Below, one piece after another: positions 1 through 64,000 of a stretch of DNA of 64,000 nt (its first letter is position 1; each line of letters starts with the position of its first letter). The notes below the pieces were generated by a model. The model worked only from the letters and a program-made list of their open reading frames with translations, had not been told where the DNA came from and made no database searches. The position numbers were made by a program, and so were the translations under genes. Source of the DNA: Fidelibacterota bacterium (GTDB lineage: Bacteria > Fidelibacterota > Marinisomatia > SCGC-AAA003-L08 > D37C17). The stretch is taken from the NCBI GenBank assembly GCA_004124405.1, contig SCKP01000001.1:1-64000 (forward strand), written 5' to 3'.

Positions 1-2
1 GC

Positions 3-80
3 AGCAGCAATTTGTTGACGGAATTGAAAGATCATGGAATACCGGAAAATAATTGTACTGTCTTTCATACAATAATTTGA
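3..80 (+). CDS. 3' end of an upstream gene (frame uncertain)
   Basis: Two frames are open from the window edge. One runs to a TGA at 78-80 and encodes about 25 residues with a helix-then-strand look (LLTELKDHGIPE). The other ends in TAA at 50-52 and encodes 16 residues. I favour the longer one, but there is too little sequence to name a family. Either would end 40-70 bases before the FliF-like gene on the same strand, so it is probably the preceding member of that operon and matters for interpreting it. Confidence 0.3.
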   Translation, partial: SSNLLTELKDHGIPENNCTVFHTII

Positions 81-119
81 ATGTATTAAATTTACTTATG
101 CTTAAACAGGAGCAAAACA

Positions 120-1409
120 ATGACCAATAAATTTGGCCGTAAACATCTATTCATTATAGCCCTCAGTGCTTTTCTCTGGAATCAGCAGGTAAACATCCTC
201 TCACAGAAAATTGCCATAGAAACTTCTTACCAGCAAAAAGTTACTTCTGCTGTATCCCGATTGTTGGGGCAGGAAAAAATTTGGGTGATCGTGAGCATTG
301 AATTTTCCTCCATTGGCGGCACCTTGAAAAAGGCTGCAGCATTACAATCAGGAACACGTTCATCCGGAGAATTTATTCCCGGTATACCTACAGTTCCATC
401 AATCCGGGGCACACGGTCCTCCTGGGGTTCCGCTTCCCAAACCCGTGGTGGAAATGACCTGGAAATTGGGCGGGTCGAAGTTACCATCGGAATGGACAAA
501 ACTTCCATTACCGTTACATTAAAACAAGAAATAAAATCATTGATTGAGAAAATAATTCCCCAGACAAAGGATTGTGACGATTGCATAAAAATTGAAGCCA
601 TGCAGTTTCAGACCAATCAAAAAAATGTGGAAATAGAAAAATTAAGGAAAGAATTAGATTCATTACAGGCAGAGATAAGGGCCTCTAAATTAGATGCTGA
701 TTCCCAACGATTGAAAGATTTGGATACTCAACTAACTGAAGTGCGGAATAGAAGAGATCAATTAGAGTCCATTGAAAACCTCCGCAAGCTCCAACAAATT
801 AAAGAAGATTCCCTTCGATTTGTCCAATTGGTAGCAGCAGAAAGGGTACGTAAAACTCAAGATTCTCTCAAATTTGTCAATACTGAAAAACGCCTTGAAC
901 GGGTTATGGAAAGCAAAATTAAATCTGACTCCGTCATTATACATGAAACCCTCAGTATTGTAAAACAGCAAGCTGGCGGTGGTAAGGAAGACGAATCTCT
1001 ATTGGGTATGCAGCTTGGCAGTAGCGGCTCAGGAATAATGGGGTCTGTTATTTTTATTTTACTTATCATTGCTCTCATGGTTGTGACCTATTTGGTTGCC
1101 AGCAATAAAAGGCCAAAAACAATCTATTTAAAACCAAAGAGTAAAGAAAAGGAAAAAGCTAAAGACAAAAAGGGGGGCAAGAAGAAAAAAGCTGGCGAGG
1201 CAGAACCAGAAGAATCCCCTGAACCGGCTGCACCTACACCTCCTCGCCCGGATGAAGATGCCATGCGTTCTGAGCTCCGCTCATTAAGACAGACTGCTGT
1301 GTCGCTTACCGTAGGGGAAAAAGAGGGAGCATCTGCCCTCATTAAAGAATGGCTGGAGGATAATCCTAATAAATCTGACGAAGGTGAAGAAGAGGCTGGA
1401 GAAGAATAA
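120..1409 (+). CDS. FliF-like MS-ring protein, reduced form
   Basis: Probable membrane ring protein related to flagellar FliF. Residues 1-28 form an N-terminal signal or membrane segment. Residues ~36-63 (SYQQKVTSAVSRLLGQEKIW, then a strand) look like the first half of the FliF ring-building motif 3. A Ser/Gly/Thr-rich stretch at ~65-112 sits where the beta-collar insertion lies, and the second half follows at ~113-165. A long charged coiled coil (~165-290), a membrane helix (~311-332) and a Lys-rich cytoplasmic stretch come next. The tail (EGASALIKEWLEDNP) resembles the FliF helix that binds FliG. FliF is normally ~550 residues; ring motifs 1 and 2 are not evident here and the coiled coil is additional. 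An AGGAG lies 7 bases before the ATG. The FliG-like gene starts 3 bases downstream. Known: FliF rings anchor FliG. Inferred: this pair forms a comparable ring and rotor. Confidence 0.68.
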   Translation: MTNKFGRKHLFIIALSAFLWNQQVNILSQKIAIETSYQQKVTSAVSRLLGQEKIWVIVSIEFSSIGGTLKKAAALQSGTRSSGEFIPGIPTVPSIRGTRSSWGSASQTRGGNDLEIGRVEVTIGMDKTSITVTLKQEIKSLIEKIIPQTKDCDDCIKIEAMQFQTNQKNVEIEKLRKELDSLQAEIRASKLDADSQRLKDLDTQLTEVRNRRDQLESIENLRKLQQIKEDSLRFVQLVAAERVRKTQDSLKFVNTEKRLERVMESKIKSDSVIIHETLSIVKQQAGGGKEDESLLGMQLGSSGSGIMGSVIFILLIIALMVVTYLVASNKRPKTIYLKPKSKEKEKAKDKKGGKKKKAGEAEPEESPEPAAPTPPRPDEDAMRSELRSLRQTAVSLTVGEKEGASALIKEWLEDNPNKSDEGEEEAGEE

Positions 1410-1412
1410 GTT

Positions 1413-2351
1413 ATGAAAACTAAAGAAGAATTAACCGGTTATGATAAGGTTGCTATCATTTTTGATATTTTAGGAGATTCTCTTTCCATTAATATGTTTA
1501 AAGATATTCCTGAAGCTGAGTTTTATAAAATACGGGATCATGCAAAAACCTTAAAAAATACCGTTCCAACAGCTGTAAAGAAGGAAGTGTTGGAAGATTA
1601 TTATTTCAAAATGCTTTCCAATGAGAAGTATAAAGATCAATCCAGTAGTGAAAAAATGTTTGAATTTCTTGAAGCTTTAGATGATGAACAACTCTTCGTA
1701 TTATTGTCACCGGAAAAACCCAGAGTAATTGCATTGGCATTAGAGCAAATTGACAATGAAAAAAGAATGACTTTTTTAGCTAAAGTTGATGTTGAAAAAC
1801 AAAATAAAATCGTTCTACAAACTGGCGATTTAAAAGATATTCCCCTTGAGGCAATTATACATACAGCAAAAGAACTCAAGAAAAAATCTGCTTTTCTTCC
1901 GGGGCCAGTTGAATTTTCACGAGGCGGCGGAAAATCAGTTTCAGAAATGCTTGGAAAGATGCCGGAAGATGATGCCAAAAAGTATTTAGATCAAATGAAA
2001 TTAGATAACCCTGGATTGTTCAGTGATGTTAAAAAATATTTTCTTTTATTCGATGACATCATCGCCATGCCGGACAGAATTGCTGCAACTTTTTGGGGAG
2101 ACCCAGAAATCGATTTAGAAATTATGGCAACCGCATTAGCTGATAGTGAAACCGAAGCAGTTGAAAAATTGCAGGGTTACCTTCCTGGGAAAAAGCAAGC
2201 TATGTTTACCCCAAAAACTGCAGAAGACAATGTATCAAAACGAGAAATTGACGAAGCAAAAGGGGAAATTAAGGATCAACTGCAGAAAAAATTTGATAGT
2301 GGCGATTTAAATATTGAAGATGTATTGGCAGCACCTGAAGTTGAAGTATAA
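1413..2351 (+). CDS. FliG-like rotor/switch protein
   Basis: Cytoplasmic protein of 312 residues (flagellar FliG is ~330-340) with the FliG layout. Residues ~6-65 match the N-terminal domain that binds FliF (LTGYDKVAIIFDILGDSL). Residues ~90-155 resemble the middle domain (LLSPEKPRVIALALEQIDNE, as in FliG HPQTIALIL). Residues ~170-270 resemble the C-terminal domain: a Gly-rich linker, then LFDDIIAMPDR and ALADSETEAVEKLQGYLP, like the FliG torque region. An acidic tail follows. The EHPQ-type motif is degenerate (SPEKPR) and the torque helix does not carry all the classical charged positions, so divergence is substantial. It sits 3 bases after the FliF-like gene and is followed by an intrinsic terminator, so the two are the last genes of their transcript. 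Confidence 0.68.
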   Translation: MKTKEELTGYDKVAIIFDILGDSLSINMFKDIPEAEFYKIRDHAKTLKNTVPTAVKKEVLEDYYFKMLSNEKYKDQSSSEKMFEFLEALDDEQLFVLLSPEKPRVIALALEQIDNEKRMTFLAKVDVEKQNKIVLQTGDLKDIPLEAIIHTAKELKKKSAFLPGPVEFSRGGGKSVSEMLGKMPEDDAKKYLDQMKLDNPGLFSDVKKYFLLFDDIIAMPDRIAATFWGDPEIDLEIMATALADSETEAVEKLQGYLPGKKQAMFTPKTAEDNVSKREIDEAKGEIKDQLQKKFDSGDLNIEDVLAAPEVEV

Positions 2352-2371
2352 AATAGCGTAAATTTTATTTT

Positions 2372-2402
2372 AAAAGTCTCCAGTTTTGTTGGGGGCTTTT
2401 TT
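2372..2402 (+). terminator. Intrinsic terminator after the FliG-like gene
   Basis: A 9-bp stem (2374-2382 with 2390-2398, including G-T pairs) and a 7-base loop run into TTTTTT at 2397-2402, starting 20 bases after the FliG-like stop codon. It closes the FliF/FliG-like transcript before the convergent uvrA gene. Confidence 0.75.
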
Positions 2403-2473
2403 ATTTGTTAATAATCAGTTCCCAATATATTGGGATTCACCCAGTGCCCAGCACCAAGAGCCAGGTACCCCGC

Positions 2474-5317
2474 CTACAGCATCCCCGCTAAAAACTGTCC
2501 TGTGTAAGATTCTTGCACATTGCTCACCATTTCGGGTGTACCTTCAGCCACAATATTGCCTCCGCCCTCTCCTCCTTCAGGTCCCAGATCAATTACCCAA
2601 TCTGATGATTTAATTACATCCAAATTATGTTCAATTACCACAACTGTATTTCCCTTATCTACTAATCCGTGTAAGACATGCAGCAGCATTTTTACATCTT
2701 CAAAATGAAGACCGGTTGTGGGCTCATCTAATAAATAAAGCGTCCGGCCAGTTCCCGCTCTGGATAATTCGGCTGCTAATTTCACACGTTGTGATTCTCC
2801 ACCTGAAAGGGTTGTAGCCTGTTGTCCCATATGAATATAGCCCAGTCCCACATTATTTAAAGTTTCCAATTTATGTTTAATTTGAGGATGGTTCTTAAAA
2901 AAGGTCAGTGCCTCTTCAATAGTCAGTTCAAGAACTTCTGAAATTGTTTTTCCCCTATAAACTATTTCAAGTGTTTCCCTATTATATCGTAACCCTTTAC
3001 ATTCTTCACATTGAATATACATATCAGCCAGAAAATGCATTTCAATTTTTATGAGCCCTGCACCACGGCAAGTTTCACAGCGGCCTCCCTTTACATTAAA
3101 AGAAAATCTCCCTGGCTGATACCCGCGGATTTTTGATTCCGGTAATTGACTATATAAATCCCGAATATGGGTAAACACACCCGTATAGGTAGCAGGGTTG
3201 GAGCGGGGAGTTCGCCCAATAGGAGATTGGTTAATATCTATGACCTTATCTAAATGTACAATCCCTTTTATAGATTCAAAATGCAGCGGTTTTCGTAAAC
3301 TGGAATATAATTCCCTAGATATTAAGGGATACAGGGTTTGGTTTATAAGGCTTGATTTACCCGAACCAGATACGCCGGTTATACTGGTAAATTTACCAAG
3401 CGGAAATTTAACTGTAATATTTTTTAGATTATTTCCCGTAGCACCAATTAAGGTTAATAATTTTCCACTTCCCTTTCGGCGTTTATTCTGTACTTTGATA
3501 CTGGCATTCCCAGCTAAATATTTTCCCGTAAGTGAATCTTTATTTTCAATTATATCTTGGGGTGTTCCACTGGCAATTATTTTACCACCATGGGTGCCAG
3601 CGCGCGGGCCTAAATCTAATACCCAATCAGCGGCAAGAATAGTATTTTCATCATGCTCCACAACGATGACTGTATTGCCCAAGTCCCGCAAGTGTTGAAG
3701 CGTTTTAATGAGCCTTTGATTATCGCGCTGATGAAGACCAATGGTGGGTTCATCAAGAATATACAACACTCCTACCAACTGAGAACCAATCTGTGTTGCC
3801 AGGCGAATTCGTTGAGATTCACCCCCTGACAAAGTGCCGGATGAGCGGTTAAGAGTGATATAATCCAATCCCACATTAACAAGAAAATTTAATCGCGATT
3901 TAATTTCCTTAATGATTTGTTCTGCTATTTCAGCGTCACGTTTGGATAACTTAATATTGTTAAAAAAATCATGTAAAATTCCAACTGTTTCTTCGGTGAG
4001 TTCGTGGATATTTTTCTTCCCAATTGTAACCGCTAGACTGGCTGGTTTCAATCGTGCACCACTACATTCGGGACAATTTTGAATGGCCATATATTTTTCT
4101 ATCCAGTCCCGCATTTGCCCCGATTTTGTCTGGGTATATCTCCGCTGTAAATTGGGGATGACCCCCTCAAACTTCCCTTTATATTTTCCCTTAAATTTCT
4201 CGAACTGATATGACATTGTGATTTTCTCCCCCGGATGTGTTCCATAAAGGAGAACTCTTTGTACTTCATCTGTTAATTTTTTCCAAGGGGTTGTAAAATT
4301 AAAATCATAATGGAAGGCTAAACTTTTAAGGATTGCACTATACCAGTTTCCACGTGGTTGTTCACCAATGGGATCGATAGCTCCCTGAATAAGAGATTTC
4401 TTGGGATCGGGAATTACAAATTCAGGATCAATGGATACTTTTGTTCCCAGGCCATCACAACTATTGCATGCCCCAAAGGGTGAGTTGAACGAAAATACCC
4501 TTGGCTGAAGTTCTTCAAATGAAATATCACATTTAGGACAGGAAAAATATTCACTGTAAAGATGTTCTTTTTTACCAATCTCATCTATTATTACTAACCC
4601 ATTTCCTACTTTTAATGCCAGTTCAATTGAGCCGGTCAATCTATCTTTAATACCTTTTTTTGATACGAGACGATCTACCAATACTTCGATACTATGTTTG
4701 ATATTTTTTTCTAAATCAATCTTTTTAGATAGATTTATTTCTTCCCCATCAATTCGAACCCGGACAAATCCTTCCTGGGCAATAGATTTCAGAACATCTT
4801 TAAATTGTCCCTTTCGACTTCGAACAGTAGGGGCAAGGACTTGAAACTTAGTACCCTCTTTAAATGATAAAATTTTATCTACAATTTGCTGTACCGTTTG
4901 CCGCTTAACAGACCCCCCGCAGCTATTACAATGCTGAATACCTATTCTGGCAAAAAGCAACCTCATATAATCATAAATTTCTGTGATCGTACCTACAGTT
5001 GAGCGGGGGTTTTTACTGGAAGTTTTTTGTTCAATTGAAATTGCTGGTGACAACCCTTCTATATAGTCCACATCCGGTTTTTCCATGAGCCCGAGGAATT
5101 GCCTGGCATAGGTAGAAAGTGATTCTACATATCGGCGTTGACCTTCAGCATAAATGGTATCAAAGGCCAAGGATGATTTGCCTGATCCGGATAATCCGGT
5201 AATAACCACCAATTTATCACGGGGAATTTCCACATCAATATTTTGCAGGTTATGTTCTCTAGCGCCTTTTACAAAAATGTGGTTATCAAATAAAAATTTG
5301 TTATTTTTCTCTTTCAT
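2474..5317 (-). CDS. uvrA: Excinuclease ABC subunit A
   Basis: DNA damage recognition ATPase of nucleotide excision repair; it works with UvrB to load the incision complex on lesions. Its 947 residues match the usual ~940. Two ABC ATPase modules are visible: Walker [15 protein letters not shown] near the N-terminus and [14 protein letters not shown] in the second half, each with an LSGGESQR signature and an ILDEPT or LLDEPT Walker B. CxxC zinc-binding clusters are present, including the [14 protein letters not shown] pair near the C-terminus. It stands alone on the minus strand, convergent with the FliG-like gene and separated from the next minus-strand operon by a repeat-bearing 265-base gap. 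Confidence 0.98.
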
Positions 5318-5437
5318 GCGGAACCTGAAAACTACATGAATTTACAGAAGAGGAAAAAGAATTATTTACAGGATTTTATGAAATTCTACGAATAGGAAAA
5401 CAAAAAAATATGGTTGTTAGATAGGAAGCTATTTGCT

Positions 5438-5496
5438 GAACCGTTGAAACGGGTTCGATTAGGCTTGTTCGGTTAGCCCACGACTTAAGTCGTGGG
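5438..5496. repeat. Two-part palindromic extragenic repeat, copy 1
   Basis: Two palindromes lie about 25 bases apart: CCGTTGAAACGG (5441-5452), which sits inside a weaker GAACC/GGTTC stem, and a perfect 20-base palindrome at 5477-5496 (CCCACGACTT with AAGTCGTGGG). The same pair with the same spacing occurs at 26992-27050. It lies between uvrA and the DUF4340 gene and resembles REP-type elements mobilised by IS200-like RAYT transposases; no such transposase is seen in the window. Confidence 0.8.
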
Positions 5497-5582
5497 TTGC
5501 CCAATATTGTTAGTATATTTAAACCATTTTAGCTTGTCTGCAATCGTAATGGCACAGGCAGATGGTTTAACAAAGTCATCTA

Positions 5583-6161
5583 TTAATTTGTCACAGCCGA
5601 TGTATCTGTTGGAATAGATGGCAAAGGCGGGATTTCCACTTTTGGTTTTTCTCCCCAATAGGTTTCTCTGGTGGAAAGCATATAGGTAACATTTTGATCG
5701 GCCAGATACACATTAGGATCGTTACCAACTCGAATATAGCTGCGAGAATAATCAGATTTTGATCGGCCGAAAACATAATATCCAACCGTTTCACCCTTAG
5801 AATTTATTACTGCTAAATGTGTACCGGTGGAATCATCCACAGAATACTTCCCGTATTTTTGGGGATTCTCAGAAATAATTGTGCCCCTGTTTACCTTTAA
5901 CACCTTTTGGAACAGGTTATCCATTGACCGGGGTTTAATCTCCAAGGTATCATTTCCGGAGATTCTCCAAAGTGTATCAACACGGGCAAGTTCAATTGCT
6001 TCTTCTCCTTTTTGAATTAGAAACTTAAAAATATCTTCCGGATCATTGGAAAAAATAGCCTCAGTTGAACTTTTATGTTTTGATTGAGAACTTTTATTAT
6101 AGAAAAATATTCCAATAAAAACTAAAAGAACAATCAATGCAAATTGTAGATTCTTAGCCAT
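5583..6161 (-). CDS. DUF4340-type accessory protein of the Gld-like ABC system
   Basis: A 192-residue protein with one N-terminal membrane helix (LQFALIVLLVFIGIFF) and a soluble remainder outside the cytoplasm, resembling the DUF4340 proteins usually encoded after GldG-like proteins. The frame is open 12 codons further upstream, but GGAGGAAATCT just before the ATG at 6161 fixes the start and gives an 8-base overlap with the GldG-like gene, a typical translational-coupling arrangement. It is the last gene of the four-gene operon. Its function is unknown in detail; a role as periplasmic partner of the ABC complex is inferred from gene order. The C-terminus is Pro-rich (KVEIPPLPSIP). Confidence 0.75.
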   Translation of the reverse strand: MAKNLQFALIVLLVFIGIFFYNKSSQSKHKSSTEAIFSNDPEDIFKFLIQKGEEAIELARVDTLWRISGNDTLEIKPRSMDNLFQKVLKVNRGTIISENPQKYGKYSVDDSTGTHLAVINSKGETVGYYVFGRSKSDYSRSYIRVGNDPNVYLADQNVTYMLSTRETYWGEKPKVEIPPLPSIPTDTSAVTN

Positions 6162-7683
6162 AGATTTCCTCCAAAACTTTTGCCCGGTTTTTTTCACGTC
6201 TCATTCTTAATCCGCCAAATGCTACTACAAGAAAAGATGGAAACAAAATATTTATCCATTTCCAGCGCGCTTTTACATCATCTTCTAATTCCTGCAGGGG
6301 CCGGTTGGTAATTTCACGACTTCTGAGAGATATCAACTCCCTGTCACCTAAGAGATAATCTACTGCATTCATAACAAAAATATGATTTTCAGGTGCGGCC
6401 CCACCTCCGTCATCAGCAATAAATTTAGAGTCTGAAATCAAAATCAATTGGCTTAAAGTACCATTTTCAGGATGGGTGATTTCTGCCAGTGCGCCCAATA
6501 CTTTTCCTGCTTCGTTTAACTGCCGGAAGGCGGGATTTGCTTTGGGATCAGGATTCAAATTAAAAAACTCTTCCATTGTTGTAGATCGGTTAGAACTTGT
6601 AAATAAGGGAATGATATTGACATTTTCAACACCAGCCATGCTATCATTAATTATAATTTCACTTGGAAACATCAAGCGCACAGACTCTAAACCATTGACC
6701 ATAACCACTTCATCATTAAAATTACCCTCTTTAATAATGGGCAAAAAAGGATAACTCATGGGAACAGGAATGCGAATGAACCCCAAATTCTGCTGTACAT
6801 TCACCTTACCGCAATTCTGATCCAGAACCAGGTTGGGTGCAATATGTAAGCCATACGAATCCAGCAGTGAATATATATCTGACACTACCGGATTTGCCTG
6901 TTGAGTAGCAAGATCCGTTTTAATTCTGTTCTGGGCTAAAAGTACATTCCCACCCCGATTAATAAAATCTTCTAAATTTTGGCGCTCATCTATAGTTAAT
7001 GAATCCTCCACACCATTTATTAAAAGTAAGGAAATATTTCCAGCAACTGCCTGGCTCAGATTTATATTTCGAATATTGTAGCGTTGAGCCAATAGCTGAG
7101 AGATATTCTGATTTTTAATTTGTTCCTGACCCTCTGTTTTAGCTATGGCAATAGTTTCCTTATTAGTATCCACCAATTTTTTAATTTTCGTGGTAATGTC
7201 ATATTCCAATCCGGTAGTGGTTTGGATTACCGGAATAGTTTCCCGTTCATCTTCATAGAGGAAAACCATGCCCATATAGACCCGTTTTATTTCAATATTA
7301 TCATTTTCAATAACTTGTAATTGCACTGGCTGAATTCCTGACTTCTGGGCCTCTTCCTGCATTTTTTCATCATCATCTGTATGGTAGAATTCAAAATGGA
7401 TATTCCCATTAGAATAAGCTACATACTCTTCTAGTATATCTTGAAGGTATCTCCGGTTATTTCCATATTCTCCAGGGAGATTATCAGAAAAATATACTTT
7501 CATTGTGAGTCTGTCATCAATTTTTCCTACAACCGATTTACTAGAGTCCGATAAACTGTACATTTTGTTTTCAGTTAAATCCCATCTGAAAAACAAATTT
7601 CTGGACACAATATTTAAAAGAACTAAGATAGCTACTACTATCCCAATATATGACAAAAACGATTTTTTATTTTGAGTACTCAT
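6154..7683 (-). CDS. GldG-like ABC-associated periplasmic protein
   Basis: About 509 residues: an N-terminal membrane helix (~10-28), a large extracytoplasmic region with the GldG-type opening (FFRWDLTENKMYSLSDSSK, then a segment like KVYFSDNLPGEYG), and a C-terminal membrane helix (~480-497) followed by a charged tail. This is the layout of the GldG/COG3225 family. In Bacteroidetes GldG belongs to the GldA-GldF-GldG ABC complex needed for gliding; elsewhere homologues have no proven role. A GTG 12 bases upstream overlaps the ribosome-binding site, so the ATG at 7683 with GGAGGT ahead of it is the better start. It follows the permease by 2 bases and overlaps the DUF4340 gene. Confidence 0.85.
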   Translation of the reverse strand: MSTQNKKSFLSYIGIVVAILVLLNIVSRNLFFRWDLTENKMYSLSDSSKSVVGKIDDRLTMKVYFSDNLPGEYGNNRRYLQDILEEYVAYSNGNIHFEFYHTDDDEKMQEEAQKSGIQPVQLQVIENDNIEIKRVYMGMVFLYEDERETIPVIQTTTGLEYDITTKIKKLVDTNKETIAIAKTEGQEQIKNQNISQLLAQRYNIRNINLSQAVAGNISLLLINGVEDSLTIDERQNLEDFINRGGNVLLAQNRIKTDLATQQANPVVSDIYSLLDSYGLHIAPNLVLDQNCGKVNVQQNLGFIRIPVPMSYPFLPIIKEGNFNDEVVMVNGLESVRLMFPSEIIINDSMAGVENVNIIPLFTSSNRSTTMEEFFNLNPDPKANPAFRQLNEAGKVLGALAEITHPENGTLSQLILISDSKFIADDGGGAAPENHIFVMNAVDYLLGDRELISLRSREITNRPLQELEDDVKARWKWINILFPSFLVVAFGGLRMRREKNRAKVLEEIYG

Positions 7684-7685
7684 TG

Positions 7686-8399
7686 TTATTTCCACCTCCG
7701 AATTTCTAACATACGAACTGTCATAAACAAAAATAATCCTACAACCGAAGCAAAGTAAATAAGATTCCTGCTATCAATCACCCCTCTTGAAATGTTAGAC
7801 AGATGATAATCAACACTTAGATACTGTATAATTCCTGTGAGCGATACAGGAACAAACATGAGCATTTTATCCATAAGAAAGAAAATAAGCACAATAAATA
7901 TCCCTATAATAAATGCCACTACCTGATTATCGGTGAGACTGCTGGCGAAAATACCCACAGCAGAATACACAGCACCTGCAAGAGCAAGTCCTAGATATCC
8001 AGTGAAAACTGCACCATAATCTATATTGGTTCCAACTTGGGTTAAAGTTATAAAGTGTACCAGTGAAATTAGTAAACCCGCCAATACCAAACTCAGAGCT
8101 GCCAGAAATTTTCCCACCACAAAATCCAAATCTCTTAATGGCAGGGTGGACATCACTTCCATAGTTCCAATATTTTTTTCTCGAGCAATGAGACTCATGG
8201 TTATTGCTGGTATGAAAAAGAGGTAGACCAGGGGAATTATGTTAAACAGAGAGCGCATGTCCGACTGGTTAAAAAGGAAAAAGGTCCGCGTGAAAAAATA
8301 TCCTGTAATAACAGCAAATATGACCAGGAATATATATGCCATTGGGCTGTTAAAATAGGACTTCATTTCTTTAAAGTAAATGGCTTTCAAGTTACGCAT
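7686..8399 (-). CDS. ABC-2 type permease, GldF-like
   Basis: A 237-residue integral membrane protein with six predicted hydrophobic helices. The family hallmark PAITMSLIAREKNIGTMEVM lies between helices 2 and 3, followed by LPLRDLDFVVGKF. This matches ABC-2 permeases of the GldF/COG1277 type, which pair with the ATPase encoded immediately upstream. The start overlaps the end of the ATPase gene by 8 bases, and the GldG-like gene follows at once, so the stoichiometry is probably set by translational coupling. The substrate is unknown. Confidence 0.88.
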   Translation of the reverse strand: MRNLKAIYFKEMKSYFNSPMAYIFLVIFAVITGYFFTRTFFLFNQSDMRSLFNIIPLVYLFFIPAITMSLIAREKNIGTMEVMSTLPLRDLDFVVGKFLAALSLVLAGLLISLVHFITLTQVGTNIDYGAVFTGYLGLALAGAVYSAVGIFASSLTDNQVVAFIIGIFIVLIFFLMDKMLMFVPVSLTGIIQYLSVDYHLSNISRGVIDSRNLIYFASVVGLFLFMTVRMLEIRRWK

Positions 8400-9336
8400 T
8401 TGCCTTGTCCTCCATTGTGAGGGTTCGGAATATTGATTCCAGATTTACACTGTGAGGAGTCATCTCTGTCACTACCCAATTAGAATCTATGGCATATTGA
8501 AATAGTTCCTCGCGGGGATCTTTTTCTTTTGGATATTCTAAATGAAGTGTTTGAGATCCATTTTTTGTTGTTGTGTCAACTAAACTGATGGATGGAATTT
8601 TTTCTGTTAGTGCTTTTACAGTACTATCTTCTGCATTTTTAATTTCCAAAGTAAGTTTTGTATTTCCCATAAACCCACTCATGAGCTCTTCATTGGTTCC
8701 ATCAGCTACAATTTCCCCTTTATGAATTATAATTATTCTATTTACTGTTGCTTGTATTTCCTGTAAAATATGGCTGGACATTAACACCAGTTTTTCTGTT
8801 CCCAAATCTTTGATGAGATTGCGAATTTCTACAATCTGGTTTGGGTCGAGACCGGTAACTGGTTCATCAAGTATGAGAATTTTGGGGTCATGAATCATTG
8901 CACAAGCCAGGCCAATTCTCTGTTTGTATCCCTTTGAACATTCAGAAATCATTCTATGTATGACTCCTTTTAATCCACACTGTTCTATTACTCGAGCCAA
9001 AGAATTTTTAAATGCTTTTCCAGTTATGTTACGGATATTTCCGGTGAATTCCAGCAAATCATACACTCGCATTTCAGGGTATAAGGGATTCAATTCCGGG
9101 AGGTATCCGATTTGTTTTTGGATTTCGAGAGTATTTGTCTGGATGTCCAATTCATTTACATAAACATTGCCCGATGTTGGAGTAAGGTACCCCGTCATCA
9201 CTTTTAAGGTGGTGGATTTACCTGCACCGTTTGCCCCTAAAAATCCAACAATCTCACCGTCGTTTAATTCAAAATTAATGGATTTAACGGCTTTAATATC
9301 ACCGTAAGACTTGGAAAGATTTTCAACTTTTATCAT
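8392..9336 (-). CDS. ABC transporter ATP-binding protein, GldA-like
   Basis: Nucleotide-binding subunit of the Gld-type ABC system, 314 residues. Visible motifs: Walker A GANGAGKSTTLKVMTGYL near residue 35, Q-loop (IGYLPE), a slightly unusual signature (CSKGYKQRIGLA where many have LSKGMKQR), Walker B (ILILDEPVTGLDP), and the H-loop histidine (MSSHIL). The C-terminal ~90 residues resemble the accessory domain seen in COG1131 ATPases. It is the first gene of the four-gene minus-strand operon, with AGGA before the ATG. Confidence 0.93.
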   Translation of the reverse strand: MIKVENLSKSYGDIKAVKSINFELNDGEIVGFLGANGAGKSTTLKVMTGYLTPTSGNVYVNELDIQTNTLEIQKQIGYLPELNPLYPEMRVYDLLEFTGNIRNITGKAFKNSLARVIEQCGLKGVIHRMISECSKGYKQRIGLACAMIHDPKILILDEPVTGLDPNQIVEIRNLIKDLGTEKLVLMSSHILQEIQATVNRIIIIHKGEIVADGTNEELMSGFMGNTKLTLEIKNAEDSTVKALTEKIPSISLVDTTTKNGSQTLHLEYPKEKDPREELFQYAIDSNWVVTEMTPHSVNLESIFRTLTMEDKANA

Positions 9337-9404
9337 AGTATTAATTCCTATTTAACTTTAGTAAACAGCTGTTAATTGATGCGGGTGGAATTTGTTCCTG
9401 GTTA

Positions 9405-10103
9405 TTAACTATTTTCTTTAACAAAAGAGGTTCCGTCCCATTTGAAGCCTTCATATTCAAATCCAGAAAAACTTTTTATATCCGTTATATTATTTTCAGC
9501 AATATAGCGTATAAATTCTCCTTTTACCGCTTTTCCAAAATGTCCCGCAGCAGATTTTTTCCCTTTATTTGTTATTTGAAAATCTACGGGGATTACATTA
9601 TCCTTATTGGGTTGATATGCTTTTCTATGTACCTGGGGTAAAAGGTCAACAATAACTTTTTCATCTTTTAGTGTTTCTGTAAGTACGGGGTTCCAATGAT
9701 GTTGAAGCGACAGCACATTCATTTTCAGCTTATAATCTGGTATAGGAGTTTTTGGAGTGAGCAATCCAAATAATCCACTAAAAATATAGATATACTTTTC
9801 CATATAATCTTTTGCTTTTTCTGAAAGTGTGGACCAACTGATGTGCTCATATACTACTCCCGTATATCGTTCTATCGCTGGTGCACAGCGGCTGTTAAAT
9901 ACATCTTGGTTTTGTCTGTGAAACATTAACGCTTTTTCCGGTGATGTTCCATAAACTGATGAGAGGTCTTCATCATCAATTAACTCCAGTAACCGTACAA
10001 CTTGATTGACTTCGCGCTTAAATCTGAAGTTGGTTTCTGAAAAGAGGATTTTCCCCGGTTTAACTTTTGCTTTTCCCTCACTTGGTGGAATTAATATTTT
10101 CAT
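9405..10103 (-). CDS. yaaA: YaaA family protein (peroxide stress, DNA/iron-linked)
   Basis: A 232-residue member of the YaaA/DUF328 family. The N-terminus (MKILIPPSEGKAK) is the family signature and the length is close to the ~250 usual. In E. coli YaaA limits intracellular iron and oxidative DNA damage during peroxide stress and is reported to bind DNA; that role is inferred here by family only. AAGGAA lies just before the ATG. It is encoded ahead of the ABC operon on the same strand with a 68-base gap, so cotranscription is possible but not required. Confidence 0.9.
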   Translation of the reverse strand: MKILIPPSEGKAKVKPGKILFSETNFRFKREVNQVVRLLELIDDEDLSSVYGTSPEKALMFHRQNQDVFNSRCAPAIERYTGVVYEHISWSTLSEKAKDYMEKYIYIFSGLFGLLTPKTPIPDYKLKMNVLSLQHHWNPVLTETLKDEKVIVDLLPQVHRKAYQPNKDNVIPVDFQITNKGKKSAAGHFGKAVKGEFIRYIAENNITDIKSFSGFEYEGFKWDGTSFVKENS

Positions 10104-10387
10104 GAATATTCCTTATTAGATTTTAAAGTTAGATAAATGCTGATTAAAAAATGGTGGTAAATTTAAGATTAATAAGAAAATAATCTCAATGGATATTTTA
10201 AATATTCGTTGTTTACCCGAATATCAGGTGTTTAATTAGTAATTAATGAAATGTGTCCCAAATCAATACCAAATATAATTCCACTTAAAAACCTGCCAAA
10301 ATTGTGAAAGTTATGTTTATCATTTTTATTAAATAAATTGGTATAAAAAGTTCCTTCTTTCATAATTACATTTCGTAATTTTTCTAT

Positions 10388-11737
10388 ATGGGAAAATCAT
10401 GGACACCGGACAGTTGGAAGAAACTGCCCGCAGAACAACAGCCGGATTGGGAAAAATCTGAGGGTTATACAAAAGTAATTTCCGAAATATCAGGTTACCC
10501 TCCCCTCGTTTTTGCCGGCGAAGTAAGGGCATTAAAACAACAACTCGGCGATGCAGCTCAGGGAAATGGATTTCTAATTCAGGGTGGTGATTGTGCTGAA
10601 ACCTTCGATGATTTTCGGGCTGATTCTATAAGAGATAAACTTAAAATTTTACTGCAAATGTCCGTGGTCTTAACCTACGGCGCCTCCTGCAATGTGGTAA
10701 AACTGGGGCGCATAGCCGGACAGTTTGCAAAACCCCGGTCTGCAAATACAGAAACACGTGATGGCATTGAGCTTCCGTCCTATCGCGGGGATGCGGTAAA
10801 TGATATAAATTTTAATGAGAAAAGCCGTAAACAAAACCCCAAACGATTATTGCGAACTTATAATCAATCCGCTGCCACTTTAAATCTGCTGCGTGCATTT
10901 ACTACTGGCGGATTTGCAGATTTAAACAAGGTCCATATGTGGAATCAAGAATTTATTGCACAATCCCCCCAGGGAAAACGATATGAAGAAATTGCAAACA
11001 GCATAGATGATGCCCTAACATTTATGAAAGCGGTAGGCATAACCTCAGACAATACTTCAGCATTAAAATTAGCGGAATTTTTCACATCTCACGAAGCTCT
11101 TTTATTAGGATATGAACATGCCCTTACTCGACAAGATTCTCTCACTGAAAAATGGTATAATTGTTCTGCTCATTTCCTTTGGATCGGCGACCGTACACGC
11201 CAGCTCGATGGTGCACATGTGGAATTCCTTTCAGGTGTTGACAATCCCATAGGAATAAAGGTCGGTCCTACTATTATTAAGGAGGAACTTATCTCCCTGT
11301 GTGAAAAACTAAATCCAGAAAACGAGTGGGGAAGACTTACTCTTATAATTCGAATGGGTGCAGACACTGTTCGTAGTAAACTGCCTCCACTCATTAAGGC
11401 AATTCAAGAAAATGGCAAAAAGGTTCTTTGGGTGTGTGACCCCATGCATGGCAATACATATAAAACTGAGAATGGGTATAAAACACGGCATTTTGATACT
11501 ATTTTGGAAGAATTGGAACACTTTTTTGCCATTCATCGTGCTGAAAGAACCATTCCCGGCGGTGTCCATTTTGAATTAACCGGTGATAATGTTACTGAAT
11601 GCCTGGGTGGAGCTAGGGAAATCAGCGATTCTGATTTGAATTCCAGATATGAAACTGCCTGTGATCCCCGGCTGAATAACGAACAGAGCCTGGAGTTGGC
11701 ATTCCTGGTTACTGACCTTCTGCGCAATGGACGGTGA
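10388..11737 (+). CDS. 3-deoxy-7-phosphoheptulonate synthase, class II
   Basis: First enzyme of the shikimate pathway: phosphoenolpyruvate plus erythrose 4-phosphate gives DAHP. At 449 residues it has class II (plant/Mycobacterium-type) features: GGDCAETF near residue 65 (metal-binding Cys), CDPMHGNT near 351 (metal-binding His), HFELTGDNVTECLGG near 393 (metal-binding Glu) and CDPRLN near 427 (metal-binding Asp). It is unrelated in sequence to the class I AroF/G/H enzymes. The ATG has no clear Shine-Dalgarno. The AT-rich 284-base upstream gap contains one 7-bp inverted repeat (10202-10208 with 10218-10224) that could be a control site. No other aromatic-pathway gene is in the window. Confidence 0.96.
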   Translation: MGKSWTPDSWKKLPAEQQPDWEKSEGYTKVISEISGYPPLVFAGEVRALKQQLGDAAQGNGFLIQGGDCAETFDDFRADSIRDKLKILLQMSVVLTYGASCNVVKLGRIAGQFAKPRSANTETRDGIELPSYRGDAVNDINFNEKSRKQNPKRLLRTYNQSAATLNLLRAFTTGGFADLNKVHMWNQEFIAQSPQGKRYEEIANSIDDALTFMKAVGITSDNTSALKLAEFFTSHEALLLGYEHALTRQDSLTEKWYNCSAHFLWIGDRTRQLDGAHVEFLSGVDNPIGIKVGPTIIKEELISLCEKLNPENEWGRLTLIIRMGADTVRSKLPPLIKAIQENGKKVLWVCDPMHGNTYKTENGYKTRHFDTILEELEHFFAIHRAERTIPGGVHFELTGDNVTECLGGAREISDSDLNSRYETACDPRLNNEQSLELAFLVTDLLRNGR

Positions 11738-11900
11738 TGAGCATGTAATTATTAAAAACTTAATACGTGAAATGAATTTCTTTACATATTTAAACAATTA
11801 CGTTTTAATATAATCACGTCCAAATATTTCCGCTTTCCACTTATAAAACCCCGTAAATTCCCCCACTTTTTTCGAAACCGATTAATTATAGGAGTAAATT

Positions 11901-13232
11901 ATGTCAACGCTTTCCATCCATGGCTATGGAGATGATCTCACCGTTAATGATTGCCGTCTTGGAGACCTTTCACCGGCAGAACATGAAAAAATAGACTTAG
12001 AAAAAGGCGGGCGAAATTATAATCCCCTGGAAAATGTGGTGATAAGCCACGTAAAAGATTCTTCCACACTTATATGCAGAAAACCATCAGAAAACGGAGT
12101 TGCTGCCTATATAGAAGAAGAGCTAATTGATGGACTTTGTTGTTATTCTGCAGTAAATCAGGGGCAGCTCAATCAGACCATTGTAGATGCTGTGGTTAAA
12201 CATCTCACAGAAGAAAAATTGCCAACTGTTCCACGATCTATTCGCCATAAATATATGAGCGCTTTTTTATTAGCAACCACCGGCATTACTGAAATGGACC
12301 GGGTCGTTCCAAAGGTTGCTGGAGTGGAAGCGGCTGAACTCATGTTTAAACTTTCCCGACGATGGGGATATAAGATAAAAGGCATTCCTGAAAATGAGGC
12401 TATTATTGTAGCTGCAAAGGGGAATTTTCATGGCAGAACTGTAACAGCCGTGTCCATGTCAGATGACCCTGATGCAAGGGAGGGGTTTGGTCCTTTTGTA
12501 CCGGGGATTGAACTGGTAGCGTTTAATGATATTGATGCTCTCACATCTCTTTTTGAGGAGAAGGGTGAAAAAATTGCAGCTTATTTGGTTGAGCCCATCC
12601 AGGGTGAGGCTGGTGTAATTGTGCCGAATGATGATTACTGGACCCAAGTCCGAGCGCTATGTGATCAGCATAATATTCTTCTTGCCTTGGATGAAGTGCA
12701 AACCGGGTTTGGCAGAACCGGAGCCAACTTCGCTCATCAACTATTTGATGTGAAACCTGATTTGATGGGTTGTGGTAAGGCTGCCGGAGGCGGAATACTC
12801 CCCGTGTCATTTGTGGCCGGAACGGATGAGGTGATTGGCGTATTAACCCCTGGGTCTGAAGGGTCTACTTTTGGTGGTTATCCTCTTGGCGCTGTTGTTG
12901 GTGTGTATGCTATTAAGGTGTTAATAGAAGAAAAACTTGCTGAAAATGCAAAAATCAGGGGCGCTCAACTTATGAGCCACTTTGAAAATATGAAAAACGA
13001 ATTCCCAGACAAAATTAAAGAAGTTAGAGGCTTGGGGTTATTAACAGCCTTTGAAATGTATGATGATCCCAAATTAGATGGGCATCAGATTTCACTGGAA
13101 CTTTTAAAAAATGGTGTCTATGCCAAAGAAACTCATCACAGCACCGTGCGCATAGCTCCCGCACTTACTATAGAAACCTGGCAAATTGATAATATTGCTG
13201 AGGCAATTTATAATGTTGTAAAATCAATTTAA
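11901..13232 (+). CDS. Class III PLP aminotransferase, ornithine-aminotransferase-like
   Basis: PLP-dependent aminotransferase of 443 residues. Fold-type I class III motifs are clear: NFHGRTVTAVSMS (near 176), LALDEVQTGFGRTG (near 258), the PLP lysine in MGCGKAAGGGILP (near 293) and GSTFGGYPLGAVV (near 328). The closest recognisable family is ornithine-oxo-acid aminotransferase (RocD), which moves the delta-amino group of ornithine to 2-oxoglutarate. Acetylornithine, 4-aminobutyrate or lysine enzymes cannot be excluded. The first ~90 residues are not typical of bacterial RocD and include CRKPSENGVAAYIEEELIDG. A GGAG lies before the ATG. It stands alone between the DAHP synthase and the sensor kinase. 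Confidence 0.88.
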   Translation: MSTLSIHGYGDDLTVNDCRLGDLSPAEHEKIDLEKGGRNYNPLENVVISHVKDSSTLICRKPSENGVAAYIEEELIDGLCCYSAVNQGQLNQTIVDAVVKHLTEEKLPTVPRSIRHKYMSAFLLATTGITEMDRVVPKVAGVEAAELMFKLSRRWGYKIKGIPENEAIIVAAKGNFHGRTVTAVSMSDDPDAREGFGPFVPGIELVAFNDIDALTSLFEEKGEKIAAYLVEPIQGEAGVIVPNDDYWTQVRALCDQHNILLALDEVQTGFGRTGANFAHQLFDVKPDLMGCGKAAGGGILPVSFVAGTDEVIGVLTPGSEGSTFGGYPLGAVVGVYAIKVLIEEKLAENAKIRGAQLMSHFENMKNEFPDKIKEVRGLGLLTAFEMYDDPKLDGHQISLELLKNGVYAKETHHSTVRIAPALTIETWQIDNIAEAIYNVVKSI

Positions 13233-13272
13233 ATGGATAAAACCACTTTTTAAGCCTGTTTTTCAGTATGCC

Positions 13273-13292
13273 GGAAAAATTTGCGTTTTTCC
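13273..13292 (+). terminator. Possible weak terminator hairpin
   Basis: A 7-bp stem GGAAAAA/TTTTTCC with a 6-base loop lies 40 bases after the aminotransferase stop. No T-tract follows the stem, so termination would be weak at best; it could equally be a leader structure for the sensor kinase. Confidence 0.25.
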
Positions 13293-13353
13293 TGAGAGAC
13301 CTTTATATTTCCTGACTTTTAAAAGAGTTAGTTTAATGCTTTAGGAGAAAAAT

Positions 13354-16300
13354 CTGCATCCATCTATATATATATTAACCATTGGATTGATAATCCACTT
13401 ATTTGCCTGGACTTATGTTTTTGCACTAAACAGGACCAGTCCACTCAGCAAAGCCTACCTGATTTATATAGGTTCAATCATGGGTTGGCTGCTTTTGGAT
13501 TTAATCGGTAGATTAATTTTTGATGAACCCGCACCACTCTATTATCTCCGAATTTTGTCCATATTCTGGCTGTACCTGGGCATCGGGATGCTCCATTTCA
13601 TCTATGTATTGCTAGAAAAAAAATATGATACCATATTCAAATTTTTTGCCTGGCTATATCCACTCGCACTGATTCTCAGTTTCACTACGAAAATGTCAGC
13701 CCTACCCAACAATTTGTTTCTATTAACTCTTGTATTAATTATTTGTTTCCCAAGCTTATATAGTATTTATCTAATCATTAACAGATTAAGAAAAACAAAA
13801 AATGAAATATTAAATTTACAGTTAAAGCTAATAATTACGGGAATTATCTTTGTCCTGGCTGTTGGTGTGGGTACTGATGTCATCCCATTTTATTTGGGAT
13901 TAAACTTTGAATGGCGCTTGGGTTCGACAATAACCTGCTTACAGGCATTTTTTATTTTACCAGCCATATTGAAATATCACTTTATTTCCTTCCCTGTGGG
14001 AGAGCTGGCATTTGGACTTTTTACCAATGCAAATGAAGCTATTATTGCAATTGATAATAATGGGATTATTTTGCGCACCAATAATAAAGCCAACCAGCTT
14101 TTTAATATCCATCCCGAAGACGTTTATATAAAGAATATAGGAGATTATGTAGAAAACTATTCTCCTGAGGATAAATTTATCACTATGGAAACCGTGCTGG
14201 TGGAAAACTCTGATATTGCTATTAACATTTCTCAAACAGAACTCCGCTTTGCCGGCTATGAACAAGGAAAGGTTATGATAATCAGAGACATTACTGAAAG
14301 GATTCAAACAGCGCTTGAATTAGTCAAAAGTGAAGAAAAGTATCGAATCTTGATTGAATCTTCTCCAGATATTATTTATAATCTGGATATTTCTGGAAAT
14401 TATGTGTATGTAAATCCTGCATTTGAGAAGTATTCCGGATATACATTTAAGGAAGTAATTGGTATGGGATACGCCACTTTCATCAGACCCGATTTCAAGA
14501 CTTATGTACAAGATGAATTTTTTAAATTGTTTCAGCAGCGAAAAAAACTAAGTGATTCAGCCCAACTATTAACCGTTCCAATAATAGCTAAAGACGGTAC
14601 TGAATATTGGATGGAATTAAATGTTGAGCTTATTTGGGATAATGAATGGGTTGTCGGGTTTGCCGTTGTTTCAAGAGATATTACGGTACGCAAGAAAACC
14701 GAACATGCGTTACGGGAAAGTGAAGAACGCTATCGCCTATTGGTAGAAAATTCAACAGATATGATTTACAAGACCGATAAATACGGTAATTATACATTTG
14801 TAAATCAAGTATTCATTAAAAAATCAGGTGTAACCGAGGCTGAAATTTTGAAATTGAATTGCTTCGATAAAGTCCCAGAAAAATACCGAAGTGACGTAAA
14901 AAAATTCTATAAAACACAACTTGAAAATAAACAACCTGTTTCATACTATGAATTACCTTGTAATGTTGCAAAAAATAAAACCATTTGGATTGGTCAGTTT
15001 ACCAGATTGGAGTTAGATGAATTTGGTGATCCTAAAGGATATTCCGTTACGGCTCGTGATATTACAGAAAGAAAACGTACCCTTGATGCCTTAAAGGCCT
15101 CCGAAACCCGTTATAGAAGTCTGATTGAAACTTCACCCGATGGTATTTCCATCAATGATTTTGAAACCATTTTCTACATAAATAAGTCGGGCGCGGACAT
15201 TCTGGGAGAAAAACCTGAGAATCTCATTAATAAATCTTTTATGCAGTATATCCATCCAAAGGATTTAGATAAATTGAAGGATATAATAGTAAGACTAAAA
15301 AAGGGTGAAAAAGTCAGTAGGTTTGAAATATTAATAGTTAGAAAAGATGGCTCTGAACGAAAAATAGAAGCAAAAGGGTACGCCACAACCCATGATGGTA
15401 AACCTGCAACACTGACTTTCTTGCGAGACAGAACTGAAAGGATTCATGCAGAGAACGAAGTGAAGTCCAGCCAGGCTCGCTTGGCGGAAGCACAAAATAT
15501 GGCCAAAATCGGAAGCTTTCAATATAACCTGAATAGCGATAAAGTTGTCTGGTCTGAAGCGTTATACAATATTTACGGCTTAGATCATAATAAATATACG
15601 CCCACAAATAAGAAATTTCTAAATAAAGTCGTTCATCCTGATGACAAGCAATATGTAAAAGAATTAATCGAAAGTGCACTACAGAATAATAAAACCAAAT
15701 TAGATTATATTCATAAAATAGTACAACCGGATGGTGTTGAGAAAATAGTGCATGCCCTGGCTGAAATAATTTATGATGACAGCGGTCAGGCTTTATTAAT
15801 GAACGGCTCAGCACAGGATATTACTGAACTGTATAATACACGGAGGCGACTTGAGGAGAGTGAAAAAAACTATCGTGAGTTGGTAGAATTATCGCCTGAT
15901 GCAGTGCTGATAACAGACAGAAAAAAGATTCTGTATGTGAATATAGCATTTATTAAAATGATGGGCGGTAAGCATGCTAAGGATTTTCTGGACAAAGATA
16001 TTTACCCATTTATTCACCCTGATAGTATTAATAAGATGGAAGAAGATCTGGAAAAGATGGATTATGGTTTACCCATCGGCACGGCAGAGATAAAAGCCTT
16101 TAAATTAGATGGAAGTTTGATCTATACCGAAATAAGGGGAATGATCACTCAATTTAACAATCAGCCGGCGGTAATGTGCAGTATTCGGGATGTCACAAAT
16201 AAAATTATTTCTGAACAAAAGTTGCGGGATAGTGAGATAAGTTTAGCCAGGGCGCAGAAAATTGCTCAACTTGGCAGCTGGGAAGAAAACCATCATACTG

Positions 16301-17256
16301 GAGAAATATATTGGTCTTCAGAATTGAGAAAAATATTTGGACTAAATAACAAAGATAAAATAATACCTGGACAATTTTGGGATTATATATATCCTGATGA
16401 TTTAGATTGGATGAAAAAAAGCTGGTTTCAAGCAAGAAGAAAAATGGTGCCATATAGGGGAATATTTAGAATTAAATTAAAGGATGGCACAATAAAGGAT
16501 CTCAGCGAACAGGCTGAATTTACACAAGATCATCAGGGTAATTTATTAAAAACTACTGGTACCGTTCAGGATGTTACACAAATTCGCGAATATCAGGAAA
16601 AGCTTAAAAAACTATCATCACACATACAAAATCTCCAGGAAGAAGAACGCAGCCACATTGCTCGTGAAATTCATGATGAATTGGGACAAAATCTCACCAG
16701 TATTAACATGGATATTGATTATCTGAAAAATAAGCAAGCAGAGGGAGCAGATCCTGATATATTAAGACGGTTAAAAATATTGGGTAAATTGGTGAACAAT
16801 ACTATTAAAACAACACGGAGAATCAGCCAGGAATTACGCCCGGGGATTTTAGATGACCTGGGATTAAAGTCAGCCATTGAATGGCAAGTATCCCAATTTA
16901 AAAAGCGGTCGGATTCAGAATATAAATTAACTATGATGGGGGATGATGAAAATCTTACAAAAGAGCAATCTATAGCCATTTTCCGAATAGCTCAAGAATC
17001 CCTAACCAATATTGCACGCCATGCAGGGGCAACTAAAATTGAAGTGAATTTAAGTATCGAAAAGCCCTCAATAAAATTAGAAATAAAAGATAATGGTAAA
17101 GGAATTTCTGATAACAATACTGAAAATCATAATACTTCCTTTGGTATTTTTGGTATGAAGGAACGTGCTTCCATTTTAGGGGGAGAATTAGAAATTGTAA
17201 GTTCGCCCAAAGAAGGAACATCCATAATTGTAGAATTACCAATTCAGGCTAATTAA
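13354..17256 (+). CDS. Multi-PAS membrane sensor histidine kinase
   Basis: About 1300 residues. An N-terminal block of about seven membrane helices (~1-205) resembles the 7TM region of HisK sensors. Seven PAS-like segments follow, starting near residues 220, 326, 457, 584, 702, 837 and 957. Then come a HisKA_3 dimerisation domain with the phosphoacceptor in REIHDELGQ (near 1105) and an HATPase domain (RIAQESLTNIARHAG; DNGKGI; FGIFGMKERA). This is the NarX/DegS type of kinase that pairs with LuxR-type regulators, and one starts 10 bases downstream. The start is unusual. A TAG at 13342 limits it, and the only codon well spaced from AGGAG (13343-13347) is CTG at 13354. The next recognised start is TTG at 13387, which lacks a ribosome-binding site and would trim the first helix. 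The stimulus is unknown. Confidence 0.9.
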   Translation: MHPSIYILTIGLIIHLFAWTYVFALNRTSPLSKAYLIYIGSIMGWLLLDLIGRLIFDEPAPLYYLRILSIFWLYLGIGMLHFIYVLLEKKYDTIFKFFAWLYPLALILSFTTKMSALPNNLFLLTLVLIICFPSLYSIYLIINRLRKTKNEILNLQLKLIITGIIFVLAVGVGTDVIPFYLGLNFEWRLGSTITCLQAFFILPAILKYHFISFPVGELAFGLFTNANEAIIAIDNNGIILRTNNKANQLFNIHPEDVYIKNIGDYVENYSPEDKFITMETVLVENSDIAINISQTELRFAGYEQGKVMIIRDITERIQTALELVKSEEKYRILIESSPDIIYNLDISGNYVYVNPAFEKYSGYTFKEVIGMGYATFIRPDFKTYVQDEFFKLFQQRKKLSDSAQLLTVPIIAKDGTEYWMELNVELIWDNEWVVGFAVVSRDITVRKKTEHALRESEERYRLLVENSTDMIYKTDKYGNYTFVNQVFIKKSGVTEAEILKLNCFDKVPEKYRSDVKKFYKTQLENKQPVSYYELPCNVAKNKTIWIGQFTRLELDEFGDPKGYSVTARDITERKRTLDALKASETRYRSLIETSPDGISINDFETIFYINKSGADILGEKPENLINKSFMQYIHPKDLDKLKDIIVRLKKGEKVSRFEILIVRKDGSERKIEAKGYATTHDGKPATLTFLRDRTERIHAENEVKSSQARLAEAQNMAKIGSFQYNLNSDKVVWSEALYNIYGLDHNKYTPTNKKFLNKVVHPDDKQYVKELIESALQNNKTKLDYIHKIVQPDGVEKIVHALAEIIYDDSGQALLMNGSAQDITELYNTRRRLEESEKNYRELVELSPDAVLITDRKKILYVNIAFIKMMGGKHAKDFLDKDIYPFIHPDSINKMEEDLEKMDYGLPIGTAEIKAFKLDGSLIYTEIRGMITQFNNQPAVMCSIRDVTNKIISEQKLRDSEISLARAQKIAQLGSWEENHHTGEIYWSSELRKIFGLNNKDKIIPGQFWDYIYPDDLDWMKKSWFQARRKMVPYRGIFRIKLKDGTIKDLSEQAEFTQDHQGNLLKTTGTVQDVTQIREYQEKLKKLSSHIQNLQEEERSHIAREIHDELGQNLTSINMDIDYLKNKQAEGADPDILRRLKILGKLVNNTIKTTRRISQELRPGILDDLGLKSAIEWQVSQFKKRSDSEYKLTMMGDDENLTKEQSIAIFRIAQESLTNIARHAGATKIEVNLSIEKPSIKLEIKDNGKGISDNNTENHNTSFGIFGMKERASILGGELEIVSSPKEGTSIIVELPIQAN

Positions 17257-17266
17257 GGAAAAAAGG

Positions 17267-17899
17267 ATGATTAATATTTTAATAGTTGATGACCATTTAA
17301 TTGTGAGAGAGGGTATTAAACGAATAATTAATGATTCTGCAGATATGAATGTTGTAGCAGAAGCTTCCAGCGGGATGGAGGCTCTTGAACTTGTATGGAA
17401 AAATAAATATGATTTAATATTACTGGATATTTCCATGCCGGGACAAAATGGTCTGCAAACATTGAAGCAAATTAAAAAACATGATAAAAATGTTCCTGTA
17501 TTAATGCTCAGCATGCACTCTGAGGGCCAGTATGCTATGCGATCAATGAAAGCCGGCGCTTCTGGGTATATGACCAAAGACACCGCTTCCAGTCAGCTTG
17601 TAAAAGCTATTCGTAAAATAAGTGATGGCAGGAAATTTATTACTCAGGAAGTTGCAGAACTGTTGGCTACCGATCTTTACCATGAGCACGATAAAGAACC
17701 TCACGAATATTTATCGGACAGAGAATTTGAAGTATTAAAAATGATTTCGAAAGGTGATTCAATAAAAATAATTGCTAAAAATCTATCAATTAGCCCTAAA
17801 ACTGTAAGCACGTACCGATCCAGGATATTAGAAAAATTAGACTTGAAAAATAATTCTGATATAATTCATTATGCAATTGATTACAAACTCGAAGATTAA
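17267..17899 (+). CDS. NarL/LuxR-family response regulator
   Basis: Transcription regulator of 210 residues paired with the kinase directly upstream. The receiver domain (1-120) has the acidic pair DD at 8-9, phosphoacceptor Asp54 in LILLDISMPG, and the conserved Lys in GYMTKDTA. A LuxR-type helix-turn-helix follows at about 143-205 (LSDREFEVLKMISKGDSIK, then ISPKTVSTYRSRILEKL). The AAGGAAAAAAGG before the ATG is close. A strong terminator 113 bases downstream ends the two-component transcript. Targets are unknown. Confidence 0.95.
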   Translation: MINILIVDDHLIVREGIKRIINDSADMNVVAEASSGMEALELVWKNKYDLILLDISMPGQNGLQTLKQIKKHDKNVPVLMLSMHSEGQYAMRSMKAGASGYMTKDTASSQLVKAIRKISDGRKFITQEVAELLATDLYHEHDKEPHEYLSDREFEVLKMISKGDSIKIIAKNLSISPKTVSTYRSRILEKLDLKNNSDIIHYAIDYKLED

Positions 17900-18011
17900 C
17901 CAATTGTAAGACTTTTCCTACATTTAAAATCAGAGTTTTACTGATTGACAGCTATTAAGAAAACCCAGTAATATTTCTTAGTTAGTTAACTACCTTCCTC
18001 CTTCAGTTAAC

Positions 18012-18058
18012 AAAAAGACCGAACCTATGCGCCGTCCCAAGAGTTCGGTCTTTTAAAT
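18012..18058 (+). terminator. Strong intrinsic terminator of the two-component operon
   Basis: A 12-bp perfect stem (AAAAGACCGAAC at 18013-18024 with 18043-18054) with an 18-base loop ends in TTTTAAATTTTATT. It separates the response regulator from the lipoprotein gene. Confidence 0.8.
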
Positions 18059-18151
18059 TTTATTCTGTAATTTTATTTTACTTGTTTTAACAGAATCAAT
18101 GCATGGAAATTTTCCCCACTAATTTAAATTCATAAAATCAAGACATATACA

Positions 18152-18535
18152 TTGAAAAAGTATTTTTATTCTCTGCTAATCATTGCCGCCCTTGGATGTA
18201 AGGGTGATACTGAACTTTCCATGGAGCGAGGAATTCAGTATTATGAGTGGGATATGATCGAAAAATCTATTCTTGAATTTAAATTTGTAATCCATAATCT
18301 TTCTTCAAAAAACAAAAAAATGGATTATTCCCAGATCAGGTTAAAATCAAGAGCTCACCATAACCTGGCAATAGCTTATGCAAAAAAAGAATGGTTTGAT
18401 GATGCCGTTTTGGAGGCTAGGGAAGCTTTCGAATTATTCCCATCGGATGATAATAGAAAGGTTATGGAATTAATTCAGAATAAGATTCCTACTGAAACCC
18501 AGAAACCCGTTAAACAAAAACCGACTACCCCGTAA
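18152..18535 (+). CDS. Small TPR-like lipoprotein
   Basis: A 127-residue protein with a lipoprotein signal (LLIIAALGC, cleavage before Cys16), so probably a membrane-anchored periplasmic protein. The body is helical and TPR-like: ERGIQYYEWDMIEKSILEF and HHNLAIAYAKKEWFDDAVLE are two repeat-type helix pairs, followed by EAFELFPSDDNRK. The Lys/Pro/Thr-rich C-terminus overlaps the end of the convergent reductase gene by 11 bases. The start is TTG with no strong Shine-Dalgarno. I do not recognise a specific family; a scaffold or assembly role is only a guess. Confidence 0.72.
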   Translation: MKKYFYSLLIIAALGCKGDTELSMERGIQYYEWDMIEKSILEFKFVIHNLSSKNKKMDYSQIRLKSRAHHNLAIAYAKKEWFDDAVLEAREAFELFPSDDNRKVMELIQNKIPTETQKPVKQKPTTP

Positions 18536-19301
18536 TATCCTCTCCACCATCTATGCGGATGGTGTTTCCTGTTAACCAGGTATTTTCAGACAGCCCAAGT
18601 GTAGCAATTGTATTTGCCACATCCTCAGGTACTGTTAAGCGCTTTCCTGGATTTAACATTAAAGCATATTCTATCATCTTTTCATGGTCAGGTATTTTTC
18701 TTAATGCAGGGGTATCCGTAACGCCTGCCTGTAAGGCATTGGCGGCGATACCGTATTCTGAAAATTCAAATGCCAATTGGCGACAGTAGGACTCCAGGCT
18801 GGCTTTTGCTGCTGAAACAGCTCCATAAGCTTTCCATTGGCGATGACCGCCAGAGCTGGTCATGGCAAAAATCTGAGATCCTTTTTGCAGTAATCCTGCT
18901 TGAAACAAATCCTGTGACCAGTAGAGAATACTGCTGGCCATTACATCTAATGTCATTTCAACTTGTCGTTGTTGAAGTGTTTTTGATGGATCGATATCTA
19001 TCACTGGTTTTAATGTGCCAAAGGCCAGAGAATGCATGAGAATTTTCACCCGCACATTGCCTAATGATTTTAATTCCTCTACAACAGTTTTACGCTTTTC
19101 AGCATCAGTAGCGCTCATATTTTTAAAGTGAACTTCAACATTATGGCTCTTTAATTCATCTATCAAAGAGTTAATGGAATCAATGGCTGCCTTTCGATCT
19201 AAATGGATTCCATAAATATTAACACCCCGATGGGCAAGCGCTCTGCATGTTGCCGCGCCAAATCCGCTGGATGAACCCAAAATTACTGCCCAATCTTTCA
19301 T
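18525..19301 (-). CDS. FabL/FabI-like enoyl-ACP reductase (SDR family)
   Basis: A 258-residue short-chain dehydrogenase/reductase. The N-terminal NAD(P) site is GSSSGFGAA (9-17). The catalytic pair is Tyr159 and Lys166, i.e. Y-x6-K, the spacing of enoyl-ACP reductases FabI and FabL rather than the usual Y-x3-K of SDRs. Active-site neighbours (MHSLAFG near 89-95) resemble the SIAFA/SLAFG segment of enoyl reductases, and the C-terminal ENTWLTGNTIRIDGG is SDR-typical. The probable role is the last reduction step of fatty-acid elongation. It is a single gene on the minus strand, with no other fab gene nearby; another 2-enoyl thioester reductase remains possible. Confidence 0.8.
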   Translation of the reverse strand: MKDWAVILGSSSGFGAATCRALAHRGVNIYGIHLDRKAAIDSINSLIDELKSHNVEVHFKNMSATDAEKRKTVVEELKSLGNVRVKILMHSLAFGTLKPVIDIDPSKTLQQRQVEMTLDVMASSILYWSQDLFQAGLLQKGSQIFAMTSSGGHRQWKAYGAVSAAKASLESYCRQLAFEFSEYGIAANALQAGVTDTPALRKIPDHEKMIEYALMLNPGKRLTVPEDVANTIATLGLSENTWLTGNTIRIDGGEDITG

Positions 19302-19428
19302 ATTTAATAAATCTCCTGATTAATAAGAATATAAAATTTAAAGACCTATTTCTGCCACCTCAAAGCAATTCATACAATTGAAAAATTGAATATAATAAAT
19401 TGATATTGAATTCTCTGTAATTTTCACC

Positions 19429-20529
19429 ATGGGATTAAAGGCCGGAATTGTAGGATTGCCCAATGTTGGGAAATCAACCATATTTAATGCACTTACCAAA
19501 TCTGCCATACCTGCAGAAAATTACCCCTTTTGTACTATTGATCCCAATGTGGGTATTGTTGAAGTTCCAGATAAAAGATTAGCAGATATTGCTGCTATTT
19601 TTAATCCCAAAGCCATTACACCTGCCACAGTGGAATTTGTGGATATTGCAGGACTTGTCCGCGGTGCTAGTAAAGGAGAGGGTCTCGGAAACCAATTTTT
19701 ATCCCACATAAGAGATGTGGATGCTATTTTACATGTGGTTCGTTCTTTTGAAGAAGAGAATATCACCCATGTTGAAGGAAGTTTAGACCCAGTGAGGGAC
19801 ATTGAAACCATAGAAACGGAACTGCTCATCAGGGATATTGCCTCTGTAGATAAACGCTTGGATAAACTACAAAAAAATGCGAGAATAGGCGATAAAGATG
19901 CTAAGAAAGAATTGCTTGTTATAGATATTGTCTTCCCAAAAATGAATGAAGGTATATTGGTGCATGATATCGAATTAACTTCTGATCAACGCTTACTCCT
20001 TAAACCCCTTTCACTCTTAACTAATAAACCCACACTCTATGTAGTAAATGTGGATGAAAATGAAATCATGTCTGAAAAAAGAAGTGCAGGATTACAAAAA
20101 TTATTCGATTTTGCAGAAGAAAGAGGGAATGCTGCTATTCGATTATGTGGAAAACTGGAAGCTGAAATTTCAAACTTACAAGATGATGAACGGGAATTTT
20201 TCCTGGAAGAATATAACTTACATGAGCCTGGATTAGATAAACTCATTCATGCCAGTTATGACCTGCTGGGTCTGGAAACTTTTTTTACTGCTGGAGAAAA
20301 AGAAGTTCGGGCATGGACCATCTCGAAAGGAATATCTGCACCACGGGCAGCAGGAGAAATTCACTCAGACATTGAACGAGGATTTATCAAGGCAGAGGTT
20401 TATTCCTTCACAGAATTGATGCAGTATAAATCTGAGGCAGCATTAAAAGAGGCGGGGAAAATCAGGCAGGAAGGGAAAAACTATCTTGTACAGGATGGGG
20501 ATTTAATATTTTTTAAATTTAATGTGTAA
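19429..20529 (+). CDS. ychF: Ribosome-associated ATPase YchF/EngD
   Basis: OBG-family P-loop protein of 366 residues (E. coli 363). P-loop GLPNVGKSTIFNALT at residues 9-23; switch region ATVEFVDIAGLVRGASKGEGLGNQF; and NVDENE in place of the GTPase NKxD motif, which explains the ATP preference known for this family. The C-terminal ~85 residues form the TGS domain (EVRAWTISKGISAPRAAGEI). It binds ribosomes and is linked to stress responses. A single gene, convergent with the rhomboid gene with 1 base between stop codons. Confidence 0.97.
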   Translation: MGLKAGIVGLPNVGKSTIFNALTKSAIPAENYPFCTIDPNVGIVEVPDKRLADIAAIFNPKAITPATVEFVDIAGLVRGASKGEGLGNQFLSHIRDVDAILHVVRSFEEENITHVEGSLDPVRDIETIETELLIRDIASVDKRLDKLQKNARIGDKDAKKELLVIDIVFPKMNEGILVHDIELTSDQRLLLKPLSLLTNKPTLYVVNVDENEIMSEKRSAGLQKLFDFAEERGNAAIRLCGKLEAEISNLQDDEREFFLEEYNLHEPGLDKLIHASYDLLGLETFFTAGEKEVRAWTISKGISAPRAAGEIHSDIERGFIKAEVYSFTELMQYKSEAALKEAGKIRQEGKNYLVQDGDLIFFKFNV

Positions 20530-20530
20530 A

Positions 20531-21367
20531 TTAATTCGGTGGGTGATCTCCAAAAAGCTCTTTGCTTGCCTGGGTTAAATATTTTTCTTCCTGTTCCGTT
20601 AAACTATCCCACCCCGAAGCATTTAATTTGTCTAATATTTCATCTACCTTTTTTTTCATCAGTACTTCTTCATCATTTTGAGCTGAGGTTTTTTGTTTCA
20701 AATTTTTTAATCGTAAACGGTAATACTCCATTTTAATATTTTTCCAATTCAAAATAAAATAGATATATAGCACTCCAATTATCATTCCGGATAAATGTGT
20801 AATATGGCTCACATTAGATTGGTTGGCAGACAAGGATGCAAAAAATGCAATAACACCAAGACCCAGCACCATATATTTTACTTTTAAGGGGAAAAGTCCA
20901 TATAAATACACCATTCGATTGGGGTAGGTAAATCCATAAGCAACCAGCAATCCATAAATAGCGCCACTTGCACCAACTATGGGAACAATGGAATTGATAC
21001 TAAACAGAACTGTCATTAACCCCGCTCCAATTCCACAGGTAAAATAAAAAAGTAAAAATTCATTTTTACCCCACTGTATTTCCAAATCTTTCCCAAACAT
21101 CCACAGAACAAACATATTAAAAAAAATATGGAGAAAACCACCATGAACAAAGAGGTAAGTGAAAAGCTGCCACACTTTAAAATTTGTCCAAACCTGATTG
21201 GGGACTAATCCAAAGGAACTGAATAATATATTTCTTTGTCCAGAAAGTTCAGTTAAAATGAAAACAACAATATTAATAATAACCAGAAGTTTGACACCGC
21301 TTGGAATTGTAAAAGTAGGGCGGGAAAATCCTCGTCGAAACCCCGGACTGGTATATTGGTATCTCAT
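20531..21367 (-). CDS. Rhomboid-family intramembrane serine protease
   Basis: A 278-residue membrane protein with six hydrophobic helices and a cytoplasmic acidic C-terminal tail. The catalytic serine is Ser134 in GASGAIYG, the catalytic histidine is His191 in ITHLSG, and the oxyanion-hole HxxxN is His80/Asn84. All key residues are present, so it should cleave membrane substrates. A short Arg-rich N-terminus is cytoplasmic. It begins directly after the recO stop and is probably cotranscribed with recO and proS. Substrates are unknown. Confidence 0.93.
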   Translation of the reverse strand: MRYQYTSPGFRRGFSRPTFTIPSGVKLLVIINIVVFILTELSGQRNILFSSFGLVPNQVWTNFKVWQLFTYLFVHGGFLHIFFNMFVLWMFGKDLEIQWGKNEFLLFYFTCGIGAGLMTVLFSINSIVPIVGASGAIYGLLVAYGFTYPNRMVYLYGLFPLKVKYMVLGLGVIAFFASLSANQSNVSHITHLSGMIIGVLYIYFILNWKNIKMEYYRLRLKNLKQKTSAQNDEEVLMKKKVDEILDKLNASGWDSLTEQEEKYLTQASKELFGDHPPN

Positions 21368-22135
21368 CTAAGTTGATTTATTGTTTTCTTCATTGATTAA
21401 ATTACGAACCATTTCCATTGAACGTACCCGTTTCAATCCTTCAATATGAAAGGATGTAAATATATCCAAGAATCGAATGGGGTTGAATATACTGTTTTTC
21501 TCAATTGTCAAGGTCTGTAAATCATCTAAATGTAAACCTGTTATTTTTTGAAGTAAGGTAAAACTGTTTTCTTCCAAATGGATTTGACTTTGAGTTACAC
21601 ATTTTGCACATACCAATTCACCTGTATAATCATCAATGCTGGCCTGGGACATCTCCGAAGAGCATTTGCTACAATTTTTCAGGTTCGGCATAAATCCCAA
21701 TCGAATTGATAATTGATATAAAAAGAATGCGAATACCAGCCAGAAATTTTGGGTTTCATCATTCAATTTATCGAGCACTCTCCAACCCAGACGATATAAA
21801 ACAGGATAGGGGTTGCATTCCAGAGTTGCCTTATCAATAATTTCAACGATTGCCAATCCCAGAATTATTCGACTCAAGTTATTTCTTATTTTTGGATATT
21901 GGTGAATAAAATTCGCATTTTTTAAAATCTGAATATCTCGATTCGATTTATTGTAATATTGAATATGAATGTGATTAACCGGCTCCAATAATGCTCCGGT
22001 AATATTTTTTGGCCTTAAGACACCTTTTGCCATGATTGTTACTTTTCCCCAGTCTTCAGTAAAGATACGGCAAATCACGCTGGTGTCACTATATGGTATC
22101 CTTTTCAGTACAATGGCATTGGTAGCAATCAACAC
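21368..22135 (-). CDS. recO: DNA repair protein RecO
   Basis: Recombination mediator of 255 residues that helps load RecA with RecF/RecR. The N-terminal OB-fold opening (ATNAIVLKRIPYSDTSVICRIFTEDWGK) is typical, and a four-cysteine zinc site is visible in the second half (CSKCSSEM, then VCAKC). It lies between proS and the rhomboid gene with no gap before the latter, so the three form one likely minus-strand operon. Confidence 0.92.
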   Translation of the reverse strand: MLIATNAIVLKRIPYSDTSVICRIFTEDWGKVTIMAKGVLRPKNITGALLEPVNHIHIQYYNKSNRDIQILKNANFIHQYPKIRNNLSRIILGLAIVEIIDKATLECNPYPVLYRLGWRVLDKLNDETQNFWLVFAFFLYQLSIRLGFMPNLKNCSKCSSEMSQASIDDYTGELVCAKCVTQSQIHLEENSFTLLQKITGLHLDDLQTLTIEKNSIFNPIRFLDIFTSFHIEGLKRVRSMEMVRNLINEENNKST

Positions 22136-22165
22136 AAATACTAATTAGAAAACCTTTGTGAATAA

Positions 22166-23638
22166 TTAATATGCCCGGGCAAAAATTACCTCATGTTTAG
22201 CGGGATTTTTTGAATATATACATTTTTTATCTTTTATTTTTTCATCCAATAGAATGCAGCGAATGGTAGCTTTTGTATCCTTTTTAATAGCAGCCTCAGA
22301 ATCAGGATTGCCATCCCAACCACAGCGTATAAATCCACCCTTCTTAATCAGACTTTTAAATTCTTCATAGTTTTTGGCAGAAAAAGTATTCTTTTCCCTA
22401 AACTCAAAGGCCTGATTAAACATGTTTGTTTGAATTTTATCTAATAGCCGGCTCAATTTTGATGAAGCAGATTCAAGCTTATAAGATTTTTTCTCACCCG
22501 TATCCCTACGGGCACAGAATACTGTGCCGCTTTCCATATCCCGAGGACCAACTTCAACTCGAATGGGTACACCTTTCATCTCCCATTCGTTAAATTTGAA
22601 CCCGGGTGAAATTTTAAGCCTGTCATCCAATTTAAAACGAATACCAATTTCTTTTAATTCTGCCAGGAAGGGTTCAAGAAAAATTTTGATCTCATCCAAG
22701 CTATTCTCATTCTTGATTATAGGAATAATGACAATTTGTACTGGTGCAACTTTTGGAGGTAACCGCAAGCCTTTATCATCACCATGCACCATAATAAGAG
22801 CCCCAACCAAACGCGTACTTACTCCCCAGCTTGTAGCATAGACCCACTCTTCCCGGTTGTTTTCAGTCTGGAATTTTACATCAAAGGCTTTGGCAAAATT
22901 CTGACCAAGATAATGGGAGGTTCCAGCCTGAAGTGCTCGTTTATCTCCCATCATGGCTTCGATACAATATGTATCAACAGCTCCGGCAAATCGTTCGGCT
23001 TCTGATTTCAGACCGGTTAATACTGGAATAGCTAAAACTTGCTCCAAAACCTCCTGGTAAATATCCAACATCTGCTTGCTTTCTTCCCGGGCCTCTTGTT
23101 CAGTGGCATGAGCTGTATGGCCTTCCTGCCAGAGAAATTCGCTGGTGCGGAGAAACAGGCGCGTCCGCATTTCCCAACGTACCACATTGACCCATTGGTT
23201 AATAAGAATGGGAAGATCGCGGTAAGAATTAATCCACTTTTTGTACATGGACCATATTAAAGTTTCAGATGTGGGCCGGACAATTATCTCTTCTTCCAAC
23301 TTCGAATCTGGATCAACAACCACACCCTTTCCATCAGGTGCTGATTTTAACCGGGAATGGGTCACCACTGCGCATTCCTTGGCAAAGCCTTTGATATGAT
23401 CGGCTTCCTTTGATATAAAAGATTTGGGAATAAATAATGGAAAATAGGCATTTACATGTCCGGTCTCTTTAAAGCGTTTATCAAGTGCTTCTTTAATACT
23501 TTCCCAAACACTGAAACCGTAGGGGCGGATTACCATAGTTCCTTTTACAGGACCATAGTCTGCCATTTCTGCTTTTGTAATTACATCCGTGTACCAACGG
23601 GCATAATTTTCACTTTTCGGAGTTACACCTTTTGACAA
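22166..23638 (-). CDS. proS: Prolyl-tRNA synthetase, archaeal/eukaryotic (type 3) form
   Basis: Charges tRNA-Pro with proline. At 490 residues it lacks the ~180-residue editing insertion of the classic bacterial ProRS (~570 residues) and has the C-terminal zinc-domain-like extension of the archaeal-type enzyme. Class II motifs are visible: PLFIPKSFISKEADHIKGFA, motif 2 (INQWVNVVRWEMRTRLFLRT), the SEFLWQEGHTAHAT segment and motif 3 (VHGDDKGLRLPPKVAP). The archaeal type is common in several bacterial phyla, so this is not by itself evidence of recent transfer. First gene of the proS-recO-rhomboid operon. Confidence 0.97.
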   Translation of the reverse strand: MSKGVTPKSENYARWYTDVITKAEMADYGPVKGTMVIRPYGFSVWESIKEALDKRFKETGHVNAYFPLFIPKSFISKEADHIKGFAKECAVVTHSRLKSAPDGKGVVVDPDSKLEEEIIVRPTSETLIWSMYKKWINSYRDLPILINQWVNVVRWEMRTRLFLRTSEFLWQEGHTAHATEQEAREESKQMLDIYQEVLEQVLAIPVLTGLKSEAERFAGAVDTYCIEAMMGDKRALQAGTSHYLGQNFAKAFDVKFQTENNREEWVYATSWGVSTRLVGALIMVHGDDKGLRLPPKVAPVQIVIIPIIKNENSLDEIKIFLEPFLAELKEIGIRFKLDDRLKISPGFKFNEWEMKGVPIRVEVGPRDMESGTVFCARRDTGEKKSYKLESASSKLSRLLDKIQTNMFNQAFEFREKNTFSAKNYEEFKSLIKKGGFIRCGWDGNPDSEAAIKKDTKATIRCILLDEKIKDKKCIYSKNPAKHEVIFARAY

Positions 23639-23719
23639 TTGAAATCCTTATTTTTGATTGAATTTAAGATACAGAATTTAGCGTAATGAACATACCCTGA
23701 AAAACAGATGATTATTTCA

Positions 23720-24673
23720 TTATGGATTAAATTTCAATCTTAATCCAACCGGCCTGTGGTCAGAAATATATTTTTCGTAATCGTTCCAGCCACCATCAAA
23801 ATATTCTTCCAGCCGAATAGTTTGTACCAGAGAACCCTCATTTTCAAATTCATCAAATAGCTCATCAGTGATAAGTATATGATCTAAATGGCTGGGCCAA
23901 GAAGGATATGACCAATCGGTGCTTTGATTGCAGGCAATGAATAAATCTACAAACCTGTAATTGCTATTATCTGAAATGAAATCCCAGTAAATATTGTTCG
24001 TTTTTTCATCGGAAAGTTCATCATTAAAATCACCAACGAGTACTATATTACTGTTTGATAAGTTGTTCTCAAAGTATTCTTTTGTGTATTTAATTGCTTG
24101 AAGTCTTCGATATTCTTCGTCATTCTCATCATCTTCAATGGTTCCGTTACCACAACATTTATAATGATTATTAATTACATAGATATCCTCTTCCTCCCAA
24201 ATTATATGTGCTACAAGGGGCGGCCGGGGAAATGACCGCCAATCATCTGTAAATATTTCATATGTCTCTTCAACTTCTAAATTATTAGAATACAGAAATG
24301 CCAAATTGATATTATATGAAGCAGAATTTGTTATTACACCATTATAATTATTTAAGCTATTTATAAGGTTTTGGAACTCGGAAGCACTTTCAATTTCTTG
24401 TAACGCAATAATGTCCACATCCATCATATTTATTAATTCAACTAAATAATCTACTGTGGAACTATGTTTAGGAAAATCTTCTATATTCCAAGTTATAATA
24501 TCTAATGTAGAATCTGTACCAAAATTGATTGAATTACTAATATTTATTTCACTAAAATCTTCAATTATATAATCGCACGGATTTAAATATGTTTTAGTAT
24601 TATCAATTCCCGTATTTTCAGCACAAGACATAATAAATAAAACAAGAAATGGCACTATAAGGGTTCTGTTCAT
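23720..24673 (-). CDS. Exported endonuclease/exonuclease/phosphatase-fold lipoprotein
   Basis: About 317 residues with a lipoprotein signal (FLVLFIMSC, Cys near 17), so anchored outside the cytoplasm. The remainder has the EEP hallmarks: DIITWNIEDFP, the metal-binding Glu in DIIALQEIESASEF, VINNHYKCC, LVGDFND (catalytic Asp/Asn), and the C-terminal SDHRPVGLRL catalytic His. DNase, phosphodiesterase or phosphatase are all possible for this fold. A TTG start 30 bases upstream is possible, but the ATG at 24673 immediately precedes the signal sequence and is preferred. Acidic, Asn-rich composition suits an extracellular enzyme. Single gene, divergent from the threonine dehydrogenase gene. Confidence 0.85.
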   Translation of the reverse strand: MNRTLIVPFLVLFIMSCAENTGIDNTKTYLNPCDYIIEDFSEINISNSINFGTDSTLDIITWNIEDFPKHSSTVDYLVELINMMDVDIIALQEIESASEFQNLINSLNNYNGVITNSASYNINLAFLYSNNLEVEETYEIFTDDWRSFPRPPLVAHIIWEEEDIYVINNHYKCCGNGTIEDDENDEEYRRLQAIKYTKEYFENNLSNSNIVLVGDFNDELSDEKTNNIYWDFISDNSNYRFVDLFIACNQSTDWSYPSWPSHLDHILITDELFDEFENEGSLVQTIRLEEYFDGGWNDYEKYISDHRPVGLRLKFNP

Positions 24674-24770
24674 GGGAAAAATTATTGATCTATAAAGATG
24701 CAAACCAAGGGAGAATGATTATTTTCCATGTAAATTAACCCCTAACCCACGCTTTAAAAAAGGTTCACAC

Positions 24771-25790
24771 ATGCGCAAATCAGCTATATTAATTACAGGC
24801 GCCAATGGAGAAATGGGTCATGGACTCATTACAGCGCTACATAAAAAAAATAATGTCAATATTGTGGCATTGGATTTGAATCCGCTGGATGATTCTATTT
24901 CGGTGTTAGTACATGAAGAACTCATTGGCAATATACTGGATCAAGGTCTGATTGAACAACTCAATGGCGAATATGAATTTGACACAATTTATCATTTGGC
25001 AGCCCTGCTTTCAACCCGAGCAGAATTCTCTCCCCGTGCGGCACATGATGTAAATGTGGGGGGAACATTGAACCTGCTTAATCTGGCAATTGAGCAGGGT
25101 CGATCTCAAGGAAATCCGGTGAAGTTTTTCTTTCCCAGCTCTATTGCAGTCTATGGCTTTTCAGGTTTAGATGAAAAAAATGATGCCGGCACTATAAAGG
25201 AGGACAGCTATCGAAATCCCACAACCATGTACGGCTGTAATAAACTTTATTGTGAACATTTGGGAAATTACTACACCAATAATTACCAACGTTTAGGAGC
25301 TGAAAAACATCAGCGCTATATTGATTTTCGCTCGATCCGATTTCCCGGTATTATTTCTTCTAAGACTATTCCCACTGGCGGGACTTCGGATTATATTCCC
25401 GAAATGTTACATGCAGCGGCAAAGGGAGAAGTCTATAATTGCTTCGTTCGGGAAGACACTCAAATTCCATTTATAACCATGCCGGATGCCATTTGCGCCA
25501 TCACTACTTTAATGGATGCTCTTGAAGCAAACATATCCTGCACAGTTTATAATATCAGGTCCTTCGCACCAACTGCTGAAGAGTTCAGGCAAAAGGTTCT
25601 GGAGCATTTTCCCAATGCTGAAATAGGATATAGCATAACGGAAAAACGCCAGCAAATGGTGGACAGTTGGCCAGCAGATACAGATGACAGCATGGCAAAA
25701 AAAGATTGGAATTGGAAGCCTGTTCATGATTTGGATTCAGGTATGAAAGACTATCTTGTTCCGGATTTACAACAAATGTACCACAATTAA
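24771..25790 (+). CDS. L-threonine 3-dehydrogenase, SDR/epimerase-like type
   Basis: NAD-dependent extended SDR of 339 residues: dinucleotide site TGANGEMGHG (9-18), catalytic Tyr154 and Lys158 (MYGCNK), and Ser123/124 in FPSSIAVYG. The family includes the non-zinc threonine dehydrogenases that oxidise threonine to 2-amino-3-oxobutyrate. The gene that cleaves that product (kbl) follows 12 bases downstream, which supports the assignment over a sugar-nucleotide epimerase. TDHs of this family are usually ~310-320 residues; the ~20 extra residues here include KNDAGTIKED. Confidence 0.88.
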   Translation: MRKSAILITGANGEMGHGLITALHKKNNVNIVALDLNPLDDSISVLVHEELIGNILDQGLIEQLNGEYEFDTIYHLAALLSTRAEFSPRAAHDVNVGGTLNLLNLAIEQGRSQGNPVKFFFPSSIAVYGFSGLDEKNDAGTIKEDSYRNPTTMYGCNKLYCEHLGNYYTNNYQRLGAEKHQRYIDFRSIRFPGIISSKTIPTGGTSDYIPEMLHAAAKGEVYNCFVREDTQIPFITMPDAICAITTLMDALEANISCTVYNIRSFAPTAEEFRQKVLEHFPNAEIGYSITEKRQQMVDSWPADTDDSMAKKDWNWKPVHDLDSGMKDYLVPDLQQMYHN

Positions 25791-25802
25791 ATTGGAGAAA
25801 AT

Positions 25803-26990
25803 TTGAATACCATTCAAAATAGATTACAGGATGAAATTTCGGGAATCAAGGAAGCAGGGCTATATAAACAGGAACGGATTATTGAATCCCAACAACAGGC
25901 TGAAATTACAGTTAATAAAAAACAGGTTCTCAACTTTTGTGCCAACAATTATTTGGGGCTGGCTAATCATCCGGAGCTTATTCAAGCAGCAAAAGAGGGG
26001 GTTGAAAAATGGGGCTTTGGCCTTAGTTCTGTCCGGTTTATCTGTGGTACGCAATCAATTCATAAACAATTGGAAAAAAAGATTTCAACCTTTTTACAAA
26101 CTGATGACACCATCCTTTACACCTCTTGCTTTGATGCCAATGGCGGGCTGTTTGAAACCCTGTTGGGAGCTGAAGATGCCGTAATTTCCGATGCTCTGAA
26201 CCATGCTTCCATTATTGATGGAATTCGGCTTTGTAAAGCCCAGCGTTATCGCTACCCCAATTCAGACATGACAGAATTGGAGTCTATTCTACACAAAACT
26301 CAGGATGCTCGGACACGCCTTATTGCCACAGATGGTATATTTTCCATGGATGGATTTGTTGCCAAGCTGGAAAATATTTGTGATTTGGCTGAAAAATATA
26401 ATGCCCTAGTGATGGTGGATGATTCTCATGCCACCGGATTTTTTGGTAAAACCGGACGAGGCTCAATTGAGCATTGCGGTGTCATGGGCAGAGTGGATAT
26501 TATCACCTCCACATTGGGAAAAGCATTGGGCGGAGCATCTGGCGGTTTCACTTCCGGACGGCAGAAAATCATTGATCTACTGCGTCAGAGATCCCGCCCC
26601 TATCTTTTCAGTAACACCGTAGCGCCTGCAATCGTAACCACCTCAATAGCAGTATTGGAGATGCTCTCATCTACAACTGAACTGCGGGATAAACTGGAAG
26701 AAAATACCAAATATTTCAGAGATGAAATGGCAGCAACCGGGTTTGAGCTCAAACCCGGTATTCATCCCATCGTGCCCATCATGCTGGGGGATGCTAAATT
26801 GGCTCAGGATATTGCCAGCGACATGTTGAATGAAGGCATTTATGTCATTGGATTTTCATTCCCAGTGGTGCCAAAAGGGGAAGCCCGTATCCGTGTGCAG
26901 ATCAGCGCCGCTCATTCAAGAGAGCAATTAGACAAAGCCATTTCCGCCTTTGTAAAAATTGGAAAGAAATACAAAGTTATCAATATTTAA
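25803..26990 (+). CDS. kbl: Glycine C-acetyltransferase (2-amino-3-ketobutyrate CoA ligase)
   Basis: PLP enzyme of the alpha-oxoamine synthase family, 395 residues (E. coli Kbl 398). It cleaves 2-amino-3-oxobutyrate with CoA to glycine and acetyl-CoA. Visible motifs: [42 protein letters not shown], the PLP lysine in [13 protein letters not shown] (near 241) and [11 protein letters not shown]. The start codon is TTG with GGAG 7 bases upstream. With the preceding dehydrogenase it forms the two-step threonine-to-glycine route. The two-part palindromic repeat begins 1 base after its stop. Confidence 0.95.
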
Positions 26991-26991
26991 A

Positions 26992-27050
26992 AACCGTTGA
27001 AACGGTTCAGGTTATTCTTTCATTGGAGCAACCCACGACTTAAGTCGTCG
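26992..27050. repeat. Two-part palindromic extragenic repeat, copy 2
   Basis: AACCGTTGAAACGGTT (26992-27007, perfect 7-bp arms) is followed after ~25 bases by the core ACGACTTAAGTCGT (27035-27048) of the same palindrome seen at 5477-5496. One outer arm has diverged (TCGAT for GGGTT). Spacing and order match copy 1, showing that the two palindromes travel as one unit. Confidence 0.8.
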
Positions 27051-27128
27051 ATTGCCGAAAACCTCCTCAATTTATAATCATTTTAATGGTTTTCATAATA
27101 TAATCAGAATCTTTTTCAGACCGAATTC

Positions 27129-27896
27129 TTGGATACTTATTATCTCATAATCGCCGCTTTTATCACTTCCTCAATTTCAGCTGTTTTGGGCATGGGCGGT
27201 GGCATCATTCTCTTGGGAATTATGGCAATCATTATTCCAGAGGGCTATGCTGTGGTAGCTCTCCACGGAATTATTCAACTGGTGAGTAATTTCACCCGCA
27301 GTTATGTTTTTCGTGAGCATCTCAAAAAAGATATCATTCTCCAATATCTACCCGGTGCAATGCTGGGACTAAGCCTGTCAGCCCTGATTATTTTTCTACT
27401 TATCACTTTATTTCAAGTGGGGTCTGCCAAAGAAATCAAAATTGATTTTCTCAAGCCTTTAATTGGCATCTTCATCCTCTGGTATTTATTTGGGCGCCGC
27501 CCTCAGCCAAGAGATGACCAACCCAACTTTTTTGCCGTGGGATTAGTAAGCGGACTCACAACTGTATTTATTGGTGCCACTGGTCCCCTCATTGCACCAT
27601 TTTTTCTAAAAGGGAAACTCACCAAAGAGTCTATTATTGCCAATAAAGCTATCTGTCAGGCCATCAGTCATGCAGGGAAAATTCCCCTTTTCATTATCTT
27701 TTTTCAATTTGATTATTTTGCTGAAGTTGAATTATTAATCCCTTTAGTAATAGCTGTATTTATCGGCACTAATTTTGGTAAGAAAATTTTGGCGTTTATT
27801 CCGGAGAAAGTATTTCAACTACTGTTTCGGGGGGCTTTGATGGTTATTGCTATAAAGCTTATTGTGGATCAATTTATCCCGATTATTTTCAGCTAA
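27129..27896 (+). CDS. TauE/SafE-family membrane permease
   Basis: A 255-residue membrane protein with about eight hydrophobic helices and the family pattern of two repeated halves: SAVLGMGGGIILLGIMAIIIP in the first and SGLTTVFIGATGPLIAPFFL in the second. Members export or import sulfonates, sulfite or related anions; the substrate cannot be read from the sequence. The start is TTG at 27129 without a clear Shine-Dalgarno. The stop overlaps the end of the convergent barrel-protein gene by 4 bases. Confidence 0.88.
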   Translation: MDTYYLIIAAFITSSISAVLGMGGGIILLGIMAIIIPEGYAVVALHGIIQLVSNFTRSYVFREHLKKDIILQYLPGAMLGLSLSALIIFLLITLFQVGSAKEIKIDFLKPLIGIFILWYLFGRRPQPRDDQPNFFAVGLVSGLTTVFIGATGPLIAPFFLKGKLTKESIIANKAICQAISHAGKIPLFIIFFQFDYFAEVELLIPLVIAVFIGTNFGKKILAFIPEKVFQLLFRGALMVIAIKLIVDQFIPIIFS

Positions 27897-28828
27897 TTCA
27901 ACTTCTTCATTAGTGAAAACCCTACTACAAACCCGGCGGGACCCAGATTCATAAAACCAACATCCAAAGTCATATTTGTAAAACGAAAACCAACTCCTCC
28001 TGAAAATCCCGCAATAACATCAGATGAAAAATCACCTGTCAAATAACCGCTACGGTGGCTGCTGCTGCCCAAACGCAGTGTTAGACGGTTATCGGGCTTT
28101 AATTCAATCCCACAGGAAAAATAAAATGAACCTCCATCACCAAAATAAGTAACAATATCTCCATTGATTATAAGCGGAATATAGCGGGGCTCATAATAAA
28201 AAGCCGTTCTAAAAAGTGCTGGGATGGGTTCTTTAACATCAGTATAGGATTTGAGTAGAAAACCAATATTTTCAAGGGACAATCCAACTCCCAATCTTTT
28301 TCTCAACAATCGGCTTCTAATACCAAAATTGGTAAATAAAAGTTGAGATTGATACCCCGCAATGGAGCTGAACAAATAGCCGCCTGAAATTCCAATAGAT
28401 GTAATATTTTTATATTCCTTCTTGAATCCTGTTTCAAGCAAAATATCAAAAGCGTATGATTTATCTTCCGTTTCACCATCAATAATTGCACCATAGTTCA
28501 TAATTGAAATCTTTGTCGATCTAATTCCCAAGTTGGATTTATGAACAGATTGGTATCCCGTAAAATGAATTTTCCCTGGGAGATAAAAATAAGAATATGT
28601 TTTTCCCTTTGATAGTTTTGAGAGTGATGCCGGGTTATTTCGAAGCAAGGGGTTATCAAAAGCAGAAACGGAATTTTGCAGAGATAAAGACCGGGCATCA
28701 TGGGGGAAAAGCAGAATTTCATAAGAACCTGCACCGAATAGTAGTCCACCGAAAACCAGTATGAAAGAAATCAGTTTGGTAATTCTTCGTTCCTTTCCAA
28801 ATCTTCTAATTGTTCTTCTATTTCCCAT
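27893..28828 (-). CDS. PorV/PorQ-like outer-membrane beta-barrel protein
   Basis: About 311 residues. A signal sequence (KLISFILVFGGLLFGAG) is followed by an opening like PorV/PorQ/UPF0164 proteins (ARSLSLQNSVSAFDNPLLRNNPASLSKL) and many alternating amphipathic strands, e.g. GVGFRFTNMTLDVGFMNLG, ending in a strand with FSLMKKLN. It is probably an outer-membrane barrel. The start is uncertain. The ATG at 28828 lies inside the upstream peptidase gene (58-base overlap) and gives an 18-residue basic leader; an ATT at 28783 preceded by AAGGA would give a textbook signal peptide. Possible partner of the peptidase encoded upstream. Confidence 0.75.
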   Translation of the reverse strand: MGNRRTIRRFGKERRITKLISFILVFGGLLFGAGSYEILLFPHDARSLSLQNSVSAFDNPLLRNNPASLSKLSKGKTYSYFYLPGKIHFTGYQSVHKSNLGIRSTKISIMNYGAIIDGETEDKSYAFDILLETGFKKEYKNITSIGISGGYLFSSIAGYQSQLLFTNFGIRSRLLRKRLGVGLSLENIGFLLKSYTDVKEPIPALFRTAFYYEPRYIPLIINGDIVTYFGDGGSFYFSCGIELKPDNRLTLRLGSSSHRSGYLTGDFSSDVIAGFSGGVGFRFTNMTLDVGFMNLGPAGFVVGFSLMKKLN

Positions 28829-29685
28829 TGTTTGAGTTTCAATTTATTGCGATGATTGCGATACAGAAATCCAAATACCAAAATTATTGGTAAAATTACG
28901 TACAGATATTTAGCAGAACGCAAGAGGAATACCCAATTATAATTTTCTTCCAGATAGATTTCAAATTTTATCTGGAATTCAATATACTCTTCATTAATGG
29001 CAGCTTCTAAGGCCTCAGGAAACTCCATTCCTGAGCGCATATCATCTAAAATTTTCAGGTGTGTATCTTCACCATAATAATACTGCAGCGCTTCTACTGC
29101 AGCAGCCGATTCACCATAGGCAAGCTTGATTTTTCCTTTGGAATGGATGCCCATAGTCCGTAATCTTTGCAAGGGAATGGTCTGTTTTCTCCAATGGGCT
29201 TTAGAAATTTCAATTTTATGCAGCAATGAAAACTCGTTGGATCCAGCCATGGCCATACCCTCTTTAAACCATGAGGGCATGGTATAATAATTGGGAATGC
29301 GAAACATATAAATATGATTTAGTTCATGAAGGATGACTTCTTTCATCCGAGTAAAAGAAATATTGGCAATTCCCGGGGATTTTAAAATAGCCCTATCAGG
29401 ATTTAATTTAGCCACCGCAATTCCCCATTCGGGGACAGGCCCCTTAGATTTTTCATAGAAATCTTCCATATTGCTGGTGATATAAACTGAATAGGGTCGG
29501 ATATTAATTTCCCCCAATTCTTCCACCAGTGTTACAGCTTCATTCTTTATTAGTTGAACAATCTCCGGGATATCGTCCACTCTGCCTCCATAGATTTCAA
29601 GGGTGCATTCACCAAGCGCAGTGGGAAAGGTGTCCGAAAATACTTGAGTACCAAAGATGAAAATGAATAAAATAAAGCGCATCAT
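28771..29685 (-). CDS. Membrane-anchored gluzincin peptidase (MA-like)
   Basis: A 304-residue protein with an N-terminal signal peptide (FILFIFIFGTQVFS), a zinc-peptidase domain and a C-terminal membrane helix (YVILPIILVFGFLY, ~268-283) followed by a charged cytoplasmic tail rich in Glu/Lys. The HExxH site is ILHELNHIYMF (near 118-122), and the third-ligand region is WFKEGMAMAG about 20 residues later, typical of the Peptidase_MA-like clan. The active site would face the periplasm. The tail overlaps the start of the barrel-protein gene, and priA ends 2 bases upstream, so the three are likely cotranscribed. Confidence 0.82.
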   Translation of the reverse strand: MMRFILFIFIFGTQVFSDTFPTALGECTLEIYGGRVDDIPEIVQLIKNEAVTLVEELGEINIRPYSVYITSNMEDFYEKSKGPVPEWGIAVAKLNPDRAILKSPGIANISFTRMKEVILHELNHIYMFRIPNYYTMPSWFKEGMAMAGSNEFSLLHKIEISKAHWRKQTIPLQRLRTMGIHSKGKIKLAYGESAAAVEALQYYYGEDTHLKILDDMRSGMEFPEALEAAINEEYIEFQIKFEIYLEENYNWVFLLRSAKYLYVILPIILVFGFLYRNHRNKLKLKQWEIEEQLEDLERNEELPN

Positions 29686-29687
29686 TT

Positions 29688-31895
29688 TTATAACATGGAT
29701 ACGGGATCTATATCAATTAAAATACGAACCCCTTTCCATTTTCGCTCAAAAATTATAAAACCAATTGTACTATGTATAAATTGATGAAGACTGCTGATAT
29801 TTCGGTTCTTGGATTTAATTATCAAATGGGTACGCCAATTCCCCTTAATTTTTTCAATGGGTGCTGCCGTAGGTCCCAATATTTTATAATTAGAATTCCC
29901 CTGCAATTTTCTGCCTACTCTCTGGGCAAAATTATCTACAATTAATTTATTTTTCCCTGTAAATAAAATTCGTCCAATTCGTGAAAAGGGCGGATAGCTT
30001 AATTCCTGCCTCTGCGCTAAAGACACATTGTAGAATTTTTTGGTATTTAAGGCAGCCGCGGTTTGAATATAAACATCGTCTGGATTATAGGTTTGAATGA
30101 TTGCCTGGCCCGGTTTATCCCTTCTTCCGGCTCTTCCTGCTACTTGGTAAATCAGTTGAAAAACGCGCTCACCCGCACGAAAATCGGGGAAAAATAAACC
30201 GGAATCTGCATTAATTACACCCACCAAGGTGACATTTTCAAAATCCAGACCCTTGGCAATCATTTGTGTGCCCAGCAAAATATCGGCTTTGCCATTGGCA
30301 AATTTTTCGAGAATTTTTATGTGGGACCCTTTTCCACGTACTGTATCCATGTCCATTCGTAAAATTTTAGCATCGGGAAATTGCTGCTGCAAAACATCTT
30401 CTACCCGCTGAGTGCCCGAACCGGCAAAAGTCATATTTTCTGCATTACATTGACCACATTTTGATTCCGGAATTTCAATGGCTTCACAGTAATGGCAATG
30501 AAAATTATTATCGGTTCGATGAAATGTTAATGCCACAGAACAGTGTTTACACTTCTTAATTTCACCGCATTCCAGACATTGATGAACCCGGGAATATCCT
30601 CTGCGATTCTGCAAAATAATCACCTGTTCAGAACGTTCTAGCCTGTCATTTATTGCCTGGATCAATGACTTGCTTAATAGTGCACTACCATCATCAGAAT
30701 ATTCCTTTTTCATATCAACCAGCTCAACAGCAGGATAGTTAGATTTTCCATACCTTTTGGTGAGTTTTAGCAGGGTGAATTTATTTTGAAGCACATTATA
30801 ATAACTTTCTAAACAGGGGGTAGCACTGGTTAATAATACGGTTGCATTGGCTTGTTTGCCCCGTACCATTGCCACATCCCGGGCATGATAGCGTGGAGCT
30901 GGATTTTCCTGTTTGTAGGAAGCCTCCTGTTCTTCATCAACAATAATAAGTCCCAGATTTTTAAGCGGTGCGAAAATGGCAGATCGGGCGCCTACCACCA
31001 CGGAGTACTCTCCTTTTTTTAACTGCTGCCATGTCCAGCCTTTTTCAGCTTTTGTCATTCGGCTATGCCAGAGGGCAACACGACTACCAAATGCTTTCCG
31101 AAATCGACTGGCAACCTGTGGAGTAAGAGAAATTTCCGGCACCAAAACCAATACTGATTTACCCTCTTCAACAGTAGCTTGTGCCAACTTTAAATACACT
31201 TCTGTTTTTCCTGAGCCGGTAACACCATGAAGCAAATAGGGATGAAATCCTTTTCCAGCATTTTGGATGCTGTCAACCACTCCCTGCTGTTCTTTAGATA
31301 ATTGTATATTTTGGAATTTACCTGGTCCCATTATTTCAAAGGGGTCAGTTATTTGGGGTTGAGAAAGCGATTCAAGCAGTCCGGATTTTTCTAATTGACT
31401 ACAGACAGTGTGGGGTGAGGATGCAAATTCAGTTAGAGAGGCTGTTTTCACTGGTTCATTAATACATGAAAGCGCATCCAATAACCGTTTTTGAGCAGGC
31501 TTTTTATTTTCAAAAGTGGAAATTGCATTTAATCCTTTCGGAGTAATTTTTACAAATTGAACTTGCTTTGGTTTATACAATTTCGAAAATGAATTGGGAA
31601 CTGCTGCTTTAAGCACCTGACCCAGCGGTGTGATATAATACTGAGATATCCACTCCAAAGTCTGCCAAAGTTCTTCAGGAATATGTAGTTCTTTTTCACG
31701 GATGGAATCAATATTGAGAATTTTTCCTTTATATCCAGAATCAGCACTCACTGCCACAACAAACCCTGCTTGTATTCTACGGTTTATTGGAGCATTCACA
31801 CAGGTACCCGGTTGAACGGTACCATTTAAGGAGACAGGAATTTTATAGGTGAAAGATCTAAAGCTGGAAATTGGAAAACTAACCCGAGCGAACAT
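29688..31895 (-). CDS. priA: Primosomal replication restart helicase PriA
   Basis: A 735-residue 3'-to-5' DNA helicase that recognises stalled forks and reloads the replicative helicase. N-terminal 3'BD domain, Walker A GVTGSGKTEVYLKLA, DEEQ Walker B box (IIVDEEQEASYK), eight cysteines of the paired zinc sites (CLECGEIKKCKHC, then CHYCEA and CGQC), and helicase motifs V/VI (ILLGTQMIAKGLDF; QVAGRAGR). Length and domain order are normal. First gene of the priA-peptidase-barrel group. Confidence 0.97.
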   Translation of the reverse strand: MFARVSFPISSFRSFTYKIPVSLNGTVQPGTCVNAPINRRIQAGFVVAVSADSGYKGKILNIDSIREKELHIPEELWQTLEWISQYYITPLGQVLKAAVPNSFSKLYKPKQVQFVKITPKGLNAISTFENKKPAQKRLLDALSCINEPVKTASLTEFASSPHTVCSQLEKSGLLESLSQPQITDPFEIMGPGKFQNIQLSKEQQGVVDSIQNAGKGFHPYLLHGVTGSGKTEVYLKLAQATVEEGKSVLVLVPEISLTPQVASRFRKAFGSRVALWHSRMTKAEKGWTWQQLKKGEYSVVVGARSAIFAPLKNLGLIIVDEEQEASYKQENPAPRYHARDVAMVRGKQANATVLLTSATPCLESYYNVLQNKFTLLKLTKRYGKSNYPAVELVDMKKEYSDDGSALLSKSLIQAINDRLERSEQVIILQNRRGYSRVHQCLECGEIKKCKHCSVALTFHRTDNNFHCHYCEAIEIPESKCGQCNAENMTFAGSGTQRVEDVLQQQFPDAKILRMDMDTVRGKGSHIKILEKFANGKADILLGTQMIAKGLDFENVTLVGVINADSGLFFPDFRAGERVFQLIYQVAGRAGRRDKPGQAIIQTYNPDDVYIQTAAALNTKKFYNVSLAQRQELSYPPFSRIGRILFTGKNKLIVDNFAQRVGRKLQGNSNYKILGPTAAPIEKIKGNWRTHLIIKSKNRNISSLHQFIHSTIGFIIFERKWKGVRILIDIDPVSML

Positions 31896-31947
31896 GGGGA
31901 TAATTTAGTCTTGGATGACTATGAAATTACAATAGTAACCAAAAACA

Positions 31948-31975
31948 GTAGGGGCAGGATATATCCTGCCCCTAC
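31948..31975. terminator. Perfect 28-base palindrome, probable terminator for the ribosomal operon
   Basis: GTAGGGGCAGGATA and its exact reverse complement abut with no spacer. On the minus strand it lies 56 bases after the rplI stop and is followed by TGTTTTTGG, so it could end the rpsF-rpsR-rplI transcript. Its sequence also looks like a dispersed extragenic palindrome co-opted as a terminator; no second copy was seen in this window. Confidence 0.6.
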
Positions 31976-32031
31976 AATCAATACTCTTGGTGATTTTATT
32001 AATAACCACCTTTTAAGTTGAATAGTCGTGT

Positions 32032-32478
32032 TTACTTCTCAGCAGTAACTTTCAACTTTACTCTACCGCTGAAACCATGACCCAATTTCACATCCACAAA
32101 ATATTTGCCAACATGATTAATGGATTCCTCGATTTCAATTTCTTTTTTATTAACCGTATATCCTTTTTCAGCTATACCGTCAACAATCATTTGTGAAGTA
32201 ACAGAACCAAACAGTTTTCCTTCTTCGCCTGCTTTCAACTCAAATTTCAATGAAATTTTGTCTAACTGTTTTCCCAAAGCTTCCAGATTCTCCCGTGTTT
32301 TGGCTTCCTTTTTCAGCCTGGCATCAATTTCTTTTTCAGTTGCAGCGATGTTTACTTTTGTTGCTTGTTTTGCCCATCCTTTGGGTATGAGATAATTGCG
32401 GGCATAGCCAGCTTTTACTTCAAGTATTTCACCCTCGCCACCCAAACTATCTACTGATTGTTTTAGAATTATTTTCAT
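32032..32478 (-). CDS. rplI: 50S ribosomal protein L9
   Basis: A 148-residue L9: N-terminal RNA-binding domain (MKIILKQSVDSLGGEGEILE, then GYARNYLIPKGWA), a long connecting helix and the C-terminal domain (GKLFGSVTSQMIVDGI). Length is normal. It follows rpsR by 9 bases in the conserved S6-S18-L9 order, with AGGAG before the ATG. Confidence 0.98.
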   Translation of the reverse strand: MKIILKQSVDSLGGEGEILEVKAGYARNYLIPKGWAKQATKVNIAATEKEIDARLKKEAKTRENLEALGKQLDKISLKFELKAGEEGKLFGSVTSQMIVDGIAEKGYTVNKKEIEIEESINHVGKYFVDVKLGHGFSGRVKLKVTAEK

Positions 32479-32487
32479 TGTGTTCTC

Positions 32488-32718
32488 CTAAAAATGCCGC
32501 GGATCAACTGAGTAAGGCAAAAGTGCAATATTTCTCGATTGCTTGATTGCCCTGCCAAGATGTCTCTGGTGTTTTGCACAGACTCCGGTTACATGCCCTG
32601 GTATAATTTTTCCCTGATCGGTAATAAATTTCCGCAGGGTTTTAAATTCTTTATAATTTATTTTCTGTTCAGAATTTTCACAGAAAATACAAATTCTTCT
32701 ATTACTTACAAATGCCAT
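32488..32718 (-). CDS. rpsR: 30S ribosomal protein S18
   Basis: A 76-residue S18, with the conserved core NYKEFKTLRKFITDQGKI and CAKHQRHLGRAIKQSRNIAL. The N-terminal CIFC pair together with VCAKH suggests the zinc-binding (C+) form rather than the cysteine-free paralogue; this is read from the residues and not proven. It starts 2 bases after the rpsF stop. Confidence 0.98.
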   Translation of the reverse strand: MAFVSNRRICIFCENSEQKINYKEFKTLRKFITDQGKIIPGHVTGVCAKHQRHLGRAIKQSRNIALLPYSVDPRHF

Positions 32719-32720
32719 AA

Positions 32721-33509
32721 TTATTCCTCTTCACTTACTGCGGCAGTCTTATCCGCATTCTCTTGTTTGGATTTAGTATCTTCTTCCGTTGATGATTCAT
32801 CATCGGCAGATTTTCCCTCATCTGATTTGTTTTCAGCTTCCTCCACATGCTCTTCATCTACCTTCACTTCTTCAGCTTCAGCTGTTTCTCCCTCATTTTT
32901 ATCTTCAGCAGTGTCTGGTTCTTTTTCAGCTTCCTCCACAGGTCCTTCATCAGCCCTCACTTCTTCAACTTCAGCTGTTTCTCCCTCATTCTTATTTTCA
33001 GCAGTATCTGATTCTTTTGTTTCCGTTTCGGCATCTGTTTGCTCACCATCACCTGCTGATGTCGTCTCATCTATTGCGGCTTCTGCGGAATCACTCTTCT
33101 TGACTGAAGCTTCAGGGGAATCAGATACTGTTGTAACTGGGGAACGTGATTCCCTTCGTTCTGCCTCCCGGGATTTTCCTGCTATTTGTGCATCCAGATC
33201 TTCTGTCTGCTCCATCACATTTTCTTTTTCTATACAGGTAGTCAGGTATGCGAGAATATTGGGATTATGCTCCAACTCTACAGCAAATTCTCCGGTACAT
33301 TTTCCTTCACCATTATACTGAACCAATACATAGGTACCATATTTTTGTTTATCTATAAAATAGGCTAATTTTCTCTTACCCCAAAGTTCCAGTGCCAAGG
33401 GGGCGCCACCCATCTTTTTCAAACTTTCCTCCACCCCCAGGATTATATCTTTCAACCTTCCTGCTTCCAGCGAAGGGTGTACAATATATAATGTTTCGTA
33501 ATAGTTCAT
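32721..33509 (-). CDS. rpsF: 30S ribosomal protein S6 with a long acidic tail
   Basis: Residues 1 to about 110 are ordinary S6 (MNYYETLYIVHPSLEAGRLK; WGKRKLAYFIDKQKYGTY). A further ~150 residues of Glu/Asp/Ser/Thr-rich, presumably disordered sequence follow, making 262 residues against the usual ~95-135. The tail includes two 31-residue tandem copies (168-198 and 199-229). In E. coli the S6 C-terminus is lengthened by glutamates added by RimK; here an acidic tail is encoded outright. AAGGAG precedes the ATG. First gene of rpsF-rpsR-rplI, 21 bases after hppA on the same strand. Confidence 0.97.
   Translation of the reverse strand: MNYYETLYIVHPSLEAGRLKDIILGVEESLKKMGGAPLALELWGKRKLAYFIDKQKYGTYVLVQYNGEGKCTGEFAVELEHNPNILAYLTTCIEKENVMEQTEDLDAQIAGKSREAERRESRSPVTTVSDSPEASVKKSDSAEAAIDETTSAGDGEQTDAETETKESDTAENKNEGETAEVEEVRADEGPVEEAEKEPDTAEDKNEGETAEAEEVKVDEEHVEEAENKSDEGKSADDESSTEEDTKSKQENADKTAAVSEEE
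32823..33008 (-). repeat. 93-nt tandem duplication inside rpsF
   Basis: Two adjacent 93-base units (32916-33008 and 32823-32915) encode 31 residues each with about 75% identity. Both contain NEGETAE and VEEAE. The unit length is a multiple of three, so copy-number change keeps the reading frame. Confidence 0.85.
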
Positions 33510-33530
33510 ATTTACTCCTTATAAATTATT

Positions 33531-35657
33531 TTAAAATAAAAACGGTGCCACAACTAAAGACACTACTGCCATTAATTTAATTAATATGTTTAAAGATGGT
33601 CCAGATGTGTCTTTAAATGGATCACCCACAGTATCACCCACAATGGCAGCTTTGTGAACATCTGAACCTTTTCCAAATGATTTCCCATTAATTTCTGTTC
33701 CCATCTCAATCATTTTCTTGGCATTATCCCAGGCACCACCTGCATTGGATTGAAAAATTGCCATGGAAACACCACTTACTGTTACGCCCGCCAGCAAGCC
33801 TCCTAAGGCCTGTGGTCCCATATCTACTAAATTACCTAAAAGCCCAATTAATATGGGTGTAACTATTGCTAATAATCCCGGTAATAACATTTCTTTTATG
33901 GCAGCCTGAGTTGAAATTTCAATACAACGTCCATGGTCTGCTTTTGTCAATCCCGCTTCATAGATAGATTTTTCTTCATCAGACCAGGAGGATTCATCGC
34001 CTTTGCCCAATACTTCCAGAGCTGCTTTTAATTCGGGGATTTCTCTAAATTGACGACGGACTTCTTCAATCATAGCCATTGCTGCCCGTCCAACAGCACC
34101 CATTGCCAATGATGAAAATAAAAATGGTAACATTGCACCTATAAATAATGCAGCCATAACAATTGGCTCTGAAATATCAATTAAAAATGGTGACTCTCCT
34201 AATTTACTTTTTATTATTTCACTAAATGCCGCAAACAATGCCAGGGTTGTTAAAGCTGCTGACCCAATTGCAAATCCTTTACCAATTGCAGCCGTAGTAT
34301 TACCTACAGCATCCAATTTATCTGTTCGTTCTCTTACTTCAGAAGGCAGTCCTGCCATTTCAGCAATCCCGCCGGCATTATCAGAAATAGGGCCGTAGGC
34401 ATCAACCGCTAATTGGATACCTGTATTTGCCAGCATTCCTAGGGCTGCCATTGCAATGCCATATAACCCCGCGCTATGATGAGCAAAGACAATTGCCATC
34501 GCAATAATTATTACCGGGATGAAGGTTGATTGCATTCCTACGCCTAAGCCTGCAATGATATTGGTGGCTGGTCCTGTAATGGATTGGTCTACCACTGATT
34601 TAACGGGTTTAGTTCCTGTACCTGTATAATATTCTGTGATGAGTCCAATTCCTAAACCTGCAGCAAGTCCAATTAGTGTGGCATAAAAAATTCCCATTGC
34701 ATTTGCATCAATCGTATAGGTGATTAAGAAATACATTACTATTACCATAATTCCAGAAGATCCAAACTCACCAATATTTAAGGCTTTCTGAAGACTACCG
34801 CCTTCTTTAACAGATACCATGAAAGTTCCAATAATGGAAACAATAATTCCCGCTCCTGCAATATATAAGGGGAGGGTTACATAAGCTAATTCGCCAAAGA
34901 TTGCCCAGCCAAGCACCATTGAGCCTATTATTGCGCCAACATAAGATTCGAACAGGTCTGCTCCCATTCCGGCAACATCGCCTACATTATCCCCTACATT
35001 ATCTGCAATGGTAGCAGGATTCAAAGGATGGTCTTCAGGAATACCTGCTTCCACCTTGCCAACTAAATCAGCACCTATATCTGCAGCCTTGGTATAAATA
35101 CCGCCCCCTACTCTTGCAAATAATGCAATGGAAGAAGCCCCTAATGAAAACCCTGTAATGGCTTGAATTAATTTTTGAGGATTGGGAAATAGTTCAAAAT
35201 AGTTATAAATGACATATAAACCGGTTACACCTAAAACGCCCAACCCTACAACGCTCAGACCCATTACGGATCCGCCGGTAAAGGCAACATTCAATGCTTT
35301 TGCCAGGCTGGATCGTGCTGCATTGGTGGTTCGATTGTTGGCTTTCGTGGCAACTCTCATCCCTAAAAAGCCGGCTAAACCAGAAGCCAAAGCGCCGGAT
35401 AAAAATGATATTGACACCAACCAGGAATCACCTTGATTATTGGCCGCATAGGCCAAAAGGCATGCAACTATTGCAACAAAAATTGCCAGTACGCGGTATT
35501 CAGCTTTTAAAAATGCCATGGCTCCATCTGCAATACTGGCGCCGATTTGTTTCATCCTGTCGGTACCTTCATCCTGATTGTTAATCCAGCTTGTTTTCCA
35601 AAATGCGTATATCATTGCCAAAATACCAGCACCTAATACATAATACAAATTATTCAT
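33531..35657 (-). CDS. hppA: Membrane-bound ion-pumping pyrophosphatase
   Basis: A 708-residue polytopic membrane enzyme (about 16 helices) that couples PPi hydrolysis to H+ or Na+ transport. The substrate-site segments are intact: [42 protein letters not shown] and the C-terminal [21 protein letters not shown]. The motif GNTTAA has Ala where K+-independent pumps have Lys (GNTTKA), which marks the K+-dependent class; that class includes the Na+ pumps as well as H+ pumps. The start overlaps the pth stop by 8 bases. Confidence 0.96.
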
Positions 35658-36225
35658 TTACACCTTTCTTTTTTGTTTTTTCATTAAATTTATTCATTGT
35701 TTCTTTTATGTCATGGGAAAGATAATACTCGATTCCTTCACATGCTTTTTCAATCATTTCATTTACATTTTCTTTTTGCCCGGGTCTAAATGGGGTGAGC
35801 ACATATCTTTCAGCAGGTCTCATGTCATCTTCTGTTGCAATCCCAATCCGGAGACGGTTAAAATTTTCAGACTGGGTCTGATAAATGATGGACTCAATAC
35901 CTTTATGTCCACCAGTACCGCCGCCATTTCTAAACCGGAGGGTTCCCAGGGGGAGATCAATATCATCATACACCACTAAAATCTGTTGCGATTCAGCCTT
36001 GAAAAACTGCTTTACATCTAAAACTGGCATTCCACTATTATTCATAAAAGAGGCTGGTTTGATGCAAATAAGATCACCCTTTTTAGCCAGGAGATAATCT
36101 CCTTTTCCTGCTTGAAATGTCAAAGATCTTTTTTCAGCAAATCGGTTTAAAACCCAGAAGCCGAAATTATGTTTCGTATCTGAATATTTCCTGCCGGGGT
36201 TTCCTAATCCCACCAGGATATTCAT
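35650..36225 (-). CDS. pth: Peptidyl-tRNA hydrolase
   Basis: A 191-residue enzyme that releases peptides from prematurely dropped peptidyl-tRNA. The opening [20 protein letters not shown] contains the conserved Asn and catalytic His region; [30 protein letters not shown] and GGHKGIESI (catalytic Asp and surrounding loop) are all present. The start overlaps the rplY stop by 1 base (TAATG), and the end overlaps hppA by 8 bases, so translation is likely coupled. Confidence 0.97.
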
Positions 36226-36938
36226 TATTCAGATCCTGCGTCCTTTTTATGAGTAGCATCACCATCTTTAGCTGGTTTATCTCCACTTTCGCCTTTGCTA
36301 TCACCTTCACCTTCAGCTGGAACTTCACCTTCTTCATCCATAAAGGCTTCGTCTTCTTCTTCTACAACAACCGGTTCAATTTCTTTCATGGCATGTGTAA
36401 CAGATGCCAAAACGGTGTCTTCAGGAGTGATTAATGTAAATTTTTCATCCAGTTGAATAATTCCCACATTGATAGCATCACCCAGGGCTAAACCGCTAAT
36501 ATCCGTTTCTACAAATTCAGGGATATCACCCGGAAGACAAATAATTTCTATTTCGTTGGTTGCCTGGTTTACCACCCCACCCTCTTCTGTGACGCCAATG
36601 GGGTCTCCAATGAGATGCACAGGTATTTTAATATTCACAGCTCTGTCCATACGAACACCATATAGGTCAATATGGAGAATTTCTTCTGTTACAGGATGAT
36701 ACTGCACGGATTTAAACAAAACGTTTTGCTTTTTCCCGTCAACGGAAATATTAAAAATGCGTGCCCCGGATTTTACTGCTTCATGAAAATCTCCCTGGGA
36801 GATAACAATTGGGGTGCTACCTTTAGAGTTGGGGGAATAATAAATTCCTGGAATCATTCCTTCTCTCCGCAATTGTTTCACACCCTTTTTCCCGAGGCTT
36901 TCACGTTTATTAATATCAATTTTATGTTCGTTTGCCAT
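36225..36938 (-). CDS. rplY: 50S ribosomal protein L25/general stress protein Ctc
   Basis: A 237-residue protein of the TL5/CTC form: an N-terminal 5S rRNA-binding L25 domain (~1-95; GMIPGIYYSP; YHPVTEEILHIDLY) and the C-terminal beta domain (~95-190; IPVHLIGDPIGVTEEGG; DISGLALGDAINV). The last ~45 residues are acidic, Gly/Lys-rich and probably disordered, echoing the S6 tail from the same gene cluster. It follows prs by 19 bases, with TAGGAGTG before the ATG. Confidence 0.96.
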   Translation of the reverse strand: MANEHKIDINKRESLGKKGVKQLRREGMIPGIYYSPNSKGSTPIVISQGDFHEAVKSGARIFNISVDGKKQNVLFKSVQYHPVTEEILHIDLYGVRMDRAVNIKIPVHLIGDPIGVTEEGGVVNQATNEIEIICLPGDIPEFVETDISGLALGDAINVGIIQLDEKFTLITPEDTVLASVTHAMKEIEPVVVEEEDEAFMDEEGEVPAEGEGDSKGESGDKPAKDGDATHKKDAGSE

Positions 36939-36957
36939 TTTCTTTCACTCCTACAAT

Positions 36958-37896
36958 TTAATTGAAATCGCGGAACATGGAACTTAAAGATGTTCCCTCT
37001 ACGATTCGTTTTATGGATTCACCAAAAATGTCTGCAACGGAAATAATTTCCAATTTATCAAACACTTGGTTTTCATTCAGTTTAATGGTATCACATACTA
37101 TCACTTTGGATATTGGTGAATTCTTCAGTTTTTTAATTGCTCCACCAGATAAAACCGGGTGAGTTGCCATAGCAATTACAGATTTCGCGCCTTCATTTAT
37201 GGCTGTTTCAGCGGCATTACACAGGGTTCCGGCAGTATCTATCATGTCATCAATAATAATGACGTCTTTATCCTTCAGGTCACCCACCAGGTTTGCAACT
37301 TCAGCCTTGTTGGGTTTGGGTCTACGCTTATCAATCAGGGCAAATCCTAAATTCAATTTTTTCGCATAGGATTGACTCATTTTAGCAGAACCAACATCCG
37401 GAGCCAACACCACACCGGACTCTTCATTCAGGCTTAACCCCTTCAATTTGTCCAATAAAACCATACGTGAATACAAATGGTCAAAAGGAACATTCGCAAA
37501 GCCTTGAATTTGTGCTGAATGCAAATCCATAGCAATAATTCTGCTCACACCCACGACTGTAATCAAATCCAGCATAAGTCGTGCGGAAATGGGTACCCGT
37601 GGGCGGTCTTTTCTATCCTGCCTGCCATAGCCAAAATAGGGAATCACTGCCACCACATTTGAAGCCGATGCTCTTCGGGCGGCATCCAGCATGAGCAGAA
37701 GCTCTAAAATATTTTCAGCCGGAGGGTTGGTAGATTGAATAATAAACACATCTTCATTGCGGATGTTTTCTTCAAACGCTACCAATAACTCTCCATCACT
37801 GAAAGTCTGAATATCTATCTTTCCCATAGGGATGCCTAGATAATCTGCGATTCCTTTGGCTAATTCAGGGTTTGATCTGCCAGTAAATACTTTCAT
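36958..37896 (-). CDS. prs: Ribose-phosphate pyrophosphokinase
   Basis: A 312-residue enzyme making PRPP from ribose 5-phosphate and ATP for nucleotide, His and Trp synthesis. Motifs: NPELAKGIADYLG, RFSDGE-type TFSDGELLVAFEEN, the flexible loop YFGYGRQDRKDRPR, a metal/ATP-binding MDLHSAQIQGF, and the PRPP loop DVIIIDDMIDTAGT. The ATG aligns with E. coli MKLFAGNATPELA, so the start is right; it lies only 5 bases after the tRNA-Gln gene, with no room for a ribosome-binding site outside the tRNA. Confidence 0.98.
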   Translation of the reverse strand: MKVFTGRSNPELAKGIADYLGIPMGKIDIQTFSDGELLVAFEENIRNEDVFIIQSTNPPAENILELLLMLDAARRASASNVVAVIPYFGYGRQDRKDRPRVPISARLMLDLITVVGVSRIIAMDLHSAQIQGFANVPFDHLYSRMVLLDKLKGLSLNEESGVVLAPDVGSAKMSQSYAKKLNLGFALIDKRRPKPNKAEVANLVGDLKDKDVIIIDDMIDTAGTLCNAAETAINEGAKSVIAMATHPVLSGGAIKKLKNSPISKVIVCDTIKLNENQVFDKLEIISVADIFGESIKRIVEGTSLSSMFRDFN

Positions 37897-37901
37897 TTCT
37901 G

Positions 37902-37972
37902 CTGGGGGATAGGGAGTCGAACCCCAATCCCATGGACCAAAACCATGTGTCCTACCATTGAACGATCCCCCA
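37902..37972 (-). tRNA. tRNA-Gln (UUG)
   Basis: A 71-base cloverleaf without encoded CCA. Acceptor stem TGGGGGA/TCCCCCA with discriminator G, D-loop ending in GGTAGGAC, anticodon stem CATGG/CCATG with loop TTTTGGT (anticodon TTG), and T-arm with GGTTCGACTCC. It lies between ispE and prs on the same strand, as in many bacteria, so it is probably cut out of a shared transcript. Confidence 0.95.
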
Positions 37973-38010
37973 AAATAAATTTAAATGGATTACGAAATAT
38001 ATAATTTGGA

Positions 38011-38871
38011 TTATAAACGAAAAACGGGAGAGGAAAGAAAGGTTTGGTATGGGGAGAAATTCCCCAATAAGGCTTCTGCCTTTTGTTGATTATCAAAGAC
38101 ACCAAACACAGTCGAGCCACTCCCCGACAGACCGGCATATAAAGCGCCTGCATTTTGCAGATTTTCTTTAATTTTTCCAATCTCTGGATATGTTTTACGG
38201 ATAACCCGTTCAAAATCGTTGTCAAATAACTCCCATTTCATTGGCTTTGAAAGGGGCGGAAATTTAGGATGGCTTTTATCAGGCTGCAAAGATTTATTTA
38301 ATGCCCCGTAAGCCCAGGGTGTTGAAATGTGAATTGGAGGTACTACCAATAAAAATGAAATTCCTTCCAAGGGAGCAAGATCTATGGGAGTTAACATGTC
38401 TCCAATACCCTCTATTAACTGCACACCCCCTTTAATAAAGAAGGGAACATCTGCTCCTAATTCTGCGCCCATTTTTTCTAATTCCTGCGGGGATAAATTG
38501 AGTTTCCAAAGTTGATTCAGGGCTTTTAATGTAGCAGCCGCATTAGAGCTGCCGCCACCCAGTCCGCCCCCTATTGGGATTCGCTTTTTTAAATGGATGG
38601 TATATTCTGTATCTACTGTCTCAGTTTTTGCACGAATTATTTTGTATGCTTTGGAAATTAAATTACTATCATCATCGGGCACTTCTGCACCTTCTACGGA
38701 AAGTTGAAATGTTGCTGACGAACTAAACCCTAATTCATCCTGTAAATCAATTTCAACAAAATAGGATTGCAGATTATGATAGCCGTCCTCGCGCTTATTC
38801 AGGACTTGCAGCCCGAGATTTATTTTAGCGCTGGAGGTGTAATGATGAGTATTGATTAGTGCAGATTTAAT
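38011..38871 (-). CDS. ispE: 4-diphosphocytidyl-2-C-methyl-D-erythritol kinase, apparent ATT start
   Basis: GHMP kinase of the MEP isoprenoid pathway. The catalytic loop KRIPIGGGLGGGSSNAAATL and the C-terminal LSGSGSTVFGVF are intact. The expected N-terminus (YTSSAKINLGLQVLNKREDG) is in the same open frame but upstream of every in-frame ATG, GTG or TTG: the first such codon is a GTG at 38682, about 63 residues too late. The nearest plausible initiators are two adjacent ATT codons at 38874 and 38871 with a weak TATGGA ahead, giving ~286 residues, the normal length. First gene of the ispE-tRNA-prs-rplY-pth-hppA cluster. A sequence error is the alternative explanation. Confidence 0.88.
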   Translation of the reverse strand: MKSALINTHHYTSSAKINLGLQVLNKREDGYHNLQSYFVEIDLQDELGFSSSATFQLSVEGAEVPDDDSNLISKAYKIIRAKTETVDTEYTIHLKKRIPIGGGLGGGSSNAAATLKALNQLWKLNLSPQELEKMGAELGADVPFFIKGGVQLIEGIGDMLTPIDLAPLEGISFLLVVPPIHISTPWAYGALNKSLQPDKSHPKFPPLSKPMKWELFDNDFERVIRKTYPEIGKIKENLQNAGALYAGLSGSGSTVFGVFDNQQKAEALLGNFSPYQTFLSSPVFRL

Positions 38872-38997
38872 AATGAATCCATAGAATACTAAGGTGGAAA
38901 AATTACGATGAGACTTTTAGTGAGGATGACAAATATTTATTTGAAATTTCGATAAAAGTATGGCATCTTGTTTTTTCTTGTTTGCGATTGGGGGAAT

Positions 38998-39027
38998 ATC
39001 CTATTTTTAAATTCAATTTTTCGTCAA
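38998..39027 (-). promoter_or_regulatory. Candidate promoter for the ispE-tRNA-prs cluster
   Basis: On the minus strand TTGACG (39022-39027) is followed after 18 bases by TAGGAT (38998-39003), in an AT-rich 200-base gap. It would give a leader of ~115 bases before ispE. Assignment is by consensus only. Confidence 0.35.
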
Positions 39028-39113
39028 TATGTATATTTTTCGTTATTATAATTTTGTAGTTTTGTTTATGAGTTTTTCTTCTTTTGCGGGAAAATTCTCA
39101 GGTAATTCGTAAT

Positions 39114-39404
39114 ATGATACCATCCAACCCTCCGGCAATTGCCAATAATAAACCTAAATTATTAGATCAAGTTATATTCACGGTTCAAACTCGTTATTAC
39201 TGCTGGTCTACTGAAAAAATGTTGCAATTGGATTTTTCAATAAATTTTATTCTATGCTTTGCTACTCACCTTTTGGAATCCGGATACGATATCAGAACCA
39301 TCCAGGAATTAATGGGTCATAAAAAACTGGAAACTACCATGATATATACCCATGTTTTACATAAAGGACCGCTTAGTGTAAAAAGTCCGGGGGATACATT
39401 ATAG
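39114..39404 (+). pseudogene. Remnant of an integron-type tyrosine recombinase
   Basis: The first ~45 residues resemble the N-terminus of integron-integrase-like XerC/IntI proteins (KPKLLDQV, then YYCWSTEK like HYSxRTEKAY). The last ~60 are the family's C-terminal end ([20 protein letters not shown], then TTMIYTHVL with the catalytic Tyr, and SVKSPGDTL). The ~220 residues in between, including the central catalytic Arg/Lys/His boxes, are missing, and the two ends are fused in frame. It cannot be an active recombinase. It lies in the gap between the ispE cluster and a secreted-protein gene, marking an old insertion site. Confidence 0.8.
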
Positions 39405-39521
39405 TCAGATTTTTAAATTCTGCATATACGGCTCAAAACCGCAGTATATCAAAAATCGGGTTGCAATATATAAAGGGTTAGCTACTTGGAAACATAAACA
39501 AATTAGAAAGGGTTCTCCATC

Positions 39522-40211
39522 ATGAAAAAAATATTGATGTTGACATATTTAGTGATAGCAATTAACTGTGTTTTGGGACAAACTACCGAAGATACTACTA
39601 AAAAAATACTTCCTCTAAATTCTAGTTTAGGTCTAGAATTAATTAATGTTAAAGCAGATGTAGTTGATCATAATGGCAAAGAAGGAATTTTAATCTCAAA
39701 AATCGAAGGGGAAATTAAAGGCGAAACTCTTGTAGTTATCCCAGAGATTAATTTTAAAGATGGTATTATCGAAATAGAATTAACAGGTGAACCCACAGCT
39801 GATGCAGATCCCCAAATGCGGGGATTTGTTGGCATTGCTTTTCGTGTTAATCCGTCAGACTATTCTAGTTATGAGTGCTTTTACCTTCGACCAAATAATG
39901 CTCGAGCCAACAATCAATTACAAAGAAACCATTCAACTCAATATATTTCTCATCCAGAGTTTCCTTGGTATAGGTTGAGACAGGAAAATCCTGGACTTTA
40001 TGAATCTTACGTTGATTTAGCACCGGGTGAGTGGATAAAAATTAAAATCGTAGTGGATGGTAAGACAGCAAAACTATATTTACACAACGCAGAACAACCC
40101 AGTCTAATTGTTAATGATCTAAAACATGAAGATTCAGAAGGTAAGATAGCTCTATGGTTGCATTCATCAACTTTAGCTCGTTATAGAAACTTAGTTGTAA
40201 CACCAAATTAG
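39522..40211 (+). CDS. Secreted protein of LamG/DUF1080-like type
   Basis: A 229-residue protein with a signal peptide (ILMLTYLVIAINCVLG, cleaved before QTTED). The body looks like a concanavalin-type beta sandwich of the DUF1080/3-keto-disaccharide hydrolase or LamG kind: FKDGIIEIELTGEPT, GFVGIAFRVNPSDYSSYECF, YLRPNNARANNQ, then GEWIKIKIVVDGKTAKLYLH and GKIALWLHSSTLARYRNLVV. It probably binds or processes glycans outside the cell. No catalytic residues can be named with confidence. It is a lone gene next to the integrase remnant, so it may be imported cargo; AAAGGG precedes the ATG. Confidence 0.72.
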   Translation: MKKILMLTYLVIAINCVLGQTTEDTTKKILPLNSSLGLELINVKADVVDHNGKEGILISKIEGEIKGETLVVIPEINFKDGIIEIELTGEPTADADPQMRGFVGIAFRVNPSDYSSYECFYLRPNNARANNQLQRNHSTQYISHPEFPWYRLRQENPGLYESYVDLAPGEWIKIKIVVDGKTAKLYLHNAEQPSLIVNDLKHEDSEGKIALWLHSSTLARYRNLVVTPN

Positions 40212-40441
40212 ATATACACTAACTAAATGCAGCTAACCCCCAATCCCCCTGACATGTAAACTTGTGAGGTAAATTTGATGAGCTGCATAGAAATAAAATA
40301 CTGAATCATTTAGAGAAATCCTTCCAACAACATACCGATTAGCAGCCATGTCGGTGACCAGACCTTTTCTATATTTATTATCTGTGAAACTCTGTGTTCA
40401 TTTGTAGTTAATTTAACTATAAGCCTCTTCCAAGATTTCAT

Positions 40442-41293
40442 ATGACCACAACCACTAAACTCTGGCGCATCATTGACCTCATTAACTGGGGCGCCGATCA
40501 TTTTACCACAAAGGGCATGGATAATGCCCGGCGGGAAATGGAATGGTTTCTCTGTGATATTCTTAAATGTGAACGTATTGATTTGTACGTTCGCTTTGAA
40601 GAAGTAATGGATGAAGGCGAACTTGAAATTTTTCGCACTATGGTGAAACGCAGAATTGCCGGCGAACCTTTTCAGCATATTATCGGTAAGGCGCCCTTTT
40701 ATGGCAGAGATTTTATCGTTAATCAAAAGGTCCTCATCCCCCGCCCAGAGACAGAGATTCTCATTGAACGAATGAAAACAAATGGAAACGTAAATTCCCT
40801 ATTAGATATTGGTACTGGCACTGGCTGTATTGCAATTACTACAGGATTAGAAAATTTGGTTGAAAATATATTTGCCACCGATATTTCTCAATCTGCCCTT
40901 GAAATTGCCACTGAAAATATGAGACTTCACAATCTAGAAAATATTCAATTTGCCCGCCACGATTTTTTATCGCAAAACTTCAAAACCAAATTTGATGTGG
41001 TAGTTTCCAATCCTCCCTACATTGCTGTAAATGAGATGAATTCCCTTCAAGCCGAAGTGCGAGATTATGACCCCCCATCAGCCCTCACAGATAATGGTGA
41101 TGGTCTATCCTTTTACCGCCGTTTTGCTGAACAATTTGAGAATCTATTAACTAGTGACGGCTATCTTCTGCTTGAGTTTGGTGGGAATGCCCAAAAAGGA
41201 GCTGTGGAATCAATCTTTCAAAATGTTGGTCTTAATACTGAATTTTTCAAAGACCTACAAAATGATTGGCGGGTGATTGAGGTGCGCAGATGA
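40442..41293 (+). CDS. prmC: Peptide chain release factor N5-glutamine methyltransferase
   Basis: A 283-residue SAM methyltransferase that modifies the GGQ glutamine of release factors. Substrate-binding N-terminal helical domain (1-~85), then FYGRDFIVNQKVLIPRPETE, SAM motif LLDIGTGTGCIAI, and the NPPY signature in VVSNPPYIAV that binds the target glutamine. All hallmarks are intact. The stop overlaps the ubiA-family start by 4 bases (ATGA). Confidence 0.96.
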   Translation: MTTTTKLWRIIDLINWGADHFTTKGMDNARREMEWFLCDILKCERIDLYVRFEEVMDEGELEIFRTMVKRRIAGEPFQHIIGKAPFYGRDFIVNQKVLIPRPETEILIERMKTNGNVNSLLDIGTGTGCIAITTGLENLVENIFATDISQSALEIATENMRLHNLENIQFARHDFLSQNFKTKFDVVVSNPPYIAVNEMNSLQAEVRDYDPPSALTDNGDGLSFYRRFAEQFENLLTSDGYLLLEFGGNAQKGAVESIFQNVGLNTEFFKDLQNDWRVIEVRR

Positions 41294-42132
41294 ATCCTCT
41301 CTTTGCCGGCATCCAAATTCTCCGACCTTTGAATATGATTTTAAGTCTGTTTGCCGTATTCATAGCTGCATGGCTGGTAAACGGTATTACCTCTTCCCTG
41401 CTTCCTTACACCGCGCTTGTGGTTCTCTGTTTCGCCGGAGCATCCAATATTCTAAATGACGTACTGGATATTCATATTGATGAGGTGAATCGGCCGGATA
41501 GAGTCCTCTCCTCAGGCAGACTTAAAGTTCGGGATGCCCTTATTATTATGAGCGTTCTGTACGCTTTGGGTATTATGGCCACAAGCTATCTGCATCCATT
41601 AGGCAGGCAGATTGCCCTTATTTTAGTATTGCCCTTACTTGTTTTATACACACCACTATTTAAACGGCTGCCATTTATTGGCAATCTGGTTGTGGGTTCA
41701 ATTTTGGGATTGGTATTTATCTTTACTGAAGGAGCAATTACTGGTCATGTGGATAAAATGTGGATACCTTTCTGTTTGGGTACTACCCTTTCTACCATTC
41801 GCGAACTGGTAAAAGATGCTGTGGATATGGATGGGGATGCTGTAGGTGATTTACAAACCTTCCCCAGAAAATTTGGCCTTGTGGCAACTCTCTGGCTGCT
41901 GCGCATACTCACCATCTGCCTCTGTCTTGGTGCGTCAATTCCCTGGTTTGAGAATTGGTATGGAAATTACTATTTCATTTTACTGATTGGGGCTGTCGCA
42001 TTGCCATCATTATACGCTGTGTTCATTCTTTTACATGAAAGCTCTGGGTCAAATGACTATGCCATAACTGCAAAAGTTTTCAAAGCAACCACAATTGGTG
42101 GAATGATGGTGATTCTATCAAGTGCTTTTTGA
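41290..42132 (+). CDS. UbiA-family prenyltransferase, DGGGP-synthase-like
   Basis: A 280-residue membrane protein with about eight or nine helices. The first Asp-rich motif, NDVLDIHIDEVNRPDR followed by VLSSG, closely follows the archaeal digeranylgeranylglyceryl phosphate synthase pattern (NDYxDxxxDxxNRPxRPIPSG). The second is KDAVDMDGDAVGDLQTFP. UbiA enzymes move a prenyl chain to an aromatic ring, heme or glyceryl phosphate; the motif favours the last but does not prove it. Translationally coupled to prmC. The converging RetSat/CrtI-like gene downstream could act on an isoprenoid product. Confidence 0.83.
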   Translation: MNPLFAGIQILRPLNMILSLFAVFIAAWLVNGITSSLLPYTALVVLCFAGASNILNDVLDIHIDEVNRPDRVLSSGRLKVRDALIIMSVLYALGIMATSYLHPLGRQIALILVLPLLVLYTPLFKRLPFIGNLVVGSILGLVFIFTEGAITGHVDKMWIPFCLGTTLSTIRELVKDAVDMDGDAVGDLQTFPRKFGLVATLWLLRILTICLCLGASIPWFENWYGNYYFILLIGAVALPSLYAVFILLHESSGSNDYAITAKVFKATTIGGMMVILSSAF

Positions 42133-42277
42133 TGATTGGGGTCAGTGGCAGAGTTACAGAGATTGAAAGTAATAAAATTATATCAATCAAACGGGTATCA
42201 TCTTGAATTCATAGACCCGTCAGATAGTTAAAATAACCAATTCCTAAGTGCCAAAATATATAGGTGTTTGATTAATA

Positions 42278-42294
42278 GCCCTATCCTTTAGGGC
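42278..42294. repeat. Short extragenic palindrome
   Basis: GCCCTA-tcctt-TAGGGC, a perfect 6-bp stem in the 224-base gap between two convergent genes. It could serve as a bidirectional terminator, but no T-tract follows on either side. It resembles a further REP-like family (core CCTTTAGG). Confidence 0.55.
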
Positions 42295-42356
42295 GGGGAT
42301 TAAATTATTTCAACCCAAAACGGGAATTACCGCCACAAATGATGGAGCAAGAAAAA

Positions 42357-43982
42357 TTAAATTATTTTTGCGCCATTTCGTGTCTTTCGTGGGTCGGAAC
42401 TACTAAACAACTCCTTCATCAAATTTTTCTTAGTGATGGCGGAAGCTGTCACCAATCCTGAAAAAAGTGCGCTGGTGACCCCAACTGTTAAGACATCCTG
42501 CCCGGTTAAATAGAGATTCTTAATTTCTGATTTAGGCTTCAGCCATTTCTGGTGAAAGCGATTAGGCGTATGGTCAATTCCATAGAGTTCTCCTTTGGGA
42601 TAGTTAGCCAAACTCTTCACGGAAAGAGGAGTGGAAAGTTCGCTGTAAGCCATGGCTTCTTTTGCCTGGGGAACATGCTCATATACTTTTTCTAATATTC
42701 GTTCACTGAGTTTTTCTTTCATTGTTTCATATTCATCTCCCCGATTTTTCCAGGGTTTGTCCTTCCAATTATCATACTCTGACCAATTGGCAACTGTTAT
42801 GGCTTCCATTGTTGCAAATCCGGGATGCTCATCTTTAAAAGCGGGATCCTTCGCCGAGGGGAAAGAAACATATACTACCGGTAATTCCTTAGTTGAATCC
42901 TGCATATAATTGGCTACATTCAGATCATGGTTATAACCGGGATAAATCCACAAATTAGTATTGCCCAGTTTCAGTTCCTCAGCAGATTTATTCAAACCAA
43001 TATAAAGACACATATAACTGCTGGTTGGTGTAATGGTTTTAAGTTGAATGGACATCTGTGAGAAAGCCTTGTTACTTCTTAGAAATTTGCCATAGGTATT
43101 CATCACTCCTGCAGAGCTGATGATGAGGGGAGCCAAAATTTCATCCCCCTTTTCTAAACGAACACCAACAGCCTTTCCTTTGTGGGTAATGATTTCATCC
43201 ACACCTGCATTTACATATAACACACCACCCATACTTTCGAGATAATCCACAGCCGTTTCGGCAATTCTGCGGGAGGTTCCAATAGGATAATTTCCGCCGT
43301 CCAAATAATGACGCACCACCATTGCATGCATGGCAAAACTACTGTCCCCTGGTGGAAGTCCATGATCGCCCCATTGGCCGCTGAGAACACCAAGAATAGT
43401 TTCATCATCGAATATATTCATAATCACTTCTCTGGTGGTTTTATCTGAATGTTTAAAGAATTTTCGGGTCATTTTATTGTAGGTGAAATTCCCCAGCCAG
43501 TTGGGCAGTGCTTTATTGGCAAAATAGGATTGACCCGATTTAACAGCCTCATCTACAACTTGAATATACTTAAGCAATTTATCTTTCGTGCCGGGAAAAT
43601 ATCCTGCCATATCCTGAATGAATTGCTCACGGGGAGCTACAAAATTGTACTGCTTATCGGGGAAAATAATTCGGTCATAATTATCCTCCATCTTATGCCA
43701 TTCCAATTTACCGTTACTTACCAGATCAAATAATTTTCGCACAGGAGAACGGGGATTATGCACCTCACCAATATAATGAATGCCCACATCCCATTCATAG
43801 TCATCCCGCTTGAAGGTATGCGTCCAGCCTCCTGCTTTAAAATGTTTTTCCAGGATGAGGACTTTTTTACCCTCTTTCGCCAATAGAATGCCAGAAGTTA
43901 ACCCGCTTATTCCTGAGCCAATGATTATTACATCATATTTATTATTGGCATATTCACTACGCCAACCAGACCATTTCTTCAA
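42357..43982 (-). CDS. RetSat/CrtISO-like FAD-dependent oxidoreductase
   Basis: A 541-residue flavoprotein of the phytoene-desaturase/retinol-saturase group (COG1233). FAD-binding GSGISGLTSGILLAKEGKKV with the acidic end EKH and AGGWTHTF, a RetSat-like YEWDVGIHYIGE, and the C-terminal FAD motif NLYLTGQDVLTVGVTSALFSG. Homologues saturate or isomerise polyenes such as carotenoids and retinol. The substrate is unknown, and no carotenoid gene is near; a membrane isoprenoid is one possibility given the UbiA neighbour. The start is TTG with AAAGGAAA before it. The C-terminus extends ~20 charged residues past the usual end. Confidence 0.85.
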   Translation of the reverse strand: MKKWSGWRSEYANNKYDVIIIGSGISGLTSGILLAKEGKKVLILEKHFKAGGWTHTFKRDDYEWDVGIHYIGEVHNPRSPVRKLFDLVSNGKLEWHKMEDNYDRIIFPDKQYNFVAPREQFIQDMAGYFPGTKDKLLKYIQVVDEAVKSGQSYFANKALPNWLGNFTYNKMTRKFFKHSDKTTREVIMNIFDDETILGVLSGQWGDHGLPPGDSSFAMHAMVVRHYLDGGNYPIGTSRRIAETAVDYLESMGGVLYVNAGVDEIITHKGKAVGVRLEKGDEILAPLIISSAGVMNTYGKFLRSNKAFSQMSIQLKTITPTSSYMCLYIGLNKSAEELKLGNTNLWIYPGYNHDLNVANYMQDSTKELPVVYVSFPSAKDPAFKDEHPGFATMEAITVANWSEYDNWKDKPWKNRGDEYETMKEKLSERILEKVYEHVPQAKEAMAYSELSTPLSVKSLANYPKGELYGIDHTPNRFHQKWLKPKSEIKNLYLTGQDVLTVGVTSALFSGLVTASAITKKNLMKELFSSSDPRKTRNGAKII

Positions 43983-44098
43983 TATAATTTCCTTTCAGTT
44001 TATATGGAAATTTAGGACAGATGGATGGGATTTAAATCAATAATTAGATTAACTTTGCCCTATGAATTTGAAATTAATCCTTCTATTTATCTTCTAAA

Positions 44099-44791
44099 AT
44101 GATTTCTGCAAATACAACCCATGTGGGATTGGTTCGAAGTGAAAATCAAGATGCCCTGGGACATATTAAAGTAGGCGACAATGATCTATTTGTTGTCTGT
44201 GATGGTGTGGGGGGGCTTCCCAATGGTGCGCTGGCCAGTAAAACTGCACTGGACTCAATCATCGCAGATTTTACTATGATGTCATCAGCAGAACCAGAAA
44301 CTCATCTTCAATCAGCCCTGCAAAAAGCTCAAAAGGCCGTCATGAAAACTAATCCGAAACCCTTGGGTACTACTGTGGTTGCCCTCTATTTAGGTGATGG
44401 TTTCGCCTACACTGCTTGGTGTGGAGATAGTCGAATTTATCATTTTCGAGATAATCTTATTCTTTGGATGTCACGAGATCATAATGTTCTGCATGATATT
44501 TTAAATAAAGGTAAATCCAGAGGTAGTATGTTTATGAATCCACAAGCGTTGAATCGTTTTTTCGGACGTGAGTTTGAAGTTAAGTCCGATTATTATTCAT
44601 TTTCTGTTGAGAGGGGAGATCATTTATTGCTCTGTTCGGATGGACTTTCTAATTTTTTAATGGAGCCGGATATTATTCAGGCTGTCACTAATAATTTCCC
44701 ACAAGATGCATCTGATATCATGGAAAGAAAACTGGTCACCGAAGAAATTGGTGCTCCTGATAATTTCACCTGGTACATCATTCAAATTTAA
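44099..44791 (+). CDS. PP2C-family protein serine/threonine phosphatase
   Basis: A 230-residue PPM phosphatase. Metal-binding residues are Asp18 in RSENQDALG and Asp35-Gly36 in VVCDGVGG; then TTVVALYLGDGFAYTAWCGDSR, LLLCSDGLSN, and the C-terminal APDNFTWYIIQI with the final Asp. The protein is slightly shorter than the ~240-250 usual for bacterial STP/PrpC enzymes. It heads a four-gene plus-strand operon with small gaps. No kinase of the PknB type is in the window. Confidence 0.92.
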   Translation: MISANTTHVGLVRSENQDALGHIKVGDNDLFVVCDGVGGLPNGALASKTALDSIIADFTMMSSAEPETHLQSALQKAQKAVMKTNPKPLGTTVVALYLGDGFAYTAWCGDSRIYHFRDNLILWMSRDHNVLHDILNKGKSRGSMFMNPQALNRFFGREFEVKSDYYSFSVERGDHLLLCSDGLSNFLMEPDIIQAVTNNFPQDASDIMERKLVTEEIGAPDNFTWYIIQI

Positions 44792-44802
44792 ATTAGAGAA
44801 TT

Positions 44803-45726
44803 ATGCTAAAAGGAACACATAGCTACGTAGAAGATCAGCGCAACGAAAAAATAATCATATATATTAACGGCGAATTTTTTTCCCGAAATGAAGCCAAAAT
44901 ATCTGTCTTTGACAGCGGTTTTTTATTGGGGGATGGTGTTTGGGAAGGTCTTCGATTACATAATGGTAAGCTTTGTTTTATTGAAGAGCATATTGAGCGC
45001 TTATATCATGGGGCCGGAAAGTTGAAAATAGAAATTGGAAGGTCTGAAGGTGAGTTGATCAACCTTTTATTTGAAACTCTGAAAGTAAATAAAATGCATA
45101 CTGATATCCATATTCGTCTCATTGTTTCCCGGGGACTAAAGCGGACTCCCTACCAACACCCCAATGCCAATGTGGGTGGAGCTTCCATTGTTATTATTCC
45201 CGAATATAAAAAGGCAGATGCAACCCTGTTAAGTGAAGGCATTCGCCTATGTTTGGTGGAAACGATTAGAGGAAGTCAAAACTCCCAAGACCCCCGCCTG
45301 AATACCCTTAGTAAACTCAACTGTATATTCGGCTGTCTGGAAGCAGACGAAAAGGGTTTTGATGAGGGCATTATGCTGGATATAAACGGTTTCGTCTCCA
45401 CCTGTAATTCCACCAATTTTTTCATTGTTAAAAAGGGAGAAGTGTGGACCTCCACCGGAGAATTTTGTCTGCCGGGGATTACCAGAGGCAATATAATCAT
45501 TCTCTGTCAAGAAAATAATATCCCGGTCTTTGAAAAAGATTTCATAATGGAAGATGTCTATTCTGCAGATGAAGTCTTTGTTACGGGAACTTTCGCCGGT
45601 GTGATTCCAGCAGTAGTCATTGATGATACTACTATTGGTCGTGGAAATTGTGGCGAATTAACTGAAAAATTATACCATCTTTATAAGTCAAAAATTACCG
45701 CCCTGTACCCGGGAGAACAAAATTGA
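44803..45726 (+). CDS. Class IV PLP aminotransferase (BCAT/D-amino-acid type)
   Basis: A 307-residue fold-type IV enzyme. Motifs: VFDSGFLLGDGVWEGLRLHN near the N-terminus, HIERLYHGAGKL, the PLP lysine Lys171 (LSKLNCIFG), EADEKGFDEGIMLDINGFVS and LPGITRGNI. It may act on branched-chain or D-amino acids or 4-amino-4-deoxychorismate; the sequence alone does not decide. The sulfotransferase-like gene begins inside its stop (TTGA overlap), so the two products probably work together. Confidence 0.88.
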   Translation: MLKGTHSYVEDQRNEKIIIYINGEFFSRNEAKISVFDSGFLLGDGVWEGLRLHNGKLCFIEEHIERLYHGAGKLKIEIGRSEGELINLLFETLKVNKMHTDIHIRLIVSRGLKRTPYQHPNANVGGASIVIIPEYKKADATLLSEGIRLCLVETIRGSQNSQDPRLNTLSKLNCIFGCLEADEKGFDEGIMLDINGFVSTCNSTNFFIVKKGEVWTSTGEFCLPGITRGNIIILCQENNIPVFEKDFIMEDVYSADEVFVTGTFAGVIPAVVIDDTTIGRGNCGELTEKLYHLYKSKITALYPGEQN

Positions 45727-46451
45727 ATGCGGTCATAATAGCCATGTGGTCCGGCCCTCGGAATATTTCCACAGCAATGATGCGATCATTTGAAAATCGC
45801 GAAGATACTTTTGTGAGTGATGAGCCCTTTTACGCCCATTACCTGAAACTGACTGGTATTGATCATCCCATGCGCAAAGAGGTGATGGAGACCGGAAATT
45901 CAGATTGGGATGAAGTATCACAATATCTCACCGGTACCATTCCTCAAGATAAATCCGTTTGGTACCAGAAACATATGGCACAGCATAATCTTCCAGGTGT
46001 TGAATTAGATTGGACGAGCAGACTAACAAATTGTTTTCTCATTCGCAACCCCAGGGAAGTAATATTGTCCTATTCCAAAAAATATGAGATTACCTCGGTC
46101 TATCAATTGGGATTTCCTCAGCAATTCGAATTATATGATAAAATTGAACAGGATTCTGGTATGTCACCTATAGTAATTGATTCGAAAGATGTTCTGATGA
46201 ATCCTAAAAATATGCTTCAAAAACTTTGTGAGAAATTAGAAGTTCCGTTTTCTGATAAAATGCTCTCCTGGTCACCGGGAAAGAGGGACAGTGATGGCGT
46301 CTGGGGACAGCATTGGTACGGAAATGTAGAAAAGTCCACCGGTTTTCAGGCTTACCAAAAAAAGGAAGAGGAAATGCCAAAGGAATATACAGAAATTTAT
46401 GAGGAATGTATGAAATATTATCGACAATTATTTGAACAAAGGATACATTAA
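45723..46451 (+). CDS. Sulfotransferase-like P-loop protein
   Basis: A 242-residue protein with the PAPS-binding 5' loop WSGPRNISTAMMRSF near the N-terminus and a 3'-phosphate motif (FLIRNPREVILSYSKKYE). Sulfotransferases move sulfate from PAPS to small molecules or polysaccharides; this subgroup is often found beside class IV aminotransferases, and its true reaction is unclear. The TTG start (GGGAG ahead) overlaps the aminotransferase stop by 4 bases. The C-terminal helix is charged. Confidence 0.78.
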   Translation: MNAVIIAMWSGPRNISTAMMRSFENREDTFVSDEPFYAHYLKLTGIDHPMRKEVMETGNSDWDEVSQYLTGTIPQDKSVWYQKHMAQHNLPGVELDWTSRLTNCFLIRNPREVILSYSKKYEITSVYQLGFPQQFELYDKIEQDSGMSPIVIDSKDVLMNPKNMLQKLCEKLEVPFSDKMLSWSPGKRDSDGVWGQHWYGNVEKSTGFQAYQKKEEEMPKEYTEIYEECMKYYRQLFEQRIH

Positions 46452-46453
46452 AT

Positions 46454-47293
46454 TTGGCTCCTAAAAATAAAATCTCTTCCAAACGTATTGGTTTAGATAT
46501 TGGTTTAGCAATCGGACGCTTTTTCCTGAATACTGAAGATCTGCATTATGGCTATTGGCCCAAAGGTAAGACCGCTACCATTCAAAATTTTGTAGAAGCA
46601 CAGGGGGCTCATTCGAAGCTCATTATGGATCATATCCCTAATGGTACAGAGCGGATATTAGATGTGGGCAGTGGTTCTGGGAGCCTGGCATTGAAGCTTA
46701 TTAATAAGGGCTTTCAGGTGGACTGTGTGATTCCCGGTGAGTTTCTGGCTGAGCAGATGCAAGCGAAATTAGGAGACCGCAGTACTATTCATATTTGCGG
46801 ATTTGAAAGTGTTGCTCTCTCTGAAAAATATGATCTTATATTATTCAGTGAATCCTTTCAATATGTGAAATTGGGGAAATCATTAGAGAAAATAACAAAC
46901 ATGTTAAATCCCGGTGGATACTTGCTCATCTGCGACTTTTTTAAACGAGATGGGTTAGGAAAAAGCCCCATGGGCGGCGGTCATAGTTGGCAATTATTTC
47001 GGGATAAAATCGACGCATATCCTCTCTGTCTTATTTCAGACCAGGATATTACTGAAGAGACTGCCCCCACAATTGATTTAATGGCAAAATTTAATACAGA
47101 TGTGGTAACCCCCCTTGCGGAAATGTCCGTTGAATATTTAATAGACCATTACCCTCAACTCAGTAAATTATTTCGCTGGAAATTCAGAAAACGCCTGGAT
47201 AAAATTCACAATATTTATCTTAGCGGCGCAGTAAATGGCGACAGTTTTAAACAGTTCAAGAAATATCATTTGTTGGTGTATGAACGGAGGTAA
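46454..47293 (+). CDS. SAM-dependent methyltransferase
   Basis: A 279-residue class I methyltransferase. The SAM motif is ILDVGSGSGSLALKL; later motifs are LILFSESFQYV and MLNPGGYLLICDFF. The N-terminal region contains NTEDLHYGYWPKGK, seen in cyclopropane-synthase or sterol-methyltransferase-like enzymes. The substrate is unknown. It begins 2 bases after the sulfotransferase-like gene with a TTG start and is the last of the four-gene operon, so it may methylate a product of its neighbours. Confidence 0.83.
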   Translation: MAPKNKISSKRIGLDIGLAIGRFFLNTEDLHYGYWPKGKTATIQNFVEAQGAHSKLIMDHIPNGTERILDVGSGSGSLALKLINKGFQVDCVIPGEFLAEQMQAKLGDRSTIHICGFESVALSEKYDLILFSESFQYVKLGKSLEKITNMLNPGGYLLICDFFKRDGLGKSPMGGGHSWQLFRDKIDAYPLCLISDQDITEETAPTIDLMAKFNTDVVTPLAEMSVEYLIDHYPQLSKLFRWKFRKRLDKIHNIYLSGAVNGDSFKQFKKYHLLVYERR

Positions 47294-47357
47294 CTCAAGC
47301 ATCTTATATTCCGCCTACCAGCGGACCTGCTTGTGAGATGATTGAGATACATTAACC

Positions 47358-48920
47358 ATGAAGAATTTTCTCCGGGATGATTTTACCATTGGTTCCCGCC
47401 TGTTTCTAACAGGCATCGGACTGGTTTACCTCATCGCCTTTATCTCCCTCTGGCTGCAGGTTGAGGGGCTGTTTGGTTCAGAAGGTATCATGCCGGTTGA
47501 GCGTTATTTTGACCGCCTGGCCGGCCAGGAAAATCCCTGGAGTTACATCCTGCGCTACCCCTCCCTTTTATGGCTGGACCATTTCCTGCATCTGGGGAAT
47601 ACCGCCCTGCATATAATCTGCGGAACCGGCTTGATATGTTCTCTTCTGGCCCTGTTCAATTTCTACCGCGGTATCAGTCTGTTCCTGTGCTGGCTTCTAT
47701 ATCTTTCCCTGGTTACGCTTGGCTCCCCTTTCCTCAGTTTTCAGTGGGATAACCTATTGCTGGAAAGCGGTTTCCTGGCCATCTGGTTGGCAGGGTTTAA
47801 AAGGCGGGATCAGCAGCTATCGCCATTCATTCTATTTCTCTTGTACTTGTTGCTGTTCCGACTCATGTTCTTTTCCGGCTATGTGAAGTTAGCCAGCAAT
47901 GACCCGGTCTGGTGGAACCTCACAGCCCTCGGCCTCCATTTTGAAACCCAGCCTCTGCCTCATTTCTTGAGTTGGTATTTCCACCAATTGCCGACAATAA
48001 TACTGAAAGTCAGTACAGCCATCATGTTCTTCATTGAACTGATTGCCCCTTTGTTCATTTTCCTTGCCCGCCGCCTCCGTCACGCTGCCGGTATACTGTT
48101 CATTGCCTTCATGCTGCTCATCAGCGCTTCGGGAAATTATACCTTTTTCAATCTGCTTACCATTGTACTTTGTCTGCTGCTTTTTGATGACCGCTGTTAT
48201 CAGTGGTGTTTGCCGTTTACCTTCTTGCAGAAGCAAAACTATTCTACCACCGGAAATTACACAAAACACATTTTAAAAATTGTATGTATTGTAATGGTTG
48301 CCTCAGCCATAATCACTGAAGGCCGCCGCTGGCTGCCCATCAGCCAATATCCAGTTATTTCCCTGGTATACAGTTTGGTCCGGCCTTTTCGATCAGTAAA
48401 TACTTACGGACTCTTTGCAGATATGACCACCAGCCGGCCAGAGATTATCTTTGAGATCAGTTCTGATGGAGCAAACTGGCAGGAACTGCAGTTCAAATGG
48501 AAACCCGTTGAATTGGATGCGTTCCCAGGTTGGGTGCAGCCCCATCAGCCCCGGCTGGACTGGCAACTCTGGTTTGCCGGCCTCTACTATCAGCGCGTCT
48601 TACCGCTCTTTCAGCAGCAATTTGATCGGGGGCCGGAGTCTTATGATGAAATCCATCGTTTCATTTATCAGCGCTACCGGCGGATATATTACCGCCATGT
48701 GTGGCTGCATAATTTCATGGAAGGCATCCTGCAAAAACGCCAGTCAGTAATGAATTTAACCGCTCATGAAAACTGGCCGGAGGAGCCCTTTTACCTGCGC
48801 GCCTGGCTCTATGATTACCGCTTTACACGGGGCAATTCATCTACGCAAAACTATGATGAACAGGGCAGCTGGTGGGTTAGGGATAATAAACGGCTGTTGT
48901 TTCCGGCATTTAAATTATAA
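47358..48920 (+). CDS. Lipase maturation factor (LMF1)-family membrane protein
   Basis: A 520-residue protein with about eight or more hydrophobic helices in the first ~310 residues, then a soluble C-terminal domain. Features of the LMF family: LQVEGLFGSEGIMPVERYF, SPFLSFQWDNLLLESGFLA, LLFRLMFFSGYVKLASNDP.W and, after the membrane part, VNTYGLFADMTTSRPEIIFE and FKWKPVELDAFPGWVQPHQP. In vertebrates LMF1 helps lipases fold; bacterial function is unknown. The gene is visibly GC-richer (52% in a 60-base sample at 47461) than its neighbours, suggesting transfer. A DCC-family protein, often linked with LMF/HTTM proteins, is encoded at 59793. Confidence 0.87.
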   Translation: MKNFLRDDFTIGSRLFLTGIGLVYLIAFISLWLQVEGLFGSEGIMPVERYFDRLAGQENPWSYILRYPSLLWLDHFLHLGNTALHIICGTGLICSLLALFNFYRGISLFLCWLLYLSLVTLGSPFLSFQWDNLLLESGFLAIWLAGFKRRDQQLSPFILFLLYLLLFRLMFFSGYVKLASNDPVWWNLTALGLHFETQPLPHFLSWYFHQLPTIILKVSTAIMFFIELIAPLFIFLARRLRHAAGILFIAFMLLISASGNYTFFNLLTIVLCLLLFDDRCYQWCLPFTFLQKQNYSTTGNYTKHILKIVCIVMVASAIITEGRRWLPISQYPVISLVYSLVRPFRSVNTYGLFADMTTSRPEIIFEISSDGANWQELQFKWKPVELDAFPGWVQPHQPRLDWQLWFAGLYYQRVLPLFQQQFDRGPESYDEIHRFIYQRYRRIYYRHVWLHNFMEGILQKRQSVMNLTAHENWPEEPFYLRAWLYDYRFTRGNSSTQNYDEQGSWWVRDNKRLLFPAFKL

Positions 48921-48939
48921 AAGAAATCTAAAAATATTT

Positions 48940-49121
48940 AACCCCGATGGGGTTAGAATTCTAAGTTTATCAACAAATTTTTGGACTCCGTTGGGAGTCA
49001 TATACTTATAGTGCTGAATCTAATCGGTTTTCGAGTTCCGTAGGAGTTCAATATAATGGAAAATTTGAAATTAAGACTACATTCACGTAATAAAAACAAG
49101 ACGAACAGGCAAGATGCCTGT
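48940..49121. repeat. Cluster of four short extragenic hairpins
   Basis: Four palindromes in 180 bases: AACCCC-gat-GGGGTT (48940-48954), GACTCC-gttg-GGAGTC (48984-48999), TTCC-gta-GGAG within 49033-49049, and ACAGGC-aagat-GCCTGT (49105-49121). The first three share a CTCCG/GGAGT-like core and may be one family. They separate the LMF gene from the MFS relic and look like accumulated REP-type elements. Confidence 0.65.
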
Positions 49122-49190
49122 GATACCATGCCGTTGAACAACAATCGCCTTTTACTCCGGCAATGGAAGAAAAATATTGAACCAGTTTAA

Positions 49191-49594
49191 CCAAAAGTAA
49201 AGCCGCACAAATATCCACACTCTGCGTTCTTTATTTTGCAGGGATTCCCATGGAGATTTAGGATCACCGCACTGGTGGCATATCTTGCTAAACAGGGACT
49301 TACCGTGGCTGATACCGGCCATCTTATAGCAATGGCAATTCTGCCATGGACATTCAAGCTCATTTGGGCGCGGTGGGAATTTTTTCATTATTTATGCATA
49401 TATCCTGAACAAAATCCGCAGCCACTATGTTTACCAGCTACATGGCAATATCTAATATGTCCTCAACCATGGGAAATGAATTTGTAGGCTATATAAAGGA
49501 GTGGATTTCATTTGATATGTCCTTCATTCTTTTAGGGGTATTGGCTTTGGTGCCCCTCATTTTCCTGATTTGGATAAATCCTGATTCAATGTAA
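49191..49594 (+). pseudogene. Remnant of an MFS/PAT-type transporter
   Basis: Two pieces of one transporter lie in different frames. Piece 1 (49191 to ~49370) matches a first-helix region (FFILQGFPWRFRITALVAYL, then KQGLTVADTG and MAILPWTFKLIWA). Piece 2 (~49426 to the TAA at 49592) matches the C-terminal end (SYMAISNMSSTMGNEFVGYI, then a final helix LLGVLALVPLIFLIWINPDS). The ~300 residues between are lost, and a frameshift separates the pieces. The PAT (AmpG-like) branch of the major facilitator superfamily is the best fit. The inactive gene sits directly after the hairpin cluster. Confidence 0.75.
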
Positions 49595-49651
49595 AAGGTC
49601 AAGAGGCAGGATTCTTCAGTAGAAACTTAAATCAGATTTAAGTACCCCCTT

Positions 49652-51784
49652 TTACTTCGTTGAAAAATCAAAGTTCATATTGTGGAACATAAAGGCCCAG
49701 GTATCTGCTGCTGCCTCAATCCGTTTTGAGGTGGGCTTCCCTGCCCCATGCCCTGCATCGGTTTCAATTCTGATTAATAAGGGATTTGGGTTGTCCGGAT
49801 TTTTCGCCTGAAGTGTGGCAGTATATTTAAATGAGTGTGCTGGCACCACCCGGTCATCATGATCAGCCGTAGTCACCATCACTGCCGGATAATTTCTATT
49901 TTTCCAAATAGTATGCAATGGAGAATAATTATAGATATAATTAAACAATTCTGCACTTTCTTCGGGGTCTCCATATTCAACAGCCCAGGCCCAGCCAATA
50001 GTGAACTTGGTGTAGCGCAGCATATCCATAACGCCAACGCCAGGGAATCCCACAGCACAGAGATCAGGCCGCTGATTTAACACTGCGCCAATAAGCAGTC
50101 CGCCATTGGATCCCCCCTTGATTGCAAGCCTGTCTCTGCTGGTATAATTTTCAGAAACCAGATAATCGGCAGCAGCAATAAAATCATCAAATACATTCTG
50201 TTTGAGCAATTTCATTCCCCCTTCGTGCCAGGATTCCCCGTATTCACCGCCGCCTCTTAAATTGGCGGAGACGTAAATACCCCCGCTTTCCAGTAAGATC
50301 ATTCTACTTACGCTGAAATAGGGGTTAATGCTTATGTTAAAGCCACCATAGGCATACAGGAGGGTGGGGGCCGTCCCATCATATTGCAATCCTTTTTTAT
50401 GGGTGATGAACATGGGGATTTTTGTCCCGTCTTTACTGGGGTAAAATACCTGCCTGGTTTCATACAGTGAAAAATCAACATCCACCTTGGACTGCCGGTA
50501 CAGAGTGGCGGTATCGGCTTCTATATTATACCGGAAAATGGTGGGTGGATAGGCAAAACTGGTAAAATTATAAAATACTTCATTGTCGTTTTGCTTACCG
50601 CCAAAGCCTGATGCAGTACCGACAGTAGGCAGTTTAACCTCCGTTTCCAACTTTCCATCCAGGGAATACACATACAGGCGGGAGCTTACATCTTTGGAAT
50701 ATTTCACCAGTAATTTTCCTCCTGTAATAGACACAGAATTTAAGGGATATTCAGATTCTGGAATGACATCTGTCCAATTTTCCGGGCTGGGATCATTATA
50801 ACTGAACTTAACCAGCTTCCAATTCTGCGCTTTATAATTTGTTTTGAGAAAAATGGTGTTTTCTATGTTTCCTACAATTCCATGATCATAATCATAATCA
50901 TCCATTATAGTTGTGAATTGATGGTCTCCCATTTTTACTTCTGTAATATACAGGGCTGTGCCGCTGGTTCCCTTTGAGCGGTAGAGATACACAAATTTTT
51001 CATCTTCAGAGGTACTAACATAATTGGATATCTTTGGATTCTCCGGGTCGGAAAATATGAGCTTATCCATTTCCTGTTTGGTTCCCAATTGATGGTAGTA
51101 CACCCGGGCGTTTTCGTTACTGGCATTCAATTCACCTCCTTCCTCCGGCTCGGGATAGCGGGAATAGTAGAATCCAGCCCCAGCCCAGGCCATCCCCGAA
51201 AATTTGATCCATTGTAAATGGTCTTCTCTGTCCTTTCCTGTGGATAAATCTTTGATATAAAATTCTTTCCAGTCCGAACCTCCTATAGATTTCGCATACC
51301 CCAGTAAATTCCCCTCCTTATTGAAATAAGTACCAGAAAGCGCCACAGTTCCATCCTCCGAAAATGTATTGGGGTCTAATATGACCTTTTCCTTGCCCCC
51401 CCCCAATTCATTTGATGAATACAGAACGGATTGATTTTGTAAACCCTTATTCTTATAAAAGTAATATTTTTCTCCTCGTTTAAAAGGAGCAGATATTTTT
51501 TCATAATCCCAGATTTCTGTGAGTCTTTTCTCAATGGCATCCCTTTGTGGTATATTTTCTAAATAATCAAAAGTAAGTCTATTTTGAGCTTCTACCCACT
51601 CTGCTGTTTCCGAACTATTATCATCTTCCAACCAGCGGTAGGGGTCGGCAACCTTTATTCCAAAATAGGTGTCATTTACATTTTCATCTATTCGGGTGTA
51701 GGGATATTGAATAGCTTTTGTATGGCTTTGATAACAGCTGAATATCAAGACTGTTATTAATAACCATGTAGATTTATATTTCAT
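49652..51784 (-). CDS. Prolyl oligopeptidase, S9A family, lipoprotein
   Basis: A 710-residue serine peptidase that cuts short peptides after proline. A lipoprotein signal (LLITVLIFSC, Cys near 17) suggests a periplasmic or surface location. The beta-propeller N-terminal part starts with VADPYRWLEDDNSSETAEWV. The catalytic domain has Ser in AIKGGSNGGLLIGA (near 557), Asp in TADHDDRVVP (near 640) and His in DAGHGAGKP (near 678). All are intact. The start overlaps the end of the upstream DNPH1-like gene by 4 bases (ATGA). Confidence 0.95.
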   Translation of the reverse strand: MKYKSTWLLITVLIFSCYQSHTKAIQYPYTRIDENVNDTYFGIKVADPYRWLEDDNSSETAEWVEAQNRLTFDYLENIPQRDAIEKRLTEIWDYEKISAPFKRGEKYYFYKNKGLQNQSVLYSSNELGGGKEKVILDPNTFSEDGTVALSGTYFNKEGNLLGYAKSIGGSDWKEFYIKDLSTGKDREDHLQWIKFSGMAWAGAGFYYSRYPEPEEGGELNASNENARVYYHQLGTKQEMDKLIFSDPENPKISNYVSTSEDEKFVYLYRSKGTSGTALYITEVKMGDHQFTTIMDDYDYDHGIVGNIENTIFLKTNYKAQNWKLVKFSYNDPSPENWTDVIPESEYPLNSVSITGGKLLVKYSKDVSSRLYVYSLDGKLETEVKLPTVGTASGFGGKQNDNEVFYNFTSFAYPPTIFRYNIEADTATLYRQSKVDVDFSLYETRQVFYPSKDGTKIPMFITHKKGLQYDGTAPTLLYAYGGFNISINPYFSVSRMILLESGGIYVSANLRGGGEYGESWHEGGMKLLKQNVFDDFIAAADYLVSENYTSRDRLAIKGGSNGGLLIGAVLNQRPDLCAVGFPGVGVMDMLRYTKFTIGWAWAVEYGDPEESAELFNYIYNYSPLHTIWKNRNYPAVMVTTADHDDRVVPAHSFKYTATLQAKNPDNPNPLLIRIETDAGHGAGKPTSKRIEAAADTWAFMFHNMNFDFSTK

Positions 51785-52206
51785 GCTTGCAGCTCCTGTT
51801 TGAAAAAATTATTTATATGTATTTGGGCTTCATCCAGGGTTTGGTAAGCTTGACATTTGAATTTCTGATTCCCGCTAATCATAGCTGACAGTCGTTTCCC
51901 TGTAGTCTTTCGGTATAAACATAAAACCGGAATATTAAGCTTTTCGGCAATACCCAGTTCATAGCCCACTCCAAGAGAAGGCGTTGTCACTTCAGCTATT
52001 ACAAGGTCGGCGGACTTAAGCCAATCCATGTCCCTTATGAATATTTCCTCATCAGAGCAACTTTTCTCCCCTATTATCGTCAGTGTTGAACTTCCCACAT
52101 GTTCTGTGAGTACCTCTGCTTTAGAGGATAGATAGGTGATTATTTTCTTGTAATAATCGGTTTCATCACGGCCACCGCGAATTGCGCCGGCAAAATAGAT
52201 TTTCAT
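51781..52206 (-). CDS. Nucleoside 2-deoxyribosyltransferase/DNPH1-like hydrolase
   Basis: A 141-residue Rossmann-like protein resembling DNPH1 (Rcl), which hydrolyses 2'-deoxynucleoside 5'-monophosphates. MKIYFAGAIRGGR matches the N-terminal substrate loop, DMDWLKSADLVIAEVTTPS the middle Asp region, and LGVGYELGIAEKLNIPVLCL carries the catalytic Glu. Purely cytosolic, so the 4-base overlap with an exported peptidase gene says little about a shared pathway. Confidence 0.86.
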   Translation of the reverse strand: MKIYFAGAIRGGRDETDYYKKIITYLSSKAEVLTEHVGSSTLTIIGEKSCSDEEIFIRDMDWLKSADLVIAEVTTPSLGVGYELGIAEKLNIPVLCLYRKTTGKRLSAMISGNQKFKCQAYQTLDEAQIHINNFFKQELQA

Positions 52207-52277
52207 AGAGGAAATATTAGCAAATAATTCGTAAGTTACGGTAACTTTTTTATTTAAAGGAATATTAAATTTTTACC

Positions 52278-54317
52278 ATGCATAAACTATATACTATAAT
52301 CTTATTGCTGGGAATATCATTTCCAGTGGTTAATGTGGAAACAAGTACTGAGTGGGAGCGAGTCTACTTTTCCAGCGGGCAACTGCATCATTTAGTGGGA
52401 GAACCTGAATCGAGTGTTCGGAGTTATCTGAAAAGTATTCAGGATAAACTTGGTCATGAAAATGCGCACAAGTTTCCTTTGGATTATTACAAGGATGGGA
52501 AATATGGTACTCGACATTTTTCTTTTCAGCAGACCTATAACGGTTTCCCTGTTTTTGGACGGTATATCCGTGTTCATATCCGAGGAAATGTGATAACCAG
52601 CCTTTCTGCCAATATTGTTAACATTGATCTTTCTGTAGTCCCTATAATAACTGAATCTGGGGCTATGGATATAATCCAACCAGCCTATATTTTTACATCT
52701 ACTTATTTAAAATACAAAAATCTTCAAATCTATATTCAGAATAGCATTCCACATCTAGTACATAGCGTTGATGCCGTGAGTTTTGAAGATTCCTGGCGCT
52801 ATTTGGTAGATGCTCATACGGGAGAGATCATTGACAAGTTTCCTCTCATCTATGAAGAAGGGCCTGTCATTGGCAACGGTATAAATCTTCTCAATGAGGC
52901 TATTGATACGCTCTATGTCTATGAAGGCAGTAGTTTTACGCCCATTGGACAGGATCTTGTAACCCCCTACCTTCTCTGTGAGGAATACTGCTGGGATTAC
53001 GGTGATTGCGGGGGGGGAAGTTATTCCGACTGTGTGGTGTCCCCTCAACAGGGAAATTGTGAAGATGGTTATATATTAGACTGCAATGGTGAGTGTTTCA
53101 ACGACTGGTATATGCAGTTTCCCGGAGTGGGAAACGGCTTCTGCAATGATCCCTGGCTGGATTATGCCGAAGAGGATATAGCTTTGGGTCCCTACAATAT
53201 GGTGGATGAAAGCAATCCTGTCCTTGGGAATATTTACACCATAAACAGCTATGGCGGGTTTTACACCGATCTATCTTATGTAAATAGTGATACGCCGGTG
53301 TTTACAGCGTCTTCTACATCTCTTTCCCATAAATCCGGCGTGAGCGCCCATGATTATCAGCGCAAGACATTGGATTATTTCTGGAATCATCATGGTTATG
53401 CTGGTATTGACGGCAATGGCAAGCGGACTATTTCTGTAGTGAATTATACCAATGTGGCCGGCGGTTTGGATCAGCGCAATGCCTTTTATAATGCGGCTTT
53501 GGATGTTCTCACCTATGGTCTTGGGGGGAACGGTTACCGTCCTTTCTGTGCCGCCCAGGATATTGTCACTCATGAATTTACCCATGGTTATACTGCCCAT
53601 ACTTCGGGACTCATTTACCGCAACCAGGCCGGCGCTATGAATGAATCCATGTCAGATGTTTTCGGCTACATGGTGGAGGCAGAATACCAGGATGGTGGTG
53701 ACTGGACCCAGGGTGAGGATGTTCATTACAGCGGCGCATCCCGTAGTTTTATTAATCCCCCCCAATATAATCAGCCAGATCATGTGGATCACCCCTATTT
53801 TGTACCCTATAATCCCAATCCGCAGTGGAATAATGATTTTGGGGGTGTCCATTATAACAGCGGTATTACCAATAAAATTATGTATTTGGTTATTGCTGGA
53901 GATACCCACTACGGAATTGAAGTCCCTCCATTAGAGGAAAACTTGAATGCATCCCGAGAGGTGGCGGCGAATGTTTGGTTTGCCTGGAGCAGTTATTATT
54001 TGGATCCCGAAGACGATTTTGAAATAGGCAGGGAGAAAATGCTGCAGGCCTGTAATGATTTATACCCGGATAATTTTAACTATTACCAAACTATAACCAG
54101 CGCCTGGGCATCTACGGGAATTGGCAGTGAAATTGTATATACTCCCGGTGATTTGAACCAGGATCAGTCTATTAATATACTGGATATTGTGGAACTGGTT
54201 AATATTATACTGAATGGCAACCCCGATGAAACACAGCTTTACCTAGGGGATCTAAATTCTGATGGGAGTATTAATATTCTGGATATTATTGAACTTGTAA
54301 ATCTGATTCTGGGGTGA
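52278..54317 (+). CDS. Thermolysin-like M4 metalloprotease with Cys-rich insert and dockerin-like end
   Basis: A 679-residue secreted zinc protease. Order: signal peptide (1-~19), FTP-type propeptide (~40-90; DYYKDGKYGTRHFSFQQTYN), PepSY-like propeptide end (~170-195; WRYLVDAHTGEIIDKFP), M4 start, an insert at about 230-300 with eight Cys (including DCNGEC), then the catalytic part with VTHEFTHGY (zinc His near 430) and NESMSDVFGY (zinc Glu near 455), YNSGITNKIMYL, and a C-terminal pair of dockerin-like repeats (GDLNQDQSINILDIVELVN and GDLNSDGSINILDIIELVN, ~624-679). Calcium-binding Asp/Asn pattern is clear. The dockerin-like end probably docks or anchors the enzyme rather than joining a true cellulosome. 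Confidence 0.95.
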   Translation: MHKLYTIILLLGISFPVVNVETSTEWERVYFSSGQLHHLVGEPESSVRSYLKSIQDKLGHENAHKFPLDYYKDGKYGTRHFSFQQTYNGFPVFGRYIRVHIRGNVITSLSANIVNIDLSVVPIITESGAMDIIQPAYIFTSTYLKYKNLQIYIQNSIPHLVHSVDAVSFEDSWRYLVDAHTGEIIDKFPLIYEEGPVIGNGINLLNEAIDTLYVYEGSSFTPIGQDLVTPYLLCEEYCWDYGDCGGGSYSDCVVSPQQGNCEDGYILDCNGECFNDWYMQFPGVGNGFCNDPWLDYAEEDIALGPYNMVDESNPVLGNIYTINSYGGFYTDLSYVNSDTPVFTASSTSLSHKSGVSAHDYQRKTLDYFWNHHGYAGIDGNGKRTISVVNYTNVAGGLDQRNAFYNAALDVLTYGLGGNGYRPFCAAQDIVTHEFTHGYTAHTSGLIYRNQAGAMNESMSDVFGYMVEAEYQDGGDWTQGEDVHYSGASRSFINPPQYNQPDHVDHPYFVPYNPNPQWNNDFGGVHYNSGITNKIMYLVIAGDTHYGIEVPPLEENLNASREVAANVWFAWSSYYLDPEDDFEIGREKMLQACNDLYPDNFNYYQTITSAWASTGIGSEIVYTPGDLNQDQSINILDIVELVNIILNGNPDETQLYLGDLNSDGSINILDIIELVNLILG

Positions 54318-54381
54318 TAACAGTTGGATTTAGCCAAGGCTTAATAATCTATTAGTTAATTATTGTATTATACAATATTTA

Positions 54382-55116
54382 ATGCATCAAATTAAATTTG
54401 TCATTCCATTTTTATTCTGTCTCTTCTGTGCTGAAGAAAAGACTGATGAGAAATGGTGGCATAAAAAGGCAGCTGTAATGGTAGAAATACAAATCGAAAG
54501 AAGGGGTGTAAAGGACCCTCGGGTGCTGAAGGTCATGCGGGATACTCCGCGGCATCGTTTTATTCCCCCTCATTTGGAAAAAATGGCTTACCTAGACGGC
54601 CCCCTGCCAATTGGTGAAGGCCAGACTATTTCCCAGCCTTACATCGTGGCCCTAATGACCGAATTACTGGCATTGAAAGGGGATGAAAAGATACTTGAAA
54701 TAGGAACTGGTTCCGGATATCAGGCGGCGGTATTATCAGCTCTGGTTTCTGAAGTATTCAGCATTGAAATTGTTAAAAACCTTGTGGATAGCGCTGCCGT
54801 CCGTCTTGATAAATTGGGATATAAAAATGTCACTACACGTTGGGGAGACGGCTATAAAGGCTGGCCTGAAGAGGCTCCTTTTGATGCCATCATTGTTACA
54901 GCTGCTCCTGATAAAATTCCACAGCCCTTGATTGATCAACTAAAGGCTGGTGGCAGATTAGTTGTCCCCATTGGCGCCCGCCAACAAGAGTTGAAAGTAA
55001 TAACAAAAAATGAAGATGGGACTATCCAATCAAAAAATATTATCCCGGTGCGCTTCGTTCCTATGGTGCATCCAAAAGACAGCATTCCAATTAAAGGTTT
55101 GGAGATTGAACGGTAG
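54382..55116 (+). CDS. pcm: Exported protein-L-isoaspartate O-methyltransferase
   Basis: PCMT-fold repair enzyme of 244 residues. The family core is clear: PRHRFIPPHL, DGPLPIGEGQTISQPYIVA, the SAM motif ILEIGTGSGYQAAVLS and GDGYKGWPEEAPFDAIIVTA. It methylates isoaspartyl residues in aged proteins. Unlike cytosolic Pcm (~208 residues), it opens with a hydrophobic signal (IKFVIPFLFCLFC), so it may be exported, although SAM is not expected outside the cytoplasm. It is the first of a tight operon with the GNAT and C45-like genes (0-base gap and 4-base overlap). Confidence 0.88.
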   Translation: MHQIKFVIPFLFCLFCAEEKTDEKWWHKKAAVMVEIQIERRGVKDPRVLKVMRDTPRHRFIPPHLEKMAYLDGPLPIGEGQTISQPYIVALMTELLALKGDEKILEIGTGSGYQAAVLSALVSEVFSIEIVKNLVDSAAVRLDKLGYKNVTTRWGDGYKGWPEEAPFDAIIVTAAPDKIPQPLIDQLKAGGRLVVPIGARQQELKVITKNEDGTIQSKNIIPVRFVPMVHPKDSIPIKGLEIER

Positions 55117-56106
55117 ATGGCTCGTAAATCCCAAAATTTAAACAGCAATTTTAAACTGCGCCCTTTTCAGGATGATGATTATGAAGGGTTGGCAGTATTA
55201 AGAAACTTGCTTTATCCTCAGCATCCAATATCTGTTGAGTCTATGCGTCACAATGATAAAGCCCGGGAAGAGAAAATCCTTCACCAACAATGGGTGTGGG
55301 CACACAAGCATTTAATTCTTTGTACAGCCTTATTTACTCAATGGGAAGAGATCTATCACCCTCAAAAATTTGTCATAAAAATCTATGTACACCCTAATTA
55401 TCAAGGGTCAGGATACGGTACAATTTGTTATGATCATTTAATGAATGAGTTAAAACAATTTGATCCTATAAAAATCACAACCCAGGTACATGAGCCCCAC
55501 CAACAATCCGTTCGCTTTTTTGAACAGAGAGGTTTCAATAATTCTATCACTGAAAGAGAATCCAGCCTGGATTTAACTACTTATAATCCTGCAGAATATG
55601 AAGCTGAAATAAATAGAGCTTTGCAACAGGGCTTCCGTATTATTACACTTTCTGAATTAAGAAAAGAAGATGAAAAAGCAGATTATAAAGTTTGGGAACT
55701 GGAGCGGGAAGTGTGTCCCGATATGCCCTGGACAGACCCAATAACTGTTCCGGATTATGATACCTATAGCAAACAGGTTCTTCGCCACCCAAAATTTAAT
55801 CCCAATTCATGGTTCTTCGTAATGGATGGCGATCGAATAACAGGTTTGAATAATCTCTGGAAAAGTGAACTACAAGATGGAATTATTACTGGCCTTACGG
55901 GTGTACGCCGTAAATATCGCCGTATGGGTGTTGCCACCGCTTTAAAACATACCAGCCTCACGTGGTCAAAAAATCAAGGCTATAAATGGATACGCACAGA
56001 TAATGCCGCTACCAATGAAGGAATGCTCAGTATTAATATTAAAGTGGGTTTTAAGTTTATGCCGGCTTGGCTGGTATTTGATAAGATCATTAAAGAAGAA
56101 GAATGA
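55117..56106 (+). CDS. Tandem GNAT N-acetyltransferase
   Basis: A 329-residue protein with two GCN5-type acetyltransferase domains. Domain 1 (~12-160) has the acetyl-CoA motif VHPNYQGSGYGTICYDHL, and domain 2 (~175-325) has GVRRKYRRMGVATALKHTSL and NEGMLSINIKVGFKF. Both acetyl-CoA loops look usable. The acceptor is unknown; mycothiol-synthase-like and other double-GNAT proteins share this layout. The ATG directly follows the PCMT stop, and the C45-like gene overlaps its end by 4 bases. Confidence 0.88.
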   Translation: MARKSQNLNSNFKLRPFQDDDYEGLAVLRNLLYPQHPISVESMRHNDKAREEKILHQQWVWAHKHLILCTALFTQWEEIYHPQKFVIKIYVHPNYQGSGYGTICYDHLMNELKQFDPIKITTQVHEPHQQSVRFFEQRGFNNSITERESSLDLTTYNPAEYEAEINRALQQGFRIITLSELRKEDEKADYKVWELEREVCPDMPWTDPITVPDYDTYSKQVLRHPKFNPNSWFFVMDGDRITGLNNLWKSELQDGIITGLTGVRRKYRRMGVATALKHTSLTWSKNQGYKWIRTDNAATNEGMLSINIKVGFKFMPAWLVFDKIIKEEE

Positions 56107-57191
56107 GTCTGCCTCACTTTAAGTTTATAGGAACAACCTATGAACAGGGTCTGGCTCATGGTGAGGCACTACAGGAATCCATTGCAAAAAATATAGATAT
56201 CTATCTCAATCGCTTTGAAAATGAAGCAGGAATCAGTAAAAATGATCTGCTTGAGAATACGAGTTTATACCTGAGTGTGTTGCAGGAGCAAGGTCCTGAA
56301 TATGTAAATGGGATGAATGGTATTGCTGAAAGTTCAAACAAAGAGCTGCTTGAAATTGCCATGCTTAACCTGCGCTATGAACTTTTATATCATGCCCTGG
56401 GGAAAAAATTACAATCCGATGCCGTTGATGGGTGTACTTCCTTTGCCGTACTCCCCGAAGCCGCAGATAACAAGCATCTGCTCATGGGACAGAATTGGGA
56501 CTGGATTCCGGATGTGGAATGTGTGCTTACCACCAGCATTGATACGGACGGTCTTCAGCGCATGGCTTTTACAGAGGCCGGGATTTTCGGCGGAAAGCCG
56601 GGCATGAATTCCGAAGGTATTGGGCTGGCAGTAAACGGTATGTATTCCACTGCCGATGATTGGGCACGCTTTGAGAGGCCCTTTCACCTGCGCTGCTATG
56701 AAGTGCTGCGTTCAAAAAATATGGAAGAAGCGTTACATGCATTGGCAGGAACTCCCCGCTCATGTACTGCAAATTTCATTTTGGGGCACGGACCTTCACG
56801 GGCAGTAGATGTTGAATTGGCACCGGACAGTCTGCGTCTGATTGACCCGGTGAATGGAGTATTGGTCCATGCCAATCATCTGGTGGAGCCCAAAGAGGCC
56901 GGTGTATCAGAACCGTTAAATCCGCGCAGGCATTTGTCGGAATTCCGCCATAAACGTATGGAAGAATTGTTAAATGAGCAAAAACCCCTAAATGTGAAAA
57001 TTGTGCAGGAAATTCTAAAAGATCATGAACACCAGCCCCAATCTCTCTGCCGCCATCGGGATGATGCCCTGCCAGAATCTCAGCATACTATTACCAAAAC
57101 GGCTATGATAATGGATTTGGAAGAACGAAAAATGTGGGTCACAGGTGGCCAACCCTGCAAGGCTGAGTTTGAAGAATATTCGTTAAATTAG
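56103..57191 (+). CDS. C45-like Ntn hydrolase (acyl-CoA:6-APA acyltransferase family)
   Basis: A 362-residue protein of the peptidase C45 group. The nucleophile is probably Cys111 in DAVDGCTSFA, exposed by self-cleavage in known members, followed by LMGQNWDWIP (Asn/Asp), GKPGMNSEGIGLAVNGM and LGHGPSRAVDVELAP. Family enzymes move or hydrolyse acyl groups on amines, e.g. in penicillin or carcinine metabolism; the substrate here is unknown. Last of the three-gene operon; it ends in a 4-base overlap with the convergent glutathione peroxidase gene. Confidence 0.88.
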   Translation: MSLPHFKFIGTTYEQGLAHGEALQESIAKNIDIYLNRFENEAGISKNDLLENTSLYLSVLQEQGPEYVNGMNGIAESSNKELLEIAMLNLRYELLYHALGKKLQSDAVDGCTSFAVLPEAADNKHLLMGQNWDWIPDVECVLTTSIDTDGLQRMAFTEAGIFGGKPGMNSEGIGLAVNGMYSTADDWARFERPFHLRCYEVLRSKNMEEALHALAGTPRSCTANFILGHGPSRAVDVELAPDSLRLIDPVNGVLVHANHLVEPKEAGVSEPLNPRRHLSEFRHKRMEELLNEQKPLNVKIVQEILKDHEHQPQSLCRHRDDALPESQHTITKTAMIMDLEERKMWVTGGQPCKAEFEEYSLN

Positions 57192-57793
57192 TTTTTGTCA
57201 GGTATTAAGTTAGAGTTCTTAGATAAAAAATGCCGTGTGATCAGTGTGTCCAGCGGCTTAACATCAGCGCCATAAAGCTCTATTATGGCTCCATTCTCAT
57301 CTAACAGGTATTTGTTGAAATTCCAGGAAGGGGAATCATCATTCCATCCATTTAATTTGCTGTCTGACAGCCAATCATAAATGGGATGCTGTTTTCGGCC
57401 TTTAACATGAATTTTTGAAAACATTGGAAAAGTCACACCATAATTAGTTTTACAGAATTTTTTAATTTCAGTATTGCTTCCCGGTTCCTGCCACATAAAA
57501 TCATTGGAGGGGAATCCCAAAACAACCAGACTATCTCCATAGGTATCATATAACTTTTGCAGCCCCTCATATTGAGGTGTATATCCACAGCGTGAAGCCA
57601 CATTCACTACCAAGACTTTTTTGCCTTTGTAAGCATTCATGCTGATAACCTCACCATTAATATCCTCAGCACTTAAAGCATAGAATGATTTAGAATTGTC
57701 TGATATTTCCTCAGCAGAACTTAGATTGAATACGATGAAAATGCCAATACCTAATATTAATAAAATAAGTTTGTTCAAATATTTTGTCTTCAT
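57188..57793 (-). CDS. Glutathione peroxidase family, exported, Cys type
   Basis: A 201-residue thiol peroxidase. The peroxidatic residue is Cys69 in VASRCGYTPQYEGLQ (selenocysteine in mammals); the supporting Gln, Asn and Trp are in LGFPSNDFMWQEPGS and PSWNFNKYLLDENG. An N-terminal hydrophobic helix (LILLILGIGIFIVFNL) anchors or exports it, so it works in the periplasm. Bacterial members often use thioredoxin-like reductants. Single gene, convergent with the C45-like gene. Confidence 0.95.
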   Translation of the reverse strand: MKTKYLNKLILLILGIGIFIVFNLSSAEEISDNSKSFYALSAEDINGEVISMNAYKGKKVLVVNVASRCGYTPQYEGLQKLYDTYGDSLVVLGFPSNDFMWQEPGSNTEIKKFCKTNYGVTFPMFSKIHVKGRKQHPIYDWLSDSKLNGWNDDSPSWNFNKYLLDENGAIIELYGADVKPLDTLITRHFLSKNSNLIPDKN

Positions 57794-57893
57794 TGAGGGT
57801 TAAATTAAATTGTATTTCAGTTATGAAATGTAAAAGTAAATTATCAAACAAATTTAATGAAATTAAATCCACTTTTATCTGAGGATAATAAGA

Positions 57894-58574
57894 ATGAAGA
57901 AAACTGAAGGTAACCCCTGGCTGATTAAGCTGCCCCGTTTAATTTTGGGGATTTTTGTTGTATTAAATATTATTGCCATGCTGAGTTATCCCGGCGGAAC
58001 ATTCCTTGATGATGCCACCACTGGTTACTCCTTTACACGTAATTTCCTCAGTGATTTAGGTCGAACACTTAGTTATGATGGTGAAGTTAATTTTCTTTCT
58101 TCTCAACTTTTTAACATGACACTCATTCTGTCTGGTGTGGTTTTTGCCATTTTCTACCTCCATCTGCGCAAGATTTTCACTGCCGATAATCAGCGAACCT
58201 TGGCTCTTATTGGCAGCTTCTTTGGAGTGCTGGGTGGATTGTCATTGGCGGGGGTGGGACTTACACCGGCTGATCTCTATCTGGACCTGCATATGATCTG
58301 CGCAACCTGGCTGTTCCGTTTCTTTTTTGTGGCATCCCTATGTTATTCAATGGTGATTTTCCTCCACTCTCAATTTGAAAATAAATACGCAATGGGATAT
58401 CTACTATTCACCTTGTCTATTCTATTTTACATTCTAATATCTGAATTGGGTCCAAGTCCGAAAGAGGTTCCCTGGGCACTCACCCTGCAGGTAGTCTCAC
58501 AAAAAATGATTCTCCTGATTCTCATGAGCGCCATTTACATCCAAACAATTGGACTGAAAAAACTTCAGGGCTGA
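57894..58574 (+). CDS. DUF998-like integral membrane protein
   Basis: A 226-residue membrane protein with about six hydrophobic helices. The first loop GYSFTRNFLSDLGRT, with the conserved FLSDLG seen in DUF998 proteins, lies between helices 1 and 2. No catalytic motif is apparent. It ends on the first base of the homocysteine methyltransferase start (1-base overlap), so they are cotranscribed. Function unknown. Confidence 0.75.
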   Translation: MKKTEGNPWLIKLPRLILGIFVVLNIIAMLSYPGGTFLDDATTGYSFTRNFLSDLGRTLSYDGEVNFLSSQLFNMTLILSGVVFAIFYLHLRKIFTADNQRTLALIGSFFGVLGGLSLAGVGLTPADLYLDLHMICATWLFRFFFVASLCYSMVIFLHSQFENKYAMGYLLFTLSILFYILISELGPSPKEVPWALTLQVVSQKMILLILMSAIYIQTIGLKKLQG

Positions 58575-59509
58575 TGTCCGCTTTCAAAATTCTGGATGGC
58601 GCCATGGGTTCAGAGCTCATTCGCAGAGGAATGGAATTGCCAGAACATATCTGGTCTGCTGCTGCCAATCTAATCAATCCCGAGTTGGTGCTGGAAATCC
58701 ATAGAGAGTATGTGGATGCTGGAGCTGACTATATTACGGCTAATACCTTTCGGACGACACCGAGAGCATATGAAAACATAAGGGTAGGGGATAAGAATGA
58801 AGAAGGCGGGAAAAAGGAGGCTGGAGAACGAAGAAAGCCTGCCCGCCGAACGGGCCGGGAAACAAAAGCCATTGCCAGGGAATCATTAAATCAGGCGGTG
58901 GATCTTGCAAGGGAAGCTGTCGGCAATTCTGCAAAAGTTTTGGGTTCTATTGCTCCTTTGGAAGATTGTTATTCTCCAGAACTGTTTCCCGGAAAAGATG
59001 CAGCCATCACTGAATTTCGTGAATTAGGTGGTTGGCTGTCTAATGCCGGTGTAGATATTCTTCTCCTGGAAACCATGAATAGTCTGGCCGAAACCGAAGC
59101 GGGATTAATCGCCTTGCAAGATTTTGAATTGCCTCTGTGGGTGAGTTTTGTGTTGAAAGATGATGAGCATCTGTTATCTGGAGACTTAATATTAGATGTT
59201 ATCAAATTGCTGCAAGATTATTCTGTGGAAATGGTACTCCTTAATTGTAATCCCTTGCGGCGAACGGAAAATGCAATGATTCATCTGGCGAATAATTGGA
59301 GCGGAAAATGGGGCATCTATCCCAACCTGGGGATTGGTGAACCTTCTCCTAATGGTGAGATTGTTGAGCATGAGACCATGGATAAATTTATTACCCTCAT
59401 GGAAAAAGCAATTGATATGGGAGCCTCTGTTGTGGGAGCCTGCTGTGGGTCATCCCCGCAGCATATAAAGAGTCTTTGTTCATTGAGCACCCCTCCCGAG
59501 CGCTGTTGA
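58574..59509 (+). CDS. Homocysteine S-methyltransferase with an in-frame insert
   Basis: Transfers a methyl group to homocysteine to make methionine. A 311-residue MmuM-type enzyme: ILDGAMGSELIRRG, DYITANTFRTTPRAYE, LLLETMNSLAE, and zinc ligands in LLNCNPL and VGACCGSSPQHIK. About 27 residues at ~71-97 (58784-58864) are charged, low in complexity and have no counterpart in the usual family spacing; the DNA there contains a small palindrome (GCCCG-ccgaa-CGGGC, 58841-58855). The enzyme is otherwise complete. Confidence 0.9.
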   Translation: MSAFKILDGAMGSELIRRGMELPEHIWSAAANLINPELVLEIHREYVDAGADYITANTFRTTPRAYENIRVGDKNEEGGKKEAGERRKPARRTGRETKAIARESLNQAVDLAREAVGNSAKVLGSIAPLEDCYSPELFPGKDAAITEFRELGGWLSNAGVDILLLETMNSLAETEAGLIALQDFELPLWVSFVLKDDEHLLSGDLILDVIKLLQDYSVEMVLLNCNPLRRTENAMIHLANNWSGKWGIYPNLGIGEPSPNGEIVEHETMDKFITLMEKAIDMGASVVGACCGSSPQHIKSLCSLSTPPERC

Positions 59510-59538
59510 GGGCTATCGAAATGAATATAATGGTCTTT

Positions 59539-59562
59539 CTCCTGTCTCCTTGCTCCTGTCTC
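59539..59562 (+). repeat. Short direct repeat
   Basis: CTCCTGTCTC occurs twice with a 14-base period (59539-59548 and 59553-59562) in the gap before the small membrane protein gene. It is pyrimidine-rich on this strand, the complement of purine-rich text like that in the homocysteine methyltransferase insert 700 bases upstream. Confidence 0.6.
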
Positions 59563-59570
59563 TTTTTTGC

Positions 59571-59759
59571 ATGATCAAACACACCTTCAAGATTACATTG
59601 GGCATCATCCTGATCATTATCGGGCTTATCGGAGGACTCATCCCAATCTTCCAGGGTTGGATGTTTGGTATCCCCGGTCTCATTATTTTAGCAAATTACT
59701 TCACCCCTGCTAAGAAATTATTGGATTGGGCAAAGAAAAAAACTGGGATTAAACATTGA
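59571..59759 (+). CDS. Small two-helix membrane protein, PGPGW-like
   Basis: A 62-residue protein with two hydrophobic helices around a turn: ITLGIILIIIGLIGGLIPIF and QGWMFGIPGLIILANYF, followed by a basic tail. The helix-turn pattern resembles the PGPGW family of small membrane proteins, whose function is unknown. The frame opens 7 codons earlier at a TTG, but the ATG at 59571 gives the expected N-terminus. No Shine-Dalgarno is evident. Confidence 0.65.
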   Translation: MIKHTFKITLGIILIIIGLIGGLIPIFQGWMFGIPGLIILANYFTPAKKLLDWAKKKTGIKH

Positions 59760-59792
59760 GTCTTCCATCTTGGTATTGCCAAATATGTTATT

Positions 59793-60164
59793 ATGACTAA
59801 AAAACCTGTTTTGGTATATGATGGCGACTGCCCCTTTTGTGTTTTCTGGATTCAGCGCTGGCGTAAACTTTCTAAAGGCAGAGTAGATTACCTTCCATTT
59901 CAGAAAATTAAACTTGAAGAATCAGAAGTAACTTTACAGCAATTTCAATCATCTATCTGGTTTTTTTCAGTGAGGAGTAATTATTATCCTGCTGCCCGGG
60001 CGCTGCTGCTGACAATTGAACACTACCAGCTTGGAAAATTATTTCTGTGGCTGATGAATAATATCCCGGGGATGAACAAATTATTTGACTGGATTTATTA
60101 TTTTATTGCTCATCATCGTAGTTTTTTCTGGTGGCTCACTAAATTTGTGTTCAGGGTGGATTAA
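59793..60164 (+). CDS. DCC family thiol-disulfide oxidoreductase-like protein (DUF393)
   Basis: A 123-residue protein with the family hallmark YDGDCPFCVFWIQRW near the N-terminus (DxxCxxC), then VDYLPFQKIK and SNYYPAARALLLTI, and a hydrophobic end. The paired cysteines suggest a thiol redox role. Family members are often encoded beside or fused to LMF/HTTM membrane proteins; the LMF-family gene here is 12 kb away. The end runs into the basic secretory protease remnant. Confidence 0.87.
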   Translation: MTKKPVLVYDGDCPFCVFWIQRWRKLSKGRVDYLPFQKIKLEESEVTLQQFQSSIWFFSVRSNYYPAARALLLTIEHYQLGKLFLWLMNNIPGMNKLFDWIYYFIAHHRSFFWWLTKFVFRVD

Positions 60165-60456
60165 AAAGAAAATCTCGACATTTGAAATTAATGCAGTTTG
60201 CTGGCATTTGTATGAAATGAAACCCTTGGAATGGTTTCCAATTGGGAAAGATGAAAAAGGATACCAGGCTGCCTATAAAATCACCGGTGGATTCTTTTTA
60301 TGGATTACCAATTTTAAAAATTCAGATTTTATTAAAATACTCAACACTGCCATGAAAAATGGCGAGTATGAGCCAGACATTTTTTATCAAAATACCGACA
60401 AAGATTTAGATCCTCTCTGGGAAGAATATCATCAATATCGGACGGCAAAATCATAA
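60160..60456 (+). pseudogene. C-terminal fragment of a basic secretory protease
   Basis: An open frame (also open 25 codons further upstream within the DCC gene) encodes ~98 residues that look like the end of a basic secretory protein (plant-type BSP peptidase): WFPIGKDEKGYQAAYKITGG, FFLWITNFKNSDFIKILNTA, and DKDLDPLWEEYHQYR, the usual family finish. The N-terminal part with the HExxH zinc site is missing, and there is no start codon with a ribosome-binding site. It is best read as a truncated gene left after a deletion that brought it against the DCC gene; a short coupled protein is less likely. Confidence 0.6.
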
Positions 60457-60801
60457 TTAATTCCCAAACCGTCAGACGGCTCCAAGTAAAACAAATATAA
60501 CCTTGAGCGTTTAATTAAAATATTTCCCCTTATTAAAGGGGATAAGGAGGTTATCCATGGCTTGATTATCACTATTAGGAGAATCACCAAAATTTCCCCA
60601 ACTAACAACTAACAACTAACAATTAATCATTATTAAATTGACCACCCCTTGTGCGGGGAAAATCCAAATATAATTTAATTATTTAAGGCGTAAATATTTA
60701 ATGAAGTGTAAGTTGACAACCAATTACTTGCGGGTGCTTTTGCTGCGGCAGGCTGGCGCATTACATATTTACATCATTAAATAGCAATTTGAACAATAAT
60801 A
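60457..60801. other. 345-base gap before dnaE with palindromes and a short tandem repeat
   Basis: No gene seen. It holds TCCCCTT-atta-AAGGGGA (60525-60542), three copies of a 7-base unit (CTAACAA) at ~60602-60622, and CCCC-ttgtgc-GGGG (60645-60658). TTGACA at 60713-60718 is a perfect -35 box, but no good -10 follows at normal spacing. These look like extragenic repeats; the dnaE promoter probably lies in the AT-rich part after 60660. Confidence 0.5.
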
Positions 60802-63800
60802 ATGGCTGATTTCATACATTTACATAATCATTCCGATTTCTCATTGCAGGATGGTGCTCAGACTGTGCAGATGCTCTGCGACCGGGTTGGCGATCTGGGA
60901 ATGGACAGCATTGCCCTCACTGAACACGGTAATTTATTTTCCATGATTCCCTTTTATAAGGCCGCCCGGAAAAAAGGCATCAAACCAATATTGGGCTGTG
61001 AAATTTATGTCTCCGTTGGCAAGCACACCGATAAAAAGCAAATTGTTACATCTTCCGGCAAAAAATGGGGTTATAATCACCTGGTTCTTTTGGTACAGAA
61101 TGAAATTGGCTATAAAAACATCATGAAGCTGGTTTCCATTGGATATTTAGAGGGATTTTATTACCGTCCGCGAGTTGATAAAGACCTTCTGCGCAAATAT
61201 AATGAGGGCCTTATTTGTACATCCGGCTGTCTGGCAGGCGAGATTAATCAATTTGCTGCTCAGGATGATTACGAAAATGCCAAAAAGGCTGCCCTCGAAT
61301 ATGCAGAAATATTCCCTGGCCGGTTTTATTTAGAGATTCAAAACCACCAAATTGCCGAGGAATATGCTTCGCATTCTATTTTACAACGCTTATCGGAAGA
61401 TTTGAATATTCCCCTGGTGGCTACCAACGACTGCCACTACGCTCTGATGGAGCACTGGGAAGCCCATGATGTATTATTTTGCCTGGGCACAGATAAAAAT
61501 CGAAATGACCCCAATCGGTTGAGATATGAACCTCGGCAATTTTATATAAAATCCACCGATGAGATGTTTGCTCTCTTTAAAGATGTGCCTCAGGCGCTGG
61601 AAAATACCATAAGGATAGCCGAGAGTTGTGATCTGGAAATACCCATGGGTGAATACCATCTGCCTACCTTTCCCATTCCAGGAGAAAATGGATCTGGGGA
61701 TGGCGATGCCTTTCTACGAACCCTCTGTGAAGCGGGACTGAAAAAGCGGTACGGAACAATTTCTATTGAAATACAACAGCGTTTGGATTTTGAATTAAGC
61801 GTGATCAAAAAAATGGGCTTTGCAGGATATTTTTTAATCACTCAGGATTTTGTAAAATATGCACGGGATAATCACATTCCCGTTGGTCCCGGCAGGGGCA
61901 GTGTAGCAGGATCAATTGTTGCCTACTGTACCGGTATTACCGATGTGGATCCTATAAAATATAATTTGTTGTTTGAACGATTTTTAAATCCAGAACGAAT
62001 TAGTATGCCCGATATTGATATTGATTTCTGTATTGAGGGTCGAGAAAAGGTCATCAATTATATTAAAGACCGCTATGGCCATGATTCGGTGGCTCAGATA
62101 ATTACTTTTGGTACCATGAAAGCAAAATCCGTACTGAGGGATGTGGGGCGTGTTTTAGGTATGAGCTATAGCGAGGTAGATCGTATTGCCAAAATGGTTC
62201 CCAATGAATTGAAAATGACGCTGGAAAAAGCGGAAAAAATGAACCCTGATCTAAAGAAAATCTCCTCCATTGATGAAACGCATAAAGAACTCATGGAATT
62301 TTCAAAGGTGCTGGAAGGATTGCATCGTCATGCCTCTACCCATGCGGCAGGCGTGGTAATTGCGCCGGGACCATTAACTGATTATGTCCCTTTATTTAAA
62401 AGTCCAAGTACAGGGGATATAACTACTCAAACAGAGATGACCGCTTTGGAAGATTTGGGTCTGTTGAAAATGGATTTTCTCGGTCTGAGAAACTTAACGG
62501 TTATCAATAAAGCCGTTCTCATGATTGACAAAAATCATGGTGAAAAAGTAGATATTGCCAAAATTGATTTGGAAGATGAAAAAGTGTTCACCTTATTCGC
62601 GAAAGCCCGGACAACAGGTATCTTTCAGTTTGAATCCGATGGAATGCGGGAATATCTCAAACAGTTAAAACCCACCTGTATTGGTGACCTCATAGCCATG
62701 AACGCCCTCTATCGCCCGGGACCAATGGCGAATATCCCCGAATTTATTGCCCGCAAAAATGGCTCATCAAAAATTGATTACATCCATCCCACTCTTGAGT
62801 CGGTATTAAAAGAGACCTATGGCATTATCGTTTATCAGGAACAGGTGATGCAGATCAGCCAAATAATTGGCGGGTTTACGCTGGCTCAGGGTGATATGCT
62901 CCGCCGGGCAATGGGTAAGAAAAAAACTGAAGTTATGGCTGCCTTTAAGGTGGACTTTGTGGATGGCGCTGTAAAAAAGAGTATTGATAAAAAACTGGCG
63001 GTTGAAATTTTTGATCTTCTGGAAAAATTTGCTCACTATGGCTTTAATAAAAGTCATTCTACGGCTTATGCACTGGTGGCATACCAAACGGCCTGGCTCA
63101 AAACTCATTATCCTGCTGAATTTATGGCTGCAAATTTGTCCTCAGAAATGGGCGATACAGATAGGGTAGTGAAACTGTTGGATTCTGCTAAAAAAATGGG
63201 AATTGAAATCCTCCCTCCGGATGTGAATACCTCTTTTGAAGATTTCAGGGCAATCAATGATACCTGTATTGCCTATGGTTTATCGGCAATTAAAAATCAT
63301 GGCGCTAAAGCATCAACCGCCATTGCAGAATATCGCCTCGCTAACGGCGAATTTAAAACCATTTTTGACATTACAAAAATTGAATCCCATGTAATCAATC
63401 GAAAAGCGCTTGAAAGCCTGGTTCAGGCGGGAGCATGCGATAATTTAGAAGGCCACCGTGCCCAGCAATTTGAAATTATAGATGACGCTCTGCGCTGGGG
63501 TCAAAAAATGACCGAAGAAGCCGCTTCTTCGCAAGAAAGTCTCTTTGGCGGAGATACCGCTGTTGCAGCCATTAACACCCCGGCTCTTCCAGATGTAGAA
63601 GAGTGGACCACTGAAGAATGTCTCCGCCGTGAAAAAGAAATTATTGGTTTTTACCTGTCAGGGGATCCGCTGGAAAAATATCTGGATGATATTAATGAAT
63701 TTTCCACTATCAACTTGGGCGATATTCCTGAAAAGAAACCGGAGAATATTCGTATTGGAGGTATTATCCGCAATGTTAACACCCGCTATGATAAGAAAAA

Positions 63801-64000
63801 CCGCCCATGGGCAATTGTAGAGCTTAATGGCTCCACCGGAAAAGCAGATATCTTTGTTTTTAATGATGTCTATGAAAAAACCAAGGAGCTGCTAACTGAT
63901 GATAACTTTATTTTTATCAAGGGGTCGCCATCTAACAGGGATGATGAAAGCGATACTCTCAAAATGATTGCCAGCGATGTGTTTCCTCTGGCACAGACCA
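60802..64000 (+). CDS. dnaE: DNA polymerase III alpha subunit, 3' end beyond the window
   Basis: Replicative polymerase, open for 1066 codons to the window edge (complete DnaE is ~1150-1170). N-terminal PHP domain (FIHLHNHSDFSLQDG; ALTEHGN), polymerase core with GPGRGSVAGSIVAYCTGITD, catalytic PDIDIDFCIEGR, the RYGHDSVAQI segment, GVVIAPGPLTDYVPL, a helix-hairpin-helix region after ~780, and an OB-fold starting near 970 (IRIGGIIRNVNTRYDKKN). The ATG at 60802 gives the standard start. Frame is intact throughout. Confidence 0.97.
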   Translation, partial: MADFIHLHNHSDFSLQDGAQTVQMLCDRVGDLGMDSIALTEHGNLFSMIPFYKAARKKGIKPILGCEIYVSVGKHTDKKQIVTSSGKKWGYNHLVLLVQNEIGYKNIMKLVSIGYLEGFYYRPRVDKDLLRKYNEGLICTSGCLAGEINQFAAQDDYENAKKAALEYAEIFPGRFYLEIQNHQIAEEYASHSILQRLSEDLNIPLVATNDCHYALMEHWEAHDVLFCLGTDKNRNDPNRLRYEPRQFYIKSTDEMFALFKDVPQALENTIRIAESCDLEIPMGEYHLPTFPIPGENGSGDGDAFLRTLCEAGLKKRYGTISIEIQQRLDFELSVIKKMGFAGYFLITQDFVKYARDNHIPVGPGRGSVAGSIVAYCTGITDVDPIKYNLLFERFLNPERISMPDIDIDFCIEGREKVINYIKDRYGHDSVAQIITFGTMKAKSVLRDVGRVLGMSYSEVDRIAKMVPNELKMTLEKAEKMNPDLKKISSIDETHKELMEFSKVLEGLHRHASTHAAGVVIAPGPLTDYVPLFKSPSTGDITTQTEMTALEDLGLLKMDFLGLRNLTVINKAVLMIDKNHGEKVDIAKIDLEDEKVFTLFAKARTTGIFQFESDGMREYLKQLKPTCIGDLIAMNALYRPGPMANIPEFIARKNGSSKIDYIHPTLESVLKETYGIIVYQEQVMQISQIIGGFTLAQGDMLRRAMGKKKTEVMAAFKVDFVDGAVKKSIDKKLAVEIFDLLEKFAHYGFNKSHSTAYALVAYQTAWLKTHYPAEFMAANLSSEMGDTDRVVKLLDSAKKMGIEILPPDVNTSFEDFRAINDTCIAYGLSAIKNHGAKASTAIAEYRLANGEFKTIFDITKIESHVINRKALESLVQAGACDNLEGHRAQQFEIIDDALRWGQKMTEEAASSQESLFGGDTAVAAINTPALPDVEEWTTEECLRREKEIIGFYLSGDPLEKYLDDINEFSTINLGDIPEKKPENIRIGGIIRNVNTRYDKKNRPWAIVELNGSTGKADIFVFNDVYEKTKELLTDDNFIFIKGSPSNRDDESDTLKMIASDVFPLAQT

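Follow-up and report, generated by a model that had tools for sequence, protein, structure and literature searches.

By common understanding FliF and FliG belong to the flagellum, the machine in which a FliG rotor is turned by MotAB. What, then, might a compact fliF-fliG pair at the edge of a Fidelibacterota contig be for? We addressed this question in a stretch of 64,000 nucleotides (hereafter the window, G000:C6:1-64000), the opening 64 kb of a 142-kb contig from MAG G000, which is 1.66 Mb in size and 92% complete. The Fidelibacterota, also named Marinimicrobia, Candidatus Marinimicrobia, Neomarinimicrobiota or SAR406, are mostly uncultured and widespread, and their habitats are largely marine and subsurface. 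Our analysis suggests, with a probability that we put at about 0.72, that the pair belongs to an operon dedicated to a rotary envelope motor that is driven by ions and is not part of a flagellum.

The FliF-like and FliG-like proteins

The original prediction described two adjacent genes with a 3-base gap and one terminator, and this arrangement was recovered, with the fliF-like and fliG-like ORFs separated by 3 bp and followed by a terminator-like hairpin (Table 1).

Table 1. Features at the start of the window, in window coordinates.
Feature	Position	Strand	Basis or remark
motB 3' end (final codons and stop)	1..54	+	remainder of gene on contig C11
FliF-like protein, 429 aa	120..1409	+	predicted signal peptide, RBM3, coiled coil, single TM helix, FliG-binding-type tail
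RBM3 domain, residues 29-164	204..611	+	AlphaFold topology; Foldseek matches to FliF RBM3 rings; PF08345 in orthologues
Collar-like insert in RBM3, residues 63-113	306..458	+	AlphaFold topology
Long helix/coiled coil, residues 165-284, predicted periplasmic	612..971	+	pLDDT 84-93 block, residues 171-240
Transmembrane helix, residues 307-327	1038..1100	+	Kyte-Doolittle peak 2.9; helix in AlphaFold model
C-terminal FliG-binding-type helix, residues 379-413, ...SLTVGEKEGASALIKEWLED	1254..1358	+	alignment to 8z5s tail; W411
FliG-like protein, 312 aa, three domains	1413..2351	+	Pfam FliG_N/M/C over cut-off; PDB 1lkv
FliG N domain	1428..1688	+	Pfam
FliG M domain	1686..1886	+	Pfam
FliG C domain	1992..2315	+	Pfam
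Intrinsic-terminator-like hairpin at operon end	2372..2400	+	13 pairs, loop 3, T-rich tail

The downstream protein had been read as a complete three-domain FliG, and the searches agree. The Pfam domains FliG_N, FliG_M and FliG_C all score over their curated cut-offs and the protein matches PDB FliG 1lkv with an E-value of 1.3e-11. The flagellar equivalog cut-off of TIGR00207 (226.7 bits) was not reached, the window FliG scoring 61.7 bits and that of locus L054 112.7 bits.

The upstream protein gave no usable match when the window sequence alone was used in single-sequence family and PDB searches, so profiles of its orthologues were required. The orthologues match YscJ_FliF_C (PF08345) in six of 19 members, with a best E-value of 2.6e-9; one passes the cut-off and the others score under it. 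They match TIGR00206 (fliF) only from about profile position 240 onward, i.e. over RBM3 only. With the family profile, the FliF M-ring chain 8z5s is matched at 4.2e-5, and the match extends over the C-terminal helix that binds FliG; the family consensus aligns with the 8z5s tail ALVANEPELAAQVVKNWMND, and W411 is invariant in 19 sequences. An AlphaFold model of modest overall confidence (pLDDT 58) has the topology helix-strand-[~50-residue insert]-strand-helix-strand, after which come a helix of 120 residues, one in the membrane and one at the C-terminus. In the Foldseek search that had been suggested for this protein, FliF MS-ring structures were the first 14 matches and most of the best ones.

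Both families were therefore matched by profiles, and an RBM3 domain and a C-terminal helix of the FliG-binding type are predicted in the FliF-like protein, the N-terminus of which looks like a signal peptide. The architecture of RBM1-RBM2 with two TM helices was not found, since the match starts at about position 240 and there is one internal TM helix. Profiles, AlphaFold and Foldseek thus agree with the proposal of a shortened MS-ring protein that lacks ring motifs 1 and 2 and has an RBM3 split by an insert, a coiled coil, a TM helix and a tail helix. The extra coiled coil, estimated at ~125 residues, corresponds to the helix of ~120 residues in the model. RBM1-2 surround the export gate in flagella, and a FliF without them fits the absence of such a gate.

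Elsewhere in the window, an ABC ATPase, an ABC permease and a GldG-like protein follow one another on the minus strand (6157-9336, identified by eye). We take this trio to be of a type often annotated as a gliding-related transporter in FCB bacteria.

An operon with stator and envelope genes

The fliF-fliG pair forms the last two genes of a seven- to eight-gene operon, with the order secreted lipoprotein, TPR protein (one or two), beta-barrel/TPR protein, MotA, MotB, FliF and FliG. Most gaps are short, and contig ends truncate some of the loci; the flanking genes vary between families, which defines the limits of the operon. Motor-gene neighbours are missing from the window because the contig edge cuts the operon inside motB, and the first 54 nucleotides translate to ...QQQFVDGIERSWNTGK*, which aligns with the C-terminus of MotB in relatives. 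The rest of the G000 operon lies on the minus strand of contig C11 (189-4914). The end of this contig contains the remaining motB and overlaps the start of the window (1-308) by about 309 bp at 95% identity, and the assembly break is probably due to strain variation.

Extending the locus upstream, as had been advised, brought in MotA and MotB stator genes; no full flagellar cluster lies directly upstream, where MotAB and the envelope genes are found instead. The claim that no other flagellar gene occurs nearby held in part. No FlhA and no FliM/FliN were found in the whole MAG or in family f1, but the motB end had been overlooked. In the module MotA gene of G000 (L128:1285-2076), a TGA interrupts the frame close to the 3' end, where relatives are open, and this may be a mixed-strain assembly effect or a real lesion.

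Module MotA matches PF01618 (down to 4e-28) and PDB MotA (1e-62), and module MotB matches MotB_plug and OmpA over their cut-offs and PDB MotB (3e-44). With E. coli as reference, D32 of MotB is present in 48 of 48 sequences; in MotA, P173 and P222 are present in 39 of 39, R90 in 38 of 39 and E98 in 31 of 39. On the rotor side, FliG position 281 (E. coli numbering) is K or R in all 39 module sequences and K264 is kept in 33, the window having A at this position. The acidic pair D288/D289, which contacts MotA in E. coli, is kept in a minority (D288 in 11/39) and replaced in most of the window's class, the window included. With this pair lost in many members of the class and K264 lost in the window, the torque contacts there must differ. 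The H and Q of the EHPQ FliM-binding motif are unconserved in the 39 module FliGs and kept in 17-18 of 18 flagellar FliGs. As the channel and stator residues are kept and EHPQ is lost, the ion channel and stator-rotor coupling appear to be selected and the switching and export functions appear to be gone; the absence of RBM1-2 and EHPQ is as expected without an export gate and switch.

These observations also bear on whether the ring turns at all. RBM3-type rings occur in non-rotating complexes and SpoIIIAG forms an RBM3-like ring in sporulation, so FliF and FliG might be a static scaffold or channel of that kind with MotAB acting separately. We consider this decidedly unlikely, as MotAB, FliF and FliG share one operon and both the FliF tail motif and the stator contact residues are retained.

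The envelope proteins are less readily classified. The beta-barrel/TPR protein has ~450 residues, with a predicted barrel followed by C-terminal TPRs. A 12-strand meander is predicted and its hydrophobicity alternation exceeds all 2000 shuffles; the AlphaFold model, for which four close sequences were usable, has a pLDDT of 32, and the assignment as an outer-membrane barrel is tentative. In the lipoprotein, the signal-peptide cysteine was seen by eye in most members and is missing in families f7-f19. The best NCBIfam match of the module TPR protein is YbgF. In three distant families an apparently similar protein of ~380 residues lies directly upstream of the operon (L090:14046-15185, L098:2532-3686 and L101:2863-3990).

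Further stator genes occur outside the operon. G000 has a second, stand-alone MotA-MotB pair (L127:9561-11048, contig C62), the neighbours of which encode a hybrid histidine kinase and a cyclase-domain response regulator. Its MotA has close orthologues in G001, G002 and G026 only, and the pair may serve the same rotor as an alternative stator. A further MotA (177 bits) is encoded ~7-8 kb downstream of the module in G122, a genome of one contig (G122:C1:144147-144899; L145:19148-19900).

Distribution and separation from flagella

Across the phylum we met the operon again in 39 other genomes, made up of 38 surveyed loci that represent all sampled classes (20 in relatives and 18 in genomes of other classes) and G122, which has the entire operon and lacks FlhA. 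The gene order is conserved in this synteny survey, which the original prediction had proposed, including in genomes without FlhA. A FliG profile search gave matches in 169 of 245 phylum genomes. Taking E below 1e-35 as module-form FliG and weaker matches as flagellar FliG, we counted the module form in about 156 of the 245 genomes and the module lipoprotein, at E < 1e-35, in 164, figures that describe a species sample and are no census of bacteria. The reduced family f6 is without the module. Among ~147 genomes from other phyla, the sole lipoprotein match below 1e-35 was in G325. The module there (G325:C15, L150) lies on a contig of 15 kb whose neighbouring genes are those of Marinimicrobia family f1, and we treated it as misbinned.

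In a FliG tree, 39 module sequences split from 19 flagellar sequences, E. coli and Treponema included, at 100/100 support. The module side largely tracks the taxonomy of the phylum, as expected of old vertical inheritance, and some terminal branches are long. Between close species the FliG substitutions fall mostly at third codon positions, and FliF evolves faster than FliG among close relatives.

Using lack of FlhA as a proxy for lack of a flagellum, we found the module INDEPENDENCE from flagella, with FlhA missing in 97 of the 127 module genomes tested (65/81 in the first 120 relatives and 32/46 in other classes). Flagellated members have, in addition, a flagellar locus that carries a separate FliG and, on contigs that extend far enough, a separate MotAB; the FliG scores form two groups, 288-468 bits for the module and 111-151 bits for the flagellar copies. 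Each of the four motor proteins has flagellar homologues, and it could be argued that the operon is a remnant, in which rotor and stator genes outlasted a lost flagellum through inertia or because they serve some minor role. We regard this as very improbable and largely refuted. The gene order is constant across the phylum, flagellated members retain both gene sets, the module FliG forms a separate deep clade in which close species differ mainly at third codon positions, and the channel and stator residues are conserved. The proposal of a non-flagellar rotor module is therefore strengthened, as the rotor genes share an operon with a dedicated MotAB stator and with three envelope proteins, and the module is conserved across the phylum and stands apart from true flagella.

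A proposed envelope motor and its possible outputs

In the motor that we propose, a stator of the MotA5-MotB2 type, anchored to peptidoglycan through the OmpA domain of MotB, would be turned by ion flow, as its conserved residues suggest. MotA would engage the C-terminal domain of FliG, and FliG would be seated on the FliF tail, contacts to which the residues and the tail motif point. FliF would form an RBM3 ring; lacking RBM1-2 it would house no export gate, and lacking FliM/FliN the rotor would not be switched by CheY. The helix of ~120 residues between the membrane and RBM3 (~18 nm at 0.15 nm per residue) could raise the ring toward the outer membrane and act as a torque-transmitting shaft or cage. 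The conservation of the operon suggests that the raised ring would there meet the beta-barrel/TPR protein, the lipoprotein and the TPR protein, and the first two of these may receive the motion. The RBM3-to-TM spacer is 128-215 aa in 36 of 39 sequences and just 43-46 aa in family f25, to which the idea of a shaft reaching the outer membrane cannot apply unchanged. It is conceivable, at somewhat less than even odds, that the operon represents a new class of trans-envelope machine, in which MotAB-FliF-FliG torque passes via the coiled coil to an outer-membrane barrel and powers T9SS-like secretion or another outer-membrane process throughout the phylum.

MotAB-related stators are known outside flagella in AglRQS and ZorAB, and GldLM is analogous; among such systems we found none that is paired with FliF/FliG. 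The module shares with the flagellar motor MotA, MotB, the RBM3 and FliG-binding tail of FliF, a three-domain FliG and key stator residues. It differs in having no FliM/FliN or FlhA-type export gate, in a FliF without RBM1-2 but with a long coiled coil, in the loss of EHPQ, in the added outer-membrane barrel/TPR protein, lipoprotein and TPR protein, and in standing beside a true flagellum in some genomes. GldLM/PorLM of type IX secretion is also an ion-driven envelope motor reaching outer-membrane partners, and T9SS parts occur in the phylum, but the module is built of MotAB, FliF and FliG and a link to T9SS is conjecture. In Agl-Glt of Myxococcus, too, TPR proteins and outer-membrane barrels accompany a motor of the stator family, whereas AglRQS is TolQR-like and has no FliF/FliG rotor. 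Tol-Pal shares the stator family, OmpA-type peptidoglycan binding and a YbgF-like TPR protein; the module has MotA instead of TolQ, no TolB_N, and a rotor. Zorya likewise uses a MotAB-related stator outside flagella, but has effectors where the module has a FliF/FliG rotor and outer-membrane genes. We rejected an assignment to Zorya, as MotA gave no ZorA match and FliF, FliG and the barrel protein no Zor match, while the MotB-ZorB score arises via shared domains.

The candidate outputs of the motor are T9SS-like secretion, Tol-like envelope work and gliding, of which we place the first foremost. GldLM energises the T9SS and surface-protein movement in Bacteroidota, and the module could replace it in energising T9SS-like secretion or surface-protein movement, a role that we consider possible but doubtful. 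A SprA/Sov-type translocon is present in G122 (L135:6303-12422, TIGR04189, 823 bits), and G000 has PorV-family, PorU-like and sorting-domain proteins. A motif screen of 2.7 Mb of sequence detected neither GldL nor GldM, and inspection of 1.11 Mb, two thirds of the 1.66-Mb G000, yielded no candidate for either. However, among the neighbours at L090, L098 and L101, inspected by eye, no T9SS gene adjoins the module. T9SS sorting-domain proteins were already reported in SAR406 (PMC5596340), and a 2017 review called the T9SS exclusive to Bacteroidetes (PMC5445135). The SprA of G122 is a T9SS translocon outside Bacteroidota.

Rotation might instead move the outer-membrane barrel or attached adhesins, giving gliding or surface motility comparable to Agl-Glt or GldLM-SprB. 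A stator with TPR protein, outer-membrane barrel and lipoprotein resembles gliding machines in outline (gliding review PMC13104615), and T9SS sorting-domain proteins are present. This seems unlikely, as Fidelibacter multiformis IA91, the phylum's cultured type strain, has been reported to lack motility (PMC11652737). Of the earlier suggestion of a rotor for surface motility or another process, the non-flagellar rotor stands and surface motility becomes one option among several.

We are similarly sceptical of a Tol-Pal-like motor that would coordinate the outer membrane with peptidoglycan or serve lipid or lipoprotein traffic. G000 has ExbB-ExbD-ExbD-TonB and no TolQ among its PF01618 (MotA/ExbB-family) proteins, and TolB_N is missing in G000 and family f1 (TolB was searched in 100 genomes, TolQ in G000 only). 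The YbgF match of the TPR protein points the same way, but TolB-type propeller proteins exist in G000, and family f6 and others live without the module.

The module is real and conserved and has apparently been unrecognised until now. We found no report of a non-flagellar FliF/FliG/MotAB operon in the open-licence literature searched, and the portions consulted of a MotAB phylogeny paper (PMC12505986), a flagellar-loss survey (PMC12199754) and the 2026 gliding review (PMC13104615) describe no non-flagellar FliF/FliG system. Matches to FliG, FliF or MotAB alone are no proof that a genome is flagellated. A stator and rotor without export gate, switch and filament suggest that the engine is separable from the organelle, and the module bears on the evolution of the flagellum and the possible reuse of its parts. 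It is also a candidate for what powers processes at the outer membrane in a phylum that is widespread and for the most part uncultured. If the trans-envelope reading is true, this would be the first known FliF/FliG rotor operating outside flagella.
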